64,000 nt of DNA. Source: Streptomyces cynarae. Its GTDB lineage: Bacteria; Actinomycetota; Actinomycetes; Streptomycetales; Streptomycetaceae. This document shows, one piece after another, positions 1 through 64,000 of the stretch. The notes below the pieces were generated by a model that was not told the DNA's origin, did not search any database, and saw only the letters and a program-made list of their open reading frames with translations. Positions within the stretch are counted from its first letter, which is position 1. Each line of letters begins with the position of its first letter. The stretch spans positions 2,401,001 to 2,465,000 of the forward strand of contig NZ_CP106793.1 in NCBI RefSeq assembly GCF_025642135.1, written 5' to 3'. The position numbers and the translations under genes were made by a program.

Positions 1-998
1 TTGACGTTGACCTTCTCCGGGTCGGCGCCGGTCTCCTTCAGCCAGGCCAGGACGACCGGGGCGAACGCCTCGTTGATCTCGACGAGGTCGATGTCGTCGA
101 TCGTGAGCCCGGTCTTCTTCAGGGCGTGCGCGGTCGCCGGGATCGGGGCCGTCAGCATGCGGATCGGGTCCTCGCCGCGCACCGAGAGGTGGTGGACCCG
201 GGCGCGCGGGGTCAGCCGGTGTTCCCGTACGGCCCGTTCCGAGGCCAGCAGCAGGGCCGCCGCGCCGTCGGAGACCTGCGAGGAGCAGGCGGCGGTGACG
301 GTGCCGCCTTCGAGGACCGGCTTCAACTCGGCCATCTTCTCCAGGGAGGTGTCCCGGCGCGGGCCTTCGTCGACCGTGACGTCCCCGTAGGCGACGGTCT
401 CCTTCTCGAAGCGGCCCTCGTCGATGGCGCGCACCGCCCGCTGGTGCGAGCGGAGGGCGTACTCCTCCTGGTCGCGCCGGGTGATGCCCCACTTGGCGGC
501 GATCATCTCGGCGCCGACGAACTGGTTGACGGGTTGGTCGCCGTAACGGGCCCGCCAGCCCTCGCTCCCCGCGAAGGGCCCCTCGGTCAGCCCGAGCGGT
601 TCGGCGGCCTGACGGGAGGCGAAGGCGATCGGGATCTGCGACATGTTCTGCACGCCGCCCGCGACGACCAGGTCCTGGGTGCCGGACATGACGGCCTGCG
701 CCGCGAAGTGCACGGCCTGCTGGGAGGAGCCGCACTGCCGGTCGACGGTCACGCCGGGCACCTCCTGCGGCAGCCCGGCGGCCAGCCAGCAGGTGCGGGC
801 GATGTCCCCGGCCTGCGGCCCGACGGTGTCCAGGCAGCCGAGGACGACGTCCTCCACGGCCGCCGGGTCCACTCCCGAGCGCTCCATGAGGGCTTTCAGT
901 ACGTGCGCGCCCAGGTCGGCCGGATGGACCCCGCTGAGTCCGCCCCGGCGCCGCCCGACGGGCGTACGGACCGCTTCGACGATGTAGGCCTCGGCCAT
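1..998 (-). CDS. fadA6: Acetyl-CoA C-acyltransferase (thiolase), FadA6-like, 3' end cut by window edge
   Basis: About 332 residues are visible; the gene runs off the left edge. The start is ATG, giving MAEAYIVEAVRTPVGRRRGG, a typical thiolase N-terminus. The nucleophilic cysteine sits in DRQCGSSQQA (Cys89) and a NEAFA motif lies near the cut. The C-terminal GHP and CGG motifs fall outside the window. Thiolases cleave or condense acyl-CoA thioesters. The order thiolase, KstR2-like regulator, SDR, divergent acyl-CoA dehydrogenases resembles the mycobacterial fadA6-kstR2-ipdF-fadE30 block, where FadA6 acts late in steroid C/D-ring breakdown. Thiolase identity is secure; the FadA6 assignment rests on context. 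It could otherwise be a general fatty-acid thiolase. Confidence 0.85.
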   Translation of the reverse strand, partial: MAEAYIVEAVRTPVGRRRGGLSGVHPADLGAHVLKALMERSGVDPAAVEDVVLGCLDTVGPQAGDIARTCWLAAGLPQEVPGVTVDRQCGSSQQAVHFAAQAVMSGTQDLVVAGGVQNMSQIPIAFASRQAAEPLGLTEGPFAGSEGWRARYGDQPVNQFVGAEMIAAKWGITRRDQEEYALRSHQRAVRAIDEGRFEKETVAYGDVTVDEGPRRDTSLEKMAELKPVLEGGTVTAACSSQVSDGAAALLLASERAVREHRLTPRARVHHLSVRGEDPIRMLTAPIPATAHALKKTGLTIDDIDLVEINEAFAPVVLAWLKETGADPEKVNV

Positions 999-1040
999 GG
1001 TGGACTCCCTCGTACCGGACGACGGTTCACATACGGCTGC

Positions 1041-1718
1041 TCACGTGCTGCTGTGCTCCTGCTGTTCTTCGCGTACGGCGATCCCGTCGAGCACCATCGA
1101 CAGGTACTGGCGGGCGATCTCCTCCGGGCTGTGCTGTCCGCCGGGCCGGTACCAGGAGGCGGCGACCCACACGGTGTCGCGCACGAACCGGTAGGTGAGC
1201 CGGACGTCGAGGTCGGCCCGGAAGACCCGGTCGGCGACGCCCCGTTCCAGGGTGGACAGCCACGCCTTCTCGAACTTGCGTTGCGACTCGGCGAGGAACG
1301 CGAACCGCTCCTGCGCCGCCAGTTGCTTGGACTCCTTCTGGTAGATCGCGACCGCCGCGCGGTGCCGGTCGATCTCCCGGAAGGACTCGGTGACCAGTGC
1401 CTCCAGCGTCTCCCTCGGGCCGAGGCCGGCGTCCAGGACGGTGTCGTAGCCGTCCCACAACTCGTCCAGGAAGGTGCGCAGGATCTCCTCCAGCATCGAC
1501 TCCTTGGAGTCGAAGTGGTAGTAGAGGCTGCCCGCGAGCATTCCGGCGTGGTCGGCGATCGTGCGGACGGTGGTGGCGTTGTAGCCCTGCTCGGCGAAGA
1601 CCTCGGCGGCGGTGTCGAGGAGTTCACGGCGGCGGGCGGGCGCGGCGGTCACCTGGGGCTTCTTGTTGGTCGGCTTGGTGGGCACGGATCCATTGTGATC
1701 CCGGGGGCGCGGGTCCAT
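1041..1718 (-). CDS. kstR2: TetR-family regulator, KstR2-like
   Basis: A 225-aa TetR repressor. The N-terminal helix-turn-helix covers about residues 28-75 (RRRELLDTAAEVFAEQGYNA, then GSLYYHFDSKE). The C-terminal ligand domain carries IYQKES, FRADLDV, YRFVRD and SWYRPGG, which I recognise as features shared with mycobacterial KstR2, the repressor of the HIP-CoA (steroid C/D-ring) regulon. The first ATG lies 8 nt beyond the SDR stop; a GTG 33 nt downstream (VPTKPTNKK) is an alternative start. It lies between the thiolase and SDR genes on the same strand, and a KstR2-like palindrome precedes the SDR. The expected ligand, HIP-CoA, is family knowledge. Confidence 0.85.
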   Translation of the reverse strand: MDPRPRDHNGSVPTKPTNKKPQVTAAPARRRELLDTAAEVFAEQGYNATTVRTIADHAGMLAGSLYYHFDSKESMLEEILRTFLDELWDGYDTVLDAGLGPRETLEALVTESFREIDRHRAAVAIYQKESKQLAAQERFAFLAESQRKFEKAWLSTLERGVADRVFRADLDVRLTYRFVRDTVWVAASWYRPGGQHSPEEIARQYLSMVLDGIAVREEQQEHSST

Positions 1719-1726
1719 CGCCGGGC

Positions 1727-2509
1727 CTAGGGATGCCGGCTGCTGACGGCGACGACCTCACCCGTCATGTACGAGGAGTAAGCGGACGCCAGGAAGACGA
1801 TCACGTTGGCCACCTCCCACGGCTCGGCGTGCCGTCCGAACGCCTCCCTCGCGGTCAGCTCCTGAAGCAGTTCGGGGGTCGTGACCTTCACCAGGTGCGG
1901 ATGCAGGGCGAGACTGGGCGCGACCGCGTTGACCCGCACCCCGTACGGGGCCGCCTCCATGGCCGCGCACCGGGTCAGGGCCATCACGCCCGCCTTCGCG
2001 GCGGCGTAGTGCGCCTGTCCGGACTGGGCGCGCCAGCCGAGCACCGAGGCGTTGTTGACGATCACGCCGCCGGTCTCCTTCATGGCGCGCAAGGCCGCGC
2101 GCAGGCACCGGAAGGTGCCGTTCAGCGTCACGTCCAGCACGCGCGACCACTGCTCGTCGGTCATGTCGACGAGCGCGGCGGTGCCGCCCAGGCCCGCGTT
2201 GTTGACGACGATGTCGAGTCGGCCGTGGGTGCGGACGGCGGTGTCGAACAGGGCCCGGACCTGGGTCTCGTCGGTGACGTCGCACGGCAGCGCGGTCACC
2301 GAGCCGTCGAACTCCCCGGCCAGCTCCGCCTCGTACTGCTTGAGGCGGCGCACGTGCGCGTCACTGATCAGGACGCGCGCGCCCTCCTCTAGGAACCGGC
2401 GCGCGATCGCTCCGCCGATGCCGGCACCGGCCGCCGCGGTGATCACGGCGGTGCGCCCGCGCAGCAGTCCGTGGCCGGGCACATACGCCGGGCTCTCGAC
2501 GCCTGTCAT
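1727..2509 (-). CDS. ipdF: Short-chain dehydrogenase/reductase, IpdF-like
   Basis: A 260-aa classical SDR. The Rossmann loop is seen in ITAAAGAGIGG (family TGxxxGxG), followed by CDVTDE, NNAG, a serine in VNNASVLG and the catalytic YAAAK. These enzymes oxidise or reduce hydroxyl/keto groups with NAD(P). It is the first gene of a leftward unit (SDR, KstR2-like regulator, thiolase) and is divergent from two acyl-CoA dehydrogenase genes across a short intergenic region that holds a palindrome. In mycobacteria the SDR beside kstR2 is IpdF, a 5-hydroxy-HIP-CoA dehydrogenase. The SDR call is firm; the IpdF assignment is inferred from gene order. Confidence 0.75.
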   Translation of the reverse strand: MTGVESPAYVPGHGLLRGRTAVITAAAGAGIGGAIARRFLEEGARVLISDAHVRRLKQYEAELAGEFDGSVTALPCDVTDETQVRALFDTAVRTHGRLDIVVNNAGLGGTAALVDMTDEQWSRVLDVTLNGTFRCLRAALRAMKETGGVIVNNASVLGWRAQSGQAHYAAAKAGVMALTRCAAMEAAPYGVRVNAVAPSLALHPHLVKVTTPELLQELTAREAFGRHAEPWEVANVIVFLASAYSSYMTGEVVAVSSRHP

Positions 2510-2522
2510 GGGTCCACGCTAA

Positions 2523-2542
2523 CCTACCAAACACTTGTTAGG
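2523..2542. promoter_or_regulatory. KstR2-like operator in divergent promoter region
   Basis: A 20-bp imperfect palindrome, CCTACCAAACACTTGTTAGG, lies between the divergent SDR and acyl-CoA dehydrogenase genes. Its core at 2526-2539 (ACCAAACACTTGTT) fits the recalled KstR2 consensus AnCAAGnnCTTGnT with one mismatch. The site would let the adjacent KstR2-like repressor control both directions. It also argues against the upstream TTG at 2548 as the dehydrogenase start. Confidence 0.65.
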
Positions 2543-2577
2543 AAAGATTGACGAAGAGCGGCGGAAGGACGGAGCAC

Positions 2578-3714
2578 GTGGATTTGACCCACTCCCCCGC
2601 GGACGAGGCCTTCCGCGCCGAGGCCCGGGCCTGGCTCGCGTCGCACGTGCCCGCGGCCCCGCTGCCCTCGCTGGAGACCGAGGAGGGCTTCGCGGCGCAC
2701 CGGACGTGGGAGGCGGAACTGGCCGCGGACCGCTGGTCGGTGGTGTCCTGGCCGGCCGAGTACGGCGGACGGGACGCGGGGCTGATGCGGTGGCTGATCT
2801 TCGAGGAGGAGTACTACGCGGCGCGCGCACCGGGCCGGGTCAGCCAGAACGGGATCCATCTGCTGGCGCCCACTCTCTTCGACCACGGCACCGAGGAGCA
2901 GCGGTCCCGTGTGCTGCCGCCGATGGCGCGCGGGGAGGTGGTCTGGGCGCAGGCGTGGTCGGAGCCGGAGGCCGGTTCGGACCTGGCCTCCCTGCGGTCG
3001 AGGGCGGTGCGCACGGACGGCGGCTGGTGCTTGAGCGGGCAGAAGACGTGGTCGTCGCGGGCGGCCTTCGCGGACCGTGCGTTCGGGTTGTTCCGCAGCG
3101 AACCGGAGGCACCGAGGCACCAGGGGCTGATCTACCTGATGTTCGACCTGCGCGCGCCCGGGGTGACGGTCCGACCGATCCACCGCCTCGACGGGAAGCC
3201 GGCGTTCGCCGAGCTGTTCCTGGACGAGGTGTTCGTGCCCGACGAGGACGTGATCGGCGAGCCGGGCGAGGGCTGGCGGATAGCGATGTCGACGGCCGGC
3301 AACGAACGCGGGCTCACCCTCCGCTCCCCCGGCCGCTACCTGGCCGCCGCCGACCGGCTGGTGGAGCTGTGGCGGGAGCGCGGATGCCCGGTGCGGGTAC
3401 AGGACCGGGTGGCCGACGCGGTCATCGGCGCCCGCGCCTACCAGCTCTTCACGTACGCGGGCGCGTCCCGCTTCCTTCAGGGCGAGCCGCTGGGTCCCGA
3501 GTCCAGCATGAACAAGGTCTTCTGGTCGGAGTACGACATCGCGCTGCACGAGACGGCGCTCGATCTGCTGGGCGAGGAGGGTGAGTTGGCGGACACCGAC
3601 TGGGCGGAGGGGTACGTCTTCTCCCTCGCGGGGCCCCTCTACGCCGGCGCGAACGAGATCCAGCGCGACATCATCGCCGAACGCCTGCTCGGCCTGCCGA
3701 AGGGCCGCCGCTGA
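2578..3714 (+). CDS. Acyl-CoA dehydrogenase, FadE30-like large subunit
   Basis: A 378-aa acyl-CoA dehydrogenase starting at GTG 2578, preceded by a GGAAGGACGGAG ribosome site. A TTG at 2548 is in frame but abuts the operator palindrome. Family signatures include AQAWSEPEAGSDLASL (FAD/substrate loop), SGQKTWSS, and the C-terminal YAGANEIQRDIIAERLLGLP. It would introduce an alpha-beta double bond into a CoA thioester using FAD. It is followed 28 nt later by a second, shorter dehydrogenase, the arrangement of alpha2beta2 heteromeric FadE enzymes of actinobacterial steroid catabolism. Expression is probably under KstR2-like control through the palindrome just upstream. Confidence 0.88.
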   Translation: MDLTHSPADEAFRAEARAWLASHVPAAPLPSLETEEGFAAHRTWEAELAADRWSVVSWPAEYGGRDAGLMRWLIFEEEYYAARAPGRVSQNGIHLLAPTLFDHGTEEQRSRVLPPMARGEVVWAQAWSEPEAGSDLASLRSRAVRTDGGWCLSGQKTWSSRAAFADRAFGLFRSEPEAPRHQGLIYLMFDLRAPGVTVRPIHRLDGKPAFAELFLDEVFVPDEDVIGEPGEGWRIAMSTAGNERGLTLRSPGRYLAAADRLVELWRERGCPVRVQDRVADAVIGARAYQLFTYAGASRFLQGEPLGPESSMNKVFWSEYDIALHETALDLLGEEGELADTDWAEGYVFSLAGPLYAGANEIQRDIIAERLLGLPKGRR

Positions 3715-3742
3715 TGCGTCCGCTCACGAAGGGCCATGGCTG

Positions 3743-4687
3743 ATGCGTTTCCTGCTCACCGAGGAACAGCGCGCGTTCGCCCGTTCGCTGGACGCGCTGC
3801 TGGCCGCTGCCGACACCCCCTCGCTCGTACGGTCCTGGAGTGCCGGCGACACCACGGCGGGCCGGGCGCTGTGGTCCCGGATCGCGGAGGCGGGCGTCTT
3901 CGCGCTCGCGGTCCCGGAGGAGTTCGAAGGGGTGGGGCCGCTGCCCGTGGAACTGGGCGTGGCCTTCGTGGAGTTGGGGCGCCACGCGGTTCCGGGCCCG
4001 CTGGTGGAGACGGTGCTCGCGGCAGCCCTCCTCTCCGGACGGCCCGAGCCCGCCGGGCGGCTGCTGCCCCAACTGGCGTCGGGCAAGGCGCTGGCCACGG
4101 TGGGCGCACCGTACGCCCTGGACGCGGACACCGCGGACCTCGTCCTCGCGCTCAGGGACGGCCAGGTCTGGCGGGCGCCGGGCGCCCGGAACATACGCCC
4201 GTCCCTGGACCCCGCCCGGCGGCTCGCCACCCCGCTCCCCGGTGGGGAACTGCTCTCCCCCGTCATCCCCCCGGAAGCCGTCCTCTGGGCCCGCCTCGCC
4301 ACCGCGGCTCAGGCGCTCGGCGTAGGGCTGGCCCTCCTCGACAGGACCGTCGCCCATGTCGGACAGCGCGTCCAGTTCGGTGTCCCGACAGGCTCCTTCC
4401 AGGCCGTCAAGCACCGTCTGGCCGACGCGAGGACAGCCCTGGAGTTCGCGCGTCCGCTGCTGTTCGGAGCGGCCCTGTCCATGACGCCGGCGGACGTGGC
4501 CGCCGCCAAGGTCGCGGCCTGCGAGGCGGCGTACGCGACCGCCCGGACCGCGCTCCAACTGCACGGGGCGATCGGCTACACCGCCGAGTACGACCTGTCC
4601 CTGTGGCTCACCAAGGCGCGTGCGCTGCGCACGGCGTGGGGTGGGCCCGCGGAGTGCCGGGCAGTCGTCCTCGGCGCTCCGAGGTGA
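3743..4687 (+). CDS. Acyl-CoA dehydrogenase, second (short) subunit
   Basis: A 314-aa protein. The start is ATG 3743 (MRFLLTEEQRAF), typical of this family; longer in-frame extensions overlap the preceding gene and look non-coding. The C-terminal segment LHGAIGYTAEYDLSLWLTKA is characteristic of acyl-CoA dehydrogenases, but the protein is about 60 residues shorter than usual and its middle FAD-binding strands are reduced. It probably pairs with the upstream subunit, as in FadE heterotetramers where only one partner carries the full catalytic set. It ends 6 nt before the convergent VWA gene, with no clear terminator hairpin between them. Confidence 0.82.
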   Translation: MRFLLTEEQRAFARSLDALLAAADTPSLVRSWSAGDTTAGRALWSRIAEAGVFALAVPEEFEGVGPLPVELGVAFVELGRHAVPGPLVETVLAAALLSGRPEPAGRLLPQLASGKALATVGAPYALDADTADLVLALRDGQVWRAPGARNIRPSLDPARRLATPLPGGELLSPVIPPEAVLWARLATAAQALGVGLALLDRTVAHVGQRVQFGVPTGSFQAVKHRLADARTALEFARPLLFGAALSMTPADVAAAKVAACEAAYATARTALQLHGAIGYTAEYDLSLWLTKARALRTAWGGPAECRAVVLGAPR

Positions 4688-4693
4688 GGCGTC

Positions 4694-5416
4694 TCATCCG
4701 GCAACGATGCCCCGTGCCCGTGCCGCCGCCAGCCACTGCGGGAACTCGCCCACCAGCCGGTCGTACAGTTCGGCGTCGGGCACCGTCCGCGGCTCCGGAC
4801 CGGCATGGAAGAACCCGGCGTTGTCGACCACCCGCTTCTGCGGCACCGGGAGCTCGTCGAGCTTGCGCAGGAAATCGAACTGCCTGCTGTCCGGATCCCC
4901 GAACCCGATGAACTGCCAGAACATCGGCAGTTTCGCCGCCTTGCAGAGATGGCGCTCCGCGGCGAACTTGTCGATGGGGCCGCCGTCGGTCTGGAAGACG
5001 ACCAAGGCGGGGGCCTTGGAGCCGCTGTCGAGGTAGTGGTCGATGACGGCGTCCATCGCGAGGTGGTAGCTGGTCTTGCCCATGTGCCCGAGTCCGGCCA
5101 CGATCCGGTCGATACGGCCCCGGTGGTCGGCCAGGGAGATGTCGGAGACGGTGTCGACATCGGTGGAGAAGAAGACGACCGGCACGCTCCCGTCGTCGTC
5201 GAGGTGCGCGGAGAGCCCCAGCACACGTTCGGCGAGCGCCTGCACACTGCCGTCCTTGTAGTAGGGCCGCATGGACCCGGAGTAGTCGACCACGAGGTAG
5301 ACGGCGGCCTGCTGCCCGTCGAGGCCGTGCTTGCGCAGCGAGACCCCGGCGGTCTTGTACAGACTGACCAGCGCGGGCGCGGTCTGCTCGACCTTGGTCA
5401 GACTGATCGCGGCCAT
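4694..5416 (-). CDS. VWA-domain protein, TerF/TerY-like
   Basis: A 240-aa cytoplasmic von Willebrand A domain protein beginning MAAISLTKVEQTAPALVSLY. The metal-ion-dependent adhesion site is intact: DYSGSM (DxSxS) near residue 45, a threonine in MGKTSYH and the aspartate in FQTDGGPID. Such proteins occur with tellurium-resistance (Ter) systems and in streptomycete stress loci; the partner here is unknown. The start ATG at 5416 is the family-like N-terminus. In the deposited sequence the upstream gltD frame reads straight into this gene without a stop, but this appears to come from a one-base deletion in gltD, not from a true fusion. Confidence 0.82.
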   Translation of the reverse strand: MAAISLTKVEQTAPALVSLYKTAGVSLRKHGLDGQQAAVYLVVDYSGSMRPYYKDGSVQALAERVLGLSAHLDDDGSVPVVFFSTDVDTVSDISLADHRGRIDRIVAGLGHMGKTSYHLAMDAVIDHYLDSGSKAPALVVFQTDGGPIDKFAAERHLCKAAKLPMFWQFIGFGDPDSRQFDFLRKLDELPVPQKRVVDNAGFFHAGPEPRTVPDAELYDRLVGEFPQWLAAARARGIVAG

Positions 5417-5480
5417 GCCGACTCCCCCTCGGTGCGGTGCGGGAGCGTCGAGGTTACGCCACGACAGCCGCTCAAAGCGG

Positions 5481-5526
5481 CGGCGCCTGCCAGTTCGTCC
5501 GGTCGGGGACAAGTTGGCAGGCGCCG
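5481..5526 (-). terminator. Strong hairpin after gltD
   Basis: A perfect 12-bp inverted repeat, CGGCGCCTGCCA (5481-5492) and TGGCAGGCGCCG (5515-5526), with a 22-nt loop. It lies about 100 nt past the expected gltD stop and before the VWA start on the same strand. It lacks a T-run, which is usual for Streptomyces terminators. Confidence 0.6.
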
Positions 5527-5536
5527 TCTGGGGGGG

Positions 5537-5557
5537 TCTGGGGGAGGATCCCCCAGA
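5537..5557 (-). terminator. Second hairpin in gltD-VWA gap
   Basis: A perfect 8-bp stem, TCTGGGGG (5537-5544) with CCCCCAGA (5550-5557), and a 5-nt loop. It lies between the expected gltD stop at 5622 and the 12-bp hairpin, so the two could act as a tandem terminator for gltBD. Confidence 0.5.
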
Positions 5558-5621
5558 TATCCCGCCCGTACGCCTTTGTACGGGACGTATATGAGTGACC
5601 GTCAGGTCACCGTTGGAGCCG

Positions 5622-7076
5622 TCAGACCGCCAGTGCGCGGTCGGTCGGCCGGATCGGGCCGGCAGGTCGCTGGCGCCGGTGAGGTAGCGGTCGACGCCGC
5701 GGGCGGCCGAGCGGCCCTCCGCGATCGCCCAGACGATCAGCGACTGGCCGCGGCCCGCGTCACCGGCCACGAACACGCCCGGCACGTTCGTCTGGAAGTC
5801 GGCGTCGCGTGCGATGTTGCCGCGCTCGTCCAGCGCCAGGCCGAGCTGCTCGACCAGGCCGTTCTGCTGGTCGGTGCCGGTGAAGCCCATGGCGAGGGTG
5901 ACCAGCTGAGCGGGGATCTTCCGCTCGGTGCCCGGCTTCTGCGTCAGCTTGCCGTCGACGAACTCGACCTCGGCCAGGTGCAGCCACTGCACGTTGCCGT
6001 CCTCGTCGCCCTCGAAGTGGGTCGTCGAGGCGGAGTAGATCCGCTCGCCGCCCTCCTCATGGGCCGAGGTGACCTTGTAGAGGATCGGGAAGGTCGGCCA
6101 CGGCTGGTTCGTCGGGTGCCGCTCGTCGTTCGGGCGGGGCATGATCTCCAGCTGCGTGACGGAGGCCGCGCCCTGGCGGTGGGCCGTGCCCACGCAGTCC
6201 GCGCCCGTGTCGCCGCCGCCGATCACGACCACGTGCTTGCCCTCGGCCGAGATCGGGGGGGCGACGTAGTCGCCCTCCTGGACCTTGTTGGCCAGGGGCA
6301 GGTACTCCATCGCCTGGTAGATGCCCTTGAGCTCACGACCGGGGACCGGGAGGTCGCGGGCGGTGGTGGCGCCCGCGGCGATCACGATCGCGTCGTACCG
6401 CTTGCGCAGGTCCGACGCCTTCAGGTCGCGGCCGATCTCGACCCCCGTACGGAAGCGGGTGCCCTCCGCGCGCATCTGCTCGATACGGCGGTTGATGTGC
6501 CGCTTCTCCATCTTGAACTCGGGGATGCCGTAGCGGAGCAGACCGCCGATGCGGTCCGCGCGCTCGTAGACGGCGACGGTGTGGCCGGCCCGGGTCAGCT
6601 GCTGGGCGGCGGCGAGACCGGCGGGGCCGGAGCCGATGACCGCGACCGTCTTGCCCGACAGGCGCTCGGGGGCCTGCGGCTTGACGTCACCGCTGTCCCA
6701 CGCCTTGTCGATGATCGAGACCTCGACGTTCTTGATGGTGACCGGCGGCTGGTTGATGCCGAGCACGCACGCCGACTCGCAGGGGGCGGGGCACAGGCGG
6801 CCCGTGAACTCCGGGAAGTTGTTCGTGGCGTGCAGCCGCTCCGAGGCGGCCGTCCAGTCCTCGCGGTAGGCGTAGTCGTTCCACTCGGGGATCAGGTTCC
6901 CCAGCGGACAGCCGTTGTGGCAGAACGGGATGCCGCAGTCCATGCACCGGCTGGCCTGCTTGCTGATGATCGGCAGCAGGGAGCCGGGGACGTAGACCTC
7001 GTTCCAGTCCCGGACGCGCTCCTCGACGGGGCGGGACTTGGCGACCTCGCGGCCGTGGTTCAGGAAGCCCTTGGGA

Positions 7077-7084
<8 letters not shown>
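5622..7084 (-). CDS. gltD: Glutamate synthase small subunit, with apparent 1-nt deletion near the 3' end
   Basis: The NADPH-dependent subunit that passes electrons to GltB for glutamate synthesis. The N-terminal Fe-S cysteines are [13 protein letters not shown] and CPAPCESAC; dinucleotide sites are [12 protein letters not shown] and [12 protein letters not shown]. The frame is normal up to LTGASDLPA. It then shifts and reads through to the VWA gene. Adding one G to the GGG run at 5656-5658 (plus strand) restores the expected ending [14 protein letters not shown] and a TGA at 5622-5624, giving 487 aa. The start ATG overlaps the gltB stop by 8 nt, so the two are coupled. Without correction the product would be a 796-aa chimera. 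Confidence 0.9.
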
Positions 7085-11672
<4,588 letters not shown>

Positions 11673-12008
11673 CGGCTCTCCCGTCGTCGTCATGTGGCAT
11701 ATGCAGGTGCCGAGGGACGACGTTGGCCCTCTGCGAAGAGTGCAAAATTTCGTGCAGGTTACATGATGGAGCGGTTCTCGGAAACCGGGATAGACCGTTC
11801 CAACATGCGGACATCGCCGGGGCGTGGCGCGGGTTCCACGCACGGCGATGGAGTGGAGGGGGCACAAGCGGACAGATCAGTGTCCGTCGACCCTGGTACG
11901 GAGGGCAACATCGCCCACCGTGAGGGGTGCGGAGCAGGCCTCATTGCCCGCGGCGCTTACGGCTCATGCCCGCTGGTTAAGCACGCGAAACCGTCGAGTA
12001 ACAACTAT
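11673..12008. other. Non-coding gltB upstream region
   Basis: About 340 bp without a convincing gene. It is less GC-rich than its surroundings near 11741-11765 and contains TGCA-N8-TGCA at 11741-11756, about 70 nt upstream of the gltB start, which may be part of a promoter or operator. I cannot assign a regulator. No leader peptide or riboswitch is recognisable. Confidence 0.4.
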
Positions 12009-12028
12009 TTATGCGGCCCCTCGCATAA
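12009..12028 (-). terminator. Hairpin after the VIT1 transporter gene
   Basis: Perfect 7-bp arms, TTATGCG (12009-12015) and CGCATAA (12022-12028), around a 6-nt loop. It starts 12 nt past the transporter stop and is followed on the minus strand by an AT-rich stretch, so an intrinsic terminator is likely. Confidence 0.5.
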
Positions 12029-12039
12029 CTAGCCTGCGC

Positions 12040-12771
12040 CTATCGTACGGCCGTACCGAACAAAGTGCCCAGGACGTACGTCACACCCGCCGCGGCACCA
12101 CCGAGGGCGAGCTGCCGGAGGCCGCTGTACCACCAGCTGCGTGCGGTCACCTTGGCCACGACGGCACCGCAGGCGAAGAGGCCGAGGAGTGCGAGAAGGA
12201 CGGCGGGCCACAGGGCGTGGGCACCGAGCAGGTAGGGCAGAAGGGGCAGCAGGGCGCCGAGCGCGAAGGATCCGAAGCTGGAGACGGCGGCCACCAGCGG
12301 GGAGGGCAGGTCGCCCGGGTCGATGCCGAGCTCCTCGCGGGCGTGTATCTCCAAGGCCTGCTCGGGGTCGCGGGAGAGCTGCTTGGCGACCTCGCGGGCC
12401 AGCGCGGGCTCGACGCCGCGCGCCTCGTACAGCGCCGCCAGCTCCTCCTCCTCGTCCTCCGGGTGCCTCCGCAGCTCCCGCCGCTCGACGTCGAGCTCGG
12501 CCTCGACCAGCTCGCGCTGGGAGGCGACGGAGGTGTACTCGCCCGCGGCCATGGAGAAGGCCCCGGCGGCCAGGCCCGCGAGGCCCGTGATGATGATGGT
12601 CTGCTGGCTGACGGACCCGCCGGCGACACCGGTCATCAGGGCCAGGTTGGACACCAGCCCGTCCATCGCGCCGAACACGGCCGGGCGCAGCCAGCCACCG
12701 TTGACATCCCGGTGGGTGTGGTTGTCCCGGTGCGCCTCGTGCAGCGTCGCCTCGGTCTCGATGATGGCCAT
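12040..12771 (-). CDS. VIT1/CCC1-family iron/manganese transporter
   Basis: A 243-aa membrane protein. The first membrane segment includes RPAVFGAMDGLVSNLALMTG, the family's signature, followed by GLAAGAFSMAAGEYTSVASQ in the second. A charged cytoplasmic region (residues 90-155, rich in Glu and Arg) corresponds to the metal-binding loop of VIT proteins, and three further hydrophobic segments end the protein. The family moves Fe(II) or Mn(II) out of the cytosol by proton antiport. Two iron-box-like sequences lie 17-117 nt upstream, which supports a role in iron homeostasis. It is monocistronic, with a hairpin downstream. Confidence 0.88.
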   Translation of the reverse strand: MAIIETEATLHEAHRDNHTHRDVNGGWLRPAVFGAMDGLVSNLALMTGVAGGSVSQQTIIITGLAGLAAGAFSMAAGEYTSVASQRELVEAELDVERRELRRHPEDEEEELAALYEARGVEPALAREVAKQLSRDPEQALEIHAREELGIDPGDLPSPLVAAVSSFGSFALGALLPLLPYLLGAHALWPAVLLALLGLFACGAVVAKVTARSWWYSGLRQLALGGAAAGVTYVLGTLFGTAVR

Positions 12772-12787
12772 GAGGTCCCCCAGGAAG

Positions 12788-12803
12788 CTTAGGCAAAGCT
12801 AAG
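12788..12803 (-). promoter_or_regulatory. Possible iron box proximal to VIT1 start
   Basis: CTTAGGCAAAGCTAAG has inverted arms CTTAG/CTAAG and begins 17 nt upstream of the transporter ATG. It partly resembles the DmdR1/IdeR iron box (TTAGGTTAGGCTAACCTAA family) but is a shortened match. Confidence 0.4.
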
Positions 12804-12869
12804 TTTGGACAAGTTCTATCCTTCGACAACGCAGAACTTACGCCTTCAATTTCCGTCCCGCCAGCAAGG

Positions 12870-12888
12870 AAAGGCTGGGCTAACCTGC
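12870..12888. promoter_or_regulatory. Possible DmdR/IdeR iron box
   Basis: AAAGGCTGGGCTAACCTGC matches 13 of 19 positions of the recalled iron-box consensus, with an intact GGCTAACCT right half. It lies between the VIT1 gene and the divergent ADP-ribosylglycohydrolase gene and could serve either. Confidence 0.45.
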
Positions 12889-13026
12889 ACCTTTGCCTCT
12901 CTGTGCTCATCCGTGACGATGAGTGCTCAGATGCCGGACGGGTGATGGTGGGGCCCGCGAGGCTCTGCGCGACGGTTTCGGGGGGACAGATCCGCACAGG
13001 GGGCGCCCCGAGAGGAGAGGCACCGT

Positions 13027-14208
13027 ATGGCCATCGCCTGCAGTCCCCCCGTGCCGGCGCCCGAGGACGCCGCCCGACCCAGGGAACGGGCGCGTGGCGC
13101 GTTGCTCGGTCTCGCCGTCGGGGACGCGCTGGGGGCGCCCGCCGAGAACCTGAAGCCGTCCGAGATCCGGGCCCGCTGGGGCCGCATCACGGGGTTCGTC
13201 ACCGAGCAGCCGTGCGGCACGGACGACACCGAGTACGCCATCTTCTCGGGGCTGCTGCTGGCCCGGCACGGCTCGGCGCTCACCGTGGCGCATGTGGAGG
13301 CGGCCTGGCACGAGTGGATCGCGGACCGGGACGAGGGGCCGTTCCGGGGGGCGGGCTTCAGCGAGCGCGGGACGCTGGAGAACCTGCGCCGGGGCCTTTC
13401 CGCCCCCGTCTCCGCGCAGCACCGGCACGCCTGGAGCGACGGGCTCGCCATGCGTGCGGCGCCCTTCGGGGTGTTCGCCGCGGGCCGCCCGGCCGAGGCG
13501 GCGCGGCTGGTGGCGATCGACGGCTCGGTGAGCCATGAGGGCGAGGGCATCCACGGCGGCCGGGCGGTCGCGGCCGGCGTCGCGGCGGCGATGACCGGAG
13601 CGTCGACGAGCGCCGTGGTGGCCTCGGCCCTCGCGGCCGTCCCCGAGGACTCGTGGACGGCCCGCTCGCTGCGCCGCGCGGTCGCCGTGGCCCACCGGGG
13701 CGCCCGCGCGGTCCGCTCCGCCGTGGCGATCGACGGCTACCCCTGGACGGACCTCGCGCCAGAGGCGGTCGCCCTGGCGTTCGGCGCGTACGTGGCGGCA
13801 GGCGGCGACTTCCGGGAGTCGGTGCTCGCCGCGGTCAACATGGGCCGCGACGCCGACACCACGGCGGCGGTCGCGGGCGCCCTGGCGGGCGCGTCCCGCG
13901 GGATCGCGGCGATCCCTCGGGAGTGGGCGGCGGCGATCGGCCCGGCACGAGGCCGCTGCCTGCCGTCCGTGCAGGGGCACCACGTCCTGGACGTGGCCGA
14001 TCTGCTGACGCCGGGGGACGGGGGAAGTGGGCCGCGGGGGTCCGCGGGCGGAGGGCCGCCGGGGTCCGCGGGGGAGAGCCGCCGGGTTCCGCGAGGAGAG
14101 GGTCGCTCAGTCCCGCGGGGCCGGGGGCGCGGGGGTCCCGGAGACGGGGCTGGGCGTGCGGGGCGACGGAGCCGTGCGGCTCGACGGCCAAGGAGCCGAA
14201 CCCCGTGA
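13027..14208 (+). CDS. ADP-ribosylglycohydrolase family protein 1
   Basis: A 393-aa protein of the DraG/ARH fold, starting ATG 13027 after GAGAGGAGAGG. Metal-binding motifs are intact: GTDDTEY (Thr65-Asp66-Asp67-Thr68) and NMGRDADTTAAVAGALAGA (Asp275, Asp277, Thr278). The family hydrolyses N- or O-glycosidic ADP-ribosyl bonds or related nucleoside-like substrates with two Mg ions. The domain ends near residue 332. The last 60 residues are Gly/Arg/Pro-rich and unrelated to the fold, and the stop falls inside the first copy of a 48-bp tandem repeat. It is the first of four divergent paralogues in one unit. The substrate is unknown. Confidence 0.88.
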   Translation: MAIACSPPVPAPEDAARPRERARGALLGLAVGDALGAPAENLKPSEIRARWGRITGFVTEQPCGTDDTEYAIFSGLLLARHGSALTVAHVEAAWHEWIADRDEGPFRGAGFSERGTLENLRRGLSAPVSAQHRHAWSDGLAMRAAPFGVFAAGRPAEAARLVAIDGSVSHEGEGIHGGRAVAAGVAAAMTGASTSAVVASALAAVPEDSWTARSLRRAVAVAHRGARAVRSAVAIDGYPWTDLAPEAVALAFGAYVAAGGDFRESVLAAVNMGRDADTTAAVAGALAGASRGIAAIPREWAAAIGPARGRCLPSVQGHHVLDVADLLTPGDGGSGPRGSAGGGPPGSAGESRRVPRGEGRSVPRGRGRGGPGDGAGRAGRRSRAARRPRSRTP

Positions 14209-14390
14209 CGGCCAGGGATGCGTGCGGCTCGACGGCCAAGGAGCCGAACCCCGTGACGGCCAGGGATGCGTGCGGCTCGACGGCCAAGGAGCCGAACCCC
14301 GTGACGGCCAGGGATGCGTACGGCTCGACGGCCAAGGAGCCGAACCCCGTGACGGCCAGGGAGCCGAACCCCGTGACGGCGAGGAAGACG
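14174..14390. repeat. 48-bp tandem repeat, four copies plus a partial
   Basis: Units begin at 14174, 14222, 14270 and 14318, starting GTGCGGCTCGACGGCCAAGG and ending CCAGGGATGC. They are nearly identical; the fourth has GTACGG at its start and is followed by a truncated copy. The period is a multiple of three, so any open frame would encode a 16-residue repeat. The array spans the 3' end of ADP-ribosylglycohydrolase gene 1 and the gap before gene 2. Confidence 0.95.
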
Positions 14391-14451
14391 TGCTGCGTGA
14401 CGTACGTACGCCACTCGGTGCGGTGCCGTACGACCAGGCGCAGGTGGAGCC

Positions 14452-15573
14452 GTGAGCGGGCCTCGGCGGATCGAGGGTCTGCTGCTCGGGCTCGCCGTCG
14501 GTGATGCCGCCGGGTGGCCCGCCGCCCGGCACCGGGCCGCACGGATGCCCGAGTGGACCCGGCGGCTGACCCGGGAACTCGACACCTTCGCCGAGGAGAA
14601 CGCGACCACCACCCTGCCGGTGCCGATCGCCCTCAACCAGTCGCCGCAGCCGTTGCGGCTCGGGCCGTCGGACGACGCGGAGTGGGCGGCGTTCACGGCC
14701 GAGGCCCTGCTGCGCGCCGAGGATGCCGACGCGCTCGGCGGCCTCGACCGGCAGCGCGGACTACGAGCCGCCCTCGACCGGAGTTGGAACGCCCTCGCCA
14801 CGGAGGTCGCCGCCGCGGCCGACCACGCCCCCGGGGCCGAGACGGCCCTCATGCCGTTGCGCGCCCGGATCTCCGTCCGGGCGGGCCTCGGCAACCTCGC
14901 CACCGGGCTGCGCCCGCCCGCCACCGGTCACGACAACCCGCACTACTTCGACGACGCTGCCTGCGTACGGGCCTGCGTGCTCGCCATGGCCCACCCGGGC
15001 GAGCCCTCAGTCGCCGCCGAGCTCGCCGAGTTCGACGCCCGCTACACCCAGGACGGCGACGGGGTGCACGGCGCCCGCGCCATGGCCGCGGCCCTCTCGC
15101 TCGCCCTGTCCGGGGAGGCGCTCGACAACTGCGTGAGGGCCGCGCTGGCCGAACTCCCCGAGTCCACCGAGATCGGCCGCAACGCCCGGCACGCCCTGAA
15201 ACTGGCCCACGACGGCGAGGGGGCCTTCCGTGTCGTCCCCCTGCTGGAACATCAGATCGTCGACCACGTCTACAGCTACGGCGTCGCGGCCGCGGAGACC
15301 GTCCCGGTCGCCCTCGCCCTCGCGACAGCGGCCCAGGGGCGCATCGCGGAGGCGGTGCCCGCCGCCGCCTGCCTCTCGCGGGTGGCCGACTCCGCCCCGG
15401 CCCTCGCGGGCGCACTCACGGGAGCCCTCGGTGGCGGCGCGGCGATCCCGTCCTCGTGGCGCGACGCCTGCCGCACCCTCGCGGGCTGTGCACTGCCCCA
15501 CCTGACCGGCACGGACCTCGTACACCTCGCCGAACTCCTGGAGACGACGGAACTGGCCGCTGCCGGTGGATGA
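14452..15573 (+). CDS. ADP-ribosylglycohydrolase family protein 2, with degenerate metal site
   Basis: A 373-aa protein with GTG start at 14452 behind GGTGGAG. The N-terminal IEGLLLGLAVGDAAGWP is the family hallmark. The first metal motif is SDDAEW (Ser73-Asp74-Asp75), a variant of TDDT. The second motif, normally GRDxDT, is reduced to RVADSAPALAGALTGA (Asp313 only), so one aspartate and the threonine are missing. It may be catalytically weak, or a regulatory or structural partner of its neighbours. It overlaps the next gene's possible GTG start and is part of the coupled paralogue array. Its own substrate is unknown. Confidence 0.85.
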   Translation: MSGPRRIEGLLLGLAVGDAAGWPAARHRAARMPEWTRRLTRELDTFAEENATTTLPVPIALNQSPQPLRLGPSDDAEWAAFTAEALLRAEDADALGGLDRQRGLRAALDRSWNALATEVAAAADHAPGAETALMPLRARISVRAGLGNLATGLRPPATGHDNPHYFDDAACVRACVLAMAHPGEPSVAAELAEFDARYTQDGDGVHGARAMAAALSLALSGEALDNCVRAALAELPESTEIGRNARHALKLAHDGEGAFRVVPLLEHQIVDHVYSYGVAAAETVPVALALATAAQGRIAEAVPAAACLSRVADSAPALAGALTGALGGGAAIPSSWRDACRTLAGCALPHLTGTDLVHLAELLETTELAAAGG

Positions 15574-15580
15574 TTCGGGC

Positions 15581-16735
15581 ATGACGCCCACTCCTGACGA
15601 GTCGGTCCCTCTGGACGAACGCATCACCGGCGCCCTGGTCGGCGCAGCCGTCGGCGACGCCCTCGGCGGTCCCGTCGAGGGCCACTCCCCCGAGCAGATC
15701 GTCGAACGGCACGGCGGCCGGGTGCACGGGATCGTCGGACCCTGGCACGGCGACGCCTGGCGCACGGCCCGCCCCGTCGCCCCGTTCCACAAGGGCGACG
15801 GCCACGTCACCGACGACACGTTGATGACGCACGCGCTGGTACGGGTGTACGCGGCCGTCCGCGACCACCTCGACGCGTACGCGATCGCCGAGCACCTGGT
15901 CCCGGACCTGATGTCGAACCCGCGCTGGATCCCGGAGCTGGAGGCGGAGGCACTCCCGCTGCACCGCGTCTTCCTGGCCGAGAAGTGGCTCGTGACACGG
16001 CTTCACTACGCCCATGCGGACCCGCGGGAGGCGGGCGTCGGCAACATCGTCAACTGCGGTGCCGCGATGTACATGGCGCCGGTCGGCCTGGTCAACGCGG
16101 CCAACCCCGAGGGCGCGTACGCCGAGGCCCTGGACCTGGCGGGCGCGCACCAGTCCTCGTACGGCAGGGAGGCGGCCGGGGTGCTCGCGGCGGCGGTGGC
16201 GGCGGCCTGCACGCCGGGCGCGACACCGGACTCGGTCGTGGCGGCGTGCCTGTCGCTGGCGAGGGACGGGACGCGCGCCGCGATCGAGACGGTCTGCGAC
16301 GCCGCCTCCCGCTACTCGGACTTCGAGTCGGCGCTCCGTCCGCTGCGGGAGGCGGTGGCGCCGTACGACACCGTAGGCCCCGACTACCGTGCCCCGTCCC
16401 TGGGCGCCCGCCGACCGTCCCGGCTGCACGCGATCGAGGAACTCCCGGTGGCGCTCGGCATGGTGGTCGTGGCCCGCGGCGACTACCGGCACGCGGTGCT
16501 CGGTTCGGTGAACTACGGCCGGGACTGCGACTCCATCGCCACGATGGCGGGCGCGATCACGGGCGCGCTGGGCTCACAGGTCCCGTCCGACTGGGCGAAG
16601 GCGGTCGCGGAGGCGAGCCGCCTCGACCTGCACGCCCCGGCCCTGACGCTCACGGAGGTCACCCGGGAGATCTTCGCCCGGGACGTGCGCCGCCGCCGGT
16701 CCCACGAGGCGGCCTTCGCCGCGCTGGGGGGCTGA
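15581..16735 (+). CDS. ADP-ribosylglycohydrolase family protein 3
   Basis: A 384-aa family member with intact motifs: ITGALVGAAVGDALGGPVEG at the N-terminus, HVTDDTLM (first metal site), and NYGRDCDSIATMAGAITGA (second). It appears capable of glycohydrolase catalysis. ATG 15581 has GGTGGA 10 nt upstream; a GTG at 15566 would overlap the preceding stop by 8 nt and is an alternative. The domain carries a central insertion relative to protein 1 (about residues 100-175, including GNIVNCGAAMYMAPVGLVNA), closer to the large-substrate subgroup. It is followed after one base by protein 4. The substrate cannot be read from the sequence. Confidence 0.9.
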   Translation: MTPTPDESVPLDERITGALVGAAVGDALGGPVEGHSPEQIVERHGGRVHGIVGPWHGDAWRTARPVAPFHKGDGHVTDDTLMTHALVRVYAAVRDHLDAYAIAEHLVPDLMSNPRWIPELEAEALPLHRVFLAEKWLVTRLHYAHADPREAGVGNIVNCGAAMYMAPVGLVNAANPEGAYAEALDLAGAHQSSYGREAAGVLAAAVAAACTPGATPDSVVAACLSLARDGTRAAIETVCDAASRYSDFESALRPLREAVAPYDTVGPDYRAPSLGARRPSRLHAIEELPVALGMVVVARGDYRHAVLGSVNYGRDCDSIATMAGAITGALGSQVPSDWAKAVAEASRLDLHAPALTLTEVTREIFARDVRRRRSHEAAFAALGG

Positions 16736-16736
16736 G

Positions 16737-18224
16737 GTGCTCCGACTGACCTGGGTCCAGCCGGAGGACCTCCTCGGCCATGAACTCCGCCAGGCGGAGC
16801 AGGACGGCCGGGAGCCGTCGGCGATCGCGGCGAGGTGGAGGGCGGCGGGCGGCCCACCGGCACCCTTGACCGCCGGCGCGTCACCGGTACCGGCGTCCCC
16901 GTACCTGCGCCTGCTCGCAAAGGACTTGCTGGACGAACTGGCCGACCTGCCGAGCAGCTTGGCGGAACACGAGCCGACGAACCTGGCCCGGATCAGGGCG
17001 CTGTGCCGGAGCTGGCCGGCTGAAACTGCGGGCAGTCGTGCCGCTGGGGCGGTGGGGGTACCCCCTGCTCGAGCGAAGTCGAGAGCTTGGGGGAGGGTGG
17101 GCGCTGGGGGCACCCCCTCTGGGGGAGTCACCCCGCAAGCGCGGGCAAGCGAACACCCCCGGGCAACCCCCACCGAAGCGCACCTCGAAGCCGCCTGGCT
17201 GGGCAGAGCCGCCGGCTGCCTCCTCGGCAAACCGGTCGAAAAGCTCCCCCTGGACGGCATCCGCCGACTCGCCGGAGCCACCGGCAACTGGCCGTTGCAC
17301 ACCTGGTTCACGGGCCGCGGGCTACCCGCGGACCTGGCCGAGCAGTACCCGTGGAACCGTCGCTCCGCAAAGAACTCCCTCGCCGAGAACATCGACGGCA
17401 TGCCCGAGGACGACGACCTCAACTACCCCCTGCTGAACCTGCTGTTGCTCGGCCGCCACGGCAAGCACTTCACCACCGCCGACGTCGCCCGGCTCTGGCT
17501 CGACGAACTCCCCGCCGCCCGCACCTTCACCGCCGAACGCGTCGCCTACCGCAACCTCCTCTGCGGCATCGAACCCCCACGCACCGCCCGCCACCGCAAC
17601 CCCTTCCGCGAATGGATCGGCGCCCTCATCCGTGCCGACGTGCACGGCTGGACCAACCCCGGCGACCCGGCCGCCGCGGCCGAACAGGCCCACCGCGACG
17701 CCACCCTCACCCACACCGGGAACGGCGTCTACGCGGCGATGTTCACCTCGGCCGCCATCGCCGAGGCGGCCACCGGCGCCCACGACGTCCACCACTGCCT
17801 GCGCACCGGTCTCACCGTCGTCCCGCCCGCCTCCCGTCTCGCCCGCGCGGTCCGCCACGCGATCGGACTGGCCGAATCCACGCCCGACTTCGACGTGGTG
17901 GTCGACGAACTGCACGCCGCCCACCGCGGCTACCACTGGGTCCACGCCATCCCCAACACCGCCCTGATCGCCGCCGCCCTCACCCACGCCGACGGCGAGT
18001 TCACCGGATCCGTCTGCCGTGCGGTGTCCGGGGGGTGGGACACCGATTCGAACGGCGCGACGGCCGGCAGCATCGCCGGACTGCTGGCCGGGCACCCCGC
18101 CGCGCTCCCCGACCGCTGGACCACTCCCCTCAAGAACCGGCTCGCCACGTCCGTCGGCGACTTCAACGGCATCGGCTTCGACGCGCTCGCCCACCTCACC
18201 CACCGGGAGGCCCACCGCTCATGA
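16737..18224 (+). CDS. ADP-ribosylglycohydrolase family protein 4, with N-terminal extension
   Basis: A 495-aa protein from GTG 16737, one base past the previous stop. Residues 1-97 form an extra helical N-terminal region. A low-complexity linker (about 98-145) is encoded partly by palindromic repeat DNA. The catalytic domain begins at EAHLEAAWLGRAAGCLLGKP. Metal motifs are MPEDDDLNY and GGWDTDSNGATAGSIAGLLAG, so the second is canonical and the first is a variant. Its stop overlaps the CoA-transferase ATG (ATGA), which implies translational coupling. The coupling to CoA-metabolism genes hints at a small-molecule N-glycoside substrate, but this is inference. Confidence 0.88.
   Translation: MLRLTWVQPEDLLGHELRQAEQDGREPSAIAARWRAAGGPPAPLTAGASPVPASPYLRLLAKDLLDELADLPSSLAEHEPTNLARIRALCRSWPAETAGSRAAGAVGVPPARAKSRAWGRVGAGGTPSGGVTPQARASEHPRATPTEAHLEAAWLGRAAGCLLGKPVEKLPLDGIRRLAGATGNWPLHTWFTGRGLPADLAEQYPWNRRSAKNSLAENIDGMPEDDDLNYPLLNLLLLGRHGKHFTTADVARLWLDELPAARTFTAERVAYRNLLCGIEPPRTARHRNPFREWIGALIRADVHGWTNPGDPAAAAEQAHRDATLTHTGNGVYAAMFTSAAIAEAATGAHDVHHCLRTGLTVVPPASRLARAVRHAIGLAESTPDFDVVVDELHAAHRGYHWVHAIPNTALIAAALTHADGEFTGSVCRAVSGGWDTDSNGATAGSIAGLLAGHPAALPDRWTTPLKNRLATSVGDFNGIGFDALAHLTHREAHRS
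17051..17127. repeat. Streptomyces-type palindromic repeat inside a coding region
   Basis: Two GC hairpin units in tandem. The first, from 17051, runs GGGGGTACCCCCTGCTCGAG, then GCGAAGTCGAGAGCTTGGGGG. The second is a CTGGGGGCACCCCCTCTGGG core. The GCTCGAGCGAAG...GAGAGCTTGGGGGAG unit is, as I recall, a dispersed intergenic repeat in Streptomyces genomes. Here it lies inside ADP-ribosylglycohydrolase gene 4 and keeps the frame open, encoding a linker. Confidence 0.75.
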
Positions 18225-19411
18225 CCGCACCCCTCGCCGGCCTCCGCGTGCTCGACCTCGCGACCCTCTTCGCCGGCCCCCTCGCCGCCACTCTGCTCGG
18301 TGACTTCGGCGCCGAGGTCATCAAGGTCGAGCACCCGGCCCGTCCCGACCCCTCCCGCGGCCACGGCCCGACGAAGCACGGCGTAGGGCTGTGGTGGAAA
18401 CTGCTGGGCCGCAACAAGCGCACGATGACACTCGACCTGTCCAAGCCCGGTGGCCGTACGACACTGCTGCGGCTCGCCGAGACCGCCGACGTGATCGTCG
18501 AGAACTTCCGCCCGGGCACCCTGGAGAAGTGGGCCCTGGGCTGGGACGAGCTGTCCGCCGCGAACTCCCGTCTCGTGCTCGCCCGGGTGACCGCGTTCGG
18601 CCAGTTCGGCCCGTACGCGCACCGCCCCGGCTTCGGCACGCTCGCGGAGGCCATGAGCGGGTTCGCGGCGATCACCGGGGAGCCGGACGGGCCGCCGACG
18701 CTCCCGCCGTTCGGGCTGGCCGACTCGATCGCGGCCCTGGCGACGGCGTACGCGGTGATGACCGCGCTGGCGGCCCGCGATCGCACCGGGACGGGCCAGG
18801 TGGTGGACATGGCGATCATCGAACCGATCCTCACCGTCCTCGGCCCGCAGCCGATCTGGTACGACCAGCTGGCCCACGTCCAGGGGCGCACCGGCAACCG
18901 CTCCCAGAACAACGCCCCGCGCAACACCTACCGCACCGCGGACGGCGGCTGGGTCGCCGTCTCGGCCTCCGCCACGTCCGTCGCCGAGCGGTTGATGCGC
19001 CTGGTCGGCCGCCCCGAGCTGATCGACGAGCCGTGGTTCGCGACGGGTGAGGAGCGGGCCCGGCACGCGGACGTGCTCGACGACGCCGTCGGCGGGTGGA
19101 TCGCCGGCCGCACCCGCGCGGAGGTGCTGAAGGCGTTCGAGGACGCGGAGGCGGCGGTGGCGCCGGTGCAGGACGTGCGGGAGGTGATGACCGACCCGCA
19201 GTACGCGGCGCTGGGCACGATCACCACGATCCCGGACGACCCGGAGCTGGGCCGGCTGCGGATGCAGAACGTCCTGTTCCGCCTCTCCGCCACGCCCGGC
19301 GCGATCCGCTGGGCCGGCCGTCCGCACGGCGCGGACACGCGGGCGGTCCTGAGCGAACTGGGCATGACGGCTCCCGAGATCGCCGCGCTCGAGGCGGAGG
19401 GTGCGCTATGA
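18221..19411 (+). CDS. CaiB/BaiF-type CoA-transferase (family III)
   Basis: A 396-aa cytoplasmic CoA-transferase. The N-terminus LAGLRVLDLATLFAGPLAATL followed by LGDFGAEVIKVEHP is the family signature. Further motifs are LGRNKRTMTLDL, VIVENFRPGTLEKWALG, GFGTLAEAMSGFAAITGEPD and GTGQVVDMAIIEP. The family moves CoA between carboxylic acids. ATG 18221 overlaps the preceding stop by 4 nt, and its own stop overlaps the CitE-like gene by 4 nt. A likely role is activating an acid that the CitE-like lyase then cleaves or forms. The acid is unknown, and the link to the four upstream glycohydrolase-like genes is inferred from coupling only. Confidence 0.9.
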   Translation: MTAPLAGLRVLDLATLFAGPLAATLLGDFGAEVIKVEHPARPDPSRGHGPTKHGVGLWWKLLGRNKRTMTLDLSKPGGRTTLLRLAETADVIVENFRPGTLEKWALGWDELSAANSRLVLARVTAFGQFGPYAHRPGFGTLAEAMSGFAAITGEPDGPPTLPPFGLADSIAALATAYAVMTALAARDRTGTGQVVDMAIIEPILTVLGPQPIWYDQLAHVQGRTGNRSQNNAPRNTYRTADGGWVAVSASATSVAERLMRLVGRPELIDEPWFATGEERARHADVLDDAVGGWIAGRTRAEVLKAFEDAEAAVAPVQDVREVMTDPQYAALGTITTIPDDPELGRLRMQNVLFRLSATPGAIRWAGRPHGADTRAVLSELGMTAPEIAALEAEGAL

Positions 19412-20235
19412 CCCCCCTCACCCTGCTGTACGCGCCCGGGGACCGCCCGGAGGTGGTGGGCAAGGCGCTCACCTCCGGGGCGGACGTGGTGCTGGTCGAC
19501 CTGGAGGACGCGGTCTCCCCGGACCGCAAGGCGTACGCGCGGGCGGCGACGGCGGAACGGCTCGCGCAGCGCCCGCCGGTGCCGGTCCATGTCCGGGTGA
19601 ACGCGCTGGACAGCCCCTGGGGCGAGGCGGACCTCACGGCGCTCAGGGCGCTCGTGGGTCTCACGGGGCTGCGCCTGCCGAAGGTGACGTCGCCCTCGGA
19701 CGTCGTCCGTGTCGCGCGACGTGCCGTACGGGCGGACGGCACGGTCGTTCCCCTCCACGCCCTTCTGGAGACGGCCCTGGGGGTGGAGCGCGCGTTCGCG
19801 ATCGCGTCGGCGCATCCGGCCGTGCGGGGCATCGCGCTGGGCGAGTCGGACCTCCGGGCCGACCTGGGCGTACGGGAGGACGCGGGGCTCGACTGGTCGC
19901 GGGCGCGGGTGGTGGTGGCGGCCCGGGCTGCCGCGCTGCCGCCACCGGCCCAGTCGATCTACCCGGACACACGGGACCTGGAGGGCCTGGCGGCGTCCTG
20001 TGCGCACGGCCGCAGCCTGGGCTTCCTGGGCCGGGCGGCGATCCATCCCCGTCAGCTCCCGGTCATCGAACGCGCCTACGCACCGACCCCGGAGGAGATC
20101 ACGCGAGCGGAGGAAACCCTCAAGGCCGCCGCCCTGGACCAGGGCGCCCAGGCCCTCCCCGACGGCCGCTTCATCGACACGGCGGTGGTGAGAGAGGCGT
20201 ACAGAACCCTGTCGTTGGCCCGCCGAAGGCGTTGA
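19408..20235 (+). CDS. CitE-like CoA-ester lyase (HpcH/HpaI aldolase family)
   Basis: A 275-aa TIM-barrel lyase resembling the citrate lyase beta subunit. Characteristic motifs: LLYAPGDRPEVVGKAL, DVVLVDLEDAV (metal-site acidic residues), RVNALDSPW, LLETALGV, ALGESDLRADLG and AAIHPRQL. Stand-alone CitE-like proteins cleave or condense malyl-, citramalyl- or methylmalyl-type CoA thioesters with Mg. No alpha or gamma citrate-lyase subunits are present. The gene is coupled to the CoA-transferase (ATGA overlap) and is last in a unit starting at 13027, closed by a perfect terminator 14 nt downstream. Which CoA ester it acts on is not evident. Confidence 0.9.
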   Translation: MTPLTLLYAPGDRPEVVGKALTSGADVVLVDLEDAVSPDRKAYARAATAERLAQRPPVPVHVRVNALDSPWGEADLTALRALVGLTGLRLPKVTSPSDVVRVARRAVRADGTVVPLHALLETALGVERAFAIASAHPAVRGIALGESDLRADLGVREDAGLDWSRARVVVAARAAALPPPAQSIYPDTRDLEGLAASCAHGRSLGFLGRAAIHPRQLPVIERAYAPTPEEITRAEETLKAAALDQGAQALPDGRFIDTAVVREAYRTLSLARRRR

Positions 20236-20248
20236 GGACCGCACACGC

Positions 20249-20286
20249 GCCGGGGGCGCCGTATCCAGCGATACGGCGCCCCCGGC
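20249..20286. terminator. Perfect 16-bp bidirectional terminator
   Basis: GCCGGGGGCGCCGTAT (20249-20264) and ATACGGCGCCCCCGGC (20271-20286) pair perfectly around a CCAGCG loop. It sits between the convergent CitE-like gene and lgt and probably stops transcription from both sides. Confidence 0.9.
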
Positions 20287-20302
20287 AACGCAGGAACGTC
20301 CC

Positions 20303-21286
20303 TCAGCCCTTCTGGGCCGACTCGGCCTCGTCCTGCGACGTCTTCTCGGTCCCCTCGGCCTCCGTCTGCCCCGTGGTCTTGGGAACCGTCGGCTTCTCGT
20401 CCTCAGGCTCGGGCTCGCCCTTCTTCTCCGGCTCCCCGGAGTCGGCGTCCCCCTCGGCCTCGCTGCCGGCAGCATCCGGCTCGACCACTGCCTCCTGGCC
20501 CGGCCTGAGCCGCGACGACACCACCATGTACGTCACGGCCAGCAGGAACACCAGCATCGCGGTCCAGTCGTTCAGCCTGATGCCGAGGATGTGGTGCGCG
20601 TCGTCGACCCGCATGTACTCGATCCAGCCGCGGCCCACACAGTAAGCGGCCACGTACAGCGCGAACGCCCGGCCGTGCCCCAGCTTGAAGCGGCGGTCCG
20701 CCCAGATCACCAGGAACCCGACGCCGATGCACCACAGCGACTCGTACAGGAACGTCGGGTGGTAGTACCCGGGCACCCGCCCGTCCGTGGAGGAGGTGAT
20801 GTGCAGCGCCCACGGCAGATCCGTCGGCCGCCCGTACAGCTCCTGGTTGAACCAGTTGCCCCAGCGTCCGATCGCCTGCGCGAAGGCGATGCCGGGTGCG
20901 ACGGCGTCGGCGTACGAAGGAAGCGTGATGCCCCGGCGACGGCAGCCGATCCACGCGCCGACCGCGCCGAGCGCGATCGCGCCCCAGATGCCGAGCCCGC
21001 CCTGCCAGACCTTGAAGGCGTCCACCCAGTCACGGCCCTCGCTGAAGTACAGCTCGTAGTCCGTGATCACGTGGTAGAGCCGGCCGCCGACCAGGCCGAA
21101 CGGCACGGCCCAGACCGCGATGTCGGCCACCGTGCCCGCCCGGCCGCCCCGGGCGATCCAGCGTTTGTTGCCGAGCCACACGGCCACGAAGACACCGATG
21201 ATGATGCAGAACGCGTAGCCGCGCAGCGGAATGGGGCCGAGGTACAGCACTCCGCGCGAGGGGCTGGGAATGTAGGCAAGTTCCAT
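20303..21286 (-). CDS. lgt: Prolipoprotein diacylglyceryl transferase
   Basis: A 327-aa polytopic membrane enzyme that transfers diacylglycerol from phosphatidylglycerol to the lipobox cysteine of prolipoproteins. It starts MELAYIPSPSRGVLYLGPIP; RGYAFCIIIG begins the first membrane helix. The family signature appears as AIGRWGNWFNQELYG, and GGLGIWGAI and YHPTFLYESLW follow. The last 60 residues form a hydrophilic, Glu-rich cytoplasmic tail (EGDADSGEPEKKGEPEPEDE) common in actinobacteria and not needed for the fold. It lies downstream of the trpCMBA genes and a DsbA-like gene on the same strand. lspA, the next enzyme of lipoprotein maturation, is at 62548. Confidence 0.97.
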   Translation of the reverse strand: MELAYIPSPSRGVLYLGPIPLRGYAFCIIIGVFVAVWLGNKRWIARGGRAGTVADIAVWAVPFGLVGGRLYHVITDYELYFSEGRDWVDAFKVWQGGLGIWGAIALGAVGAWIGCRRRGITLPSYADAVAPGIAFAQAIGRWGNWFNQELYGRPTDLPWALHITSSTDGRVPGYYHPTFLYESLWCIGVGFLVIWADRRFKLGHGRAFALYVAAYCVGRGWIEYMRVDDAHHILGIRLNDWTAMLVFLLAVTYMVVSSRLRPGQEAVVEPDAAGSEAEGDADSGEPEKKGEPEPEDEKPTVPKTTGQTEAEGTEKTSQDEAESAQKG

Positions 21287-21404
21287 GGCAGGAACGACGC
21301 TACCCTGCCGGACACGCAGCGTGGCAACCCACCCGGCTACGGGTCCATAACGTACGACTCCCCCGGCCTATCGGACACCGGGGGCATCGCGGGGGCCCAC
21401 GGCC

Positions 21405-22181
21405 TCAGGACTTGCCGGCGGCCTCCACCATCTGCTTCAGCTTGGCCGGTGTCATCGTGCGGTCCTCGAAGAGGTTCTTCCCGCCGAGGAGCACCGTCGG
21501 CGTGCCGGAGAAGCGGGCGCTCTGGAACGCGGCGTTCGACTTCACCACCCAGCTGTCGTGCGTGCCGTCCTTGACGCACTTCTGGAATGCCGGGCTGTCG
21601 AGGCCGCCCACCTTGCCGGACAGCTCGATCAGCTTGGCGTTGTCCGCGAATGTGTCCTGCGTCTCCTTGGGCTGGTTGTCGTACAGCACGTCGTGGTAGC
21701 CCGAGAACTTTCCGGCGTCCTGCGCGCACGCCGCCGCGTTGGCCGCGGAGCGGGAGCCGCTGCCGCCCAGGTTTCCGTCGATGAGCGTGACCAGGTGGTA
21801 CTCGACTCTGAGCTGTCCGGCGTCGACCAGCTGGTGGATCGTCGGGCGGTAGGCGGTCTCGAAGGCCCGGCAGGCCGGGCAGCGGAAGTCCTCCCACACC
21901 GTGAGGGTCGACTTGGCGGAGTCCTTGCCGACGGGGATCGCGAGGGCACCCTTGCCCGTCGCCCCGGAGGGCGCGATGGCGGGGCCGGAAGCGCCGCTCT
22001 TGCCGCTCTTGCCGGCGTTCGCCGCCAGGACGCCCACCACCGTCGCCAGCGCCAGGACACAGACGACCGAGGCGCCCACGATCAGCGTGCGGCGGCGCTT
22101 GTCCGCGGCCTTCTGCTTCCGTCGCTCGACCGCCAGCCGCTCGCGGGCGTTGCGCTTTCCTTCACGGTTCTTCTCGCTCAC
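21405..22181 (-). CDS. Membrane-anchored DsbA-like thioredoxin-fold protein
   Basis: About 258 aa from GTG 22181 (VSEKNREGKRNARERL), chosen because the paralogue at 54170 starts with the same kind of basic, hydrophilic stretch. One membrane helix (TLIVGASVVCVLALATVVGV) follows about 40 cytoplasmic residues, so the thioredoxin domain is outside. The active site is FRCPACRAF (CxxC) and the cis-proline loop is SGTPTVLL. It probably catalyses extracytoplasmic disulfide formation or exchange. It lies between trpA and lgt, separated from trpA by a strong hairpin, so it may form its own unit with lgt. Confidence 0.88.
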   Translation of the reverse strand: MSEKNREGKRNARERLAVERRKQKAADKRRRTLIVGASVVCVLALATVVGVLAANAGKSGKSGASGPAIAPSGATGKGALAIPVGKDSAKSTLTVWEDFRCPACRAFETAYRPTIHQLVDAGQLRVEYHLVTLIDGNLGGSGSRSAANAAACAQDAGKFSGYHDVLYDNQPKETQDTFADNAKLIELSGKVGGLDSPAFQKCVKDGTHDSWVVKSNAAFQSARFSGTPTVLLGGKNLFEDRTMTPAKLKQMVEAAGKS

Positions 22182-22196
22182 ATCCGGCAGAACGAA

Positions 22197-22223
22197 CCGG
22201 GGAGGCGCAGCGCGCCTCCCCGG
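22197..22223 (-). terminator. Perfect 12-bp hairpin after trpA
   Basis: CCGGGGAGGCGC (22197-22208) pairs with GCGCCTCCCCGG (22212-22223) around an AGC loop. It lies between the trpA stop at 22267 and the DsbA-like start at 22181, so it may terminate the trp operon or limit read-through into the DsbA-like gene and lgt. Confidence 0.75.
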
Positions 22224-22266
22224 CCTCAGGTCCACTCGTTCGAGTGAGCGGTTTGCCGCTCTCAGC

Positions 22267-23082
22267 TCACACGTTGCCGCGGACGCCCTCCGCCAGCTCG
22301 CCCGCCAGCGTGCGTACCGCCTCGAGGGCCGCCGCCTCGTCGGGCGCGTCCAGCATCCGCTTGACGAACGCCGAGCCGACGATCACGCCGTCCGCGAAGC
22401 CGGCCACCTCGGCGGCCTGGGCCGCGCCTGAGACGCCGAGGCCGACGCAGACCGGCAGGTCGGTGGTGGCGCGGGTGCGCCGGACCAGGTCCTGGGCCTG
22501 CGCGCCGACCGACTCGCGGGTGCCGGTGACGCCCATGAGCGAGGCCGCGTAGACGAAGCCGGACCCCGCCGCGGTGATCTCGGCGAGCCGTGCGTCCTTG
22601 CTGCTGGGCGCGACCACGAAGACCGTGGCGAGGCCGTGCTTCTCGGCGTGCTCCCGCCACAGGGCCGACTCCTGAACGGGCAGGTCCGGCAGGATGCAGC
22701 CGGCGCCGCCCGCCTCGGCCAGCTCGGCGGTGAAGCGTTCCACGCCGTAGCGGTCGATCGGGTTCCAGTACGTCATCACGAGGACGGGCTTGCCGGTGGC
22801 CTCGAAGGCCTCGCGGACCGTGCGCATCACGTCGGCGATCTTCACGCCGCCGCGCAGCGCGATGTCGTCGGCGGTCTGGATGACGGGGCCGTCGAGGACG
22901 GGGTCGCTGTGCGGCAGGCCCACCTCGACGACGTCGGCGCCGCCGTCGAAGACCGCCTTGATGGCGGCGATGCCGCCGTCGACGGTCGGGAAGCCGGCCG
23001 GCAGGTAGGCGATGAGCGCGGACCGGCCCTCCGCCCTGGCGGCGGCGAGGGTGTCCGACAGCAGTTGGATGTTCCCGCTCAC
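22267..23082 (-). CDS. trpA: Tryptophan synthase alpha subunit
   Basis: A 271-aa TIM barrel that splits indole-3-glycerol phosphate to indole and glyceraldehyde 3-phosphate. Visible motifs: [29 protein letters not shown] (catalytic Glu and Asp), [20 protein letters not shown] and [14 protein letters not shown], with [19 protein letters not shown] near the phosphate site. Its GTG/ATG start overlaps the trpB stop by 4 nt, so the two subunits are coupled as expected for the alpha2beta2 complex. It is the last trp gene before a 12-bp hairpin. Confidence 0.98.
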
Positions 23083-24365
23083 TGGGCGTCCCCCTCGATC
23101 TCCGCGGCGTCGGTGTCGGCGTCCGCGGCGACGGACGCGTCGGTGTCGTACAGGCCGAAGTACCGGGCGGCGGTGTCCATGTCCTTGTCGCCGCGGCCCG
23201 ACAGGTTGACGACGATCAGCCCGTCCTCACCGAGCTCTCTGCCGACCTCCAGGGCACCGGCGAGGGCGTGGGCGCTCTCGATGGCCGGGATGATGCCCTC
23301 GGTGCGGGACAGCAGGCGCAGGGCCTGCATGGCCGCGTCGTCGGTGACGGCCCGGTACTCGCCGCGGCCGCTGTCCTTGAGGTAGGAGTGCTCGGGGCCG
23401 ATGCCCGGGTAGTCGAGGCCCGCGGAGATCGAGTAGGGCTCGGTGATCTGGCCTTCGTCGTCCTGCAGAACGTAGGACCGGGAGCCGTGCAGGATGCCGG
23501 GCTCGCCGGCGGTGAGGGTGGCGGCGTGCTCGCCGGTCTCGACGCCGTGTCCGGCGGGCTCGCAGCCGATGAGGCGTACGCCCTCGTCGGGGATGAAGGC
23601 GTGGAAGAGGCCGATGGCGTTCGAACCGCCGCCCACGCAGGCGATGGCGGCGTCCGGCAGCCGCCCGGCGCGCTCGAGGAGCTGCCGCCGCGCCTCCACG
23701 CCGATCACGCGGTGGAAGTCGCGCACCATGGCCGGGAAGGGGTGGGGGCCCGCGACGGTGCCGAAGAGGTAGTGGGTGTGGTCGACGTTGGCGACCCAGT
23801 CGCGGAACGCCTCGTTGATGGCGTCCTTGAGGGTGCGGGAGCCGGACTTCACGGCGATGACCTCGGCGCCGAGCATGCGCATGCGGGCGACGTTGAGGGC
23901 CTGCCGCCGGGTGTCGATCTCGCCCATGTAGATGGTGCACTCGAGCCCGAACAGGGCGCAGGCGGTGGCGGTGGCGACGCCGTGCTGGCCGGCGCCGGTC
24001 TCCGCGATGACCCGCGTCTTGCCCATCCTCCTGGTGAGGAGGGCCTGCCCGAGGACGTTGTTGATCTTGTGTGAGCCGGTGTGGTTGAGGTCCTCGCGCT
24101 TGAGGAACACCCGTGCGCCGCCGGCGTGCTGCGCGAACCGCGGCACCTCGGTGAGGGCGCTGGGCCGGCCGGTGTAGTTCACGAGCAGGTCGTCGAGCTC
24201 GCGGGCGAACTCGGGGTCGGCCTTGGCCTTCTCGTACTCGACGGCCACCTCGTCCACGGCGGCGACGAGCGCCTCCGGGATGAACTTGCCGCCGAACGCG
24301 CCGAAGTAGCCCTCGGCACTGGGGACCCGGCCTTCCGGGTCGGGGATGAAGAACTCGCTGGGCAT
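23079..24365 (-). CDS. trpB: Tryptophan synthase beta subunit
   Basis: A 428-aa PLP enzyme that joins indole and serine. The PLP lysine is in [15 protein letters not shown], the serine-binding loop is [12 protein letters not shown], and the phosphate-binding loop is [28 protein letters not shown] is the canonical N-terminus. The start is ATG 24365, after a GTGAGG site. An acidic C-terminal tail of about 20 residues is extra. It overlaps trpA and follows trpM, with an 82-nt gap that contains a duplicated 29-bp segment. Confidence 0.98.
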
Positions 24366-24414
24366 GCGGAAACCTCACGGTGAGTTGTGGATACCAATCG
24401 CCGTGGGGGCGGGG

Positions 24415-24472
24415 CTGATCAGTCGGCCTCGGGCCGCCTGTGGCTGATCAGTCGGCCTCGGGCCGCCTGCGG
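24415..24472. repeat. 29-bp direct tandem duplication at the trpM 3' end
   Basis: Two 29-bp units, 24415-24443 and 24444-24472, both starting CTGATCAGTCGGCCTCGGGC; they differ at one base (T versus C near the end). The second unit carries the trpM stop and the last codons (RRRPEAD). The first is a non-coding copy downstream of the stop. Confidence 0.95.
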
Positions 24473-24696
24473 CTGATAGCGCCGACGCGGCCGAGCCGCA
24501 TGTTCGGGCACTGCCCCGCGCCCCTTGCGGGGCGCTGCCATCGCATGCCGTTGACCTGCCCCGGCTCGTCACCGATGACATACCGCACCCGGCGCCCGTG
24601 CACCCGGCGTGCGGGCGCGCGGCAGCCGCGGGGGCGGCATCCGCGGGCCAGCCGGGCGTACCGGTCCCTGGTCGTCACGGTCGTCGGAACAGTCAT
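24448..24696 (-). CDS. trpM: Small trp-operon protein TrpM
   Basis: An 82-aa Arg-rich basic protein (MTVPTTVTTRDRYARLARGC, with RRVRYVIGDEPGQVNGMRWQ in the middle) placed between trpC and trpB. Streptomycete trp operons carry a small gene, trpM (also trpX), at this position, reported to influence tryptophan supply and development. Position, size and basic composition fit. ATG 24696 follows a GGGTGAG site, 22 nt past the trpC stop. Its C-terminus lies within a tandem 29-bp duplication, so the length may vary among strains. The biochemical role is not evident from sequence. Confidence 0.75.
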   Translation of the reverse strand: MTVPTTVTTRDRYARLARGCRPRGCRAPARRVHGRRVRYVIGDEPGQVNGMRWQRPARGAGQCPNMRLGRVGAISRRRPEAD

Positions 24697-24718
24697 CGGC
24701 GCTCACCCTACCGGGACG

Positions 24719-25528
24719 TCAGTCCCGCCCGTGGCGCAGTGCCGGATGTGCGCCCGCCGCCACCAGGTCGGCGACGGCCGTCTTCGGGTCGCGCCCGGTC
24801 ACCAGGGACTCGCCCACGAGTACGGCGTCGGCGCCCTCGTTGGCGTACGCGATCAGGTCGTGCGGTCCTCGGACCCCGGACTCGGCGACCTTGACGATGC
24901 CGCCGGGGATCTCGGGGGCGACCCGCTCGAACGTGGTGCGGTCCACCTCGAGGGTCTTGAGGTTGCGCGCGTTGACACCGATGACCTTCGCTCCGGCGTC
25001 CACCGCCCGCTCGACCTCGTCCTCGTCGTGCACCTCGACCAGCGGGGTGAGCCCGATGGAGACCGCGCGCTCGATCAGCGACTCCAGGGCCGGCTGGTCG
25101 AGGGCGGCGACGATCAGCAGCGCGAGGTCGGCGCCGTACGCCCGGGCCTCCCACAGCTGGTAGGAGGTGACGATGAAGTCCTTGCGCAGCACCGGGATGT
25201 CGACCCGGGCCCGGACGGCCTCCAGGTCGGCCAGCGAGCCGCCGAAGCGGCGCTGCTCGGTCAGGACGGAGATGACGGCCGCGCCGCCCGCCTCGTAGTC
25301 CGCGGCGAGCCCCGCCGGGTCGGCGATCGCGGCGAGCGCGCCCTTGGACGGGCTGGACCGCTTGACCTCGCAGATCACCTTGACCCCGTCACCGCGCAGG
25401 GCGGCGAAGCCGTCCTTGGCAGCGGGAGCCTTCGCCGCGCGCTCCTTGAGCTCGTCGAGGCTGACGCGTGCCTGCCGCTCCGCGAGGTCGGCACGGACTC
25501 CGTCGATGATCTCGTCGAGCACACTCAC
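24719..25528 (-). CDS. trpC: Indole-3-glycerol phosphate synthase
   Basis: A 269-aa TIM barrel that closes the indole ring from CdRP. It starts at GTG 25528 ([19 protein letters not shown]) after a GGAAGGGGG site; longer in-frame extensions would enter the leader region. Motifs: [13 protein letters not shown] (catalytic Glu/Lys), [38 protein letters not shown] and [12 protein letters not shown]. It is the first gene of the trpC-trpM-trpB-trpA run. Its phosphorylated precursor is supplied by PriA (34568), since no separate trpF is seen. Confidence 0.98.
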
Positions 25529-25564
25529 GCGAGCGGCCCCCTTCCTGACGGTTGACGATGGGGT

Positions 25565-25586
25565 GAGGCCCACCTGGTCGGGCCTC
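25565..25586 (-). promoter_or_regulatory. Hairpin in the trpC leader
   Basis: GAGGCCC (25565-25571) and GGGCCTC (25580-25586) form a perfect 7-bp stem with an 8-nt loop, about 37-58 nt upstream of the trpC start. It could be part of a leader or attenuator, but I see no leader peptide with consecutive Trp codons. Confidence 0.35.
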
Positions 25587-25705
25587 GGTCCACCGGGGCC
25601 GCCTCGGCGGGCGAAACCGATGGTCACTGCGATGGTATCCGGAGCACGGCCCAAGGCTCACATCCGGTGGAGGCCGGTCCCATTACCTGGACATTCACAG
25701 ATTGA

Positions 25706-26155
25706 TCACGGGTGCAGCCAGCCGCCGAACGGCAGGTTCCGGACAACGGTGAAGGCCAGTGCCAGTGCACCGAGGCTCCACAGCTGCACCGGTGTGAGGT
25801 CGATCCGCAGCGCTCGTCCCCGTACCGCGTGCACCGCCCACACGGCCCACACCACGGCGAAGACCAGAAAGCCGGTGACGGCGAGAGCGTTGTCGTGCAG
25901 CGCCGTGAGGACGTCCCCGTGCACGAAGGCGTGTGCGCTGCGCAGTCCGCCGCAGCCGGGGCAGTACACGCCGGTGTAGCGCAGCAGCGGACAGACCGGA
26001 TAGTGGCCGGGTCGGTTCGGGTCCACCGCTCCGACGTAGGCGAAGGCCCCGGCGACGGCCGTGAGAACCCCGGCGGGCACCGCGATGCGACGGAGCGCGG
26101 CTGCGCCGCCGGTGCCGCCGTGGTGCGGGGTCGCGCTGGGGGATTCGGCGTTCAT
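25706..26155 (-). CDS. DUF2752 membrane protein
   Basis: A 149-aa protein from ATG 26155 (MNAESPSATPHHGG); an ATG 9 nt upstream is an alternative. The DUF2752 hallmark is CPLLRYTGVYCPGCGGLRSAHAF, with cysteines at the end of the first membrane helix region. Three hydrophobic segments are visible (AVPAGVLTAVAGAFAYVGAV; VTGFLVFAVVWAVWAV; LWSLGALALAFTVV). The function is unknown; cysteine pairs near membranes suggest a redox or metal role, but that is speculation. It lies upstream of trpC on the same strand, within a cluster of small membrane-protein genes conserved beside trp genes in streptomycetes. Confidence 0.85.
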   Translation of the reverse strand: MNAESPSATPHHGGTGGAAALRRIAVPAGVLTAVAGAFAYVGAVDPNRPGHYPVCPLLRYTGVYCPGCGGLRSAHAFVHGDVLTALHDNALAVTGFLVFAVVWAVWAVHAVRGRALRIDLTPVQLWSLGALALAFTVVRNLPFGGWLHP

Positions 26156-26258
26156 CCCACGCATTCTGCCCGCCCGCCGCCGTGGGCGCGCGGGTACGCG
26201 AGAGGCGGCTCCCGTACGCACCGTGCGGGGCCGCCTGTCGTCCGGAGCCGGGGGAGGC

Positions 26259-26498
26259 TCAGTGCTCGGTCGCCTCCGCGGGCTGGTGCGCCGAGTGCGC
26301 CTGCGTCTTCGGCTGACCGAGACCCATCTGGCGCATGATGCCGCCGACGACGCCACCGAGGACGCAGATCGCGATGCCCGCCCAGAAGCCGACCGGCTGG
26401 GCCATCACGGTGAAGGCGCCCGAGACGCAGAAACCGATGAAGGCGATGATGACACCGGTCCAGGCGGCCGGGGTGTGACCGTGGCTGCTGCCCGCCAT
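26259..26498 (-). CDS. HGxxPAAW-type small membrane protein
   Basis: A 79-aa protein from ATG 26498 with an ideal AAGGAG ribosome site 6-7 nt upstream; longer upstream reading is not supported. The N-terminal SSHGHTPAAWTGV matches the HGxxPAAW family, followed by two membrane helices (VIIAFIGFCVSGAFTVMA; GFWAGIAICVLGGVVGG) and a His-rich hydrophilic tail. The family is actinobacterial, with no known activity. It sits between the DUF2752 gene and the TIGR02234 gene in the same direction. Confidence 0.85.
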   Translation of the reverse strand: MAGSSHGHTPAAWTGVIIAFIGFCVSGAFTVMAQPVGFWAGIAICVLGGVVGGIMRQMGLGQPKTQAHSAHQPAEATEH

Positions 26499-26648
26499 GA
26501 CTTGCTCCTTGTTGGCTCTATGTGCGTGGGTGAGTCGAAGCTCGGCGCCCATTGTCCCGTACCCGCGCGTATGGGGTGAGCGCGGGGTCGCACTGTCCGA
26601 TTCGGGGCTCGGAGCACCTCCGGGGCGCCCTTCGGTTGTTCGGGGCTC

Positions 26649-27287
26649 TCAGGCGCCGGTGGGGTCCTCGCCCCGGTCGAGGGCCTTCCACAGGTCCTCG
26701 GGGCGGTCGGGGTCGACGGGCTTCGTCCGGCGCGGACGGGGAGTGCCGTCGCGCTCGTAGCGGCCGGACATCGCGGGCCACAGCCGGCCGTAGCGCAGGG
26801 CGAGCAGCCCGGCGAGGAGGAGCAGCGCGCCGCCGGCGGCCGCGACGTACGGCCACGCGGAGTGCGTGAGCGCGGTCGCGGTCGCGGAGGTGTCACCGGC
26901 CGCCTGTGCCGCCTTCTCGTCGAGCGCGGAACTGTCGGAGGCGCCCAGCAGCGCGGCGGCGATGGTGCCGGCGCCGGAGAGCGCGAGCAGCAGGGAGACG
27001 AGGAGGCGCCCGGTGCTGCGGACGGCGAAGACGGCGACGAGTGCGGCGAGGCCCACTATGGCGAGCGCCGCGGGGACGCCCGTGACGTCGCTGCCCTTGG
27101 CGGTCAGCGAGTAGTCGCCGCCGGCCACCGCCACGGTCCCCGCCGACCAGCTCTGCCGGGTGGAGAGCAGCGCCACGGCGGCGCCGGCCGCCCCGCACAG
27201 CAGGGCGACGGCGAGGCTTCGCCGGGCGGGCCGGAGGGGTGCGGCGGCCTCGGAACGGGGGTGAGGTACGGCAGTCACGTACTCCAC
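26649..27287 (-). CDS. Trp-region conserved membrane protein (TIGR02234)
   Basis: A 212-aa protein with four predicted membrane segments: SLAVALLCGAAGAAVALLST, ALAIVGLAALVAVFAV, LLVSLLLALSGAGTIAAALL and YVAAAGGALLLLAGLLALRY. The long extracytoplasmic loop between segments 1 and 2 starts RQSWSAGTVAVAGGDYSLTA. A basic, Asp/Arg-rich cytoplasmic tail ends it. It matches the actinobacterial family found next to trp biosynthesis genes; its function in tryptophan metabolism is unproven. It starts with GTG 27287; a GTG at 27278 is an alternative. It is divergent from the secreted protease gene, with 259 bp of AT-richer intergenic DNA between. Confidence 0.85.
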   Translation of the reverse strand: MEYVTAVPHPRSEAAAPLRPARRSLAVALLCGAAGAAVALLSTRQSWSAGTVAVAGGDYSLTAKGSDVTGVPAALAIVGLAALVAVFAVRSTGRLLVSLLLALSGAGTIAAALLGASDSSALDEKAAQAAGDTSATATALTHSAWPYVAAAGGALLLLAGLLALRYGRLWPAMSGRYERDGTPRPRRTKPVDPDRPEDLWKALDRGEDPTGA

Positions 27288-27546
27288 TATCGCCTGAACC
27301 CCGGCAGAACCGTCATCCGGGGTCCGTCAACCCATGATCGCACCACCGTTTTCCCATGGGCATCCCAGCGTCAGGCCATGCGCTCCCCCTTCAAGGCAAA
27401 AGGAAGTCACAGCTTCAACGTTCTTGTTGTTGTCGTGCCCAGGACATTCATACGTTCTGCGCGGTCGTCGCGTGCACCCACGCCGGCGGCTGTACGGCGC
27501 ACCCCCCACATGTCTCTCCGGTTCACCCACTCATGGAGGACGTACG

Positions 27547-28764
27547 TTGCGCAGAACCGTTTCCGCTGGTGCCGTGGCCACACTGGCCACCGCCGCCCTC
27601 GCCCTGGCCGCTCCCGTCGGCCAGGCCGCGTCCACGACATCCACGACGCACGGCGTCACCGTCGCACACTCGTGCGCGGCCCCGACGCAGAAGAACGTCA
27701 TGGCCTGCAACGCTCTCAAGGTCACCGCGGGCACCCCCAGGTCCGCACACACGGAGAGCGACCTGACGGCCGCGGCCACCCCCGCCGGCTACGGCCCCGC
27801 CTCGCTGCAGGCGGCCTACAAACTGCCCTCGTCGACCGGCGGTTCGGGCCAGACGGTGGCGATCGTCGACGCGTACGACGACCCGAACGCGGAGGCCGAT
27901 CTCGCCGTCTACCGCTCCCAGTACGGCCTGTCCGCCTGCACCACGGCGAACGGCTGCTTCAAGAAGGTCGACCAGAACGGCGGCACGAGTTATCCGCGCG
28001 GCGACTCCGGTTGGGCCGAGGAGATCTCCCTCGACCTCGACATGGTCAGCGCGGCCTGTCCCAACTGCAAGATCCTCCTGGTGGAGGCGAGCTCGGCGAG
28101 CATGACGAACCTCGGCACGGCCGTGAACACCGCGGTCAGGCTGGGCGCGAAGTTCGTCAGCAACAGCTACGGCGGCAGCGAGTCCTCCAGCGACGCGACG
28201 TACGACTCCTCGTACTTCAACCACCCGGGCGTCGCCATCACGGTCTCCTCCGGTGACAACGGCTACGGCGTCGAGTACCCGGCCGCCTCCAAGTACGTGA
28301 CGGCGGTGGGCGGTACGTCGCTGAGCACCGCGTCCAACTCGCGCGGCTGGACCGACACGGTGTGGAGCGGGGCGGGCTCCGGCTGCTCGAAGTACGACGC
28401 CAAGCCGACCTGGCAGAGCGATGGCGGGTGCGCGAACCGCACCGTCGCCGACGTCTCGGCGGTCGCCGACCCGAACACCGGCGTCGCGGTCTACGACAGC
28501 TACCGCTCGGCCACCGGCTGGATGGTCTTCGGCGGCACCAGCGCCTCGTCGCCGCTGATCGCGGCGACCTACGCGCTGGCGGGCGCGCCGTCCTCCGGCT
28601 CCTCTCCGGGATCCTTCCCCTACGCCCACACGTCGGCGCTGTACGACGTCACCAGCGGCTCCAACGGCAGCTGCTCCGGCTCGTACCTGTGCACCGGCAC
28701 CACCGGGTACGACGGGCCCTCGGGCCTCGGTGTCCCGAACGGCACGGCGGCGTTCACGGGCTGA
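27547..28764 (+). CDS. Secreted S53 (sedolisin)-like serine protease
   Basis: A 405-aa protein with a TTG start at 27547, 7 nt after a GGAGG site. A Sec signal peptide is clear (RRTVSAGAVATLATAALALA, cleavage near GQAAS). The sedolisin triad appears as Glu/Asp in GWAEEISLDLDMVSA and the serine in FGGTSASSPLIAAT; SSGDNGYG carries the oxyanion aspartate. The C-terminal GYDGPSGLGVPNG resembles the calcium-site region. There is no large kumamolisin-type propeptide, only about 70 residues before the domain, so activation may differ from typical S53 enzymes. It converges on trpE, with 3 nt between stops. Confidence 0.88.
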   Translation: MRRTVSAGAVATLATAALALAAPVGQAASTTSTTHGVTVAHSCAAPTQKNVMACNALKVTAGTPRSAHTESDLTAAATPAGYGPASLQAAYKLPSSTGGSGQTVAIVDAYDDPNAEADLAVYRSQYGLSACTTANGCFKKVDQNGGTSYPRGDSGWAEEISLDLDMVSAACPNCKILLVEASSASMTNLGTAVNTAVRLGAKFVSNSYGGSESSSDATYDSSYFNHPGVAITVSSGDNGYGVEYPAASKYVTAVGGTSLSTASNSRGWTDTVWSGAGSGCSKYDAKPTWQSDGGCANRTVADVSAVADPNTGVAVYDSYRSATGWMVFGGTSASSPLIAATYALAGAPSSGSSPGSFPYAHTSALYDVTSGSNGSCSGSYLCTGTTGYDGPSGLGVPNGTAAFTG

Positions 28765-28767
28765 CCG

Positions 28768-30276
28768 TCACGGTGACGTGAGCCTGTTGGCCGTGTGCAC
28801 CGCGCGGAGGACGGCGGCCGCCTTGTTGCGGCACTCGTTGTCCTCCGCCACCGGGTCGGAGTCGGCGACGATGCCGGCTCCGGCCTGCACGTACGCCGTG
28901 CCGTCGCGCAGCAGGGCCGTACGGATGGCGATGGCGGTGTCGGAGTCGCCCGCGAAGTCGAGGTAGCCGACGCAGCCGCCGTACAGCCCGCGTCGGGACG
29001 GCTCGAGCTCGTCGATGATCTGCATCGCGCGCGGCTTCGGCGCACCGGAGAGGGTGCCCGCGGGGAAACAGGCGGTGAGCACGTCGAAGGCCGTGCGCCC
29101 GGCCGCGACCCGTCCGGTGACCGTCGAGACGATGTGCATCACGTGGGAGTACCGCTCGATCGACATGAAGTCGACGACCTCCACCGAGCCGGGTTCGCAC
29201 ACCCGGCCGAGGTCGTTGCGGCCCAGGTCGACGAGCATCAGGTGCTCGGCGCGCTCCTTGGGGTCGTCGAGCAGCTCCTCGGCGAGGGCCTGGTCCTCCT
29301 GCGGGGTGGCGCCGCGGTGCCGGGTGCCGGCGATGGGGTGGACCATGGCCCGGCCGTCCTCGACCTTCACCAGGGCCTCCGGGGACGACCCGACGACATC
29401 GAACGCATCTCCGTCGCCGCAGGGGAACCGGAACAGGTACATGTACGGCGAGGGGTTGGTGGCCCTGAGCACCCGGTAGACGTCCAGCGCGCTCGCGGTG
29501 CACGGCGTCTCGAAGCGCTGCGAGGGGACGACCTGGAAGGCCTCGCCCGCGCGGATGCGTTCCTTGATGTCCTCGACCGCTTCCTGGAAGTCCTCGCCGC
29601 CCCACCGGGCGGTGTACTCGGGCAGTTCGGAGGGCGGCAGGACGGCCGGGGGCTGGGCGACCGCGCGGGACAGGTCGGCCTCCATGGCGTCGAGGCGGGC
29701 CACCGCGTCCGCGTAGGCCTCGTCGACGCCCGTGTCGAGGTCGTTGTGGTTGATCGCGTTGGCGATCAGCAGGACCGAGCCCTCCCAGTGGTCCATGACC
29801 GCGAGGTCACTGGTCAGGAGCATGGTCAGCTCGGGCAGCTTCAGGTCGTCGCGCTCGCCGGGGCCGATCTTCTCCAGGCGGCGCACGATGTCGTAGCCCA
29901 GGTAGCCGACCATGCCGCCGGTGAAGGGCGGCAGGCCCAGGTCGTGGGCGAGGTCGCGGGGCGTGTGCAGGGCCTCGATGGTGGCTCTCAGGGCGGCCAG
30001 CGGGTCGCCGTCCGTGGGGACGCCGACGGGCGGGGTGCCGAGCCAGTGGGCCCGGCCGCCGCGCTCGGTCAGGGTGCCGGCCGAGCGGACGCCGACGAAG
30101 GAGTAGCGCGACCAGGACCGGCCGTTCTCCGCGGACTCCAGCAGGAAGGTGCCGGGGCGCTCCGCCGCGAGTTTGCGGTAGAGCCCGACCGGGGTGTCGC
30201 CGTCGGCGAGGAGCTTGCGCGTGACCGGGATGACGCGGCGGTCGGTGGCCAGCTTGCGGAACGTCTCGAGGTCCAT
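28768..30276 (-). CDS. trpE: Anthranilate synthase component I
   Basis: A 502-aa chorismate-binding enzyme that makes anthranilate with the glutaminase TrpG, which is not in the window. N-terminal [19 protein letters not shown] holds the tryptophan feedback site. Chorismate-domain motifs: [32 protein letters not shown] (written in part), [30 protein letters not shown] and [15 protein letters not shown]. It starts ATG 30276, 11 nt past the hisI stop, so trpE and hisI are probably cotranscribed. It is separated from trpCMBA by three membrane-protein genes and the protease gene, the usual streptomycete arrangement. Confidence 0.97.
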
Positions 30277-30287
30277 GGCGGCCGACC

Positions 30288-30689
30288 TTACTGATCCACG
30301 GACGCCGGGGCGGAGGCGGCGTCCTTGAGCAGCACGTCGGCGTCGAAGCAGGTGCGGTCGCCGGTGTGGCAGGCGGCGCCCACCTGGTCGACCTTGACCA
30401 GCACGGTGTCGGCGTCGCAGTCGAGCGCGACCGACTTCACGTGCTGCACATGGCCTGAGGTGTCGCCCTTGACCCAGTACTCCTGACGGCTGCGCGACCA
30501 GTAGGTGCAGCGGCCGGTCGTGAGGGTGCGGTGCAGTGCCTCGTCGTCCATCCAGCCGAGCATCAGCACCTCACCGGTGTCGTACTGCTGGGCGATGGCG
30601 GGGAGCAGCCCGTCGGCGCTGCGCTTGAGGCGCGCGGCGATCTCGGGGTCCAGGCCGCTGGGCCTGCTGGGCGAAGGCGTGCTGGTCAT
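30288..30689 (-). CDS. hisI: Phosphoribosyl-AMP cyclohydrolase
   Basis: A 133-aa enzyme from ATG 30689 ([20 protein letters not shown]) catalysing the third histidine step. The motifs [29 protein letters not shown], the metal-binding [13 protein letters not shown] and [11 protein letters not shown] are canonical. No HisE (pyrophosphohydrolase) domain is fused; hisE is elsewhere. It is upstream of trpE and divergent from the TIGR03085 gene, with an 82-nt gap. Confidence 0.96.
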
Positions 30690-30771
30690 GCGGACCATTG
30701 TGCCGCGCCGCACCGACATGCCCGGTCACCGTCCGCTGGGCGGACCGGTCCCCCGGTCGTACGCTGACTGC

Positions 30772-31407
30772 ATGTCGACCCATGCCAAGCGTGAACGACT
30801 CCTCCTCGCGGACCTGTTGGAGGCCACGGGCCCCGACGCGCCCACGCTGTGCGAGGGCTGGAAGACCCGTGATCTCGCCGCGCACGTCGTGGTGCGCGAA
30901 CGCCGTCCGGACGCCGCCGGGGGCACGCTGATCAAGCAGCTCGCGCCGCGCCTTGAGAAGGTGATGGAGGAGTACACGGCGAAGCCGTACGAGGAGCTGA
31001 TCCAGCTGGTCCGTACCGGCCCGCCGCGCTTCTCGCCCTTCTCCCTGAAGCAGATCGACGAGGCGGCCAACACGGTCGAGTTCTACGTCCACACGGAGGA
31101 CGTGCGCAGGGCGCAGCCCGACTGGACGCGGCGCGAGCTGGATCCGGTCTTCCAGGACGCCCTGTGGTCCCGCCTGGAGCGCACGGCCCGCCTGACCGGT
31201 CGCGGCGCCCCGACGGGCCTGGTCCTGCGCCGCCCGAACGGCCAGACGGCGGTCGCCCACCGGGGCACCCCGGTGGTGACGGTCACCGGCGAGCCCTCGG
31301 AACTGCTGATGTTCGCGCTGGGCCGGCAGCGCGTGGCGGACGTGGAGTTGGACGGCGAGAAGGAGGCGATCACTCAGGTGCGGGAGACGAAGCAGCTGGG
31401 GATCTGA
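30772..31407 (+). CDS. TIGR03085-family metal-binding protein (DinB/MDMPI superfamily)
   Basis: A 211-aa protein from ATG 30772 (MSTHAKRERLLLADLLEATG). The N-terminal helical region with LCEGWKTRDLAAHVVVRER resembles the mycothiol-dependent maleylpyruvate isomerase N-domain, in which His residues bind a divalent metal. NTVEFYVHTEDVRRAQP is a further conserved segment, and GEPSELLMFALGR is typical of the C-terminus. Many such proteins are mycothiol-dependent transferases, but the substrate here is unknown. It is divergent from hisI; the broken MFS gene ends 9 nt downstream on the other strand. Confidence 0.82.
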   Translation: MSTHAKRERLLLADLLEATGPDAPTLCEGWKTRDLAAHVVVRERRPDAAGGTLIKQLAPRLEKVMEEYTAKPYEELIQLVRTGPPRFSPFSLKQIDEAANTVEFYVHTEDVRRAQPDWTRRELDPVFQDALWSRLERTARLTGRGAPTGLVLRRPNGQTAVAHRGTPVVTVTGEPSELLMFALGRQRVADVELDGEKEAITQVRETKQLGI

Positions 31408-31416
31408 GCGGGCGGC

Positions 31417-32660
31417 TCAGCGGGGAAGTTCGGCCCGGCGCAGGGAGCGGGAGCAGAGCGCCAGGATGCCGTTCACCGCGCAGAGGGTGGCGCAGGCCGC
31501 GAAGACCGGGCCGGTGCTCCACCGGTCGACAGCCGCGCCGACCAGCGGGAAGGTGAGCGGCGCCACGCCGAAGCCGACGAGGGTGGAGACCGAGGTGACG
31601 CGTCCGACGTGGGCGGGGCCCGCCTCGGCCTGCACCAGCGCCCCGCTGAGGGCCCCGCCCAGCCCGGACAGCATCCCGATCAGCAGGGCCACGCCGCCGC
31701 GGCGGCGACCGACGGCACCTGGGCGAGTCCGCCGATGGCGGCGGCGCCCCCGATTTCGGCAACGGCGAGGACGATCCCGGCGCGGGGCACACGTCCGCGC
31801 GCGGCGAGCACCAGCGAGGCGGCCCCCGCGCCGACGCCGAACCCGGCGAGCACCCAGCCCATGCCGGACGAGCCCCAGCCGCGCTGCTGCGCGAGCAGGG
31901 TCAGTCCGAGGTTCATCGGACCGACGAATCCCAGGTCACCGAGGGCCGTGACCAGGACAAGCGCACTCAGGAGGGGGTTCCGGCGGATCCGGTGCAGCCC
32001 GTCGCGCAGCTCGGTGAGGACGGCTTCCCGTTCCTTCCGCTCGTCCGGTGGCAGCTCCGCGACGCGGAGCGTCAGCAGCACCGGCAGGGACGCCGCGGTC
32101 AGCAGGGCGGCCATCCCGAACGTCCCGGCGGTGCCGCCGAGCGCCACGCCGAGGCCGCCGAGCGGTCCGCCGAGGACCGTGGCGAGCCGGGTGGCGAGGC
32201 CCCGCATGCCCTGGACCCGGGCGAGCTGGCTCCGGGCGGCGATCCGGGCCGGCAGGGCGCCTGCGGCAGGAAGGAAGACGGCGTCGACGATCCCGAAGAG
32301 AACCGCCACCGCGCCCAGCACCCACAACCCCGGGCCGGTGACCAGCAGCAGCCCGGCCGCGGCGAGCACGAGGGCACAGCGCACCGCGCCGCTGCCGACC
32401 ACCACACGGCGCGGGCCGTACCGGTCGGCGACCACTCCCCCGCCGAGCATGAGAAGGGCCCGTGGTAGGGCGCTGACCGCCGTCACGAGCCCTGCCTGGG
32501 CGGGAGTACCGGTCTGGACGGCCGCGCAGGAGAGGGCGATGTAGTAGACGCTGTCGCCGAGTGCGCACGACGTGTACGCGCCGAGCCACCGCAGCACGTT
32601 CGGGTCGCGGTGGGCGGGCCGCTCCACGACGGGGACCGGACGCACGGCGGTGGAGGTCAT
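31417..32660 (-). pseudogene. MFS transporter, frame broken by an apparent 1-nt deletion
   Basis: The first part (32660 to about 31690) encodes about 320 residues of a 12-helix MFS permease: LRWLGAYTSCALGDSVYYIA, VVADRYGPRRVVVG (loop 2-3 motif), LGAVAVLFGIVDAVFLPAAG and FGVGAGAASLVLAARG. It then hits TGA after AAAAAWPC. The remaining two or three helices continue in another frame from 31692 (VALLIGMLSGLGGALSGALV to 31417). One extra base in the GCC/GCG run near 31690-31700 would give a 414-aa protein, the normal MFS length. This may be a true mutation or a sequencing error. It lies 12 nt after the ArsR regulator gene, so the pair looks bicistronic. Confidence 0.85.
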
Positions 32661-32672
32661 TCGGCGGTCCTC

Positions 32673-33263
32673 TCAGGCTCGGAACGGGAAGGCGTTGACG
32701 TGCACTGCGACGTTTTCGCGACCCTGGGTGTCTCCCGCCGCTTCGGCGGCCCGGCCGCGCTCCTCGTACCTGCGGACGAGGGCGAGCAGGTCCTTGGACA
32801 GTTCGGCCAGTTCGGCGGCGGTCAGCCGCAGCATCGACTCGGCGGATTCGGCGGCGTCGTTCCACCCCGGGCCCCAGTGCGCCCGTTCGTCCAGATAGCG
32901 CCGGTACATCTCGGTCCGCTGCTCGAAGAACAGGCGGCTGGCCGCCGTGTGCGCGGCCGCCTTCTCCGGGGCGTCGCGAAAGTCCTCGTCGCGGATGCTC
33001 AGGCCGTCGGACGCCGGCTCCCACCAGCGTTCCCGGCTGTCCGTGCTGCGCGGTTCGGCCTCCTCGATCAACCCGTACTCGGCGAGCTTGCGCAGGTGGT
33101 AGCTGACCAGCGAGACGGCCTCGTCGACCTGCTCCGCCAGCTGCGAGGCCGTCGCGGCACGCGAGATGAGAAGCCTTCGGTACAGGTTCATCCGCAGCGG
33201 GTGGGCCAGCGCCTTGAGCGTCTCAAGGTCGGTGATACGGCGGTCCCTCTCCTTGTTGCTCAT
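32673..33263 (-). CDS. ArsR-like winged-helix regulator
   Basis: A 196-aa transcription factor. The N-terminal half is a winged helix: TLKALAHPLRMNLYRRLLIS, ATASQLAEQVDEAVSLVSYH (recognition helix) and LRKLAEYGLIEEAE. No cysteine metal-binding motif is present, so metal sensing is unlikely. The C-terminal half is helical (FFEQRTEMYRRYLDERAHWG) and may dimerise or bind a ligand. A long inverted repeat lies 13-64 nt upstream of its start and may be its operator. It precedes the MFS gene by 12 nt, the pattern of a regulator controlling a drug exporter. The inducer is unknown. Confidence 0.85.
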   Translation of the reverse strand: MSNKERDRRITDLETLKALAHPLRMNLYRRLLISRAATASQLAEQVDEAVSLVSYHLRKLAEYGLIEEAEPRSTDSRERWWEPASDGLSIRDEDFRDAPEKAAAHTAASRLFFEQRTEMYRRYLDERAHWGPGWNDAAESAESMLRLTAAELAELSKDLLALVRRYEERGRAAEAAGDTQGRENVAVHVNAFPFRA

Positions 33264-33275
33264 GGCCTCACGCTA

Positions 33276-33327
33276 GACGCGCAAGAAAAGTTGCACAATT
33301 GTTTTTGCGCAACTTTTCTTTCGCGTC
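33276..33327. promoter_or_regulatory. 19-nt-arm inverted repeat upstream of the ArsR-like gene
   Basis: GACGCG-C-AAGAAAAGTTGC (33276-33294) and GCAACTTTTCTT-T-CGCGTC (33309-33327) are complementary at 18 of 19 positions, with a 14-nt AT-rich spacer. It is strikingly AT-rich for this genome. It lies 13 nt from the regulator's start, so autoregulation is likely. It is also 59 nt past hisF and could form a terminator stem. Confidence 0.75.
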
Positions 33328-33339
33328 TGCCCGTCAAAA

Positions 33340-33369
33340 GGCCCCGGCCACCCAACGGCGACCGGGGCC
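33340..33369 (-). terminator. Hairpin after hisF
   Basis: GGCCCCGG (33340-33347) and CCGGGGCC (33362-33369) form a perfect 8-bp stem, 14-nt loop, starting 17 nt after the hisF stop. It is probably the terminator of the hisD-to-hisF operon. Confidence 0.7.
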
Positions 33370-33385
33370 CAAGCCCAGCGCGGCG

Positions 33386-34156
33386 TCACCTCACGGGATG
33401 GCCCGCCTCCCGCAGCGTCTGCTTCACCTCTCCGATCCGCAGGTCCCCGAAGTGGAACACCGACGCCGCCAGCACCGCGTCCGCGCCCGCCGCGACGGCC
33501 GGGGGGAAGTGGGCCAGTGCGCCCGCGCCGCCGGAGGCGATGACCGGGACCGTGACGTGCTTGCGGACGGCCGCGATCATCTCCAGGTCGTAGCCGTCCT
33601 TCGTGCCGTCCGCGTCCATCGAGTTCAGCAGGATCTCGCCCGCGCCCAGCTCCGCCGCCCGGTGCGCCCACTCGATCGCGTCGATGCCGGTGCCGCGGCG
33701 GCCGCCGTGGGTCGTCACCTCGAACGAGCCGGACGAGCCGTCGCGCGAAGGCGTACGGCGCGCGTCCACCGAGAGCACCAGGACCTGGCGGCCGAAGCGC
33801 TCCGCGATCTCCCGGATCAGGTCCGGACGGGCGATGGCGGCCGTGTTGACGCCCACCTTGTCGGCGCCCGCCCGCAGCAGCCTGTCCACGTCCTCGGCCG
33901 CACGGACGCCGCCGCCCACCGTCAGCGGGATGAACACCTGCTCGGCGGTGCGGCGCACCACGTCGTACGTCGTCTCCCGGTTGCCCGAGGAGGCGGTGAT
34001 GTCGAGGAACGTCAGCTCGTCGGCGCCCTCGGCGTCGTACACCTTCGCCATCTCGACGGGGTCGCCCGCGTCGCGCAGGTTCTGGAAGTTGACTCCCTTG
34101 ACGACCCGGCCGTTGTCCACGTCCAGGCAGGGGATGACTCGGACCGCCAGGGTCAT
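33386..34156 (-). CDS. hisF: Imidazole glycerol phosphate synthase, cyclase subunit
   Basis: A 256-aa TIM barrel that works with HisH to form IGP and AICAR. It starts [20 protein letters not shown], with the catalytic aspartate in CLDVDNG. Other motifs: [47 protein letters not shown] (second catalytic Asp), [14 protein letters not shown] and [13 protein letters not shown]. It is the last his gene in the leftward operon starting at hisD; ridA lies just upstream and a hairpin follows. Confidence 0.98.
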
Positions 34157-34181
34157 GAATCCACGGCTCCTCTTGCTGCTT

Positions 34182-34571
34182 CTAGCCTCTGAAGGCTTCC
34201 AGTTCCACTTCCACCAGGATGCGCGGGTCGACGAAACCCTCCACCACCAGCAGGGTCGCCACCGGGCGCACCGAGTCGAACAGCTCCTTGTGGGCGCGGC
34301 CCACCTCGTCGACGTCCCGCTGATGGGTCAGGAACATCCGGGTCCTGACGACCGACTCCGGGCCGAGACCGAACTCGGCGATCGCCTCCAGCGCGCTGGT
34401 GAACGCCACCTTCGCCTGCTCGTACGGGTCGCCCTCCCCGTAGAGCACGCTGCCCTTGAAGGACGTCGTGCCGCCCACCAGGACGCGGTCGCCCGCCGCG
34501 ATGGCACGCGCGAAACCGAAGGACTCTTCCCAAGGACTTCCGCTCTGCACGCGCCGCACGGCATCGGTCAT
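34182..34571 (-). CDS. RidA-family protein
   Basis: A 129-aa YjgF/YER057c/UK114-family protein. Members deaminate reactive enamine/imine intermediates from PLP enzymes. Motifs: [62 protein letters not shown] and the C-terminal [11 protein letters not shown]. The arginine usual in this last segment (VEIE-A) is replaced by a Leu-Val-Glu context, so it may belong to a non-archetypal Rid subfamily. It overlaps priA by 4 nt and precedes hisF, inside the his operon, where its protective role fits HisC and other PLP chemistry. Confidence 0.85.
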
Positions 34572-35293
34572 GACGACACAGCCTCCAAGGCCTCTTCCAG
34601 GGTGAACGCCTTCGCGTACAGGGCCTTCCCGACGATCGCGCCCTCAACCCCCACAGGGACCAGGTCGGCGATCGCCCGCAGGTCGTCCAGCGACGACACT
34701 CCGCCGGAGGCGACCACCGGGCGGTCCGTCGCCGCGCAGACGTTGCGCAGCAGCTGGAGGTTCGGGCCCTGCAGCGTGCCGTCCTTGGCGATGTCGGTGA
34801 CGACGTACCGCGCGCAGCCCTCCTTGTTGAGGCGCTCCAGCGTCTCGTAGAGGTCGCCGCCGTCACGGGTCCAGCCGCGGCCGCGCAGCGTGGTGCCGCG
34901 GACGTCCAGGCCCACCGCGATCTTGTCGCCGTGCTCGGCGATGACCCTGGCGACCCACTCGGGGGTCTCCAGGGCGGCCGTGCCGAGGTTGACGCGCGTG
35001 CAGCCGGTGGCCAGCGCGGCGGCCAGGGTGTCGTCGTCGCGGATGCCTCCGGACAGCTCCACCTTGATGTCCATCGCCTTGGTCACCTCGGCGATCAGCG
35101 CGCGGTTGTCGCCGGTGCCGAACGCGGCGTCCAGGTCGACCAGGTGCAGCCACTCGGCGCCCGCCCGCTGCCAGGCGAGGGCGGCCTCCAGCGGGGAGCC
35201 GTAGGAGGTCTCCGTGCCGGACTCGCCGTGCACGAGGCGGACCGCCTGGCCGTCGCGGACGTCGACGGCGGGGAGGAGTTCGAGCTTGGCCAT
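34568..35293 (-). CDS. priA: Bifunctional HisA/TrpF isomerase PriA
   Basis: A 241-aa TIM barrel that isomerises both ProFAR (histidine) and PRA (tryptophan) in actinobacteria that lack trpF. It starts [20 protein letters not shown]. The two catalytic aspartates are Asp11 (AVDVRDG) and Asp130 ([20 protein letters not shown]). PriA-like [30 protein letters not shown] and [14 protein letters not shown] are present. No separate trpF occurs among the trp genes in this window, which supports dual function. It lies between hisH and ridA and is coupled to both. Confidence 0.96.
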
Positions 35294-35296
35294 GTC

Positions 35297-35968
35297 TTAC
35301 AGGGTTCCGATCCAGTTGGTGAGCAGCTGCGCGCCGGCGTCGCCGGACTTCTCGGGGTGGAACTGCGTGGCCCACAGGGAGCCGTTCTCCACGGCCGCCA
35401 CGAACGGCTTGCCGTGCGTCGACCAGGTCACCTTGGGGGCGCTCATCGCCGGGTTGTGCGTCTCGAGCTGCCAGTCGTGGACGGCGTAGGAGTGCACGAA
35501 GTAGAAGCGCGCGTCCGCGTCCAGCCCGGCGAACAGCTCGGAGTCGGCCGGTGCCTCGACCGTGTTCCAGCCCATGTGGGGCACGACGTCCGCCTGGAGC
35601 TGCTCGACCCGGCCGGGCCACTCGGCGAGACCCTCGGTCTCGACGCCGTGCTCGATGCCGAGGCCGAACAGGATCTGCATGCCGACGCAGATGCCCATCA
35701 CTGGGCGCCCTCCGGCCAGTCGGCGGTCGATGATCCAGTCGCCGCGTGCCTCCTTCAGCCCCTGCATGCAGGCGGCGAAGGCGCCGACGCCCGGCACCAG
35801 CAGGCCGTCGGCGTTCATGGCGCGGTCGAAGTCGCGGGTGATCTCCACGTCGGCGCCGGCGCGGGCCAGGGCGCGCTCGGCGGAACGGACGTTGCCGAAG
35901 CCGTAGTCGAAGACGACGACCTTCTTGGAGGTCTTCGACGTCTTTTGGGGAGTGCTCGGGGTGCTCAA
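35297..35968 (-). CDS. hisH: Imidazole glycerol phosphate synthase, glutaminase subunit
   Basis: A 223-aa class I glutaminase that feeds ammonia to HisF. The start is best placed at TTG 35968, 7 nt after GGAGG; the GTG at 35974 is too close to that site. Motifs: [44 protein letters not shown] (Cys near residue 94), YFVHSYAV and [10 protein letters not shown] (His/Glu). Its start overlaps the stop of a 54-aa membrane-protein gene, so translation is coupled. It begins with an unusual Ser/Thr/Lys-rich 15-residue stretch. Confidence 0.96.
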
Positions 35969-36129
35969 TTCCACACCTCCAGACGCATGACGCCCGCGAC
36001 GAGACACAGCGCCGCGCCGATCGAGAGCAGCACGATCAGGCTCGTGGGCATCTTCTGCTTGACGAAGGAGACGATCCCGCCGACGAGGAACAGGCCGACG
36101 ACGATCAGTACGGTCGAGGTGCCGTTCAT
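35965..36129 (-). CDS. 54-aa two-helix membrane protein between hisB and hisH
   Basis: ATG 36129 to TGA 35965-35967 encodes 54 residues: [20 protein letters not shown] begins the first membrane helix, a short [10 protein letters not shown] loop follows, then [18 protein letters not shown], and the tail RLEVWN. The gene starts 3 nt after the hisB stop and its stop overlaps the hisH TTG start, so it is embedded in and coupled with the his operon. Codons are strongly GC3-biased, which supports coding. I do not recognise a function; it could be a chance carrier of coupling or an operon-specific membrane factor. Confidence 0.8.
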
Positions 36130-36132
36130 GGC

Positions 36133-36726
36133 TTACAGCGCGCCCTTCGTGGACGGGAGGATGCCGGCCGCGCGCGGGTCGCGCTCGCTGGCGTAGCGCA
36201 GGGCCCGGGCCAGCGCCTTGAACTGGCACTCCACGATGTGGTGGGCGTTGCGCCCGTACGGCACGTGCACGTGCAGCGCTATCTGGGCCTGGGCGACGAA
36301 GGACTCCAGGATGTGCCGGGTCATCGTCGTGTCGTACTCGCCGATCATCGGCGCCATGTTCTCGGGCTCGGTGTGCACGAGGTACGGGCGGCCGGACAGG
36401 TCGACGGTGACCTGGGCGAGGGACTCGTCGAGCGGGACCGTGCAGTTGCCGAAGCGGTAGATCCCCACCTTGTCGCCGAGCGCCTGCTTGAAGGCGGCGC
36501 CGAGCGCGAGGGCGGTGTCCTCGATGGTGTGGTGCGAGTCGATGTGCAGATCGCCGTCGGTTTTCACGGTCAGGTCGAACAGACCGTGCCGGCCGAGCTG
36601 GTCGAGCATGTGGTCGTAGAAGCCGACGCCGGTGGCGATGTCGGTCTTGCCGGTGCCGTCGAGGTCGATCTCGACGAGGACCGAGGTCTCCTTGGTGGTG
36701 CGCTCCACGCGCCCAACGCGGCTCAT
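36133..36726 (-). CDS. hisB: Imidazoleglycerol-phosphate dehydratase
   Basis: A 197-aa Mn-dependent enzyme for the sixth histidine step. It starts at ATG 36726 ([20 protein letters not shown]), overlapping the hisC stop by 4 nt. Canonical metal motifs: [55 protein letters not shown], and GTV-like [13 protein letters not shown]. It is monofunctional, without the phosphatase domain found in enterobacterial HisB. Confidence 0.98.
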
Positions 36727-37862
36727 GCGCTGTACTCCTTCGGGGGCGTGGGGGTGTCCCCCACAAGACACTGCAGTTCACGTACCGCGTCGAGGAACGC
36801 GTCGTTCTCCTCCGGGGTACCGGCGGTGACCCGCAGCCACCCCGGTACGCCGTTGTCCCGGACCAGCACGCCCCGCTCCAGGATCTTCCGCCAGGCCTCG
36901 TGCGCGTCGGGGAAGCGCCCGAACTGCACGAAGTTGGCGTCGGACTCGGTGACGTCGTAGCCGATCGCGCGCAGCTCGGCGACCAGCCGGTCCCGCTCCG
37001 ACTTCAGCTGCTCGACGTACTTCAGCAGCGTGTCGGTGTGCTCCAGGGCGGCCAGGGCGGTCGCCTGGGTGATCGCCGACAGGTGGTACGGCAGCCGGAC
37101 CAGCTGGACGGCGTCCACGACCGCCGGGTGCGCGGCGAGGTAGCCGAGCCGCAGGCCGGCGGCGCCGAACGCCTTCGACATGGTGCGCGAGACGACGAGA
37201 TTCGGCCGACCTTCGAGCAGCGGCAGCAGCGAGGAGCCGTGGCTGAACTCGATGTACGCCTCGTCCACGATCACCACGGAGGGCTTGGCCGCCTGCGCGG
37301 CCTCGTACAGGGCGAGGACCGTCTCGGGCGGGACCGCGTTGCCGGTGGGGTTGTTGGGTGTGGTGATGAAGACGACGTCCGGCCGGTGCTCGGCGATCGC
37401 CTTCTCGGCGGCGGCGAGGTCGATCGTGAAGTCCTCGTTGCGCGGACCCGAGATCCAGCCGGTGCCCGTGCCGCGCGCGATGAGCGCGTGCATCGAGTAC
37501 GACGGCTCGAAGCCGATCGCGGTGCGGCCGGGCCCGCCGAAGGTCTGCAGCAGCTGCTGGATGACCTCGTTGGAGCCGTTGGCCGCCCACACGTTTCCGA
37601 GGGCGACTTCGTACCCGCCGCTCTTCGTCAGGTACTCGGCCAGCTTCGTGCGCAGTTCGATCGCGTCCCGGTCCGGGTAGCGGTTCAGGGCGCGGGCGGC
37701 CTCGCGAACGCGCTCGGTGATCCGTTCGACCAGCGGCTCGGGCAGCGGGTACGGGTTCTCGTTGGTGTTCAGCCGTACGGGCACGTCGAGCTGGGGGGCG
37801 CCGTAGGGGGTCTTGCCGCGCAGCTCGTCCCGGACGGGAAGATCGTCGATTCCGAAGCTCAC
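36723..37862 (-). CDS. hisC: Histidinol-phosphate aminotransferase
   Basis: A 379-aa class I/II PLP aminotransferase. It starts at GTG 37862 ([20 protein letters not shown]). Motifs: [56 protein letters not shown], and the PLP lysine in [17 protein letters not shown]. The substrate-binding [16 protein letters not shown] arginine is at the C-terminus. It overlaps hisD (4 nt) and hisB (4 nt), so all three are coupled. Confidence 0.98.
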
Positions 37863-39184
37863 TTGCTCTCAGGCACCTTCCAACCGAACCTTGCCTTGAT
37901 CGCCGCGCCGTGCGCGGGCAGGTCCTCGGCGTCCGCCAGCGTCACCACGTGGTGCGCCACCTCGGCCAGCGCGTCCCGCGTGTAGTCGACGATGTGGATG
38001 CCGCGCAGGAAGGACTGGACGGACAGGCCGGAGGAGTGGCAGGCGCAGCCTCCGGTCGGCAGCACATGGTTGGAGCCGGCCGCGTAGTCGCCGAGGGAGA
38101 CCGGCGCCCAGGGGCCGACGAAGATCGCGCCCGCGTTCCTGACGCGGTCCGCGACCGCGGCGGCGTCGGCGGTCTGGATCTCCAGGTGCTCGGCGCCGTA
38201 CGCGTCGACGACGCGCAGGCCCTCGTCGATGCCGTCGACCAGCACGACGGCGGACTGCTTGCCGGCCAGCGCCGGGCGGATCCGGTCCTCGATGTGCCTG
38301 GTGGCGGCGACCTGCGGCTCGAGCTCCTTCTCCACGGCGTCCGCGAGCTCGACGGAGTCGGTGACGAGGACGGCGGCCGCCAGCGGGTCGTGCTCGGCCT
38401 GGCTGATCAGGTCGGAGGCCACGTGCACCGGGTCGGCGGTGGAGTCGGCGAGGATCGCGATCTCGGTGGGGCCGGCCTCGGTGTCGATGCCGATCCTGCC
38501 GGTGAAGTAGCGCTTGGCGGCGGCGACCCAGATGTTGCCGGGGCCGGTGACCATGTTCGCGGGCGGGCAGGACTCGGTGCCGTACGCGAACATCGCGACG
38601 GCGGTGGCGCCGCCGGCCGCGTACACCTCGTCGACGCCGAGCAGGGCGCAGGCGGCGAGGATCGTCGGGTGCGGCAGGCCGTCGAACTCGGCCTGGGCCG
38701 GAGAGGCCAGGGCGATCGATCCGACACCGGCCTCCTGGGCCGGGACCACGTTCATGATCACGGACGACGGGTAGACGGACCGGCCGCCGGGCGCGTACAG
38801 ACCCACGCGGTCCACCGGCACCCACTTCTCGGTCACCGTGCCGCCGGGCACCACCTGCGTGGTGTGCGTGCTGCGGCGCTGCTCGCGGTGGACGAGACGG
38901 GCGCGGCGGATGGACTCCTCCAGGGCCGCACGCACGGCCGGGTCGATCTGCTCCAGCGCGTCCTTCAGGGCCTGGTCCGGGACCCGGACCGACGTCAGGC
39001 GCACTCCGTCGAACTTCTCGGCGAAGTCGATCAGCGCCGCGTCGCCACGATGATGCACGGCTTCGCAGATCGGACGCACCTTCTCCAGTGCGGCCGAAAC
39101 GTCGAAGTCGGCTCGGGGCAGCAGGTCGCGCAGGGCGGGGCCCTCCGGGAGGGCGTCGCCGCGCAGATCGATTCGGGAGATCAC
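37859..39184 (-). CDS. hisD: Histidinol dehydrogenase
   Basis: A 441-aa Zn/NAD enzyme for the last two histidine steps. It starts GTG 39184 ([20 protein letters not shown]); the frame stays open far upstream but that part is antisense to another gene. Motifs: [85 protein letters not shown] and [20 protein letters not shown] (Zn/His region). It is the first gene of the his operon reading left to hisF; the promoter should lie in 39185-39493. Confidence 0.98.
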
Positions 39185-39493
39185 AGCCCCAATTCTCGCA
39201 GACGGCACCGACGGGCCGGACGGCCGTATCAATGGCTGATACAGAACGTGGACGGGCGGACGGCTCGGTGGCGGGCCGGTCGGGCGCGGGCGGCCGGGGG
39301 CGGATCGGTGGGAGACACGGCGTGTCGCAGCCGGGGCGGAGCGCTCGGTGAGGGGTGCCGGGCGCGGTGGCCGGATTCGATGGGTGGGGGCAGTGGGCGG
39401 AAGATCCCCTTCACCTTCGGCGTTCGGGCCGTCACACAGCGGGCATGAACGGTCGTACGAAACCCGCGAGTAGCTGGGGAGGAAGGAAGCGCC
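39185..39493. other. Divergent promoter region, hisD / beta-helix protein
   Basis: 309 bp between divergent genes. A relatively AT-richer patch, ATCAATGGCTGATACAGAACG, at about 39230-39250 may hold promoter elements for hisD. A GGGGAGGAAGG ribosome site precedes the right-hand gene. I see no hairpin, repeat or small gene. Confidence 0.5.
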
Positions 39494-41074
39494 GTGACCG
39501 AGGGTGCCGGCATCCGTGTCGACTACGTGCCGGACGGACTGACCGCCACGGAGGCCGGAATGTGGCAGGCCTTCCGCAACGGCAGCGATTACGACCTGCG
39601 CGACGGGGACCCCGCCGTGGACGATCCGCACGGCGAGGGGACCTGGGGGCCCGAGCGCAGCGTGCGGGCCCGGATCGTGGCCTGGCTGCTCCTCGACGGC
39701 CCTCCCGCGCTCGCGGGACGGGTCTCGTCCCTGAAGCTGACCGGCATCCTGATCACGGACACCCTGGATCTCGCGGGCGGCACGGTCGTGCCGTACGTCG
39801 AGCTGAACGGCTGCCGGTTCGAGAAGGAGGTCCTGCTGCCGGAGGCCCGTTTCACGACCGTACGGTTCGTGGACTGCTCGGTGCCGCGTCTCGAGGCGGC
39901 GCGTGTGCACACGGAGGGCGACCTGCATCTGGCGCGCTGCCGGTTCCAGGGCGGGGTACGGCTCACGGACGCGCACATCGGCACCGACCTGATGCTCAAC
40001 CAGGCCGTCGTCCACCGCGACCGGCGCGGCCGCTCGATCTCCGCGGACGGGCTGACCGTCGGCCAGGATCTGCAGGCCGACATGCTGGAGTCGCACGGGG
40101 AGCTGAGCATGCGCGGCGCCAAGGTCGGCGTGTCGCTGAGCCTGCGCGGCGCCCGCCTGACCAACCCGTACACCCGGCTGGCCCTGAACGCCCCGCAGCT
40201 GACGGTCGAGCGCACCCTGTACCTGACTCCGGCGGGCGTCGGCAATCCGCTGCAGAGCAGTGGCATCACGCCCGCGCGCGGCACCCGGGTGCAGCGCTTC
40301 GAGTGCCGGGGCGGGATCCGGCTGGACGACGGGCGGTTCGGGGACGCAGTCGACCTGGACCGGGCCCACTTCGTCCTCGACGACGACCAGGAGCTGTCGC
40401 TGCGCCGCGTCCAGACGCCCGAGCTGCGCTTCCTGGGCGACCGGCCCGGGCGGGGCAAGGTGATCCTTTCGGGCGCCCGGATCGTGAACCTGGTGGACCG
40501 GTGGACCAGCTGGCCCGGCCTCGGTGATCTCCACATGGGCGGTTTCGCCTACGAGAACCTCGTGCCGCAGGACGCCTTCCCGCTCGCCCGGCGTCTGGAG
40601 TGGGTGGCGGCGGCGACCGCCGAGTACAACCCGGAGCCGTACGAACGGCTCGCGGCCGTGCTGCGAAACTCCGGCGAGGACGAGGACGCGCGTGAGGTTC
40701 TGCTCGCCAAGCAGCGGCGCCGCCGCGAGACACTCCCGCTCGCGGCCAAGCTGTGGGGATACGTACAGGACTGGACGGTCGCCTACGGGTACCGGCCCGG
40801 CCGCGCCGCGGTGTGGATGGCGGTGCTGTGGGCGGCGGCGTCGATCGCGTTCTCACACGCGAGCCATCCGCCGGTCAACAAGGACGGGCATCCGGCGTGG
40901 AACCCCTCCCTGTTCGCCCTGGACCTGCTGCTGCCGGTCATCGATCTCGGCCAGGCGGGCCAGTGGCGGCTGAACGGGGCCTGGCAGTGGCTGTCGACGG
41001 CGGTGATCCTGCTCGGCTGGATACTGGCCACGACGGTCGCCGCGGGGGCGACGAGGCTCTTGCGGCGCAGTTGA
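39494..41074 (+). CDS. Membrane-anchored beta-helix-like protein (annotated elsewhere as membrane oxidoreductase)
   Basis: A 526-aa protein starting GTG 39494 after GGGAGGAAGG. Residues about 75-350 show short regular repeats of polar and hydrophobic residues ([55 protein letters not shown]) like a pentapeptide or right-handed beta helix. The C-terminal 150 residues hold membrane segments ([39 protein letters not shown]). Homologues are often named membrane-associated oxidoreductases, but I see no nucleotide or cofactor motif to support that. The helix-to-membrane layout suggests a scaffold or channel-associated sensor. Function unknown. Confidence 0.72.
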
Positions 41075-41163
41075 CCCCGTGTGACGCAAGGGGCCTGCGC
41101 ATAGAGGCGCATCAGCAACCAAACGGTTACTTTTTACCCATTCTTGAATATCGCCCGTACAAC

Positions 41164-41184
41164 CAAACGCGGGTTACGCGTTTG
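41164..41184. promoter_or_regulatory. Perfect 8-bp inverted repeat in an AT-rich promoter region
   Basis: CAAACGCG (41164-41171) and CGCGTTTG (41177-41184) flank GGTTA. A second ACCAAACG occurs near 41118. The region 41105-41165 is unusually AT-rich. It lies 32-52 nt upstream of the next start, so an operator is plausible. Confidence 0.45.
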
Positions 41185-41215
41185 TGCTGGCGCGTCCCCG
41201 ACCTGCGGCTTTTCA

Positions 41216-42334
41216 ATGGTCGACACCATGGCAATGCTCCGCCCCTTCATCCGTGCGCCACGGATGGCTCGCATCTCCTCGCGCCTCGCCGACGGGTTGC
41301 CCGCCGACGCCGAGGTCCTTCTCGACGCGCCCGACGACCGCCTGGCGCCCGCCCTGGTGGCGGCGGGCCGCGGCGAGTACGGTCCGGCGGCCGAACTGCT
41401 CGCGGCCACGCGTCGGGCCGCCGAGTGGGAGGACCGCGACCGGTACGTGACACGGCTCGGCGCCTTCGCCCGCTCGCGTGACGAATGGCTCACGGACTGG
41501 CACGAGGCCGCCCCGCACGATCCGGACGCCACTTTGGTCAGCGCCCAACTCGCGGTGGCCCGCTGCTGGGAGTCGCCGGCCCGCGTCGAACTCCTGCGCA
41601 GGATCGGCCCCTTGGTGACCGCGGCGACCGAGGGCGATCCCCGGGACCCGGTGCCGTGGCGGGTGGCGCTCGACCATGCCCGCGGCGCGCACGCCCGCCA
41701 CACCGAGTACGAGCGGCTGTGGGCCGAGGCCGTACGCCGCTCCCCGCACCACTACGGCTGCCATGTCGCCGCCCTGCAGTACCTGTCCGCCGCGTGCAGC
41801 GCCCAGTGGGGAAGGACTCCGCACAGGCCCGGGGACTCGCACTGGGAGTGCTTCGACTTCGCCGAGACCGCCGCGCAGGACGCCCCGCCGGGCTCCCTGG
41901 TACAGGCGCTGCCCGTGCGCGCCGCGTTCAAGTACCTGACGGAGGGCGACGGAGTGGTCGTGACCCGGGGACGACTGGACGCGGCGGCCGACCGGGCGAT
42001 CGCGCTGTCGTCGCGGTTCGCGGCCGCCGATCCGTGGCCCGCGGAGATCCGCAATCTCCTCGTCTTCGTCCTGGTCCGGCTGGAGCGCTGGCAGGACGCG
42101 CTCACGCAGCTGAGCATGACCGGCCCGTACGCCACGTCGTTCCCCTGGGACCGGATCTGCGACGATCCGCTGGGCCGGTTTCTGGAGGTGCGGGAGGCGG
42201 TGCGACGGGCGGTGGCGTCGCCGGTTCCGCCACACATGCCCGAGCGGCTTCTGCCGCTCATCCCTCCCCCCGGCAGGCAACTGATCGGGCACCTGAACGA
42301 CCACACCGGCCACAGGCCCCGCTGCGACCATTAG
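41216..42334 (+). CDS. Helical-repeat (TPR-like) protein of unknown function
   Basis: A 372-aa soluble protein from ATG 41216 (MVDTMAMLRPF); ATG 41228 is an alternative, and neither has a good ribosome site, so the start is uncertain. The sequence is a series of amphipathic helices with TPR-like spacing: LAPALVAAGRGEYGPAAELL, TLVSAQLAVARCWE, LDHARGAHARHTEYERLWAE, and LLVFVLVRLERWQDALTQL. No catalytic motif is visible. It may be a protein-interaction adaptor. It is followed 11 nt later by the LON-domain gene and could be cotranscribed with it. Confidence 0.7.
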   Translation: MVDTMAMLRPFIRAPRMARISSRLADGLPADAEVLLDAPDDRLAPALVAAGRGEYGPAAELLAATRRAAEWEDRDRYVTRLGAFARSRDEWLTDWHEAAPHDPDATLVSAQLAVARCWESPARVELLRRIGPLVTAATEGDPRDPVPWRVALDHARGAHARHTEYERLWAEAVRRSPHHYGCHVAALQYLSAACSAQWGRTPHRPGDSHWECFDFAETAAQDAPPGSLVQALPVRAAFKYLTEGDGVVVTRGRLDAAADRAIALSSRFAAADPWPAEIRNLLVFVLVRLERWQDALTQLSMTGPYATSFPWDRICDDPLGRFLEVREAVRRAVASPVPPHMPERLLPLIPPPGRQLIGHLNDHTGHRPRCDH

Positions 42335-42345
42335 GCTTTCGGGTC

Positions 42346-43086
42346 GTGACCACCGTCCGGCTCCCGCTCTTCCCGCTGAACTCGGTGCTGTTCCCGGGGC
42401 TCGTGCTCCCGCTGAACATCTTCGAGGAGCGCTATCGCGCCCTGATGCGCGACCTGTTGAAGATCCCCGAGGACGAACCGCGCCGGTTCGCCGTCGTCGC
42501 CATCCGCGACGGCCACGAGGTGGCGCCGAGCGCGCCGGGCATGCCGGATCCCACGGCGCTGCCCGAGCGCGGGCCCGCGGCCGGCTTCGGGTCCGAACCG
42601 TCCAAGGCGTTCCACGCGGTGGGCTGTATCGCGGACGCGGCGACGATCCGGGAGCGGGCCGACGGCTCGTTCGAGGTCCTGGCGACGGGCACGACCCGCG
42701 TCCGTGTGCTCTCGGTCGACACCTCCGGCCCGTATCTGACGGCCGAGCTGGAGGAGCTGCCGGAGGAACAGGGCGACGAGGCGGGCGCGCTGGCCGAGGG
42801 GGTGCTGCGGGCGTTCCGGCAGTACCAGAAGCGGCTGGCGGGCGCGCGGGAGAGGTCCCTGTCGGCGGGTACCGACCTCCCGGACGAACCGGCAGTGGTG
42901 TCGTACCTGGTGGCGGCCGCGGTGATGCTGGACACGCCGACGAAGCAGCGGCTGCTCCAGGCGCCCGACACCGCCTCCCGCCTGCGCGACGAGCTGAAAC
43001 TGCTTCGCTCGGAGACGGCGATCATCCGTAACCTGCCGTCGTTGCCGGCGACGGAGCTGACGCGGACGCCGACGAGTCTGAACTGA
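42346..43086 (+). CDS. LON substrate-binding domain protein
   Basis: A 246-aa protein from GTG 42346 (TTVRLPLFPLNSVLFPGLVL). It consists only of the LON N-terminal substrate-binding domain: LPLNIFEERYRALMRDLL, FAVVAIRDG, GCIADAATIRERADGSFEVL and GTTRVRVLSVD, followed by helices. ATPase and protease domains are absent, so it is not the Lon protease; such stand-alone domains are common in actinobacteria and may bind client proteins. The adjacent helical-repeat gene lies 11 nt upstream, and ybaK 45 nt downstream. Confidence 0.88.
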   Translation: MTTVRLPLFPLNSVLFPGLVLPLNIFEERYRALMRDLLKIPEDEPRRFAVVAIRDGHEVAPSAPGMPDPTALPERGPAAGFGSEPSKAFHAVGCIADAATIRERADGSFEVLATGTTRVRVLSVDTSGPYLTAELEELPEEQGDEAGALAEGVLRAFRQYQKRLAGARERSLSAGTDLPDEPAVVSYLVAAAVMLDTPTKQRLLQAPDTASRLRDELKLLRSETAIIRNLPSLPATELTRTPTSLN

Positions 43087-43131
43087 CGCACAAACGCTTT
43101 TGGTAACGGGACGCGAAACGGGAACGGCCGG

Positions 43132-43638
43132 ATGGCGAAGAAGTCGAAGAAGCAGCAGCAGCAGCCCGGAGGGACACCGGCGACGGTGGCCCTGACGGCG
43201 GCCGGAGTGGAGTTCACGGTCCACGCCTACGACCACGACCCGTCCCACCCGTCCTACGGCGAGGAGGCGGCCGAGGCGATGGGGGTCTCCCCCGACCGGG
43301 TGTTCAAGACGCTGGTGGCCGACGTGGACGGGACGCTCGTGGTCGGGGTGGTCCCGGTGGCGGGTTCGCTGGACCTGAAGGCGCTGGCCACGGCGGTGGG
43401 CGGCAAGCGGGCGGCGATGGCGGACCCGGTGCTCGCGGAGCGTACGACGGGCTACGTGCGCGGCGGCATCTCGCCTCTCGGCCAGCGCAGGAAGCTCCGC
43501 ACGGTGCTGGACGAGTCGGCCTCCTCGCACACCACGATCTGCGTGTCCGCCGGCCGCCGGGGCCTGGAGGTGGAGCTGTCCCCCGAGGACCTGGCCAAGC
43601 TCACGGAGGCGACGCTGGCACCGATCGCCCGTGCCTGA
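43132..43638 (+). CDS. ybaK: Cys-tRNA(Pro)/Cys-tRNA(Cys) deacylase YbaK
   Basis: A 168-aa trans-editing protein that hydrolyses mischarged Cys-tRNA(Pro). It starts MAKKSKKQQQQPGGTPATVA, with a short Lys/Gln-rich extension before the domain. Motifs: GVEFTVHAYDHDP, VSPDRVFKTLVADVDG (conserved lysine), VVGVVPVAGSLDLKALA, YVRGGISPLGQRRKL and a GLEVELSPEDL end. It is monocistronic or cotranscribed with the LON-domain gene. Confidence 0.93.
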   Translation: MAKKSKKQQQQPGGTPATVALTAAGVEFTVHAYDHDPSHPSYGEEAAEAMGVSPDRVFKTLVADVDGTLVVGVVPVAGSLDLKALATAVGGKRAAMADPVLAERTTGYVRGGISPLGQRRKLRTVLDESASSHTTICVSAGRRGLEVELSPEDLAKLTEATLAPIARA

Positions 43639-43677
43639 CCACTCGACGGACGGCCCGTCCTCGGCTAGTACGGAAAC

Positions 43678-43752
43678 ATGTCGAAGAGGACGCGCAAGCG
43701 CAAATGGCGCATGAAGAAGGGCCACGCCAACCACGGCCACCGGCCGGCGTGA
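43678..43752 (+). CDS. 24-aa Lys/Arg-rich ORF resembling ribosomal protein bL37
   Basis: ATG 43678 to TGA 43750-43752 encodes 24 residues: MSKRTRKRKWRMKKGHANHG followed by HRPA. Length, an (M)xKRxRK N-terminus and the ANHGxRP ending match, as I recall, the 24-residue mycobacterial large-subunit protein bL37, which ends in ANHGKRPNA. TAGTAC lies 7-12 nt before the ATG, and no strong ribosome site is present, so leaderless expression is possible. It lies between ybaK and a convergent membrane-protein gene. Automated calling would miss it. The family assignment is strong but from memory. Confidence 0.72.
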   Translation: MSKRTRKRKWRMKKGHANHGHRPA

Positions 43753-43824
43753 CCACCACCCGTCACAACAGCGCCGGACGAGCCTCTTGAGCCCGTCCGG
43801 CGCAGGAGCGCTTTGAGCGCCGGG

Positions 43825-44505
43825 CTACGCCTGCGGCGCAGCCGCCCCGTACGGATCGGGATCCCGTGGAGCGAACAGAGCCGTCAGCCCCAGGTGCACC
43901 ACCAGCGCAGCCACCGACCACGCCAGCAGCGCGCCCTTGGCCCCCAGCTTCAGTGGCGCGGAGAACGTCACTCCCTTGCCCACGGCCCTGGCGTGCGCGA
44001 TGACGTTGTGCTGGGGCCCCAGCCAGACCCCCAACCGCCAGGCGAGCAGCGATCCGAGCAGTCCGCCCACACAGAGCGCCACCACCAGCGGCACCCCGCC
44101 CCGCTTGCGCACCAGGAAGACGACCAGCGCGCTGAGCACACCGAAGCCGGCCGCGAGCAGCGTGAACGTCCCGTCCACCCCGATCGCCTGCTCGCCCTCG
44201 GTGTCCTTCAGATAGACGACCCAGTTGTTGTCGACCCGGTCCCCCACCAGCGGCACATGCGGCGCCAACCACCACCACAGCACCCCGAGCAGCGCCCCGG
44301 CGAGCGCGACGCCCACCGTGATCAGGGCCGCCTCGCGCACCTCGGTCTTCATACCGGGTCCGTCCGTCCCGTAGACGGCCGTGGCACCGTGCGGTGCCGG
44401 CCCGATCCCCACAGGCTCGGACACGGCGTGCCACGCCTCGTGCGAAGAGTGCGGGGACTGTTCGTGCGGCGGCGGAGGCGGAGTCAACGGAGCGGTCACC
44501 TTCAC
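43825..44505 (-). CDS. Membrane protein (DUF2567-like)
   Basis: About 226 aa from GTG 44505 (or GTG 44499). A Pro-rich cytoplasmic N-terminus (TAPLTPPPPPHEQSPHSSHE) is followed by four membrane helices: ALITVGVALAGALLGVLWWW, FTLLAAGFGVLSALVVFLVR, GVPLVVALCVGGLLGSLLAW and ALLAWSVAALVVHLGLTALF. The extracytoplasmic loop between helices 1 and 2 (LVGDRVDNNWVVYLKDTEGE) is the conserved segment. DUF2567 is my best match; no function is known. It lies downstream of the ABC permease gene in the same direction, 28 nt away. Confidence 0.7.
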   Translation of the reverse strand: MKVTAPLTPPPPPHEQSPHSSHEAWHAVSEPVGIGPAPHGATAVYGTDGPGMKTEVREAALITVGVALAGALLGVLWWWLAPHVPLVGDRVDNNWVVYLKDTEGEQAIGVDGTFTLLAAGFGVLSALVVFLVRKRGGVPLVVALCVGGLLGSLLAWRLGVWLGPQHNVIAHARAVGKGVTFSAPLKLGAKGALLAWSVAALVVHLGLTALFAPRDPDPYGAAAPQA

Positions 44506-44533
44506 ATCCTGCCAGGCGTGTCTGTCAGCCGCG

Positions 44534-45355
44534 TCACCGGACGGCCGCCCGGCGGTACGCCCAGGTCGCCAGGGCCAGCGAGGCCACCCCGACGGCGGCG
44601 CACACGCCCAGGTCGCCGAGGACGAACGCCCAGTCCGGATGCCCGCCGAAGGTCCGCGCAAACGCCTCCACCCCGTACGTGGACGGCAGCAGGTCACGCG
44701 CGACCTGAATGGCCTCCGGCATCCGGTGCGCCGGCAGCACGCCCAGCAACAGCGCCGCCGACATGCCCAACTGCCCGAGCAGCGTGGCCAGTTCGGGCCG
44801 CGGCGCAAGCAGTCCCAGTGCGGCGCCGAGCCCGGACAGCGCGGCGCCGGCCAGCGGGATCACCGCCGCGAGAACCCACAGGTGGGCGAGCGGCAGCCCG
44901 AACAGCACGCACCCGAAGACTGCGGTCACCAGGGTCCCGGGCACGGTGAAGGAGGCATACGCCGCCGCGGCGCCGAGAACCACCGCCGCGGCCGGCACCG
45001 GCAGCGTGGCGTAGTGGTCGAGCCCGCCGCTGCCGCGCAGCTGGCCGAAGTACTGGGCGAGCAGGTTCAGACCGACGTACGCGACCACGAGCACGGACGA
45101 TCCGGCGACCACGGACCACGCGTCGCTCCCGCCGCCGCTCACCACCCCGCGCATCATGATCATGATGCCGATCGACTGGAAGGTCGCCACGAACAGCAGC
45201 GGGATCCGCGCGACCCGCGCCCTGGACAGCTGGGCCCGGTACACGGCGGCCATGGACGGCCACAGCCGCGCCCGCGGCCCGAGGGCGGCGCCGTCCACGG
45301 CACCGTCGTCCGTCGCCCGGGCGCCGGGCAGAACCCCGGCGGGTACGACACTCAC
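44534..45355 (-). CDS. ABC-2-type transporter permease
   Basis: About 273 aa from GTG 45355, preceded by GAGGAG; an ATG at 45415 is an alternative but its extra codons have poor GC3. Six membrane segments are seen, including FVATFQSIGIMIMMRGV, SVLVVAYVGLNLLAQYFGQL and LLGQLGMSAALLLGVL. PSTYGVEAFARTFGGHPDW is characteristic of ABC-2 drug and lipid exporters. The ATP-binding subunit is the next gene upstream (82 nt away, same strand), so both form an exporter of unknown substrate. Confidence 0.85.
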   Translation of the reverse strand: MSVVPAGVLPGARATDDGAVDGAALGPRARLWPSMAAVYRAQLSRARVARIPLLFVATFQSIGIMIMMRGVVSGGGSDAWSVVAGSSVLVVAYVGLNLLAQYFGQLRGSGGLDHYATLPVPAAAVVLGAAAAYASFTVPGTLVTAVFGCVLFGLPLAHLWVLAAVIPLAGAALSGLGAALGLLAPRPELATLLGQLGMSAALLLGVLPAHRMPEAIQVARDLLPSTYGVEAFARTFGGHPDWAFVLGDLGVCAAVGVASLALATWAYRRAAVR

Positions 45356-45437
45356 CTCGCGCTGCTCCTCTTCGTTTTCCCCAAGGTCCCCGTAGAGCTC
45401 CTTCCGGAGCCCCATACGGACACGACGGCCCCCGCGC

Positions 45438-46454
45438 TCATGCCTTCACCAGCCCCTGACCGCTGCCGCCGAGCGTCAGATAGACGTCCTCCAGGCTGGG
45501 CGTGGCCAGTGTGAAGTCGTCGAGGGCGGCGAAGGCGGCGCCCCCGGTGACGGTGGCGACGGCCGCGCGCGCCTCCTCGGGGGCCATCCGCAGCGACCAG
45601 CGGCGCCCGGACTCCACGGCGCGGGTGCGCAGCGCGGCGACCTCGGGCACCTCCAGGGGCGCCCGCTCGCGCCACACGAGTTCGACGCGGACCTCCCCGG
45701 CGACGCGCTCCTTGAGCCCGGCGGGGGTGTCGCAGGCGATGATCCTGCCCCGGTCGAGGACCGCGACCCGGTCGAGGACGGTCTCCGCCTCGATGACGTT
45801 GTGGGTGACCAGCAGGACGGTCGTCCCGAGCTCGGCCCGCCGCCGGTCCACGGCGGCCCACACCGCGCGGCGGGCGACCGGGTCCATGCCGGTGGTCGGC
45901 TCGTCGAGCACCAGCAGCGGTCGCTCCCCCATCAGTGCGGCGGCGAAGCAGGCGAGTCGGCGCTGGCCGCCGGAGAGCTTCTTCAGCGGCCTGGAGGCGA
46001 TCGGTGCGAGCCCGAGTTCGTCGAGGACGGCGTCCCGCTCCTCGCGGGCGTGCCGCAGGTCGAGCCCGCGCAGCCGTCCGGTGGTCTCGGCGGCGAGCGA
46101 GACGGTCAGCTCGTCGAGGGCGGTGGACTCCTGGCCGAGGTAGGCGAGGATACGGGCGGCCCGCTCGGGGTGGCGCACGATGTCGTGCCCGAGGATCTCC
46201 ACGCTGCCGCTGTCGGGCCGCATCAGTCCGGTCAACTGGCGTAGGAGGGTGGACTTACCGGCGCCGTTCGGTCCGAGCAGTCCGAAGATCTCGCCGCGCC
46301 GGATGTCCAGCCGTACGTCGTCGGTGGCCCGCACCTCGGGGGCCCCGGGCGTGCCGCGTCGCCCCCGTACCGCCGGATAGGTTTTGGTCAGCCCGCGCAC
46401 GGCGCACACGACGTCGTCACTGTGCCGTGGTGCCGTTGCGCTGCGCTTGCTCAC
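45438..46454 (-). CDS. ABC transporter ATP-binding protein
   Basis: A 338-aa nucleotide-binding subunit starting GTG 46454. Walker A is LGPNGAGKSTLLRQ, the Q-loop is AYLGQESTALDELTV, the signature is LSGGQRRLACFAAALMGERP, Walker B is LLVLDEPTTGMDP and the H-loop is LLVTHNVIEAE. A C-terminal regulatory extension of about 90 residues follows (VRVELVWRERAPLEV), as in DrrA-type exporter ATPases. It pairs with the permease gene downstream. The export substrate is unknown. Confidence 0.92.
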   Translation of the reverse strand: MSKRSATAPRHSDDVVCAVRGLTKTYPAVRGRRGTPGAPEVRATDDVRLDIRRGEIFGLLGPNGAGKSTLLRQLTGLMRPDSGSVEILGHDIVRHPERAARILAYLGQESTALDELTVSLAAETTGRLRGLDLRHAREERDAVLDELGLAPIASRPLKKLSGGQRRLACFAAALMGERPLLVLDEPTTGMDPVARRAVWAAVDRRRAELGTTVLLVTHNVIEAETVLDRVAVLDRGRIIACDTPAGLKERVAGEVRVELVWRERAPLEVPEVAALRTRAVESGRRWSLRMAPEEARAAVATVTGGAAFAALDDFTLATPSLEDVYLTLGGSGQGLVKA

Positions 46455-46529
46455 AAAGGACGAGGGTAAGGGGTATCGCCCGCCGAGCGGTTCCCGGGGC
46501 CCGCCGAGACCGCGGTCCGAAGCGGTGTG

Positions 46530-47744
46530 TCATTCGCCGGCGGGCGCCGAAGCCGCCGTGCGCTGGTCGATCTCCCGCCAGAAACCCGCCCGGATCGCGT
46601 ACCGGTCGTGCTCGTCGATCTGGTCGTCCTTGTGGGCGAGGAGGCCGAAGCGGGCCGCGTACCGCAGCAGCTCACCGTCGATGCGGTGCGGCACCCGCGG
46701 GTACATGCTCGACAGCTTCTGCAGGTGGGAGGGGTCGGCGAGGCGGGAGATCCACCGCCGGGCGAAGACCTGCCCCACCTCGTAGGGGTCGCCGCCGACC
46801 GTGGTGATGTCCTCCTCCCGGTCGGCCCACCGCTGCTCCGCGGTCGTCAGCTGCGCCAGCGTCGGCAGCGAGGCGACCTCGGGCGACTCGGCCGCGACGG
46901 GGCGGTCCACCCAGCCCTTGTCGGACGACCAGCGAAGCGTCGCCCCGGCGGGCTGCTGCGCGGTCTGCGGCGCCCGCAGCGCCGCGAGGTCCTTCGGGGT
47001 CGGTACGCCCTTGGCGACCGGCACCCGCTCCTGGGCGCCGTTCTGCGACGCGGCCGTCTGGACGTGTTCCGGCTCGGCGGCGGGCCTCTCCGTGGCGGCC
47101 GTGAGCGCCGACTCGGGCAGCGGCGCCGACAGGATCGCGGCGATCTCCGGCCGGGGCGCGGGCGGCGGCGCGCACACCCCGCCCAGTTCCTTGGGCCGCA
47201 CGGCCTGGGTGATCCACGCCCGGTCGAGCACGCGTCGCTCGTCGGCCTCGGCGACCAGGTCCTCGGACTGGTTGTAGTCGCCGTCCGCGGCCTGCACGGC
47301 CCACAGGTGCACGGCGACGCCGTGCTCCTTGGCGGCCATCATGCCCGGCAGCAGGTCCCCGTCACCGGTGACGAGCACGACGTCCGAGCACGCGCGGTTG
47401 CGGGCCAGCTCGGTCAGCTCGGCGTGCATCGCCGCGTCGACGCCCTTCTGCGCCCACCGCCCGTCGCTGCGGGTCAGCGCGCCGAGGCGCACGGTCACCC
47501 GGGGCATCACGCGCAGCCGGCGGTGCTCCGGCTGCGGTACGCGGTCGGGAGCGCCGTCGAACCAGTAGATGCGCAGCAGTGGCCGCCCGGTGTCTGCCTC
47601 TGCGCGCTCCCGCAGTCCCTGGATGAGGGCGGCGTGGTCGACGGTGATCCGGGACCTCGAGGGTTCCCCGGCGAGGAGGCTGGCGGCAGCCCCGAGCAGA
47701 TACCCGGCGTCCACCAGGACGATGCAGCGGTCCACGCGATCCAC
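46530..47744 (-). CDS. NYN-domain (PIN-like) ribonuclease-type protein
   Basis: About 404 aa from GTG 47744 (GTG 47735 is an alternative with a better-spaced AGAGGG site). The N-terminal NYN domain shows IVLVDAGYLLGAAASLL (first acidic site), LLRIYWFDGAPDRV, KGVDAAMHAELTELA and VVLVTGDGDLLPGMMAAKEH (second acidic cluster), an arrangement typical of metal-dependent RNases. A Pro/Ala-rich linker (about 200-300) leads to a helical C-terminal domain (YEVGQVFARRWISRLADPSH) that may bind RNA or protein. Its target is unknown. It is upstream of, but separated from, the ABC gene by 75 nt. Confidence 0.82.
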   Translation of the reverse strand: MDRVDRCIVLVDAGYLLGAAASLLAGEPSRSRITVDHAALIQGLRERAEADTGRPLLRIYWFDGAPDRVPQPEHRRLRVMPRVTVRLGALTRSDGRWAQKGVDAAMHAELTELARNRACSDVVLVTGDGDLLPGMMAAKEHGVAVHLWAVQAADGDYNQSEDLVAEADERRVLDRAWITQAVRPKELGGVCAPPPAPRPEIAAILSAPLPESALTAATERPAAEPEHVQTAASQNGAQERVPVAKGVPTPKDLAALRAPQTAQQPAGATLRWSSDKGWVDRPVAAESPEVASLPTLAQLTTAEQRWADREEDITTVGGDPYEVGQVFARRWISRLADPSHLQKLSSMYPRVPHRIDGELLRYAARFGLLAHKDDQIDEHDRYAIRAGFWREIDQRTAASAPAGE

Positions 47745-47956
47745 CCTCTTTCCGGGAGGTTTGCTTCGGGCTTGCTTCGAGTCTGCCCGACGGCGGAGAG
47801 GTTAACGGCCGGAACTCGATCTTCGGCGTGGCGTATCGGGGGGACCGGGACGCGAAGGACTGTGTCACGCAGGGTAATTGTCCGACATGCGGTTGATGTC
47901 AGGCTATGTGAATCTGGTCCCGGCCCTGGCCCCTAGTCCCCACAGGAGGCATCACC

Positions 47957-48136
47957 ATGGCCAAGAACAAGAACCGCAAGCAGGCAGGCCCGCAGAACCG
48001 CTCCCCGAAGGCCGAGCAGGCGCAGGAGCACACCCAGCGGCCCGCGACGGAGACGCACACGTCTCCGATGGCGCAGACCCCGGGCAGCCCGGCGGATGTT
48101 ACCCGTAAGAAGCAGAAGAGCTTCGGCCACAACTGA
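47957..48136 (+). CDS. 59-aa small hydrophilic protein
   Basis: ATG 47957 to TGA 48134-48136, preceded by CACAGGAGGCATCACC, a perfect ribosome site. The product starts MAKNKNRKQAGPQNRSPKAE and ends TRKKQKSFGHN. It is almost entirely polar and charged and lacks hydrophobic core residues, so it is probably disordered and nucleic-acid- or ribosome-associated. Small hydrophilic proteins of this type are annotated in many streptomycetes without a known role. Its terminator is shared with dnaE on the other strand. Confidence 0.82.
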   Translation: MAKNKNRKQAGPQNRSPKAEQAQEHTQRPATETHTSPMAQTPGSPADVTRKKQKSFGHN

Positions 48137-48188
48137 CGCCTGCACGAAGGCTGATGCCGAGGCCCGCGCGCGAGGGCCGACGCAGAAA

Positions 48189-48222
48189 AAAAGGGGCACA
48201 CCCGTTCTCGGGTGCGCCCCTT
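48189..48222. terminator. Bidirectional intrinsic terminator
   Basis: AAGGGGCACACCCG (48191-48204) and CGGGTGCGCCCCTT (48209-48222) pair with one mismatch around a TTCT loop. A run of A's at 48186-48192 becomes a U tract on the minus strand, so this is a canonical rho-independent terminator for dnaE and also ends the small gene on the plus strand. Confidence 0.9.
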
Positions 48223-48245
48223 ATCTGCTGAGCAACTCCGGGTGA

Positions 48246-51200
48246 TCAGCCCGCCAGGCAGGAAGGGCCGAGAAGGACCTTCAGGTCGCCGTAGAGGGCG
48301 GGGTCCGGCTTGACGCGGTGGCGGTCCAGGCGCAGGACCGTCGTCTTGCGCGGCCCCTGGAGCTTGATCCGCACCTCACTGTCGCCCTTGTGCTGGCTGA
48401 GGATCTCGCCGAGGCGGCTGACCATCGGCGGGGTGACCTTCACGGCCGGGATGGTGAGCACCACGGGGGCGTTGGTGCCCGCGTTGGACAGGTCCGGAAC
48501 CATCAGTTCCATCGCGACCAGCCGGGGCACGTCCTCCCGCTTGTCGAGGCGGCCCTTGACGAACACCACGGCGTCCTCGACGAGTTGGGTGGACACCAAC
48601 TGGTAGGTCGCCGGGAAGAACATGCACTCGATGGAGCCGGCGAGGTCCTCGACCGTGGCGATCGCCCACGCGTTGCCCTGCTTGGTCATCTTGCGTTGCA
48701 GGCCGGAGATGATGCCGCCGATGGTGACGACCGCGCCGTCCGCGTGCTCGCCGCCGGTGAGCTGGGCGATGCCCGCGTCGGCCTTGTCGGACAGCACGTG
48801 CTCGAGGCCGAAGAGCGGGTGGTCGGAGACGTACAGACCGAGCATCTCCCGCTCCTGGGCGAGCAGATAGGTCTTGTCCCACTCCTCGTCGGTGAAGGTG
48901 ACGTCGAGACCGAAGCCGGGCTCGCTGCTCTCCTCCTCCATGCCGCCGAACAGGTCGAACTGCCCCTCGGCCTCCTTGCGCTTGACCGCGACCACGTTGT
49001 CGATCATCGGTTCGTACTGCGCCATCAGGCCCTTGCGGGTGTGGCCGAGGGAGTCGAAGGCGCCGGCCTTGATGAGCGATTCCGTCGTCCGCTTGTTGCA
49101 GACGACCGCCTCGACCTTGTCCAGGTAGTCCGGGAAGGACGCGTACTTCCCCTTGGCCTTGCGGCAGCGGATGATCGACTCGACGACGTTCGAACCGACG
49201 TTGCGCACGGCGGAGAGGCCGAAGAGGATCACGTCGTCGCCCTGCGCGGCGAAGTTCGACTCGGACTCGTTGACGTTCGGCGGCAGCACCCGGATGCCCA
49301 TGCGACGGCACTCGTTCAGATAGACGGCCGACTTGTCCTTGTCGTCCTTCACCGAGGTGAGGAGCGCGGCCATGTACTCGGCGGGGTGGTTCGCCTTCAG
49401 GTACGCGGTCCAGTACGAGACCAGGCCGTACGCGGCCGAGTGGGCCTTGTTGAAGGCGTAGCCGGCGAACGGGACCAGCACGTCCCACAGCGCCTGGATC
49501 GCCTCGTCGCTGTAGCCGTTCTTGCGGGCGCCCGACTGGAAGATGACGAAGTTCTTCTCCAGCTCCTCCGGCTTCTTCTTGCCCATCACGCGGCGGAGGA
49601 TGTCGGCCTCGCCGAGCGAGTAGCCGGCGATGATCTGGGCGGCCTTCTGCACCTGCTCCTGGTAGACGATCAGGCCGTAGGTGACGTCCAGGACCTCCTT
49701 GAGCGGCGCCTCCAGCTCCGGGTGGATCGGCGTGATCTCCTGCTGCCCGTTCTTGCGCAGCGCGTAGTTCGTGTGGGAGTTCATGCCCATCGGGCCCGGC
49801 CGGTACAGGGCCGACACGGCGGAGATGTCTTCGAAGTTGTCGGGCTTCATCAGCCGCAGCAGCGAGCGCATGGGCCCGCCGTCGAACTGGAAGACGCCGA
49901 GGGTGTCGCCGCGCTGGAGCAGCTCGAAGGTCGTGGGGTCGTCGAGCGGGAGGCTCAGGAGATCGATGTCGATCCCTTTGTTCGCCTTCACCATCTTGAC
50001 GGCGTCGTCCATGATCGTGAGGTTGCGCAGGCCCAGGAAGTCCATCTTCAGCAGGCCGAGCGACTCACAGCTCGGGTAGTCCCACTGGGTGATGGTCACG
50101 CCGTCGGTGTGCCTGACCCAGACGGGCACGTGCTCGGTGATGGTCTCGCTGGACATGATCACGCCGGCCGCGTGCACACCCATCTGCCGCACCAGGCCCT
50201 CGACGCCCCTGGCGGTGTCGATGACCTTCTTCACGTCCGGCTCGTTCTCGTACATCCCGCGCACCTCGCCCGCCTCCGAGTAGCGGGGGTGGCTCGGGTC
50301 GGTGATACCGGACAGCGGGATGCCCTTGCCGAGGACGTCGGCGGGCATGGCCTTGGTGATGCGGTCGCCCATCGCGTACGGGTAGCCCAGCACGCGCGCG
50401 GAGTCCTTGATCGCGTTCTTGGCCTTGATGGTGCCGTAGGTGCCGATCATGGCGACCTTGTCGGCGCCGTACTTCTCCGTCACGTACCGGATCACCTCGA
50501 CGCGCCGGCGCTCGTCGAAGTCGATGTCGACATCGGGCATCGAGATGCGCTCGGGGTTGAGGAACCGCTCGAAGATCAGGCCGTGCGGGATCGGGTCGAG
50601 GTCGGTGATGCCGAGGGCGTAGGCGACGATCGAGCCTGCGGCCGAGCCGCGGCCGGGGCCCACCGCGATGCCGTTCTTCTTGGCCCACATGATGAAGTCG
50701 GCGACCACGAGGAAGTAGCCCGGGAACCCCATCTGGATGATGACGTCCATCTCGTACTCGGCCTGCTTCATGCGGTCCTCGGGGATGCCGCCCGGGAAGC
50801 GGCGCTCCATGCCGCGGCGGACCTCCTCCTGGAACCAGGTGACCTCGGTGTAGCCCTCGGGGATGTCGAACTTGGGCATGAGGTCGCGCTTGACGAACAT
50901 GCCCTCGGTGTCGACCATCTCCGCGATCAGCCGGGTGTTCTCACAGCCCTCCTGCCAGGCGTCCGAGGAGTCGATGGCGTACATCTCCTCCGTGGACTTC
51001 AGGTAGTAGCCCGTGCCGTCGAACTTGAAGCGGTCCGGGTCGGAGAGGTTCTTGCCGGTCTGGATGCACAGCAGGGCGTCGTGTGCGGACGCCTCGTGCG
51101 CGTACGTGTAGTGCGAGTCGTTGGTGACCAGCGGCGGGATGCCGAGCTTCCTGCCGATCTCGAGCAGGCCGTCGCGGACCCGGCGCTCGATCTCGATGCC

Positions 51201-51782
51201 GTGGTCCATCAGCTCCAGGAAGTACTTGTCCTTGCCGAAGATGTCCTGGTACTCGGCGGCCGCCTTCAGGGCCTCGTCGAAGTGGCCGAGGCGCAGCCGG
51301 GTCTGCACCTCGCCGGAGGGGCATCCGGTGGAGGCCACGATCCCCTCGGACCACTGGGCGATGGTCTCCTTGTCCATGCGGGGCCACTTCTGCAGCCAGC
51401 CCTCGGCGTACGCGTCGGAGGACAGGCGGAAGAGGTTGTGCAGGCCGGTCCTGTTCACCGCCCACATGGTCTTGTGGGTGTAACCACCGGAACCCGAGAC
51501 GTCGTCCCTCTTCTGGTGCGGCTGGCCCCAGAGGATCTTGCGCTTGTTGCGCCGGGACTCGGGGGCGACGTACGCCTCGATGCCGATGATGGGGGTGATT
51601 CCGGCCTTCTTCGCGGAGTGGAAGAAGTCGTACGCCCCGTGGAGGTTGCCGTGGTCGGACATGGCGATGTGGGTCATGCCCATCTCGTTGCACGCGTTGA
51701 ACATGTCCTTCAGCCGCGCGGCACCGTCCAGCAGCGAGTACTGGGTGTGGACGTGCAGGTGCGTGAACGGCGGCTTTGACAC
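48246..51782 (-). CDS. dnaE: DNA polymerase III alpha subunit
   Basis: A 1,178-aa replicative polymerase. It starts GTG 51782 (SKPPFTHLHVHTQYSLLDGA), giving the usual DnaE1 length. The N-terminal PHP domain has metal ligands in HLHVHTQYS, MSDHGNLHGAYDF and VTNDSHY. The palm has GPGRGSAAGSIVAYALGITD and the catalytic aspartates in PDVDIDFDERRR. FLGLRNLTIMDDAV, HSAAYGLVSYWTAYLKANHP (tau/clamp region) and a C-terminal OB-fold (TIGGIISGLQRKMTKQG) follow. It appears complete and is monocistronic with a terminator downstream. Confidence 0.98.
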   Translation of the reverse strand: MSKPPFTHLHVHTQYSLLDGAARLKDMFNACNEMGMTHIAMSDHGNLHGAYDFFHSAKKAGITPIIGIEAYVAPESRRNKRKILWGQPHQKRDDVSGSGGYTHKTMWAVNRTGLHNLFRLSSDAYAEGWLQKWPRMDKETIAQWSEGIVASTGCPSGEVQTRLRLGHFDEALKAAAEYQDIFGKDKYFLELMDHGIEIERRVRDGLLEIGRKLGIPPLVTNDSHYTYAHEASAHDALLCIQTGKNLSDPDRFKFDGTGYYLKSTEEMYAIDSSDAWQEGCENTRLIAEMVDTEGMFVKRDLMPKFDIPEGYTEVTWFQEEVRRGMERRFPGGIPEDRMKQAEYEMDVIIQMGFPGYFLVVADFIMWAKKNGIAVGPGRGSAAGSIVAYALGITDLDPIPHGLIFERFLNPERISMPDVDIDFDERRRVEVIRYVTEKYGADKVAMIGTYGTIKAKNAIKDSARVLGYPYAMGDRITKAMPADVLGKGIPLSGITDPSHPRYSEAGEVRGMYENEPDVKKVIDTARGVEGLVRQMGVHAAGVIMSSETITEHVPVWVRHTDGVTITQWDYPSCESLGLLKMDFLGLRNLTIMDDAVKMVKANKGIDIDLLSLPLDDPTTFELLQRGDTLGVFQFDGGPMRSLLRLMKPDNFEDISAVSALYRPGPMGMNSHTNYALRKNGQQEITPIHPELEAPLKEVLDVTYGLIVYQEQVQKAAQIIAGYSLGEADILRRVMGKKKPEELEKNFVIFQSGARKNGYSDEAIQALWDVLVPFAGYAFNKAHSAAYGLVSYWTAYLKANHPAEYMAALLTSVKDDKDKSAVYLNECRRMGIRVLPPNVNESESNFAAQGDDVILFGLSAVRNVGSNVVESIIRCRKAKGKYASFPDYLDKVEAVVCNKRTTESLIKAGAFDSLGHTRKGLMAQYEPMIDNVVAVKRKEAEGQFDLFGGMEEESSEPGFGLDVTFTDEEWDKTYLLAQEREMLGLYVSDHPLFGLEHVLSDKADAGIAQLTGGEHADGAVVTIGGIISGLQRKMTKQGNAWAIATVEDLAGSIECMFFPATYQLVSTQLVEDAVVFVKGRLDKREDVPRLVAMELMVPDLSNAGTNAPVVLTIPAVKVTPPMVSRLGEILSQHKGDSEVRIKLQGPRKTTVLRLDRHRVKPDPALYGDLKVLLGPSCLAG

Positions 51783-52016
51783 GGTTCGAGCCTCCAGGGC
51801 AAACATTACGTCGACGGTGTCCCCCGGTCGCGGACAGTCTGGGGGACAGCGTCGAAGTCTATGCCTCGGCACTGACACCCGGAGGCGTCCGGCGCGTACC
51901 TTCATGCGGAGAAAACGTGGGCACTCCACCACACCGCCGGACGTTGGCGTGAGGGAACACCCGCGGAAGATCAACCCCAAACGTCACGCACCACCCGTAC
52001 CAGGAGGCACCCAGCG

Positions 52017-53342
52017 ATGTCGGTTCCGCAGCTCAGCGCCGAGCAACGCGGTGAGGAGATCCTCGCCGTCTTCGACACCGCCTTCGGCGAGCTGCTCGCC
52101 GCCGACCCGGCCGCGTTCCGCGTGAAGTTCCGCAAGATGGCGGCCTCCGCGTTCGCGTTCTACCGGGGCACGGCGTGCCTCTTCTACCACGATCTGGACG
52201 CGGACAGGCGCGGCGGCCCGTACCTGGACGACCGCACCTCGCGGGTGTGGATCCACGGCGACCTGCACGCCGAGAACTTCGGCACCTACATGGACTCCAC
52301 GGGCCGCCTGATCTTCAATGTGAACGACTTCGACGAGGCGTACGTCGGTCCCTTCACCTGGGACCTGAAGCGCTTCGCCGCCTCCGTGGCGCTGATCGGG
52401 TACGCGAAGGCGCTCAGCGACGACCAGATCACCGAGCTGGTCGGCATCTACGCCGCGGCCTACCGTCAGCGCGTCCACGCCCTGGCCACCGGCGCCAAGA
52501 GCGACGAGGTGCCGCCCTTCACCCTGGACACCGCCCAGGGCCCGCTGCTGGACGCGCTGCGCGACGCCCGCTCGCTCACCCGCTTCGGGCTGCTGGACTC
52601 GATGACCGAGATCCGCGACTTCGAGCGCCGCTTCGCGCCGGGCGGCGGCTCGATCGAGCTGGACGCCGCCACCCGCTACAAGGTGCTCGCGGCCTTCGAC
52701 GGCTACCTGGAGACGCTGCCGGAGACGTCCCTGGCCCGCCCGGACTCCTACCGCGTGAAGGACGTCGTCGGCCGCCGCGGCATCGGTATCGGCTCGGCCG
52801 GCCTGCCGTCGTACAACATCCTCCTCGAGGGCCACAGCGACGCCCTGGAGAACGACGTCGTGATCTACATCAAGCAGGCCCAGACCCCGGCCGTCTCCCG
52901 GCACATCACGGACCCCGTGATCCGCGAGTACTTCCAGCACGAGGGCCACCGCACGGTGATCTCCCAGCGCGCCCTGCAGGCGCACGCCGACCCGTGGCTG
53001 GGCTGGACCGAGCTGGACGGCGCGGGCCAGCTGGTCGCCGAGGTGTCGCCGTACGCGGTGGACCTGGACTGGGGCGACATCGACGACCCGGAGGAGATCG
53101 CCTCGGTCGTCGCCGACCTGGGCCGCGCCACGGCCGCCATGCACGCGGCGGCGGACGACCAGTCCGGCGAGTCCCTGGTGCCCTTCTCCACCGAGCGGGC
53201 CATCGACGCGGCGATCGCCGCCGACGAGGACGGCTTCGGGGAACTGCTGGTGGACTTCGCCCACACCTACGGGGCACGCGCGCGTGCGGACCACCAGATC
53301 TTCGTGGACCTGTTCCGCAACGGCCGGATTCCAGGTCTGTGA
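52017..53342 (+). CDS. DUF2252-family protein (kinase-like fold)
   Basis: A 441-aa cytoplasmic protein from ATG 52017 after CCAGGAGGCACC. Conserved DUF2252 segments: VKFRKMAASAFAFYRGTACL, WIHGDLHAENFGTYMDS (aminoglycoside-phosphotransferase-like catalytic loop), NVNDFDEAYVGPFTWDLKRF (metal-binding Asp), YNILLEGHSDALENDVVIY and ARADHQIFVDLFR. The HGDxHxxN and NDFDE motifs suggest small-molecule kinase or related chemistry, but no substrate is known for the family. It is divergent from dnaE, with 234 bp between. Confidence 0.88.
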   Translation: MSVPQLSAEQRGEEILAVFDTAFGELLAADPAAFRVKFRKMAASAFAFYRGTACLFYHDLDADRRGGPYLDDRTSRVWIHGDLHAENFGTYMDSTGRLIFNVNDFDEAYVGPFTWDLKRFAASVALIGYAKALSDDQITELVGIYAAAYRQRVHALATGAKSDEVPPFTLDTAQGPLLDALRDARSLTRFGLLDSMTEIRDFERRFAPGGGSIELDAATRYKVLAAFDGYLETLPETSLARPDSYRVKDVVGRRGIGIGSAGLPSYNILLEGHSDALENDVVIYIKQAQTPAVSRHITDPVIREYFQHEGHRTVISQRALQAHADPWLGWTELDGAGQLVAEVSPYAVDLDWGDIDDPEEIASVVADLGRATAAMHAAADDQSGESLVPFSTERAIDAAIAADEDGFGELLVDFAHTYGARARADHQIFVDLFRNGRIPGL

Positions 53343-53410
53343 CGGAAGGGCCCGGTACGGGAATCCTTTAGTGTTCCCTTACTGGAGCACGTGACACACT
53401 CTCCTCTGCT

Positions 53411-54097
53411 ATGGACATATCCGGGACCCACCTCAGAGCCGTACGCGCGGCGCTGTTCACGGCACTGGTCGTGACACTCAGCACCGCGTCGCACGTGCTG
53501 CTGTCCGAGGTCCCCCTGCCGATGGGGACGGTGGCCGCGATAGCCGCCGCCGTCTTCGTCGTCGCGTACGCGCTGGCGGGCCGTGAGCGCGGCTTCGGGA
53601 AGATCGCCGCCCTGCTGGTGCCCCTGGAGCTGACCGCGGACACGGTGTTCACCACCGGCCAGCACGCCTGCTATGGCAGGGCGGGCGGCCCGGTCACCGG
53701 CCCGCTGCGCTCGGTGGGCCTGGACCTGCTGTGCAGCGGTGGCAGCGTGGGCACCCCGCTCACGCGGGTCACCGGCGCCGGCAGCGACCGGATCGCGGCG
53801 CTCCTGGCGCACGCCGACCCGGAGACCGCCTGGCTGCTGCTCGCCGCCCACGTGAGCGTGGGGCTGCTGGCCGCCGCCTGGCTGCGCCGCGGCGAGCGGG
53901 CGCTGGCCCAGCTGCTCGGCGCGGTGGCCGCGACCACGTTCCGGCCGCTGCTGCTCGCGGTCGCCGCGGTGACGGTACGGCTCGCTCCGGCCCGCCGCGC
54001 CCCGCGCCCGGCGCCCCGGATCGCCGCCCTGCGCACCCGCCTCTTCGTGCACTCCCTGGGACGGCGCGGACCGCCGTGCTCGGTCGCCCTGATCTGA
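53411..54097 (+). CDS. Putative integral membrane protein
   Basis: A 228-aa protein from ATG 53411 (MDISGTHLRAVRAALFTALV). Several hydrophobic segments suggest five membrane helices: ALFTALVVTLSTASHVLL, VAAIAAAVFVVAYALAG, IAALLVPLELTADTVFT, WLLLAAHVSVGLLAAAWL and RPLLLAVAAVTVRLAPA. The C-terminus is Arg/Pro-rich. The two middle cysteines (GQHACYG, DLLCSGG) lie in the loop region. I do not recognise a family. It precedes a DsbA-like gene by 72 nt on the same strand, which may point to cell-envelope redox functions, but the link is speculative. Confidence 0.65.
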   Translation: MDISGTHLRAVRAALFTALVVTLSTASHVLLSEVPLPMGTVAAIAAAVFVVAYALAGRERGFGKIAALLVPLELTADTVFTTGQHACYGRAGGPVTGPLRSVGLDLLCSGGSVGTPLTRVTGAGSDRIAALLAHADPETAWLLLAAHVSVGLLAAAWLRRGERALAQLLGAVAATTFRPLLLAVAAVTVRLAPARRAPRPAPRIAALRTRLFVHSLGRRGPPCSVALI

Positions 54098-54169
54098 GCG
54101 ACACCCCGAGCACTCCAGTCCCCACCCTTACTCCGCGCACGACGATGCGCGTCCCCGAGGAGATCACCC

Positions 54170-54982
54170 ATGAGCAAGCGGAACAGCCAGGCGGCGAAGA
54201 CGGCGGCCCGTGAGCGGCTGCGCGTCGAGCGCGAGCGGCAGGCCAAGCGCGACAAGGTCAAGCGGCAGCTGATCGTCGCCGGTTCGGTCGTCGCCGTGCT
54301 CGCCGTCGCCGGCGGCGTCGGCTACGCCGTCGTGCAGAACAACAAGCCCAGTCACTGGGAGGCCGCGAAGAGCGAGAAGCTCGTCGCGCCGGCCAACACC
54401 TCCGGCACGAACGGCACCACCGTCGTGATCGGCAAGAGCAGCGCCAAGAAGACCCTGGTCATGTACGAGGACCCGCGCTGCCCGATCTGCGCCCAGTTCG
54501 AGCAGACGGTCGGCTCGACCGTCAAGCAGGACGTCGACGCGGGCAAGTTCAAGATCCAGTACGTCGGTGCCTCGTTCATCGACACCAACACCCAGGGCGA
54601 GGGCTCCAAGAACGCCCTGAGCGCCATGGGAGCCGCGCTGAACGTCGGCCCCGAGGCGTTCCTCGAGTACAAGACCGCGCTGTACTCGGCGAAGTGGCAC
54701 CCGGAGGAGACCGAGGACAAGTTCAAGGACGACAGCTACCTGATCAAGGTCGCGAACACCGTCCCCGCCCTGAAGGACAACGCGGCGTTCCAGAAGGCCG
54801 TGAAGGACGGCACCTACGACAAGTGGGCGCTGGACATGTCCGACGTCTTCAACAAGAGCGGGGTGCAGGGCACGCCGACCCTGAAGATGGACGGCAAGAC
54901 GCTCACCGGGTCCGACGGCAAGAACGCGCCCATGACGGTGGCCGAGTTCAACGCGGCGATCGACAACGCGCTCAAGTCCTGA
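54170..54982 (+). CDS. Membrane-anchored DsbA-like thioredoxin-fold protein
   Basis: A 270-aa paralogue of the protein at 21405. It starts MSKRNSQAAKTAARERLRVE, a basic cytoplasmic region, then one membrane helix (QLIVAGSVVAVLAVAGGVGY) and an external thioredoxin domain. The active site is DPRCPICAQFEQ (CxxC) and the cis-proline loop is QGTPTLKMDG. Compared with the first copy (CPAC) the dipeptide is PI, implying a different redox potential or partner. It probably acts on exported proteins. It is followed by a strong hairpin before phoD. Confidence 0.9.
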   Translation: MSKRNSQAAKTAARERLRVERERQAKRDKVKRQLIVAGSVVAVLAVAGGVGYAVVQNNKPSHWEAAKSEKLVAPANTSGTNGTTVVIGKSSAKKTLVMYEDPRCPICAQFEQTVGSTVKQDVDAGKFKIQYVGASFIDTNTQGEGSKNALSAMGAALNVGPEAFLEYKTALYSAKWHPEETEDKFKDDSYLIKVANTVPALKDNAAFQKAVKDGTYDKWALDMSDVFNKSGVQGTPTLKMDGKTLTGSDGKNAPMTVAEFNAAIDNALKS

Positions 54983-55012
54983 CCGGTCCGCCGGGCGGGC
55001 CTGAGCGGTCAG

Positions 55013-55060
55013 GCGCAGAAAGAGCGGGCGAACTTTGCGTGTTCGCCCGCTCTTTGCGCG
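55013..55060. terminator. Strong hairpin between the DsbA-like gene and phoD
   Basis: AAAGAGCGGGCGAAC (55019-55033) and GTTCGCCCGCTCTTT (55041-55055) form a perfect 15-bp stem with a TTTGCGT loop; flanking GCGCA/TGCGC extends it. It follows the DsbA-like stop by about 30 nt and should end that transcript. Confidence 0.88.
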
Positions 55061-55084
55061 TACCGGTCAGTAGTCTGCTCGGCC

Positions 55085-56746
55085 GTGACCAGTCGACACA
55101 GATCATCCGAGAGAGTCAACTCCCTTTCCCCGCGCCGCCGTACGGTCGTCAAGGCCGCGGCGGCGACGGCCGTTCTGGGCGTCCCGCTCGCCGCCGCCCT
55201 TCCCGCCCGGGCCGCCGCCGACACCCCGGCCTTCCTGCACGGCGTGGCCTCCGGTGACCCGCTGCCCGACGGCGTCCTGCTGTGGACCAGGGTGACGCCC
55301 ACCGCGGATGCGACGCCCGGCTCCGGGCTCGGGCCCGACACCGAGGTGACCTGGGTGCTCGCCAAGGACAAGGCGTTCACAGCGATCGTCGCAAAGGGCT
55401 CCGTCACCGCGAGTGCCGCCTCGGACCACACCGTGAAGGCCGACGTCCGGGGGCTCGAGCCGGCCACCGACTACTGGTTCCGCTTCTCCGCGGGCGGCAC
55501 CGACTCCCCCGTCGCCCGCACCCGCACCGCGCCGGCCGCCGACGCCGCCGTGTCCGGGCTGCGCTTCGGCGTGGTCTCCTGCGCCAACTGGGAGGCCGGC
55601 TACTTCGCGGCGTATCGGCACCTCGCCGCCCGGGGCGATTTGGACGCGTGGCTGCACCTGGGCGACTACATCTACGAGTACAAGACGGGCGAGTACGCGG
55701 CCCGCGGCACGGTCGTGCGCCCGCACGCCCCGGCGAACGAGATCATCACGCTGTCCGACTACCGGATACGGCACGCCAAGTACAAGACGGACCCCGACCT
55801 TCAGGCCCTGCACGTGAAGGCACCGGTCATCGCGATCTGGGACGACCACGAGTTCGCCGACAACGCCTGGTCGGGCGGCGCGGTCAACCACACCGAGGGC
55901 GCAGAGGGCACCTGGACGGCCCGCAAGGCGGCGGCGAAGCAGGCGTACTTCGAGTGGATGCCGGTCCGCCCGGCCGTCGAGGGCACGACCTACCGCCGGC
56001 TGCGCTTCGGCAAGCTGGCCGACCTCTCCCTGCTGGACCTGCGCTCCTTCCGTTCGCAGCAGGCGTCCACGGGCAGCGGTTCCGTCGACGACCCGGACCG
56101 TACGATCACGGGCCGTGCCCAACTCGACTGGCTCAAGGCGGGCTTGAAGGCGTCCGACACCACCTGGCGGCTGGTCGGCAACTCGGTGATGATCGCGCCG
56201 TTCGTCATCGGCTCGCTCTCCGCGGACCTGCTCAAACCGCTGGCCAAGCTGCTCGGGCTGCCGCAGGAGGGCCTCGCCGTCAATACCGACCAGTGGGACG
56301 GCTACACCGACGACCGCCGTGAACTGCTGGCCCACCTGCGGGCCAACGCGATCCGGAACACCGTGTTCCTGACCGGCGACATCCACATGGCCTGGGCCAA
56401 CGACGTCCCGGTCGACGCGGGCACCTACCCGCTGTCCGCCTCCGCCGCCACCGAGTTCGTGGTCACCTCGGTCACCTCCGACAACCTCGACGACATCGTC
56501 AAGGTTCCCGAGGGCACCGTCTCGGCGGTGGCCGCGCCGGTCATCCGCGCGGCCAACCGGCACGTCCACTGGGTCGACACCGACCGCCACGGCTACGGCG
56601 TGCTGGACATCACCGCCGAGCGCGCGCAGATGGACTACTACGTCCTGTCCGACCGTACGAACGCGAGCGCCACCTCGTCCTGGGTGCGGTCGTACCGCAC
56701 CCGCAGCGGCACACAGAAGGTCGAGCGGACGTACGACCCGGTGTAG
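55085..56746 (+). CDS. phoD: Tat-exported alkaline phosphatase PhoD
   Basis: A 553-aa secreted phosphodiesterase/phosphomonoesterase. GTG 55085 starts a Tat signal: [20 protein letters not shown], cleavage after ALPARAAA. The N-terminal PhoD domain has [20 protein letters not shown]. The metal-dependent catalytic domain has [42 protein letters not shown] and [14 protein letters not shown]. It scavenges phosphate outside the cell with Ca/Fe. In streptomycetes it is controlled by PhoP; no clear PHO box is visible in the short upstream region, which is largely taken by the preceding terminator. Confidence 0.95.
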
Positions 56747-56761
56747 GCCGCCGGGAGCCCG

Positions 56762-57331
56762 CTACAGGCTGTCGAGAAAGCCGAGCGCCACCCGCCAGGT
56801 GGCCTCGGCCGCCTCCTCGTCGTAGTCAGGCAGGTCCGGGTCCGTGTACAGGTGGCCCGCGCCCGCGTACCGGTAGATCTCCACGTCCGCGCCCGCTCTG
56901 CCCATCTGCAGATACCAGGCGCTGAGCCAGTCGTCCGTCTCGAACGGGTCCGGCTCCGCGACGTGCAGCTGGACCGGCAGGGCGTCCACCGAGGCGCTCG
57001 GCGCGATGTCCGAGGTGCCGTGCAGCAGCAGGAGTCCGCGCGCCTTGTGGTCGCCGAGCGCCAGGGTCTGCCCGATGGACGCGCCGAGCGAGAAGCCGGA
57101 GTACACAAGCCCTCGCTCCGAGTAGGGCGCGGCGGCCAGGACGGCCCGCTTGAGCAGCTCTTCCTTCCCGATCTCGTCCTTGAAGGCCATGCCCTCCTCG
57201 ACCGTCTCGAAGGTGCGGCCGTCGAACAGGTCCGGGGTCCACACCTCGTGCCCGGCGGCGCGGAGCCGGTCGGCGGCGGCCCGGACGGCCGGCCGCAGAC
57301 CGTACGTCGAGTGGAAGAGCATGATGTTCAT
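56762..57331 (-). CDS. Dienelactone hydrolase-fold protein with a serine nucleophile
   Basis: A 189-aa alpha/beta hydrolase from ATG 57331 (MNIMLFHSTYGLRPAVRAAA). The nucleophile elbow is GFSLGASIGQ, so serine replaces the Cys of true dienelactone hydrolases. An aspartate in VQLHVAEPDPFETDDW and the histidine in YRYAGAGHLYTDPD complete the triad. It is shorter than typical DLH (about 230 aa). It converges on phoD and is divergent from the MscS gene. The substrate is unknown; ester hydrolase activity is likely. Confidence 0.88.
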   Translation of the reverse strand: MNIMLFHSTYGLRPAVRAAADRLRAAGHEVWTPDLFDGRTFETVEEGMAFKDEIGKEELLKRAVLAAAPYSERGLVYSGFSLGASIGQTLALGDHKARGLLLLHGTSDIAPSASVDALPVQLHVAEPDPFETDDWLSAWYLQMGRAGADVEIYRYAGAGHLYTDPDLPDYDEEAAEATWRVALGFLDSL

Positions 57332-57433
57332 GAGCCCATGGTGCCAGCCGCGACGGACAACGCCGTGCGCTGCGCGGCAGCGGGTGTTCTTGGCCACAGG
57401 TTCACGGCGGGCCCCACTGGTTACGTTCCAAGG

Positions 57434-58543
57434 ATGGAGAACGTACTGCGCCCGGTGATCGTCGTCGGCGGCACGGTCGGACTCACCCTGCTCATCGGGT
57501 GGGGCACGGACGTCCTGCTGCGCAAGGCGAACGCCCGGCACCCCGAGACGCCCCTGTGGGATCTGCTGCGCCGCGGCCGCATCCCCTACCAGCTCGTGCT
57601 GTGCACGGCCCTGCTGCGGGGCTCCTACGACCAGGCCGAGGTGCTCCAGGCGCATCAGGTCGGCATCGGCCGGACGCTCACCCTGGTGCTGATCGGTTCC
57701 GCGGCCTGGCTGGTGATCCGCATCGCGGGGGCCGTGGTCGAGACGACGTACAGCCGCTACGCCCGCGCCCACCACGACCCGGCCCGGGTCCGGCGCGTGC
57801 GCACCCAGGTCACGCTGATCATGCGGGTGGTGTACGCGACCGTCGGGGTGGTGGCGGCCAGCGCGATGCTGCTGACGTTCCCGGCGATGCGCACGGCCGG
57901 CGCCTCGCTGCTGGCCTCGGCCGGCGTCCTCGGCATCGTCGCCGGTGTCGCCGCGCAGTCCACGCTCTCCAACCTCTTCGCCGGGCTTCAGATCGCGTTC
58001 GGCGACATGGTGCGGCTCGGCGACACGGTGGTCGTGGACGGCGAGTGGGGCACGGTCGAGGAGATCACCCTCACGTTCCTGACCGTGCGCACCTGGGACG
58101 AGCGGCGGATCACCATGCCGGTGTCGTACTTCACCTCCAAGCCCTTCGAGAACTGGTCGCGCGGCAGCGCCCAGATGACCGGCATCGTCTACTTCCACGT
58201 CGACCACACCGCGCCCGTGGACGCGATGCGCGACAAGTTGCGCGACATCCTGCGCCACTGCCCGGCGTGGGACGGCCGGGCCTACGGCCTCCAGGTCACC
58301 GACTCGACGCCCAACACCATGCAGGTGCGGGCGCTGGTGACCGCCAAGGACGCGGACGACATATGGACGGCGCGGGTCACGGTGCGCGAGGAGCTCATCC
58401 GCTGGCTGGCCGAGGAGCATCCCTACGCGCTGCCGCGGGTCAACACTGCGGGCGCCATACCTCCGCCCGGCTGGAACGGTCACTCCGTGCGCGACGGACA
58501 GTTCCACAAGGCGTACGAACAGCAGCGGGCGAGCCGGGGGTGA
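57434..58543 (+). CDS. Small-conductance mechanosensitive channel family protein (MscS)
   Basis: A 369-aa membrane protein from ATG 57434 after AAGGAT. Membrane helices include VIVVGGTVGLTLLIGWG, TLTLVLIGSAAWLVIRIAGA and IMRVVYATVGVVAASAMLL. The pore helix and beta domain carry the MscS signature: GASLLASAGVLGIVAGVAAQ, STLSNLFAGLQIAFGDMVRL, GDTVVVDGEWGTVEEITLTF and TMPVSYFTSKPFENWS. It should protect against hypo-osmotic shock. It converges on the SDR gene, with 12 nt between stops. Confidence 0.93.
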   Translation: MENVLRPVIVVGGTVGLTLLIGWGTDVLLRKANARHPETPLWDLLRRGRIPYQLVLCTALLRGSYDQAEVLQAHQVGIGRTLTLVLIGSAAWLVIRIAGAVVETTYSRYARAHHDPARVRRVRTQVTLIMRVVYATVGVVAASAMLLTFPAMRTAGASLLASAGVLGIVAGVAAQSTLSNLFAGLQIAFGDMVRLGDTVVVDGEWGTVEEITLTFLTVRTWDERRITMPVSYFTSKPFENWSRGSAQMTGIVYFHVDHTAPVDAMRDKLRDILRHCPAWDGRAYGLQVTDSTPNTMQVRALVTAKDADDIWTARVTVREELIRWLAEEHPYALPRVNTAGAIPPPGWNGHSVRDGQFHKAYEQQRASRG

Positions 58544-58555
58544 TCCCCGCCCGCG

Positions 58556-59296
58556 TCAGCGGCCGCGTTCCGCGCCGCCGTTCACCTGGATCACCTGCGC
58601 GGTGATGTGGCGGGCGCCGGAGGACGCCAGCCAGTGCAGGGTCGCGGCGACGTCGCCGGGCGTGGCGGCACGGCCGATGGACGTCTCCGCGATGAGCCGC
58701 TCGCGCCGCGCCGGGTCCATCGCTTCGCCGAAGAACTCGGTGTCCTCGACGTAGCCGGGCGCGACCACGTTCACCGTGATGCCGCGCGCTCCGAGCTCCC
58801 GGGCCAGATCGAACGCGTACGGGTGCAGGGCGGCCTTGGAGGCGGCGTACGCGCCGCTGCCGGAGCCGCGGTAGGCGGCGATGGAGCTGAGGAACAGCAC
58901 CCGGCCGCCGGGTGAGGCGAGCCGGTCGCGCAGTGCCTCGGTGAGCAGGGCCGCGGTCAGCACGTTCAGCCGGAAGTTGACGGTCCAGGTGTGCGCGACG
59001 GTTTCGAGCGGATCTTCGATGTCGGCCTTGGGCTCCAGGAGCCCGCTGCCGCCCGCGCTGTTGACGAGGACGTCCACGGTGCCCAGCTCGTCGGCCACGA
59101 ACCGGGCGGCGCCGCGCACGGCGTGCGGGTCGCTCAGGTCGGCCGCATAAGTCAGCGCCCCGGGCACGTCGGCCTTCTCCAGCACCTCCGCCCGGCGTCC
59201 GAGGAGCAGTACCCGGTCCCCGTCCGCCGCGAAGGCCCGCGCCGCCGCAAGCCCGATCCCCGTGCCACCGCCACTGATCACCACGTTGCGCGTCAT
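58556..59296 (-). CDS. SDR family oxidoreductase
   Basis: A 246-aa short-chain dehydrogenase from ATG 59296 (MTRNVVISGGGTGIGLAAAR). The glycine loop is SGGGTGIG, followed by YAADLSDPH, NSAGGSG, catalytic Ser in LFLSSIAAYRGSG, and YAASKAAL. IQVNGGAERG ends it as in FabG-type SDRs. It probably reduces a keto group with NADPH; no neighbour hints at its pathway. Confidence 0.9.
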   Translation of the reverse strand: MTRNVVISGGGTGIGLAAARAFAADGDRVLLLGRRAEVLEKADVPGALTYAADLSDPHAVRGAARFVADELGTVDVLVNSAGGSGLLEPKADIEDPLETVAHTWTVNFRLNVLTAALLTEALRDRLASPGGRVLFLSSIAAYRGSGSGAYAASKAALHPYAFDLARELGARGITVNVVAPGYVEDTEFFGEAMDPARRERLIAETSIGRAATPGDVAATLHWLASSGARHITAQVIQVNGGAERGR

Positions 59297-59374
59297 GATC
59301 CGATCGTACAAAAGCCGCTTACGGTGAGGCGATTGCTCGTCCGGGCGGGTCGCGGGACGGCCCGGCGGCGGATG

Positions 59375-60991
59375 TCAGCGCAGACTGCGCACGTCCAGGT
59401 GGCGCAGCACCCGGTCGACGATCTCCGGGTCGGCACCCGGCTCGCTGCGTGCCGCCAGCACCTCGTGGCGTGCCGCGCTCAGCATCTCCCCGTGGATCCT
59501 GCGTACGCGCTTGACGCGCCGGGCCCGCTGCTCGTGTGCCTCGCGCCGCTCCTCGTCCCCGAGGTCGGGGCTGATGCGGGCGCCGATGTCGAAGGCCCGC
59601 CGCAGCAACTGCTCGGACAGCTCGTCCGGCAGCTCCTCGACCTGCTCGATCTCCTTCAGCCTGCGCTTAGCCGCCTTGGCCGCGCGGACCGCCAGCGCGT
59701 GCTCGAACTCCTTTTCGCTCTCCGTGTCGGCCCGCACGTTCAACTTCCGCACCAGCCACGGCAGCGTGAGCCCCTGGAGCACGAGTGTGGCGATGATCAC
59801 CCCGAAGGCGATGAAGACGATCTCGTCCCGGCCCGGGAAGGGCGAACCGTCGTCCATGGTCAGCGGAATGGCCAGGGCCAGCGCCACCGACGCCACGCCC
59901 CGCATCCCCGACCACCACATGACGACGGTCTCGCGCCAGGACACCGGGATCTCCTCGTCGTAGTCCCGTTTGGCGTGCAGCCGCTTGGTCAGCCAGGTCG
60001 CGGGCAGCAGCCACGCGAGGCGGACGAAGACCACGACGGCCACGATCGCGGCGCCCCAGCCGAGCATCTCGCCCCACCGCCCGGACGCGGTCCGGATCGC
60101 GTGGTGCAGTTCCAGCCCGATGAGCCCGAACGCGATCCCGGTGACCAGGGTGTCCACGACGTCCCAGAACGTGTGCCCGGCGAGCCGCATCATCACATCG
60201 TCCGGATCGGCGGCGTACTCCGCCAGGAACAGTGCGGTGACCAGCACGGACAGCACACCGGAGCCGTGCAGCTCCTCGGCCAGGACGTACGAGGCGTACG
60301 GCACGAGGAGCGTCAGCCCGATCTGCAGGGTGGCGTCGCCGAGCAGGTCGAGCAGCTTGTTGGAGGCCCAGCCGAGGGCGAGCCCGACGGCGAGGGCGAC
60401 GACCGCGGAGAGTGCCAGTTCGACCAGGGCGTGCGGCAGCGAAAACGCTCCGCTGACGGCGGCGGCGATCGCGACGTGGTAGAGCACGATCGCCGTCACG
60501 TCGTTGAACAGGCCCTCGCCCTCCAGGATCGACACCAGGCGGCGGGGCAGCCCGAGCTGTCCCGCGACCGCGGTCGCCGCGACCGGGTCGGGCGGCGCGA
60601 CCAGGGCGCCGAGCGCCACCGCCGCGGCGACCGGCAGCCCCGGCACGACCTCGTGGGCGACGGCGGCCACGCACACGGTGGTGACGAACACCAACGCGAC
60701 GGCCAGCAGGAAGATGGGCCGCTTGTTGGCCGCGAACTGCCGCCACGACGTGCGGCGCACCGCCGCGTACAGCAGCGGCGGCAGCAGCGCGGGCAGGATC
60801 AGCCCTGGCGGGATGTTGACGTTGGGCACGAAGTCGAGCAGGGCGAGCACGATCCCGAGCAGAGTCATCAGCACCGGCGCCGGCAGCCGGAGCCGGTCCC
60901 CCACCGGGACGCTCACCACGGCCCCGAGCAACAGCAGTAGGAACAGGGCCAGTTGGTCCACGGTGAGCGCTCCGGGAAGTTCGACGTTCAC
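59375..60991 (-). CDS. Na+/H+ antiporter, CPA1/NhaP-type
   Basis: A 538-aa polytopic transporter starting GTG 60991 (NVELPGALTVDQLALFLLLL). About 12 membrane helices precede a cytoplasmic tail of 110 residues. Family residues: PALLPPLLYAAV, ALGALVAPPDPVAATAV (the ion-site Pro-Asp-Pro), GEGLFNDVTAIVLYHVAIAA (Asn-Asp) and WWSGMRGVASVALALAIPLT (Arg-Gly). It exports Na+ or K+ for protons. The tail is charged, with Lys/Arg/Glu-rich helices (AAKRRLKEIEQVEELPDELS) that may sense pH or ions. Confidence 0.93.
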   Translation of the reverse strand: MNVELPGALTVDQLALFLLLLLGAVVSVPVGDRLRLPAPVLMTLLGIVLALLDFVPNVNIPPGLILPALLPPLLYAAVRRTSWRQFAANKRPIFLLAVALVFVTTVCVAAVAHEVVPGLPVAAAVALGALVAPPDPVAATAVAGQLGLPRRLVSILEGEGLFNDVTAIVLYHVAIAAAVSGAFSLPHALVELALSAVVALAVGLALGWASNKLLDLLGDATLQIGLTLLVPYASYVLAEELHGSGVLSVLVTALFLAEYAADPDDVMMRLAGHTFWDVVDTLVTGIAFGLIGLELHHAIRTASGRWGEMLGWGAAIVAVVVFVRLAWLLPATWLTKRLHAKRDYDEEIPVSWRETVVMWWSGMRGVASVALALAIPLTMDDGSPFPGRDEIVFIAFGVIIATLVLQGLTLPWLVRKLNVRADTESEKEFEHALAVRAAKAAKRRLKEIEQVEELPDELSEQLLRRAFDIGARISPDLGDEERREAHEQRARRVKRVRRIHGEMLSAARHEVLAARSEPGADPEIVDRVLRHLDVRSLR

Positions 60992-61045
60992 ACAGCAGGT
61001 CTCAAGCCTGCCATGCCACCCTTCTCACCGGTTTTTCCGACTTCA

Positions 61046-61522
61046 CTACAGAGAGCGCCGCATCGATCGGTGCGGTATCCCCGCGTCGGGGAACTCCGGC
61101 CCGTAGGCCGCGTAGCCCAGCCGCTCGTAGAAGCCCAGCGCTTGGGTCTGCGCGTGCAGGTCCACCGCCGTCAGACCACGCGCGCGTGCCGCGTCCTCGA
61201 TGGCCCGCACCAGCGCGGCGCCGACGCCCAGGCCGCGTGCCTCCCGCGTCACCGCCAGCCGCCCGAGCGAGCCCACGGACGCGTCGCCGCCGTTCTTGGC
61301 GGCGGCCGCCTCCCCGTGCAGCAGCCGGCCCGTACCGAGCGGCACGCCGTCCTCCCGGACGGCCAGGACGTGCACGGCAGCGGCGTCGTACGCGTCGTAC
61401 TCGATGTCCTCGGGCACGCCCTGCTCGCCGACGAAGACCTCCTTGCGGACCGCGAAGCACGCCTCGCGGTCGGCGGGCTCCTCGGCGATCCGCACGACGT
61501 ACCCGGCGTTCCCGGCGCTCAT
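61046..61522 (-). CDS. GNAT-family N-acetyltransferase
   Basis: A 158-aa acetyltransferase from ATG 61522 ([20 protein letters not shown]). The core [20 protein letters not shown] and the acetyl-CoA loop [20 protein letters not shown] are ElaA/GNAT-type. [20 protein letters not shown] ends the fold. The RGLGVG loop fits the Q/RxxGxG/A consensus. It overlaps the RluA-type gene (ATGA, 4 nt), so both are coupled. The substrate is unknown. Confidence 0.9.
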
Positions 61523-62463
61523 GCCCAGCTCTCCTCGCGCACCTTGTCCAACGCCTTCTGAAGGTCGGCGGGGTAGGCGCTCTCGAACTCCACCCACTGC
61601 CCGTCCCCCGGGTGCTCGAAGCCGAGGCGTACGGCGTGCAGCCACTGGCGGGTCAGGCCGAGCCGCTTGGCGAGCGTCGGGTCCGCGCCGTACGTCAGGT
61701 CGCCGACGCACGGGTGCCGGTGGGCGGCCATGTGGACGCGGATCTGGTGGGTACGCCCCGTCTCCAGCTTGACGTCGAGCAGGGACGCCGAGCGGAAGGC
61801 CTCAAGCAGGTCGTAGTGCGTGACGGAGGGCTTGCCGTCGGCCGTGACCGCCCACTTGTAGTCGTGGGTGGGGTGGCGGCCGATGGGTGCGTCGATGGTG
61901 CCGCTCGTCGGGTCGGGGTGGCCCTGGACGAGCGTGTGGTAGCGCTTGTCGACCGTGCGCTCCTTGAACTGGCGCTTGAGCGACGTGTACGCGTACTCCG
62001 ACTTGGCCACCACCATCAGGCCGGAGGTGCCCACGTCGAGGCGGTGGACGATGCCCTGGCGCTCGGCGGCGCCGGAGGTGGAGATCCGGTAGCCGGCCGC
62101 CGCCAGGCCGCCGATCACGGTCGGGCCGGTCCAGCCGGGGCTGGGGTGCGCGGCGACGCCGATCGGCTTGACGATCACGACCACGTCCTCGTCGTCGTGC
62201 ACGATCTCCATGCCCTCGACCGGCTCCGCGACCACCTGCACCGGCGCGGGCGCCTGCGGCATCTCGACCTCGAGCCAGGCGCCGCCGCGCACCCGCTCCG
62301 ACTTGCCGACCACCGCGCCGTCCACCTGCACCTTGCCCGCCGCGGCCAGCTCCGCGGCTTTGGTGCGGGAGAAGCCGAACATGCGGGAGATGGCGGCGTC
62401 GACGCGCTCGCCCTCCAGGCCGTCGGGCACGGGCAGGGTACGGATCTCGGGAAGCGTGCTCAC
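61519..62463 (-). CDS. rluD: RluA-family pseudouridine synthase (RluD-like)
   Basis: A 314-aa enzyme that modifies rRNA uridines. An N-terminal S4 domain covers about residues 18-75 ([20 protein letters not shown]). The catalytic domain has the RluA signature [20 protein letters not shown], whose aspartate is catalytic, plus [20 protein letters not shown]. The N-terminal S4 domain fits RluD. It lies between lspA and the GNAT gene on the same strand, with 84 nt to lspA. Confidence 0.9.
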
Positions 62464-62547
62464 CCGTCGAGTATGCCGGACGGGTCCTCCGGCCCCGAGA
62501 GGAGCCTGTGGACAACGGCCTCGGGCCTTGTGGCCGGCCCCGCGATC

Positions 62548-63168
62548 TCAGTCCTTGTGGACGGTGCCGTCCGGGTCGAGCCCGCGGAAGGACAGCAGCA
62601 CGATGAGGATGCCGCCGCAGACGATCGCCGAGTCGGCCAGGTTGAAGACCGCGAAGTGCTTGGGCGCGATGAAGTCGACGACCGCGCCCTCGAACACGCC
62701 CGGAGAGCGGAAGATCCGGTCGGTGAGGTTGCCGAGCGCGCCGCCGAGCAGCAGGCCGAGGGCGATCGCCCAGGGCAGGCTGTAGAGCTTGCGGGCGAGC
62801 CGGGCGATCACCACGATCACCGCCGCCGCGATCACCGTGAAGATCACGGTGAAGGCCTCACCGAAGCCGAAGGCCGCACCCGGGTTGCGGATCGCCTCGA
62901 ACTTCAGCCAGTCCCCGATGATCTCGATCGGCTCGTGGTGTTCCAGCTTCGCGACCACGATCAGCTTGCTGATCAGGTCGAGGGTGTACGCGAAGGCGGC
63001 GACCACGAACAGGACCGCGATCCGGCGCCTGCCCCTGGGGCGCTCGGCGGCGCCGGAACCAGGCGCCTGAGCTCCGGCGCCCTCGGCCGGGGCCCGCCCG
63101 TCGGACTGCTCCGGCCCTGCCGCGTCTGGGATGTCCGGCGTACCGATGATGCGCTCCGCCTCTGCCAC
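62548..63168 (-). CDS. lspA: Lipoprotein signal peptidase (signal peptidase II)
   Basis: A 206-aa membrane protease that cleaves the signal peptide of lipidated prolipoproteins. A hydrophilic N-terminal region of about 45 residues (VPEADAE-like, ending [13 protein letters not shown]) precedes four membrane helices, including [19 protein letters not shown]. Catalytic aspartates are in [10 protein letters not shown] and [12 protein letters not shown]. It completes the pathway begun by lgt (20303). The next gene upstream, DksA-like, ends 77 nt away on the same strand. Confidence 0.95.
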
Positions 63169-63245
63169 GTGAATCCCTCAACCTAGGTGCCCTGACTGGA
63201 CGAGACTACGACACCACCACGCCGTATCACGTGTTCAGGCGGGGC

Positions 63246-64000
63246 TCATGGGCGGCGTTCCCGCTTCTGCTTGCATTCCACGCACAGCGTGGCCCGCGGA
63301 AAGGCCTGCATACGGGCCTTGCCGATGGCGTTGCCGCAGCTCTCGCACAGGCCGTAGGTGCCGGAGTCGAGACGTTCCAGGGCGTGCTCGGTCTGTTCGA
63401 GCATCTCCCGGGCGTTGTGGGCGAGCGCCATCTCGTGCTCACGGGTGATGTTCTTGGTGCCGGTGTCCGCCTGGTCGTCGCCGGCGCCGTCCCCGGAGTC
63501 GCGCATGAGACCGACCAGCGCCTGTTCGGAGGCATCGATCTCGCCGCGCAGCCGCAGGGCCTCGGACTCCAGCTCTGCGCGCGCCTCGGCCACCTCCTCG
63601 GGGGTCCACGGGTCCTCTCCGGGGCGCACCGCCAGTTCCCCGGGCTCGGCCGCGGCGATCCTCGCCTTGGGGACCGCGGTGGGGCCCGTGTCCGCCGTGG
63701 CCGTCCCAGGAGTCTTCTTCGCAACCACCGTCGTGGCTCCCGTCTGCTTCGCGGCCTCGACCTCGCTCGCCTTCTTGGCCGTGCTCTTCTTGGCCGCACT
63801 CTTCGTGGGGGTGCTTTTCGTCGTGCCGCCCTTCGCGGCACTCTTGTCGGCGGCGGCCTTGGAGGGGGCCGCCTTTTCGGCGGCGGCTTTCTTGGCCGCC
63901 GTCCTGGGGGTGACGGCCTTCTTGGCCGCCGTCTTCGGGGTGACGACCTTCTCGGCCGCCGCCTTCTTGGCAGCGGCCTTCTTCGCTGCCGCCTTCTTCG
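63246..64000 (-). CDS. DksA/TraR zinc-finger protein with Lys/Ala-rich N-terminus, 5' end cut by window edge
   Basis: At least 251 residues; the start is outside the window. The visible N-terminal 90 residues are rich in Lys and Ala (repeats such as KKAAAKK and TPKTAAKKAV), like the tail of histone H1 and bacterial HU/H1-like proteins. The C-terminal 160 residues carry the DksA/TraR domain: PWTPEEVAEARAELESEALR, a helical coiled coil, then zinc finger CESCGNAIGKARMQAFPRAT followed by LCVECK (C-x2-C-x17-C-x2-C). Internal GTG 63728 could give a shorter form lacking the tail. It may modulate RNA polymerase; the basic tail probably adds DNA binding. Confidence 0.88.
   Translation of the reverse strand, partial: KKAAAKKAAAKKAAAEKVVTPKTAAKKAVTPRTAAKKAAAEKAAPSKAAADKSAAKGGTTKSTPTKSAAKKSTAKKASEVEAAKQTGATTVVAKKTPGTATADTGPTAVPKARIAAAEPGELAVRPGEDPWTPEEVAEARAELESEALRLRGEIDASEQALVGLMRDSGDGAGDDQADTGTKNITREHEMALAHNAREMLEQTEHALERLDSGTYGLCESCGNAIGKARMQAFPRATLCVECKQKRERRP

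Follow-up and report, generated by a model that had tools for sequence, protein, structure and literature searches.

A short open reading frame of Streptomyces cynarae, located at positions 43678–43752 on the forward strand of the window (the whole stretch of 64,000 nucleotides analysed here), is highly likely to be a functional gene for a divergent, streptomycete-specific form of the ribosomal protein bL37. As judged from its sequence, the ORF is genuine and a bL37 homologue. It belongs to a divergent bL37 subfamily, termed type C here, which is under selection, has been overlooked by the naming cut-off of the family and is optional rather than core.

Identity of the ORF

The ORF consists of 24 codons followed by TGA and translates to MSKRTRKRKWRMKKGHANHGHRPA, with the C-terminal end ANHGxRP; in sequence, coordinates, strand and length it is as an earlier sequence-only reading of this DNA had described it. 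Its identification as a bL37-like type C gene draws on NCBIfam, on homologues, on pN/pS and on a profile search of the PDB. The NCBIfam bL37 model NF047428 matches the window protein at E 7.3e-6 and over nearly its full length, with protein residues 1–23 on model positions 1–22 of 24, and the 26.1 bits obtained fall below the 30-bit cut-off of the model. When the whole genome was scanned in six frames with this model, the ORF was recovered at E 1.3e-3 and was the only bL37 found, the next matches being short, inside longer frames and at E of at least 0.4. A Pfam search of the protein gave no match, and the planctomycete bL37 model NF047429, which carries the same NCBI name, gives the window protein 9 bits, its cut-off being 40.

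In a single-sequence search of PDB chains, the window protein matched 8crx_V (E 0.11), 7kgb_v (0.86) and 5o60_3 (1.8), as well as two designed repeat proteins, the better of which ranked top. A profile of 22 rows, denoted A2, which takes in the four Streptomyces types described below (the window type included) and five other actinobacterial sequences, matched five bL37-type chains in the PDB at E 1.3e-9 to 1.3e-7, mycobacterial and Cutibacterium chains among them. The score below the curated cut-off and the weak PDB matches of the window protein on its own count against the identification; the NCBIfam E-value and the PDB bL37 matches bear out the homology that had been proposed. The ANHGKRPNA end that the sequence-only reading gave for mycobacterial bL37 is correct for Mycobacterium smegmatis (PDB 5o60 chain 3).

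The type C subfamily

Among 150 Streptomyces genomes, 51 (S. cynarae included) match the window protein at E < 1e-4; the matching protein is 100% identical in one other genome and 75–91% identical in 49. The type C set comprises 96 distinct copies, 28 from loci found by YbaK and 68 from bL37 searches, which are related by descent, so that the counts given here are not independent. Asn-His-Gly is kept in 96/96, NHGxRP is preceded by A, S or C in all 96, the basic helix contains a Trp in 95 and the protein ends in RPA in 94; the length is 24 aa in 93 copies, 26 aa in two and 22 aa in one. Conservation of the ANHGxRP motif at this locus in other streptomycetes, which the sequence-only reading had set as a test, was seen as NHGxRP in every copy.

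Most type C copies, the window protein among them, have one extra residue before the ANHG/SNHG loop and so depart from the canonical spacing. When NF047428 was run on six single type C proteins (that of the window and five others), one reached 30.7 bits and the others scored 19.6–26.1; in the six-frame genome scans one type C place, in G060, lay above the cut-off. Two type C proteins from another genus (L226, L227) have three residues inserted before ANHG and are 26 aa long, so the linker length before this motif varies.

The bL37 proteins of Mycobacterium and Cutibacterium (NF047428; 5o60, 7kgb, 8crx) share with type C a size of 24 residues, an M-S/A/G-K start, a Lys/Arg-rich first half and the ANHGxRP tail. 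Unlike them, type C carries a Trp in its helix (TRKRKWR), mostly has an extra residue ahead of ANHG, ends in RPA in place of RPNA, lies beside ybaK and, in two thirds of copies, has a leaderless-type promoter.

Other bL37 types in Streptomyces and relatives

The 150 Streptomyces genomes were searched and the hits read, and the forms found are named here type A (MAKRGNKKRARKKKKANHGKRPNA and kin), type B (MSSKRRRKKKARRKNGANHGSRPQS and kin), type C (the window type) and type D (MSKRARKKRARRKKGSNHGSKPNC and kin). Type A occurs in 26 genomes, type B in 54 and type C in 51, while no bL37 was detected in 42, the types of G031 and G136 being assigned from search-match rows; type D occurs in 11 genomes by pattern, or 12 with the type D gene of G134. 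Only types other than C are carried by 57 of the 150. Types A and B never occur together (0/150; Fisher p 2.5e-6, a value that ignores relatedness), A and C do so in three genomes and B and C in 20, and type C is the sole type in 26. Types A, B and D share with type C the size, the NHG loop and the match to NF047428, whereas they lie at other loci; the representatives tested all reach the cut-off of the model, with 47.0 bits for A, 30.8 and 30.7 for B, and 38.9 and 31.6 for D, and the A, B and D copies examined have Shine–Dalgarno (SD)-like leaders.

The sequence-only reading had described the protein as a core component of the large subunit. This part of it must be rejected, because type C is found in only 51/150 Streptomyces genomes and bL37 is undetected in 42/150; its other parts, namely bL37 homology, adjacency to ybaK and a promoter arrangement that fits leaderless expression, stand. 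Two of the 42 genomes are incomplete assemblies (78% and 82%), and the best match in the 42, at E up to 10, was 0.146, inside a frame of 1342 aa; bL37 may be too divergent for detection in genomes scored as having none.

Within the family, type C was found in six of the 17 genera sampled, where L228 is an altered copy. A bL37-like match occurs in 200 of 296 genomes of the class, and the 14 non-Streptomyces sequences that were read have the canonical form.

The surroundings of the other types are varied. Type D loci (L029, L088–L090, L093, L097, L145, L155, L161–L163, L172), several of which encode a C-terminal Cys, closely follow a short-chain dehydrogenase-like gene in six of seven neighbourhoods inspected closely, neighbours being viewed at L088, L089, L090, L093 and L097. 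Type A at L091 and L098 adjoins genes for a putative acetyl-CoA acetyltransferase and a MeaB-like GTPase (both named by eye), and in L099 and L101 it lies elsewhere. The neighbours of type B genes (L083–L087, L094–L096) differ between species, as if these genes were mobile, and L085 is some 30 kb away from the end of its contig. No plasmid match was found for one type B peptide and no phage match for one canonical bL37 peptide, which is weak evidence with queries this short.

A limited literature search found no study of bL37 in Streptomyces; in the searched passages of PMC10085706 and PMC5876184 the word ‘Streptomyces’ has 0 occurrences, and PMC5876184 is said to show bL37 in actinobacteria in its own supplementary figures.

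The ybaK locus and probable loss of the gene

Upstream of the ORF, on the same strand, lies a gene for a ybaK-like aminoacyl-tRNA editing protein (43132–43638; Pfam PF04073, E 2e-24), whose stop is 39 nt from the ATG of the ORF. Downstream is a convergent gene that matches DUF2567 weakly, under the Pfam cut-off, and between the two a GC-rich hairpin is predicted on the forward strand at 43771–43803 (fold of 43753–43822, −32.3 kcal/mol, z −4.1), which is a possible transcription end without a T-run; a terminator scan that requires a T-run found none on the strand of the ORF. An Rfam scan of positions 42000–45500 gave no match.

Across the 96 type C copies, ybaK lies upstream on the same strand in 93 and in the opposite orientation in two, and is missing from the fetched stretch in one, the synteny of 28 copies holding by construction since their loci were found by YbaK. 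With these left out, ybaK is nearby in 67 of 68 copies (65 on the same strand, two opposite) and one is without it, the fetched stretch having been chosen so as to reach ybaK in 19 of the 68; 60 of the 68 lie on the same strand and within 200 nt of it. The location beside ybaK that had been noted for the ORF is found in other streptomycetes too. In two Streptomyces loci (L193, L194) type C still adjoins ybaK even though ybaK is inverted.

The gene is optional and has probably been lost repeatedly. Among 80 named loci found through YbaK, type C stands directly after ybaK in 29, and five loci end too soon. A quickly built tree of the ybaK region has 81 rows, of which 76 are labelled (30 with and 46 without type C); on it the presence/absence label changes at least 12 times, or nine times if only well supported branches are counted, compared with 24 changes on average for shuffled labels. 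The tree itself cannot separate gain from loss; repeated loss is the likelier because the place is identical, 39–41 nt after ybaK in most. At this same place S. mutabilis (L273) has a decayed relative, with start and NHG motif altered and the stop missing from its usual position.

Promoter-like boxes and putative leaderless expression

A −35-like box, TCGACG (43643–43648, forward strand), and a −10-like box, TAGTAC (43666–43671, forward strand), precede the ORF. The latter lies 6 nt ahead of the ATG, which places the predicted transcription start at or adjacent to the A of the ATG. The same arrangement recurs in 64 of the 96 type C copies, with a −35-like box (exactly TCGACG in 57) separated by a constant 17-nt spacer from a −10-like box (such as TAAGTA or TAAGCA) that ends 6–8 nt before the start; it is found in 36 of 68 copies when those found by YbaK are left out, and in 2 of 1920 base-shuffled upstream sequences. 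By the classical consensus the boxes are weak, the −10-like box mostly lacking the final T, and a strict sigma-70 consensus promoter scan did not find them. In 15 sequences from other genera the type C copies are without them.

An SD-like word that stops 4 nt or more ahead of the start is seen in 0/64 promoter-bearing copies versus 26/32 of the others, and the window gene follows the leaderless pattern: it lacks an SD word and has TAGTAC at a distance of 6 nt from the start. The boxes and the missing normally spaced SD support leaderless expression, and the earlier suggestion that TAGTAC hints at a leaderless transcript is in keeping with this promoter-like arrangement, which would fit a leaderless or nearly leaderless mRNA. 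Of the 64 promoter-bearing copies, 28 do have an SD-like word at a distance of 1–3 nt from the start, for which reason a leadered mRNA is possible; an mRNA with the 5′ end that the boxes predict is unlikely to include that word.

Proposed function and competing explanations

According to PMC5876184 and PMC10085706, bL37 occupies a pocket that H39, H40, H72, H89 and the tip of the 5S rRNA form close to the peptidyl transferase centre, and it may have a stabilising role; PMC6133939 describes its exact function as unknown. The same 50S pocket is reported to hold the N-terminal extension of uL30 in Borrelia and CLaSP in Coxiella, which are different proteins (PMC10618245, PMC13392368).

By analogy, the function of type C is most likely the same as that of bL37 elsewhere, its binding to the ribosome being inferred from homology. 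The mRNA would begin at the ATG or within 1–2 nt of it, and the peptide would sit in the 50S pocket between 23S helices H39–H42, H72, H89 and the 5S tip, placed as is bL37 of mycobacteria and Cutibacterium, with its N-terminal basic helix, including the Trp, and its ANHGxRP tail against rRNA. There it would stabilise the area around the peptidyl transferase centre. Such a bL37 would be a non-essential, fine-tuning part of the ribosome, since many streptomycetes are without detectable bL37 though the sampled pocket RNA is unchanged.

A broader proposal can be advanced only tentatively, namely that bL37 in Streptomyces is an interchangeable, optional insert by the peptidyl transferase centre, of which at least four types replace one another or vanish, so that the ribosomes of related species differ in this pocket, and that type C, if leaderless, could be regulated by the state of the ribosomes. 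If true, a whole ribosomal-protein subfamily in the main antibiotic-producing genus escapes the family naming cut-off, and closely related species naturally differ in whether they have, have exchanged or lack a protein by the peptidyl transferase centre, which provides a natural experiment on the role of bL37, on ribosome heterogeneity and possibly on the response to peptidyl-transferase-centre drugs.

Type C might instead stand in for a main bL37 under stress or in certain growth phases, yielding heterogeneous ribosomes. The presence of four sequence types within one genus, the genomes that combine type C with B or with A, and a type C promoter unlike that of the leadered A and B genes speak for such a role, but in the source genome and 25 others type C is the only type found and so cannot be an alternative there; the mutual exclusion of A and B also looks more like replacement, though common descent within the A lineage could produce it as well. 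We regard this explanation as unlikely. Somewhat less likely again is a paralogue that descends from bL37 but no longer belongs to the ribosome, such as a free RNA-binding or antimicrobial peptide. Type C has diverged from canonical bL37 and often occurs alongside type B, and the bL37 of Cutibacterium is reported to inhibit the growth of Gram-positive bacteria in disk assays (PMC10085706). Against this, 26 of the 51 type C genomes are without any other detected bL37, the NHGxRP tail is invariant, no signal peptide or export gene was seen, and the strongly basic character of the peptide resembles that of an rRNA binder.

Selection on the reading frame

Over the 93 type C ORFs of 24 codons, pN/pS is 0.21 in the frame of the ORF compared with 2.2 and 1.65 in the two shifted frames of the same DNA, and pN is lower than pS in 3998 of 4005 type C pairs. 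Mean entropy at codon positions 1, 2 and 3 is 0.35, 0.25 and 1.02, respectively, the third being the most variable. Purifying selection acts in the ORF frame alone, not in the shifted frames. A chance ORF within a conserved intergenic element, for which the very short length, a GC-rich genome with many spurious ORFs and the conserved upstream nucleotides might speak, is thereby rendered extremely improbable, as it is by homology to a ribosomal protein of solved structure.

The ribosomal pocket in Streptomyces

One Streptomyces large-subunit structure was found, 9QT5, reported in PMC12905159 to be the 50S of S. fradiae; its uL30 closely matches that of the source genome. None of its chains of at least 20 residues matched the bL37 profile, and either the species is free of bL37 or the peptide was left unmodelled. 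The missing chain in this Streptomyces 50S counts against type C as a ribosomal protein.

An extension of uL30 as a substitute for bL37, as in Borrelia, was rejected: of 30 Streptomyces uL30 loci retrieved, 23 were readable (17 in bL37-lacking genomes), and none of these 23 showed a lengthened start, the seven that did not match the motif being left out of the comparison. Pocket rRNA is likewise an unlikely cause of bL37 exchange or loss. From 32 stretches fetched for 23S, six that were too short and L355, which is not 23S, were dropped, and 25 were kept, two of which contain runs of N. Within the pocket helices, taken at approximate limits, eight of 237 columns are variable in the 25 genomes, and none of the columns separates A, B, C or bL37-lacking genomes. 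The one 23S copy of the source genome that was read (L346) has a one-base alignment gap at a position that is otherwise G (E. coli 976).
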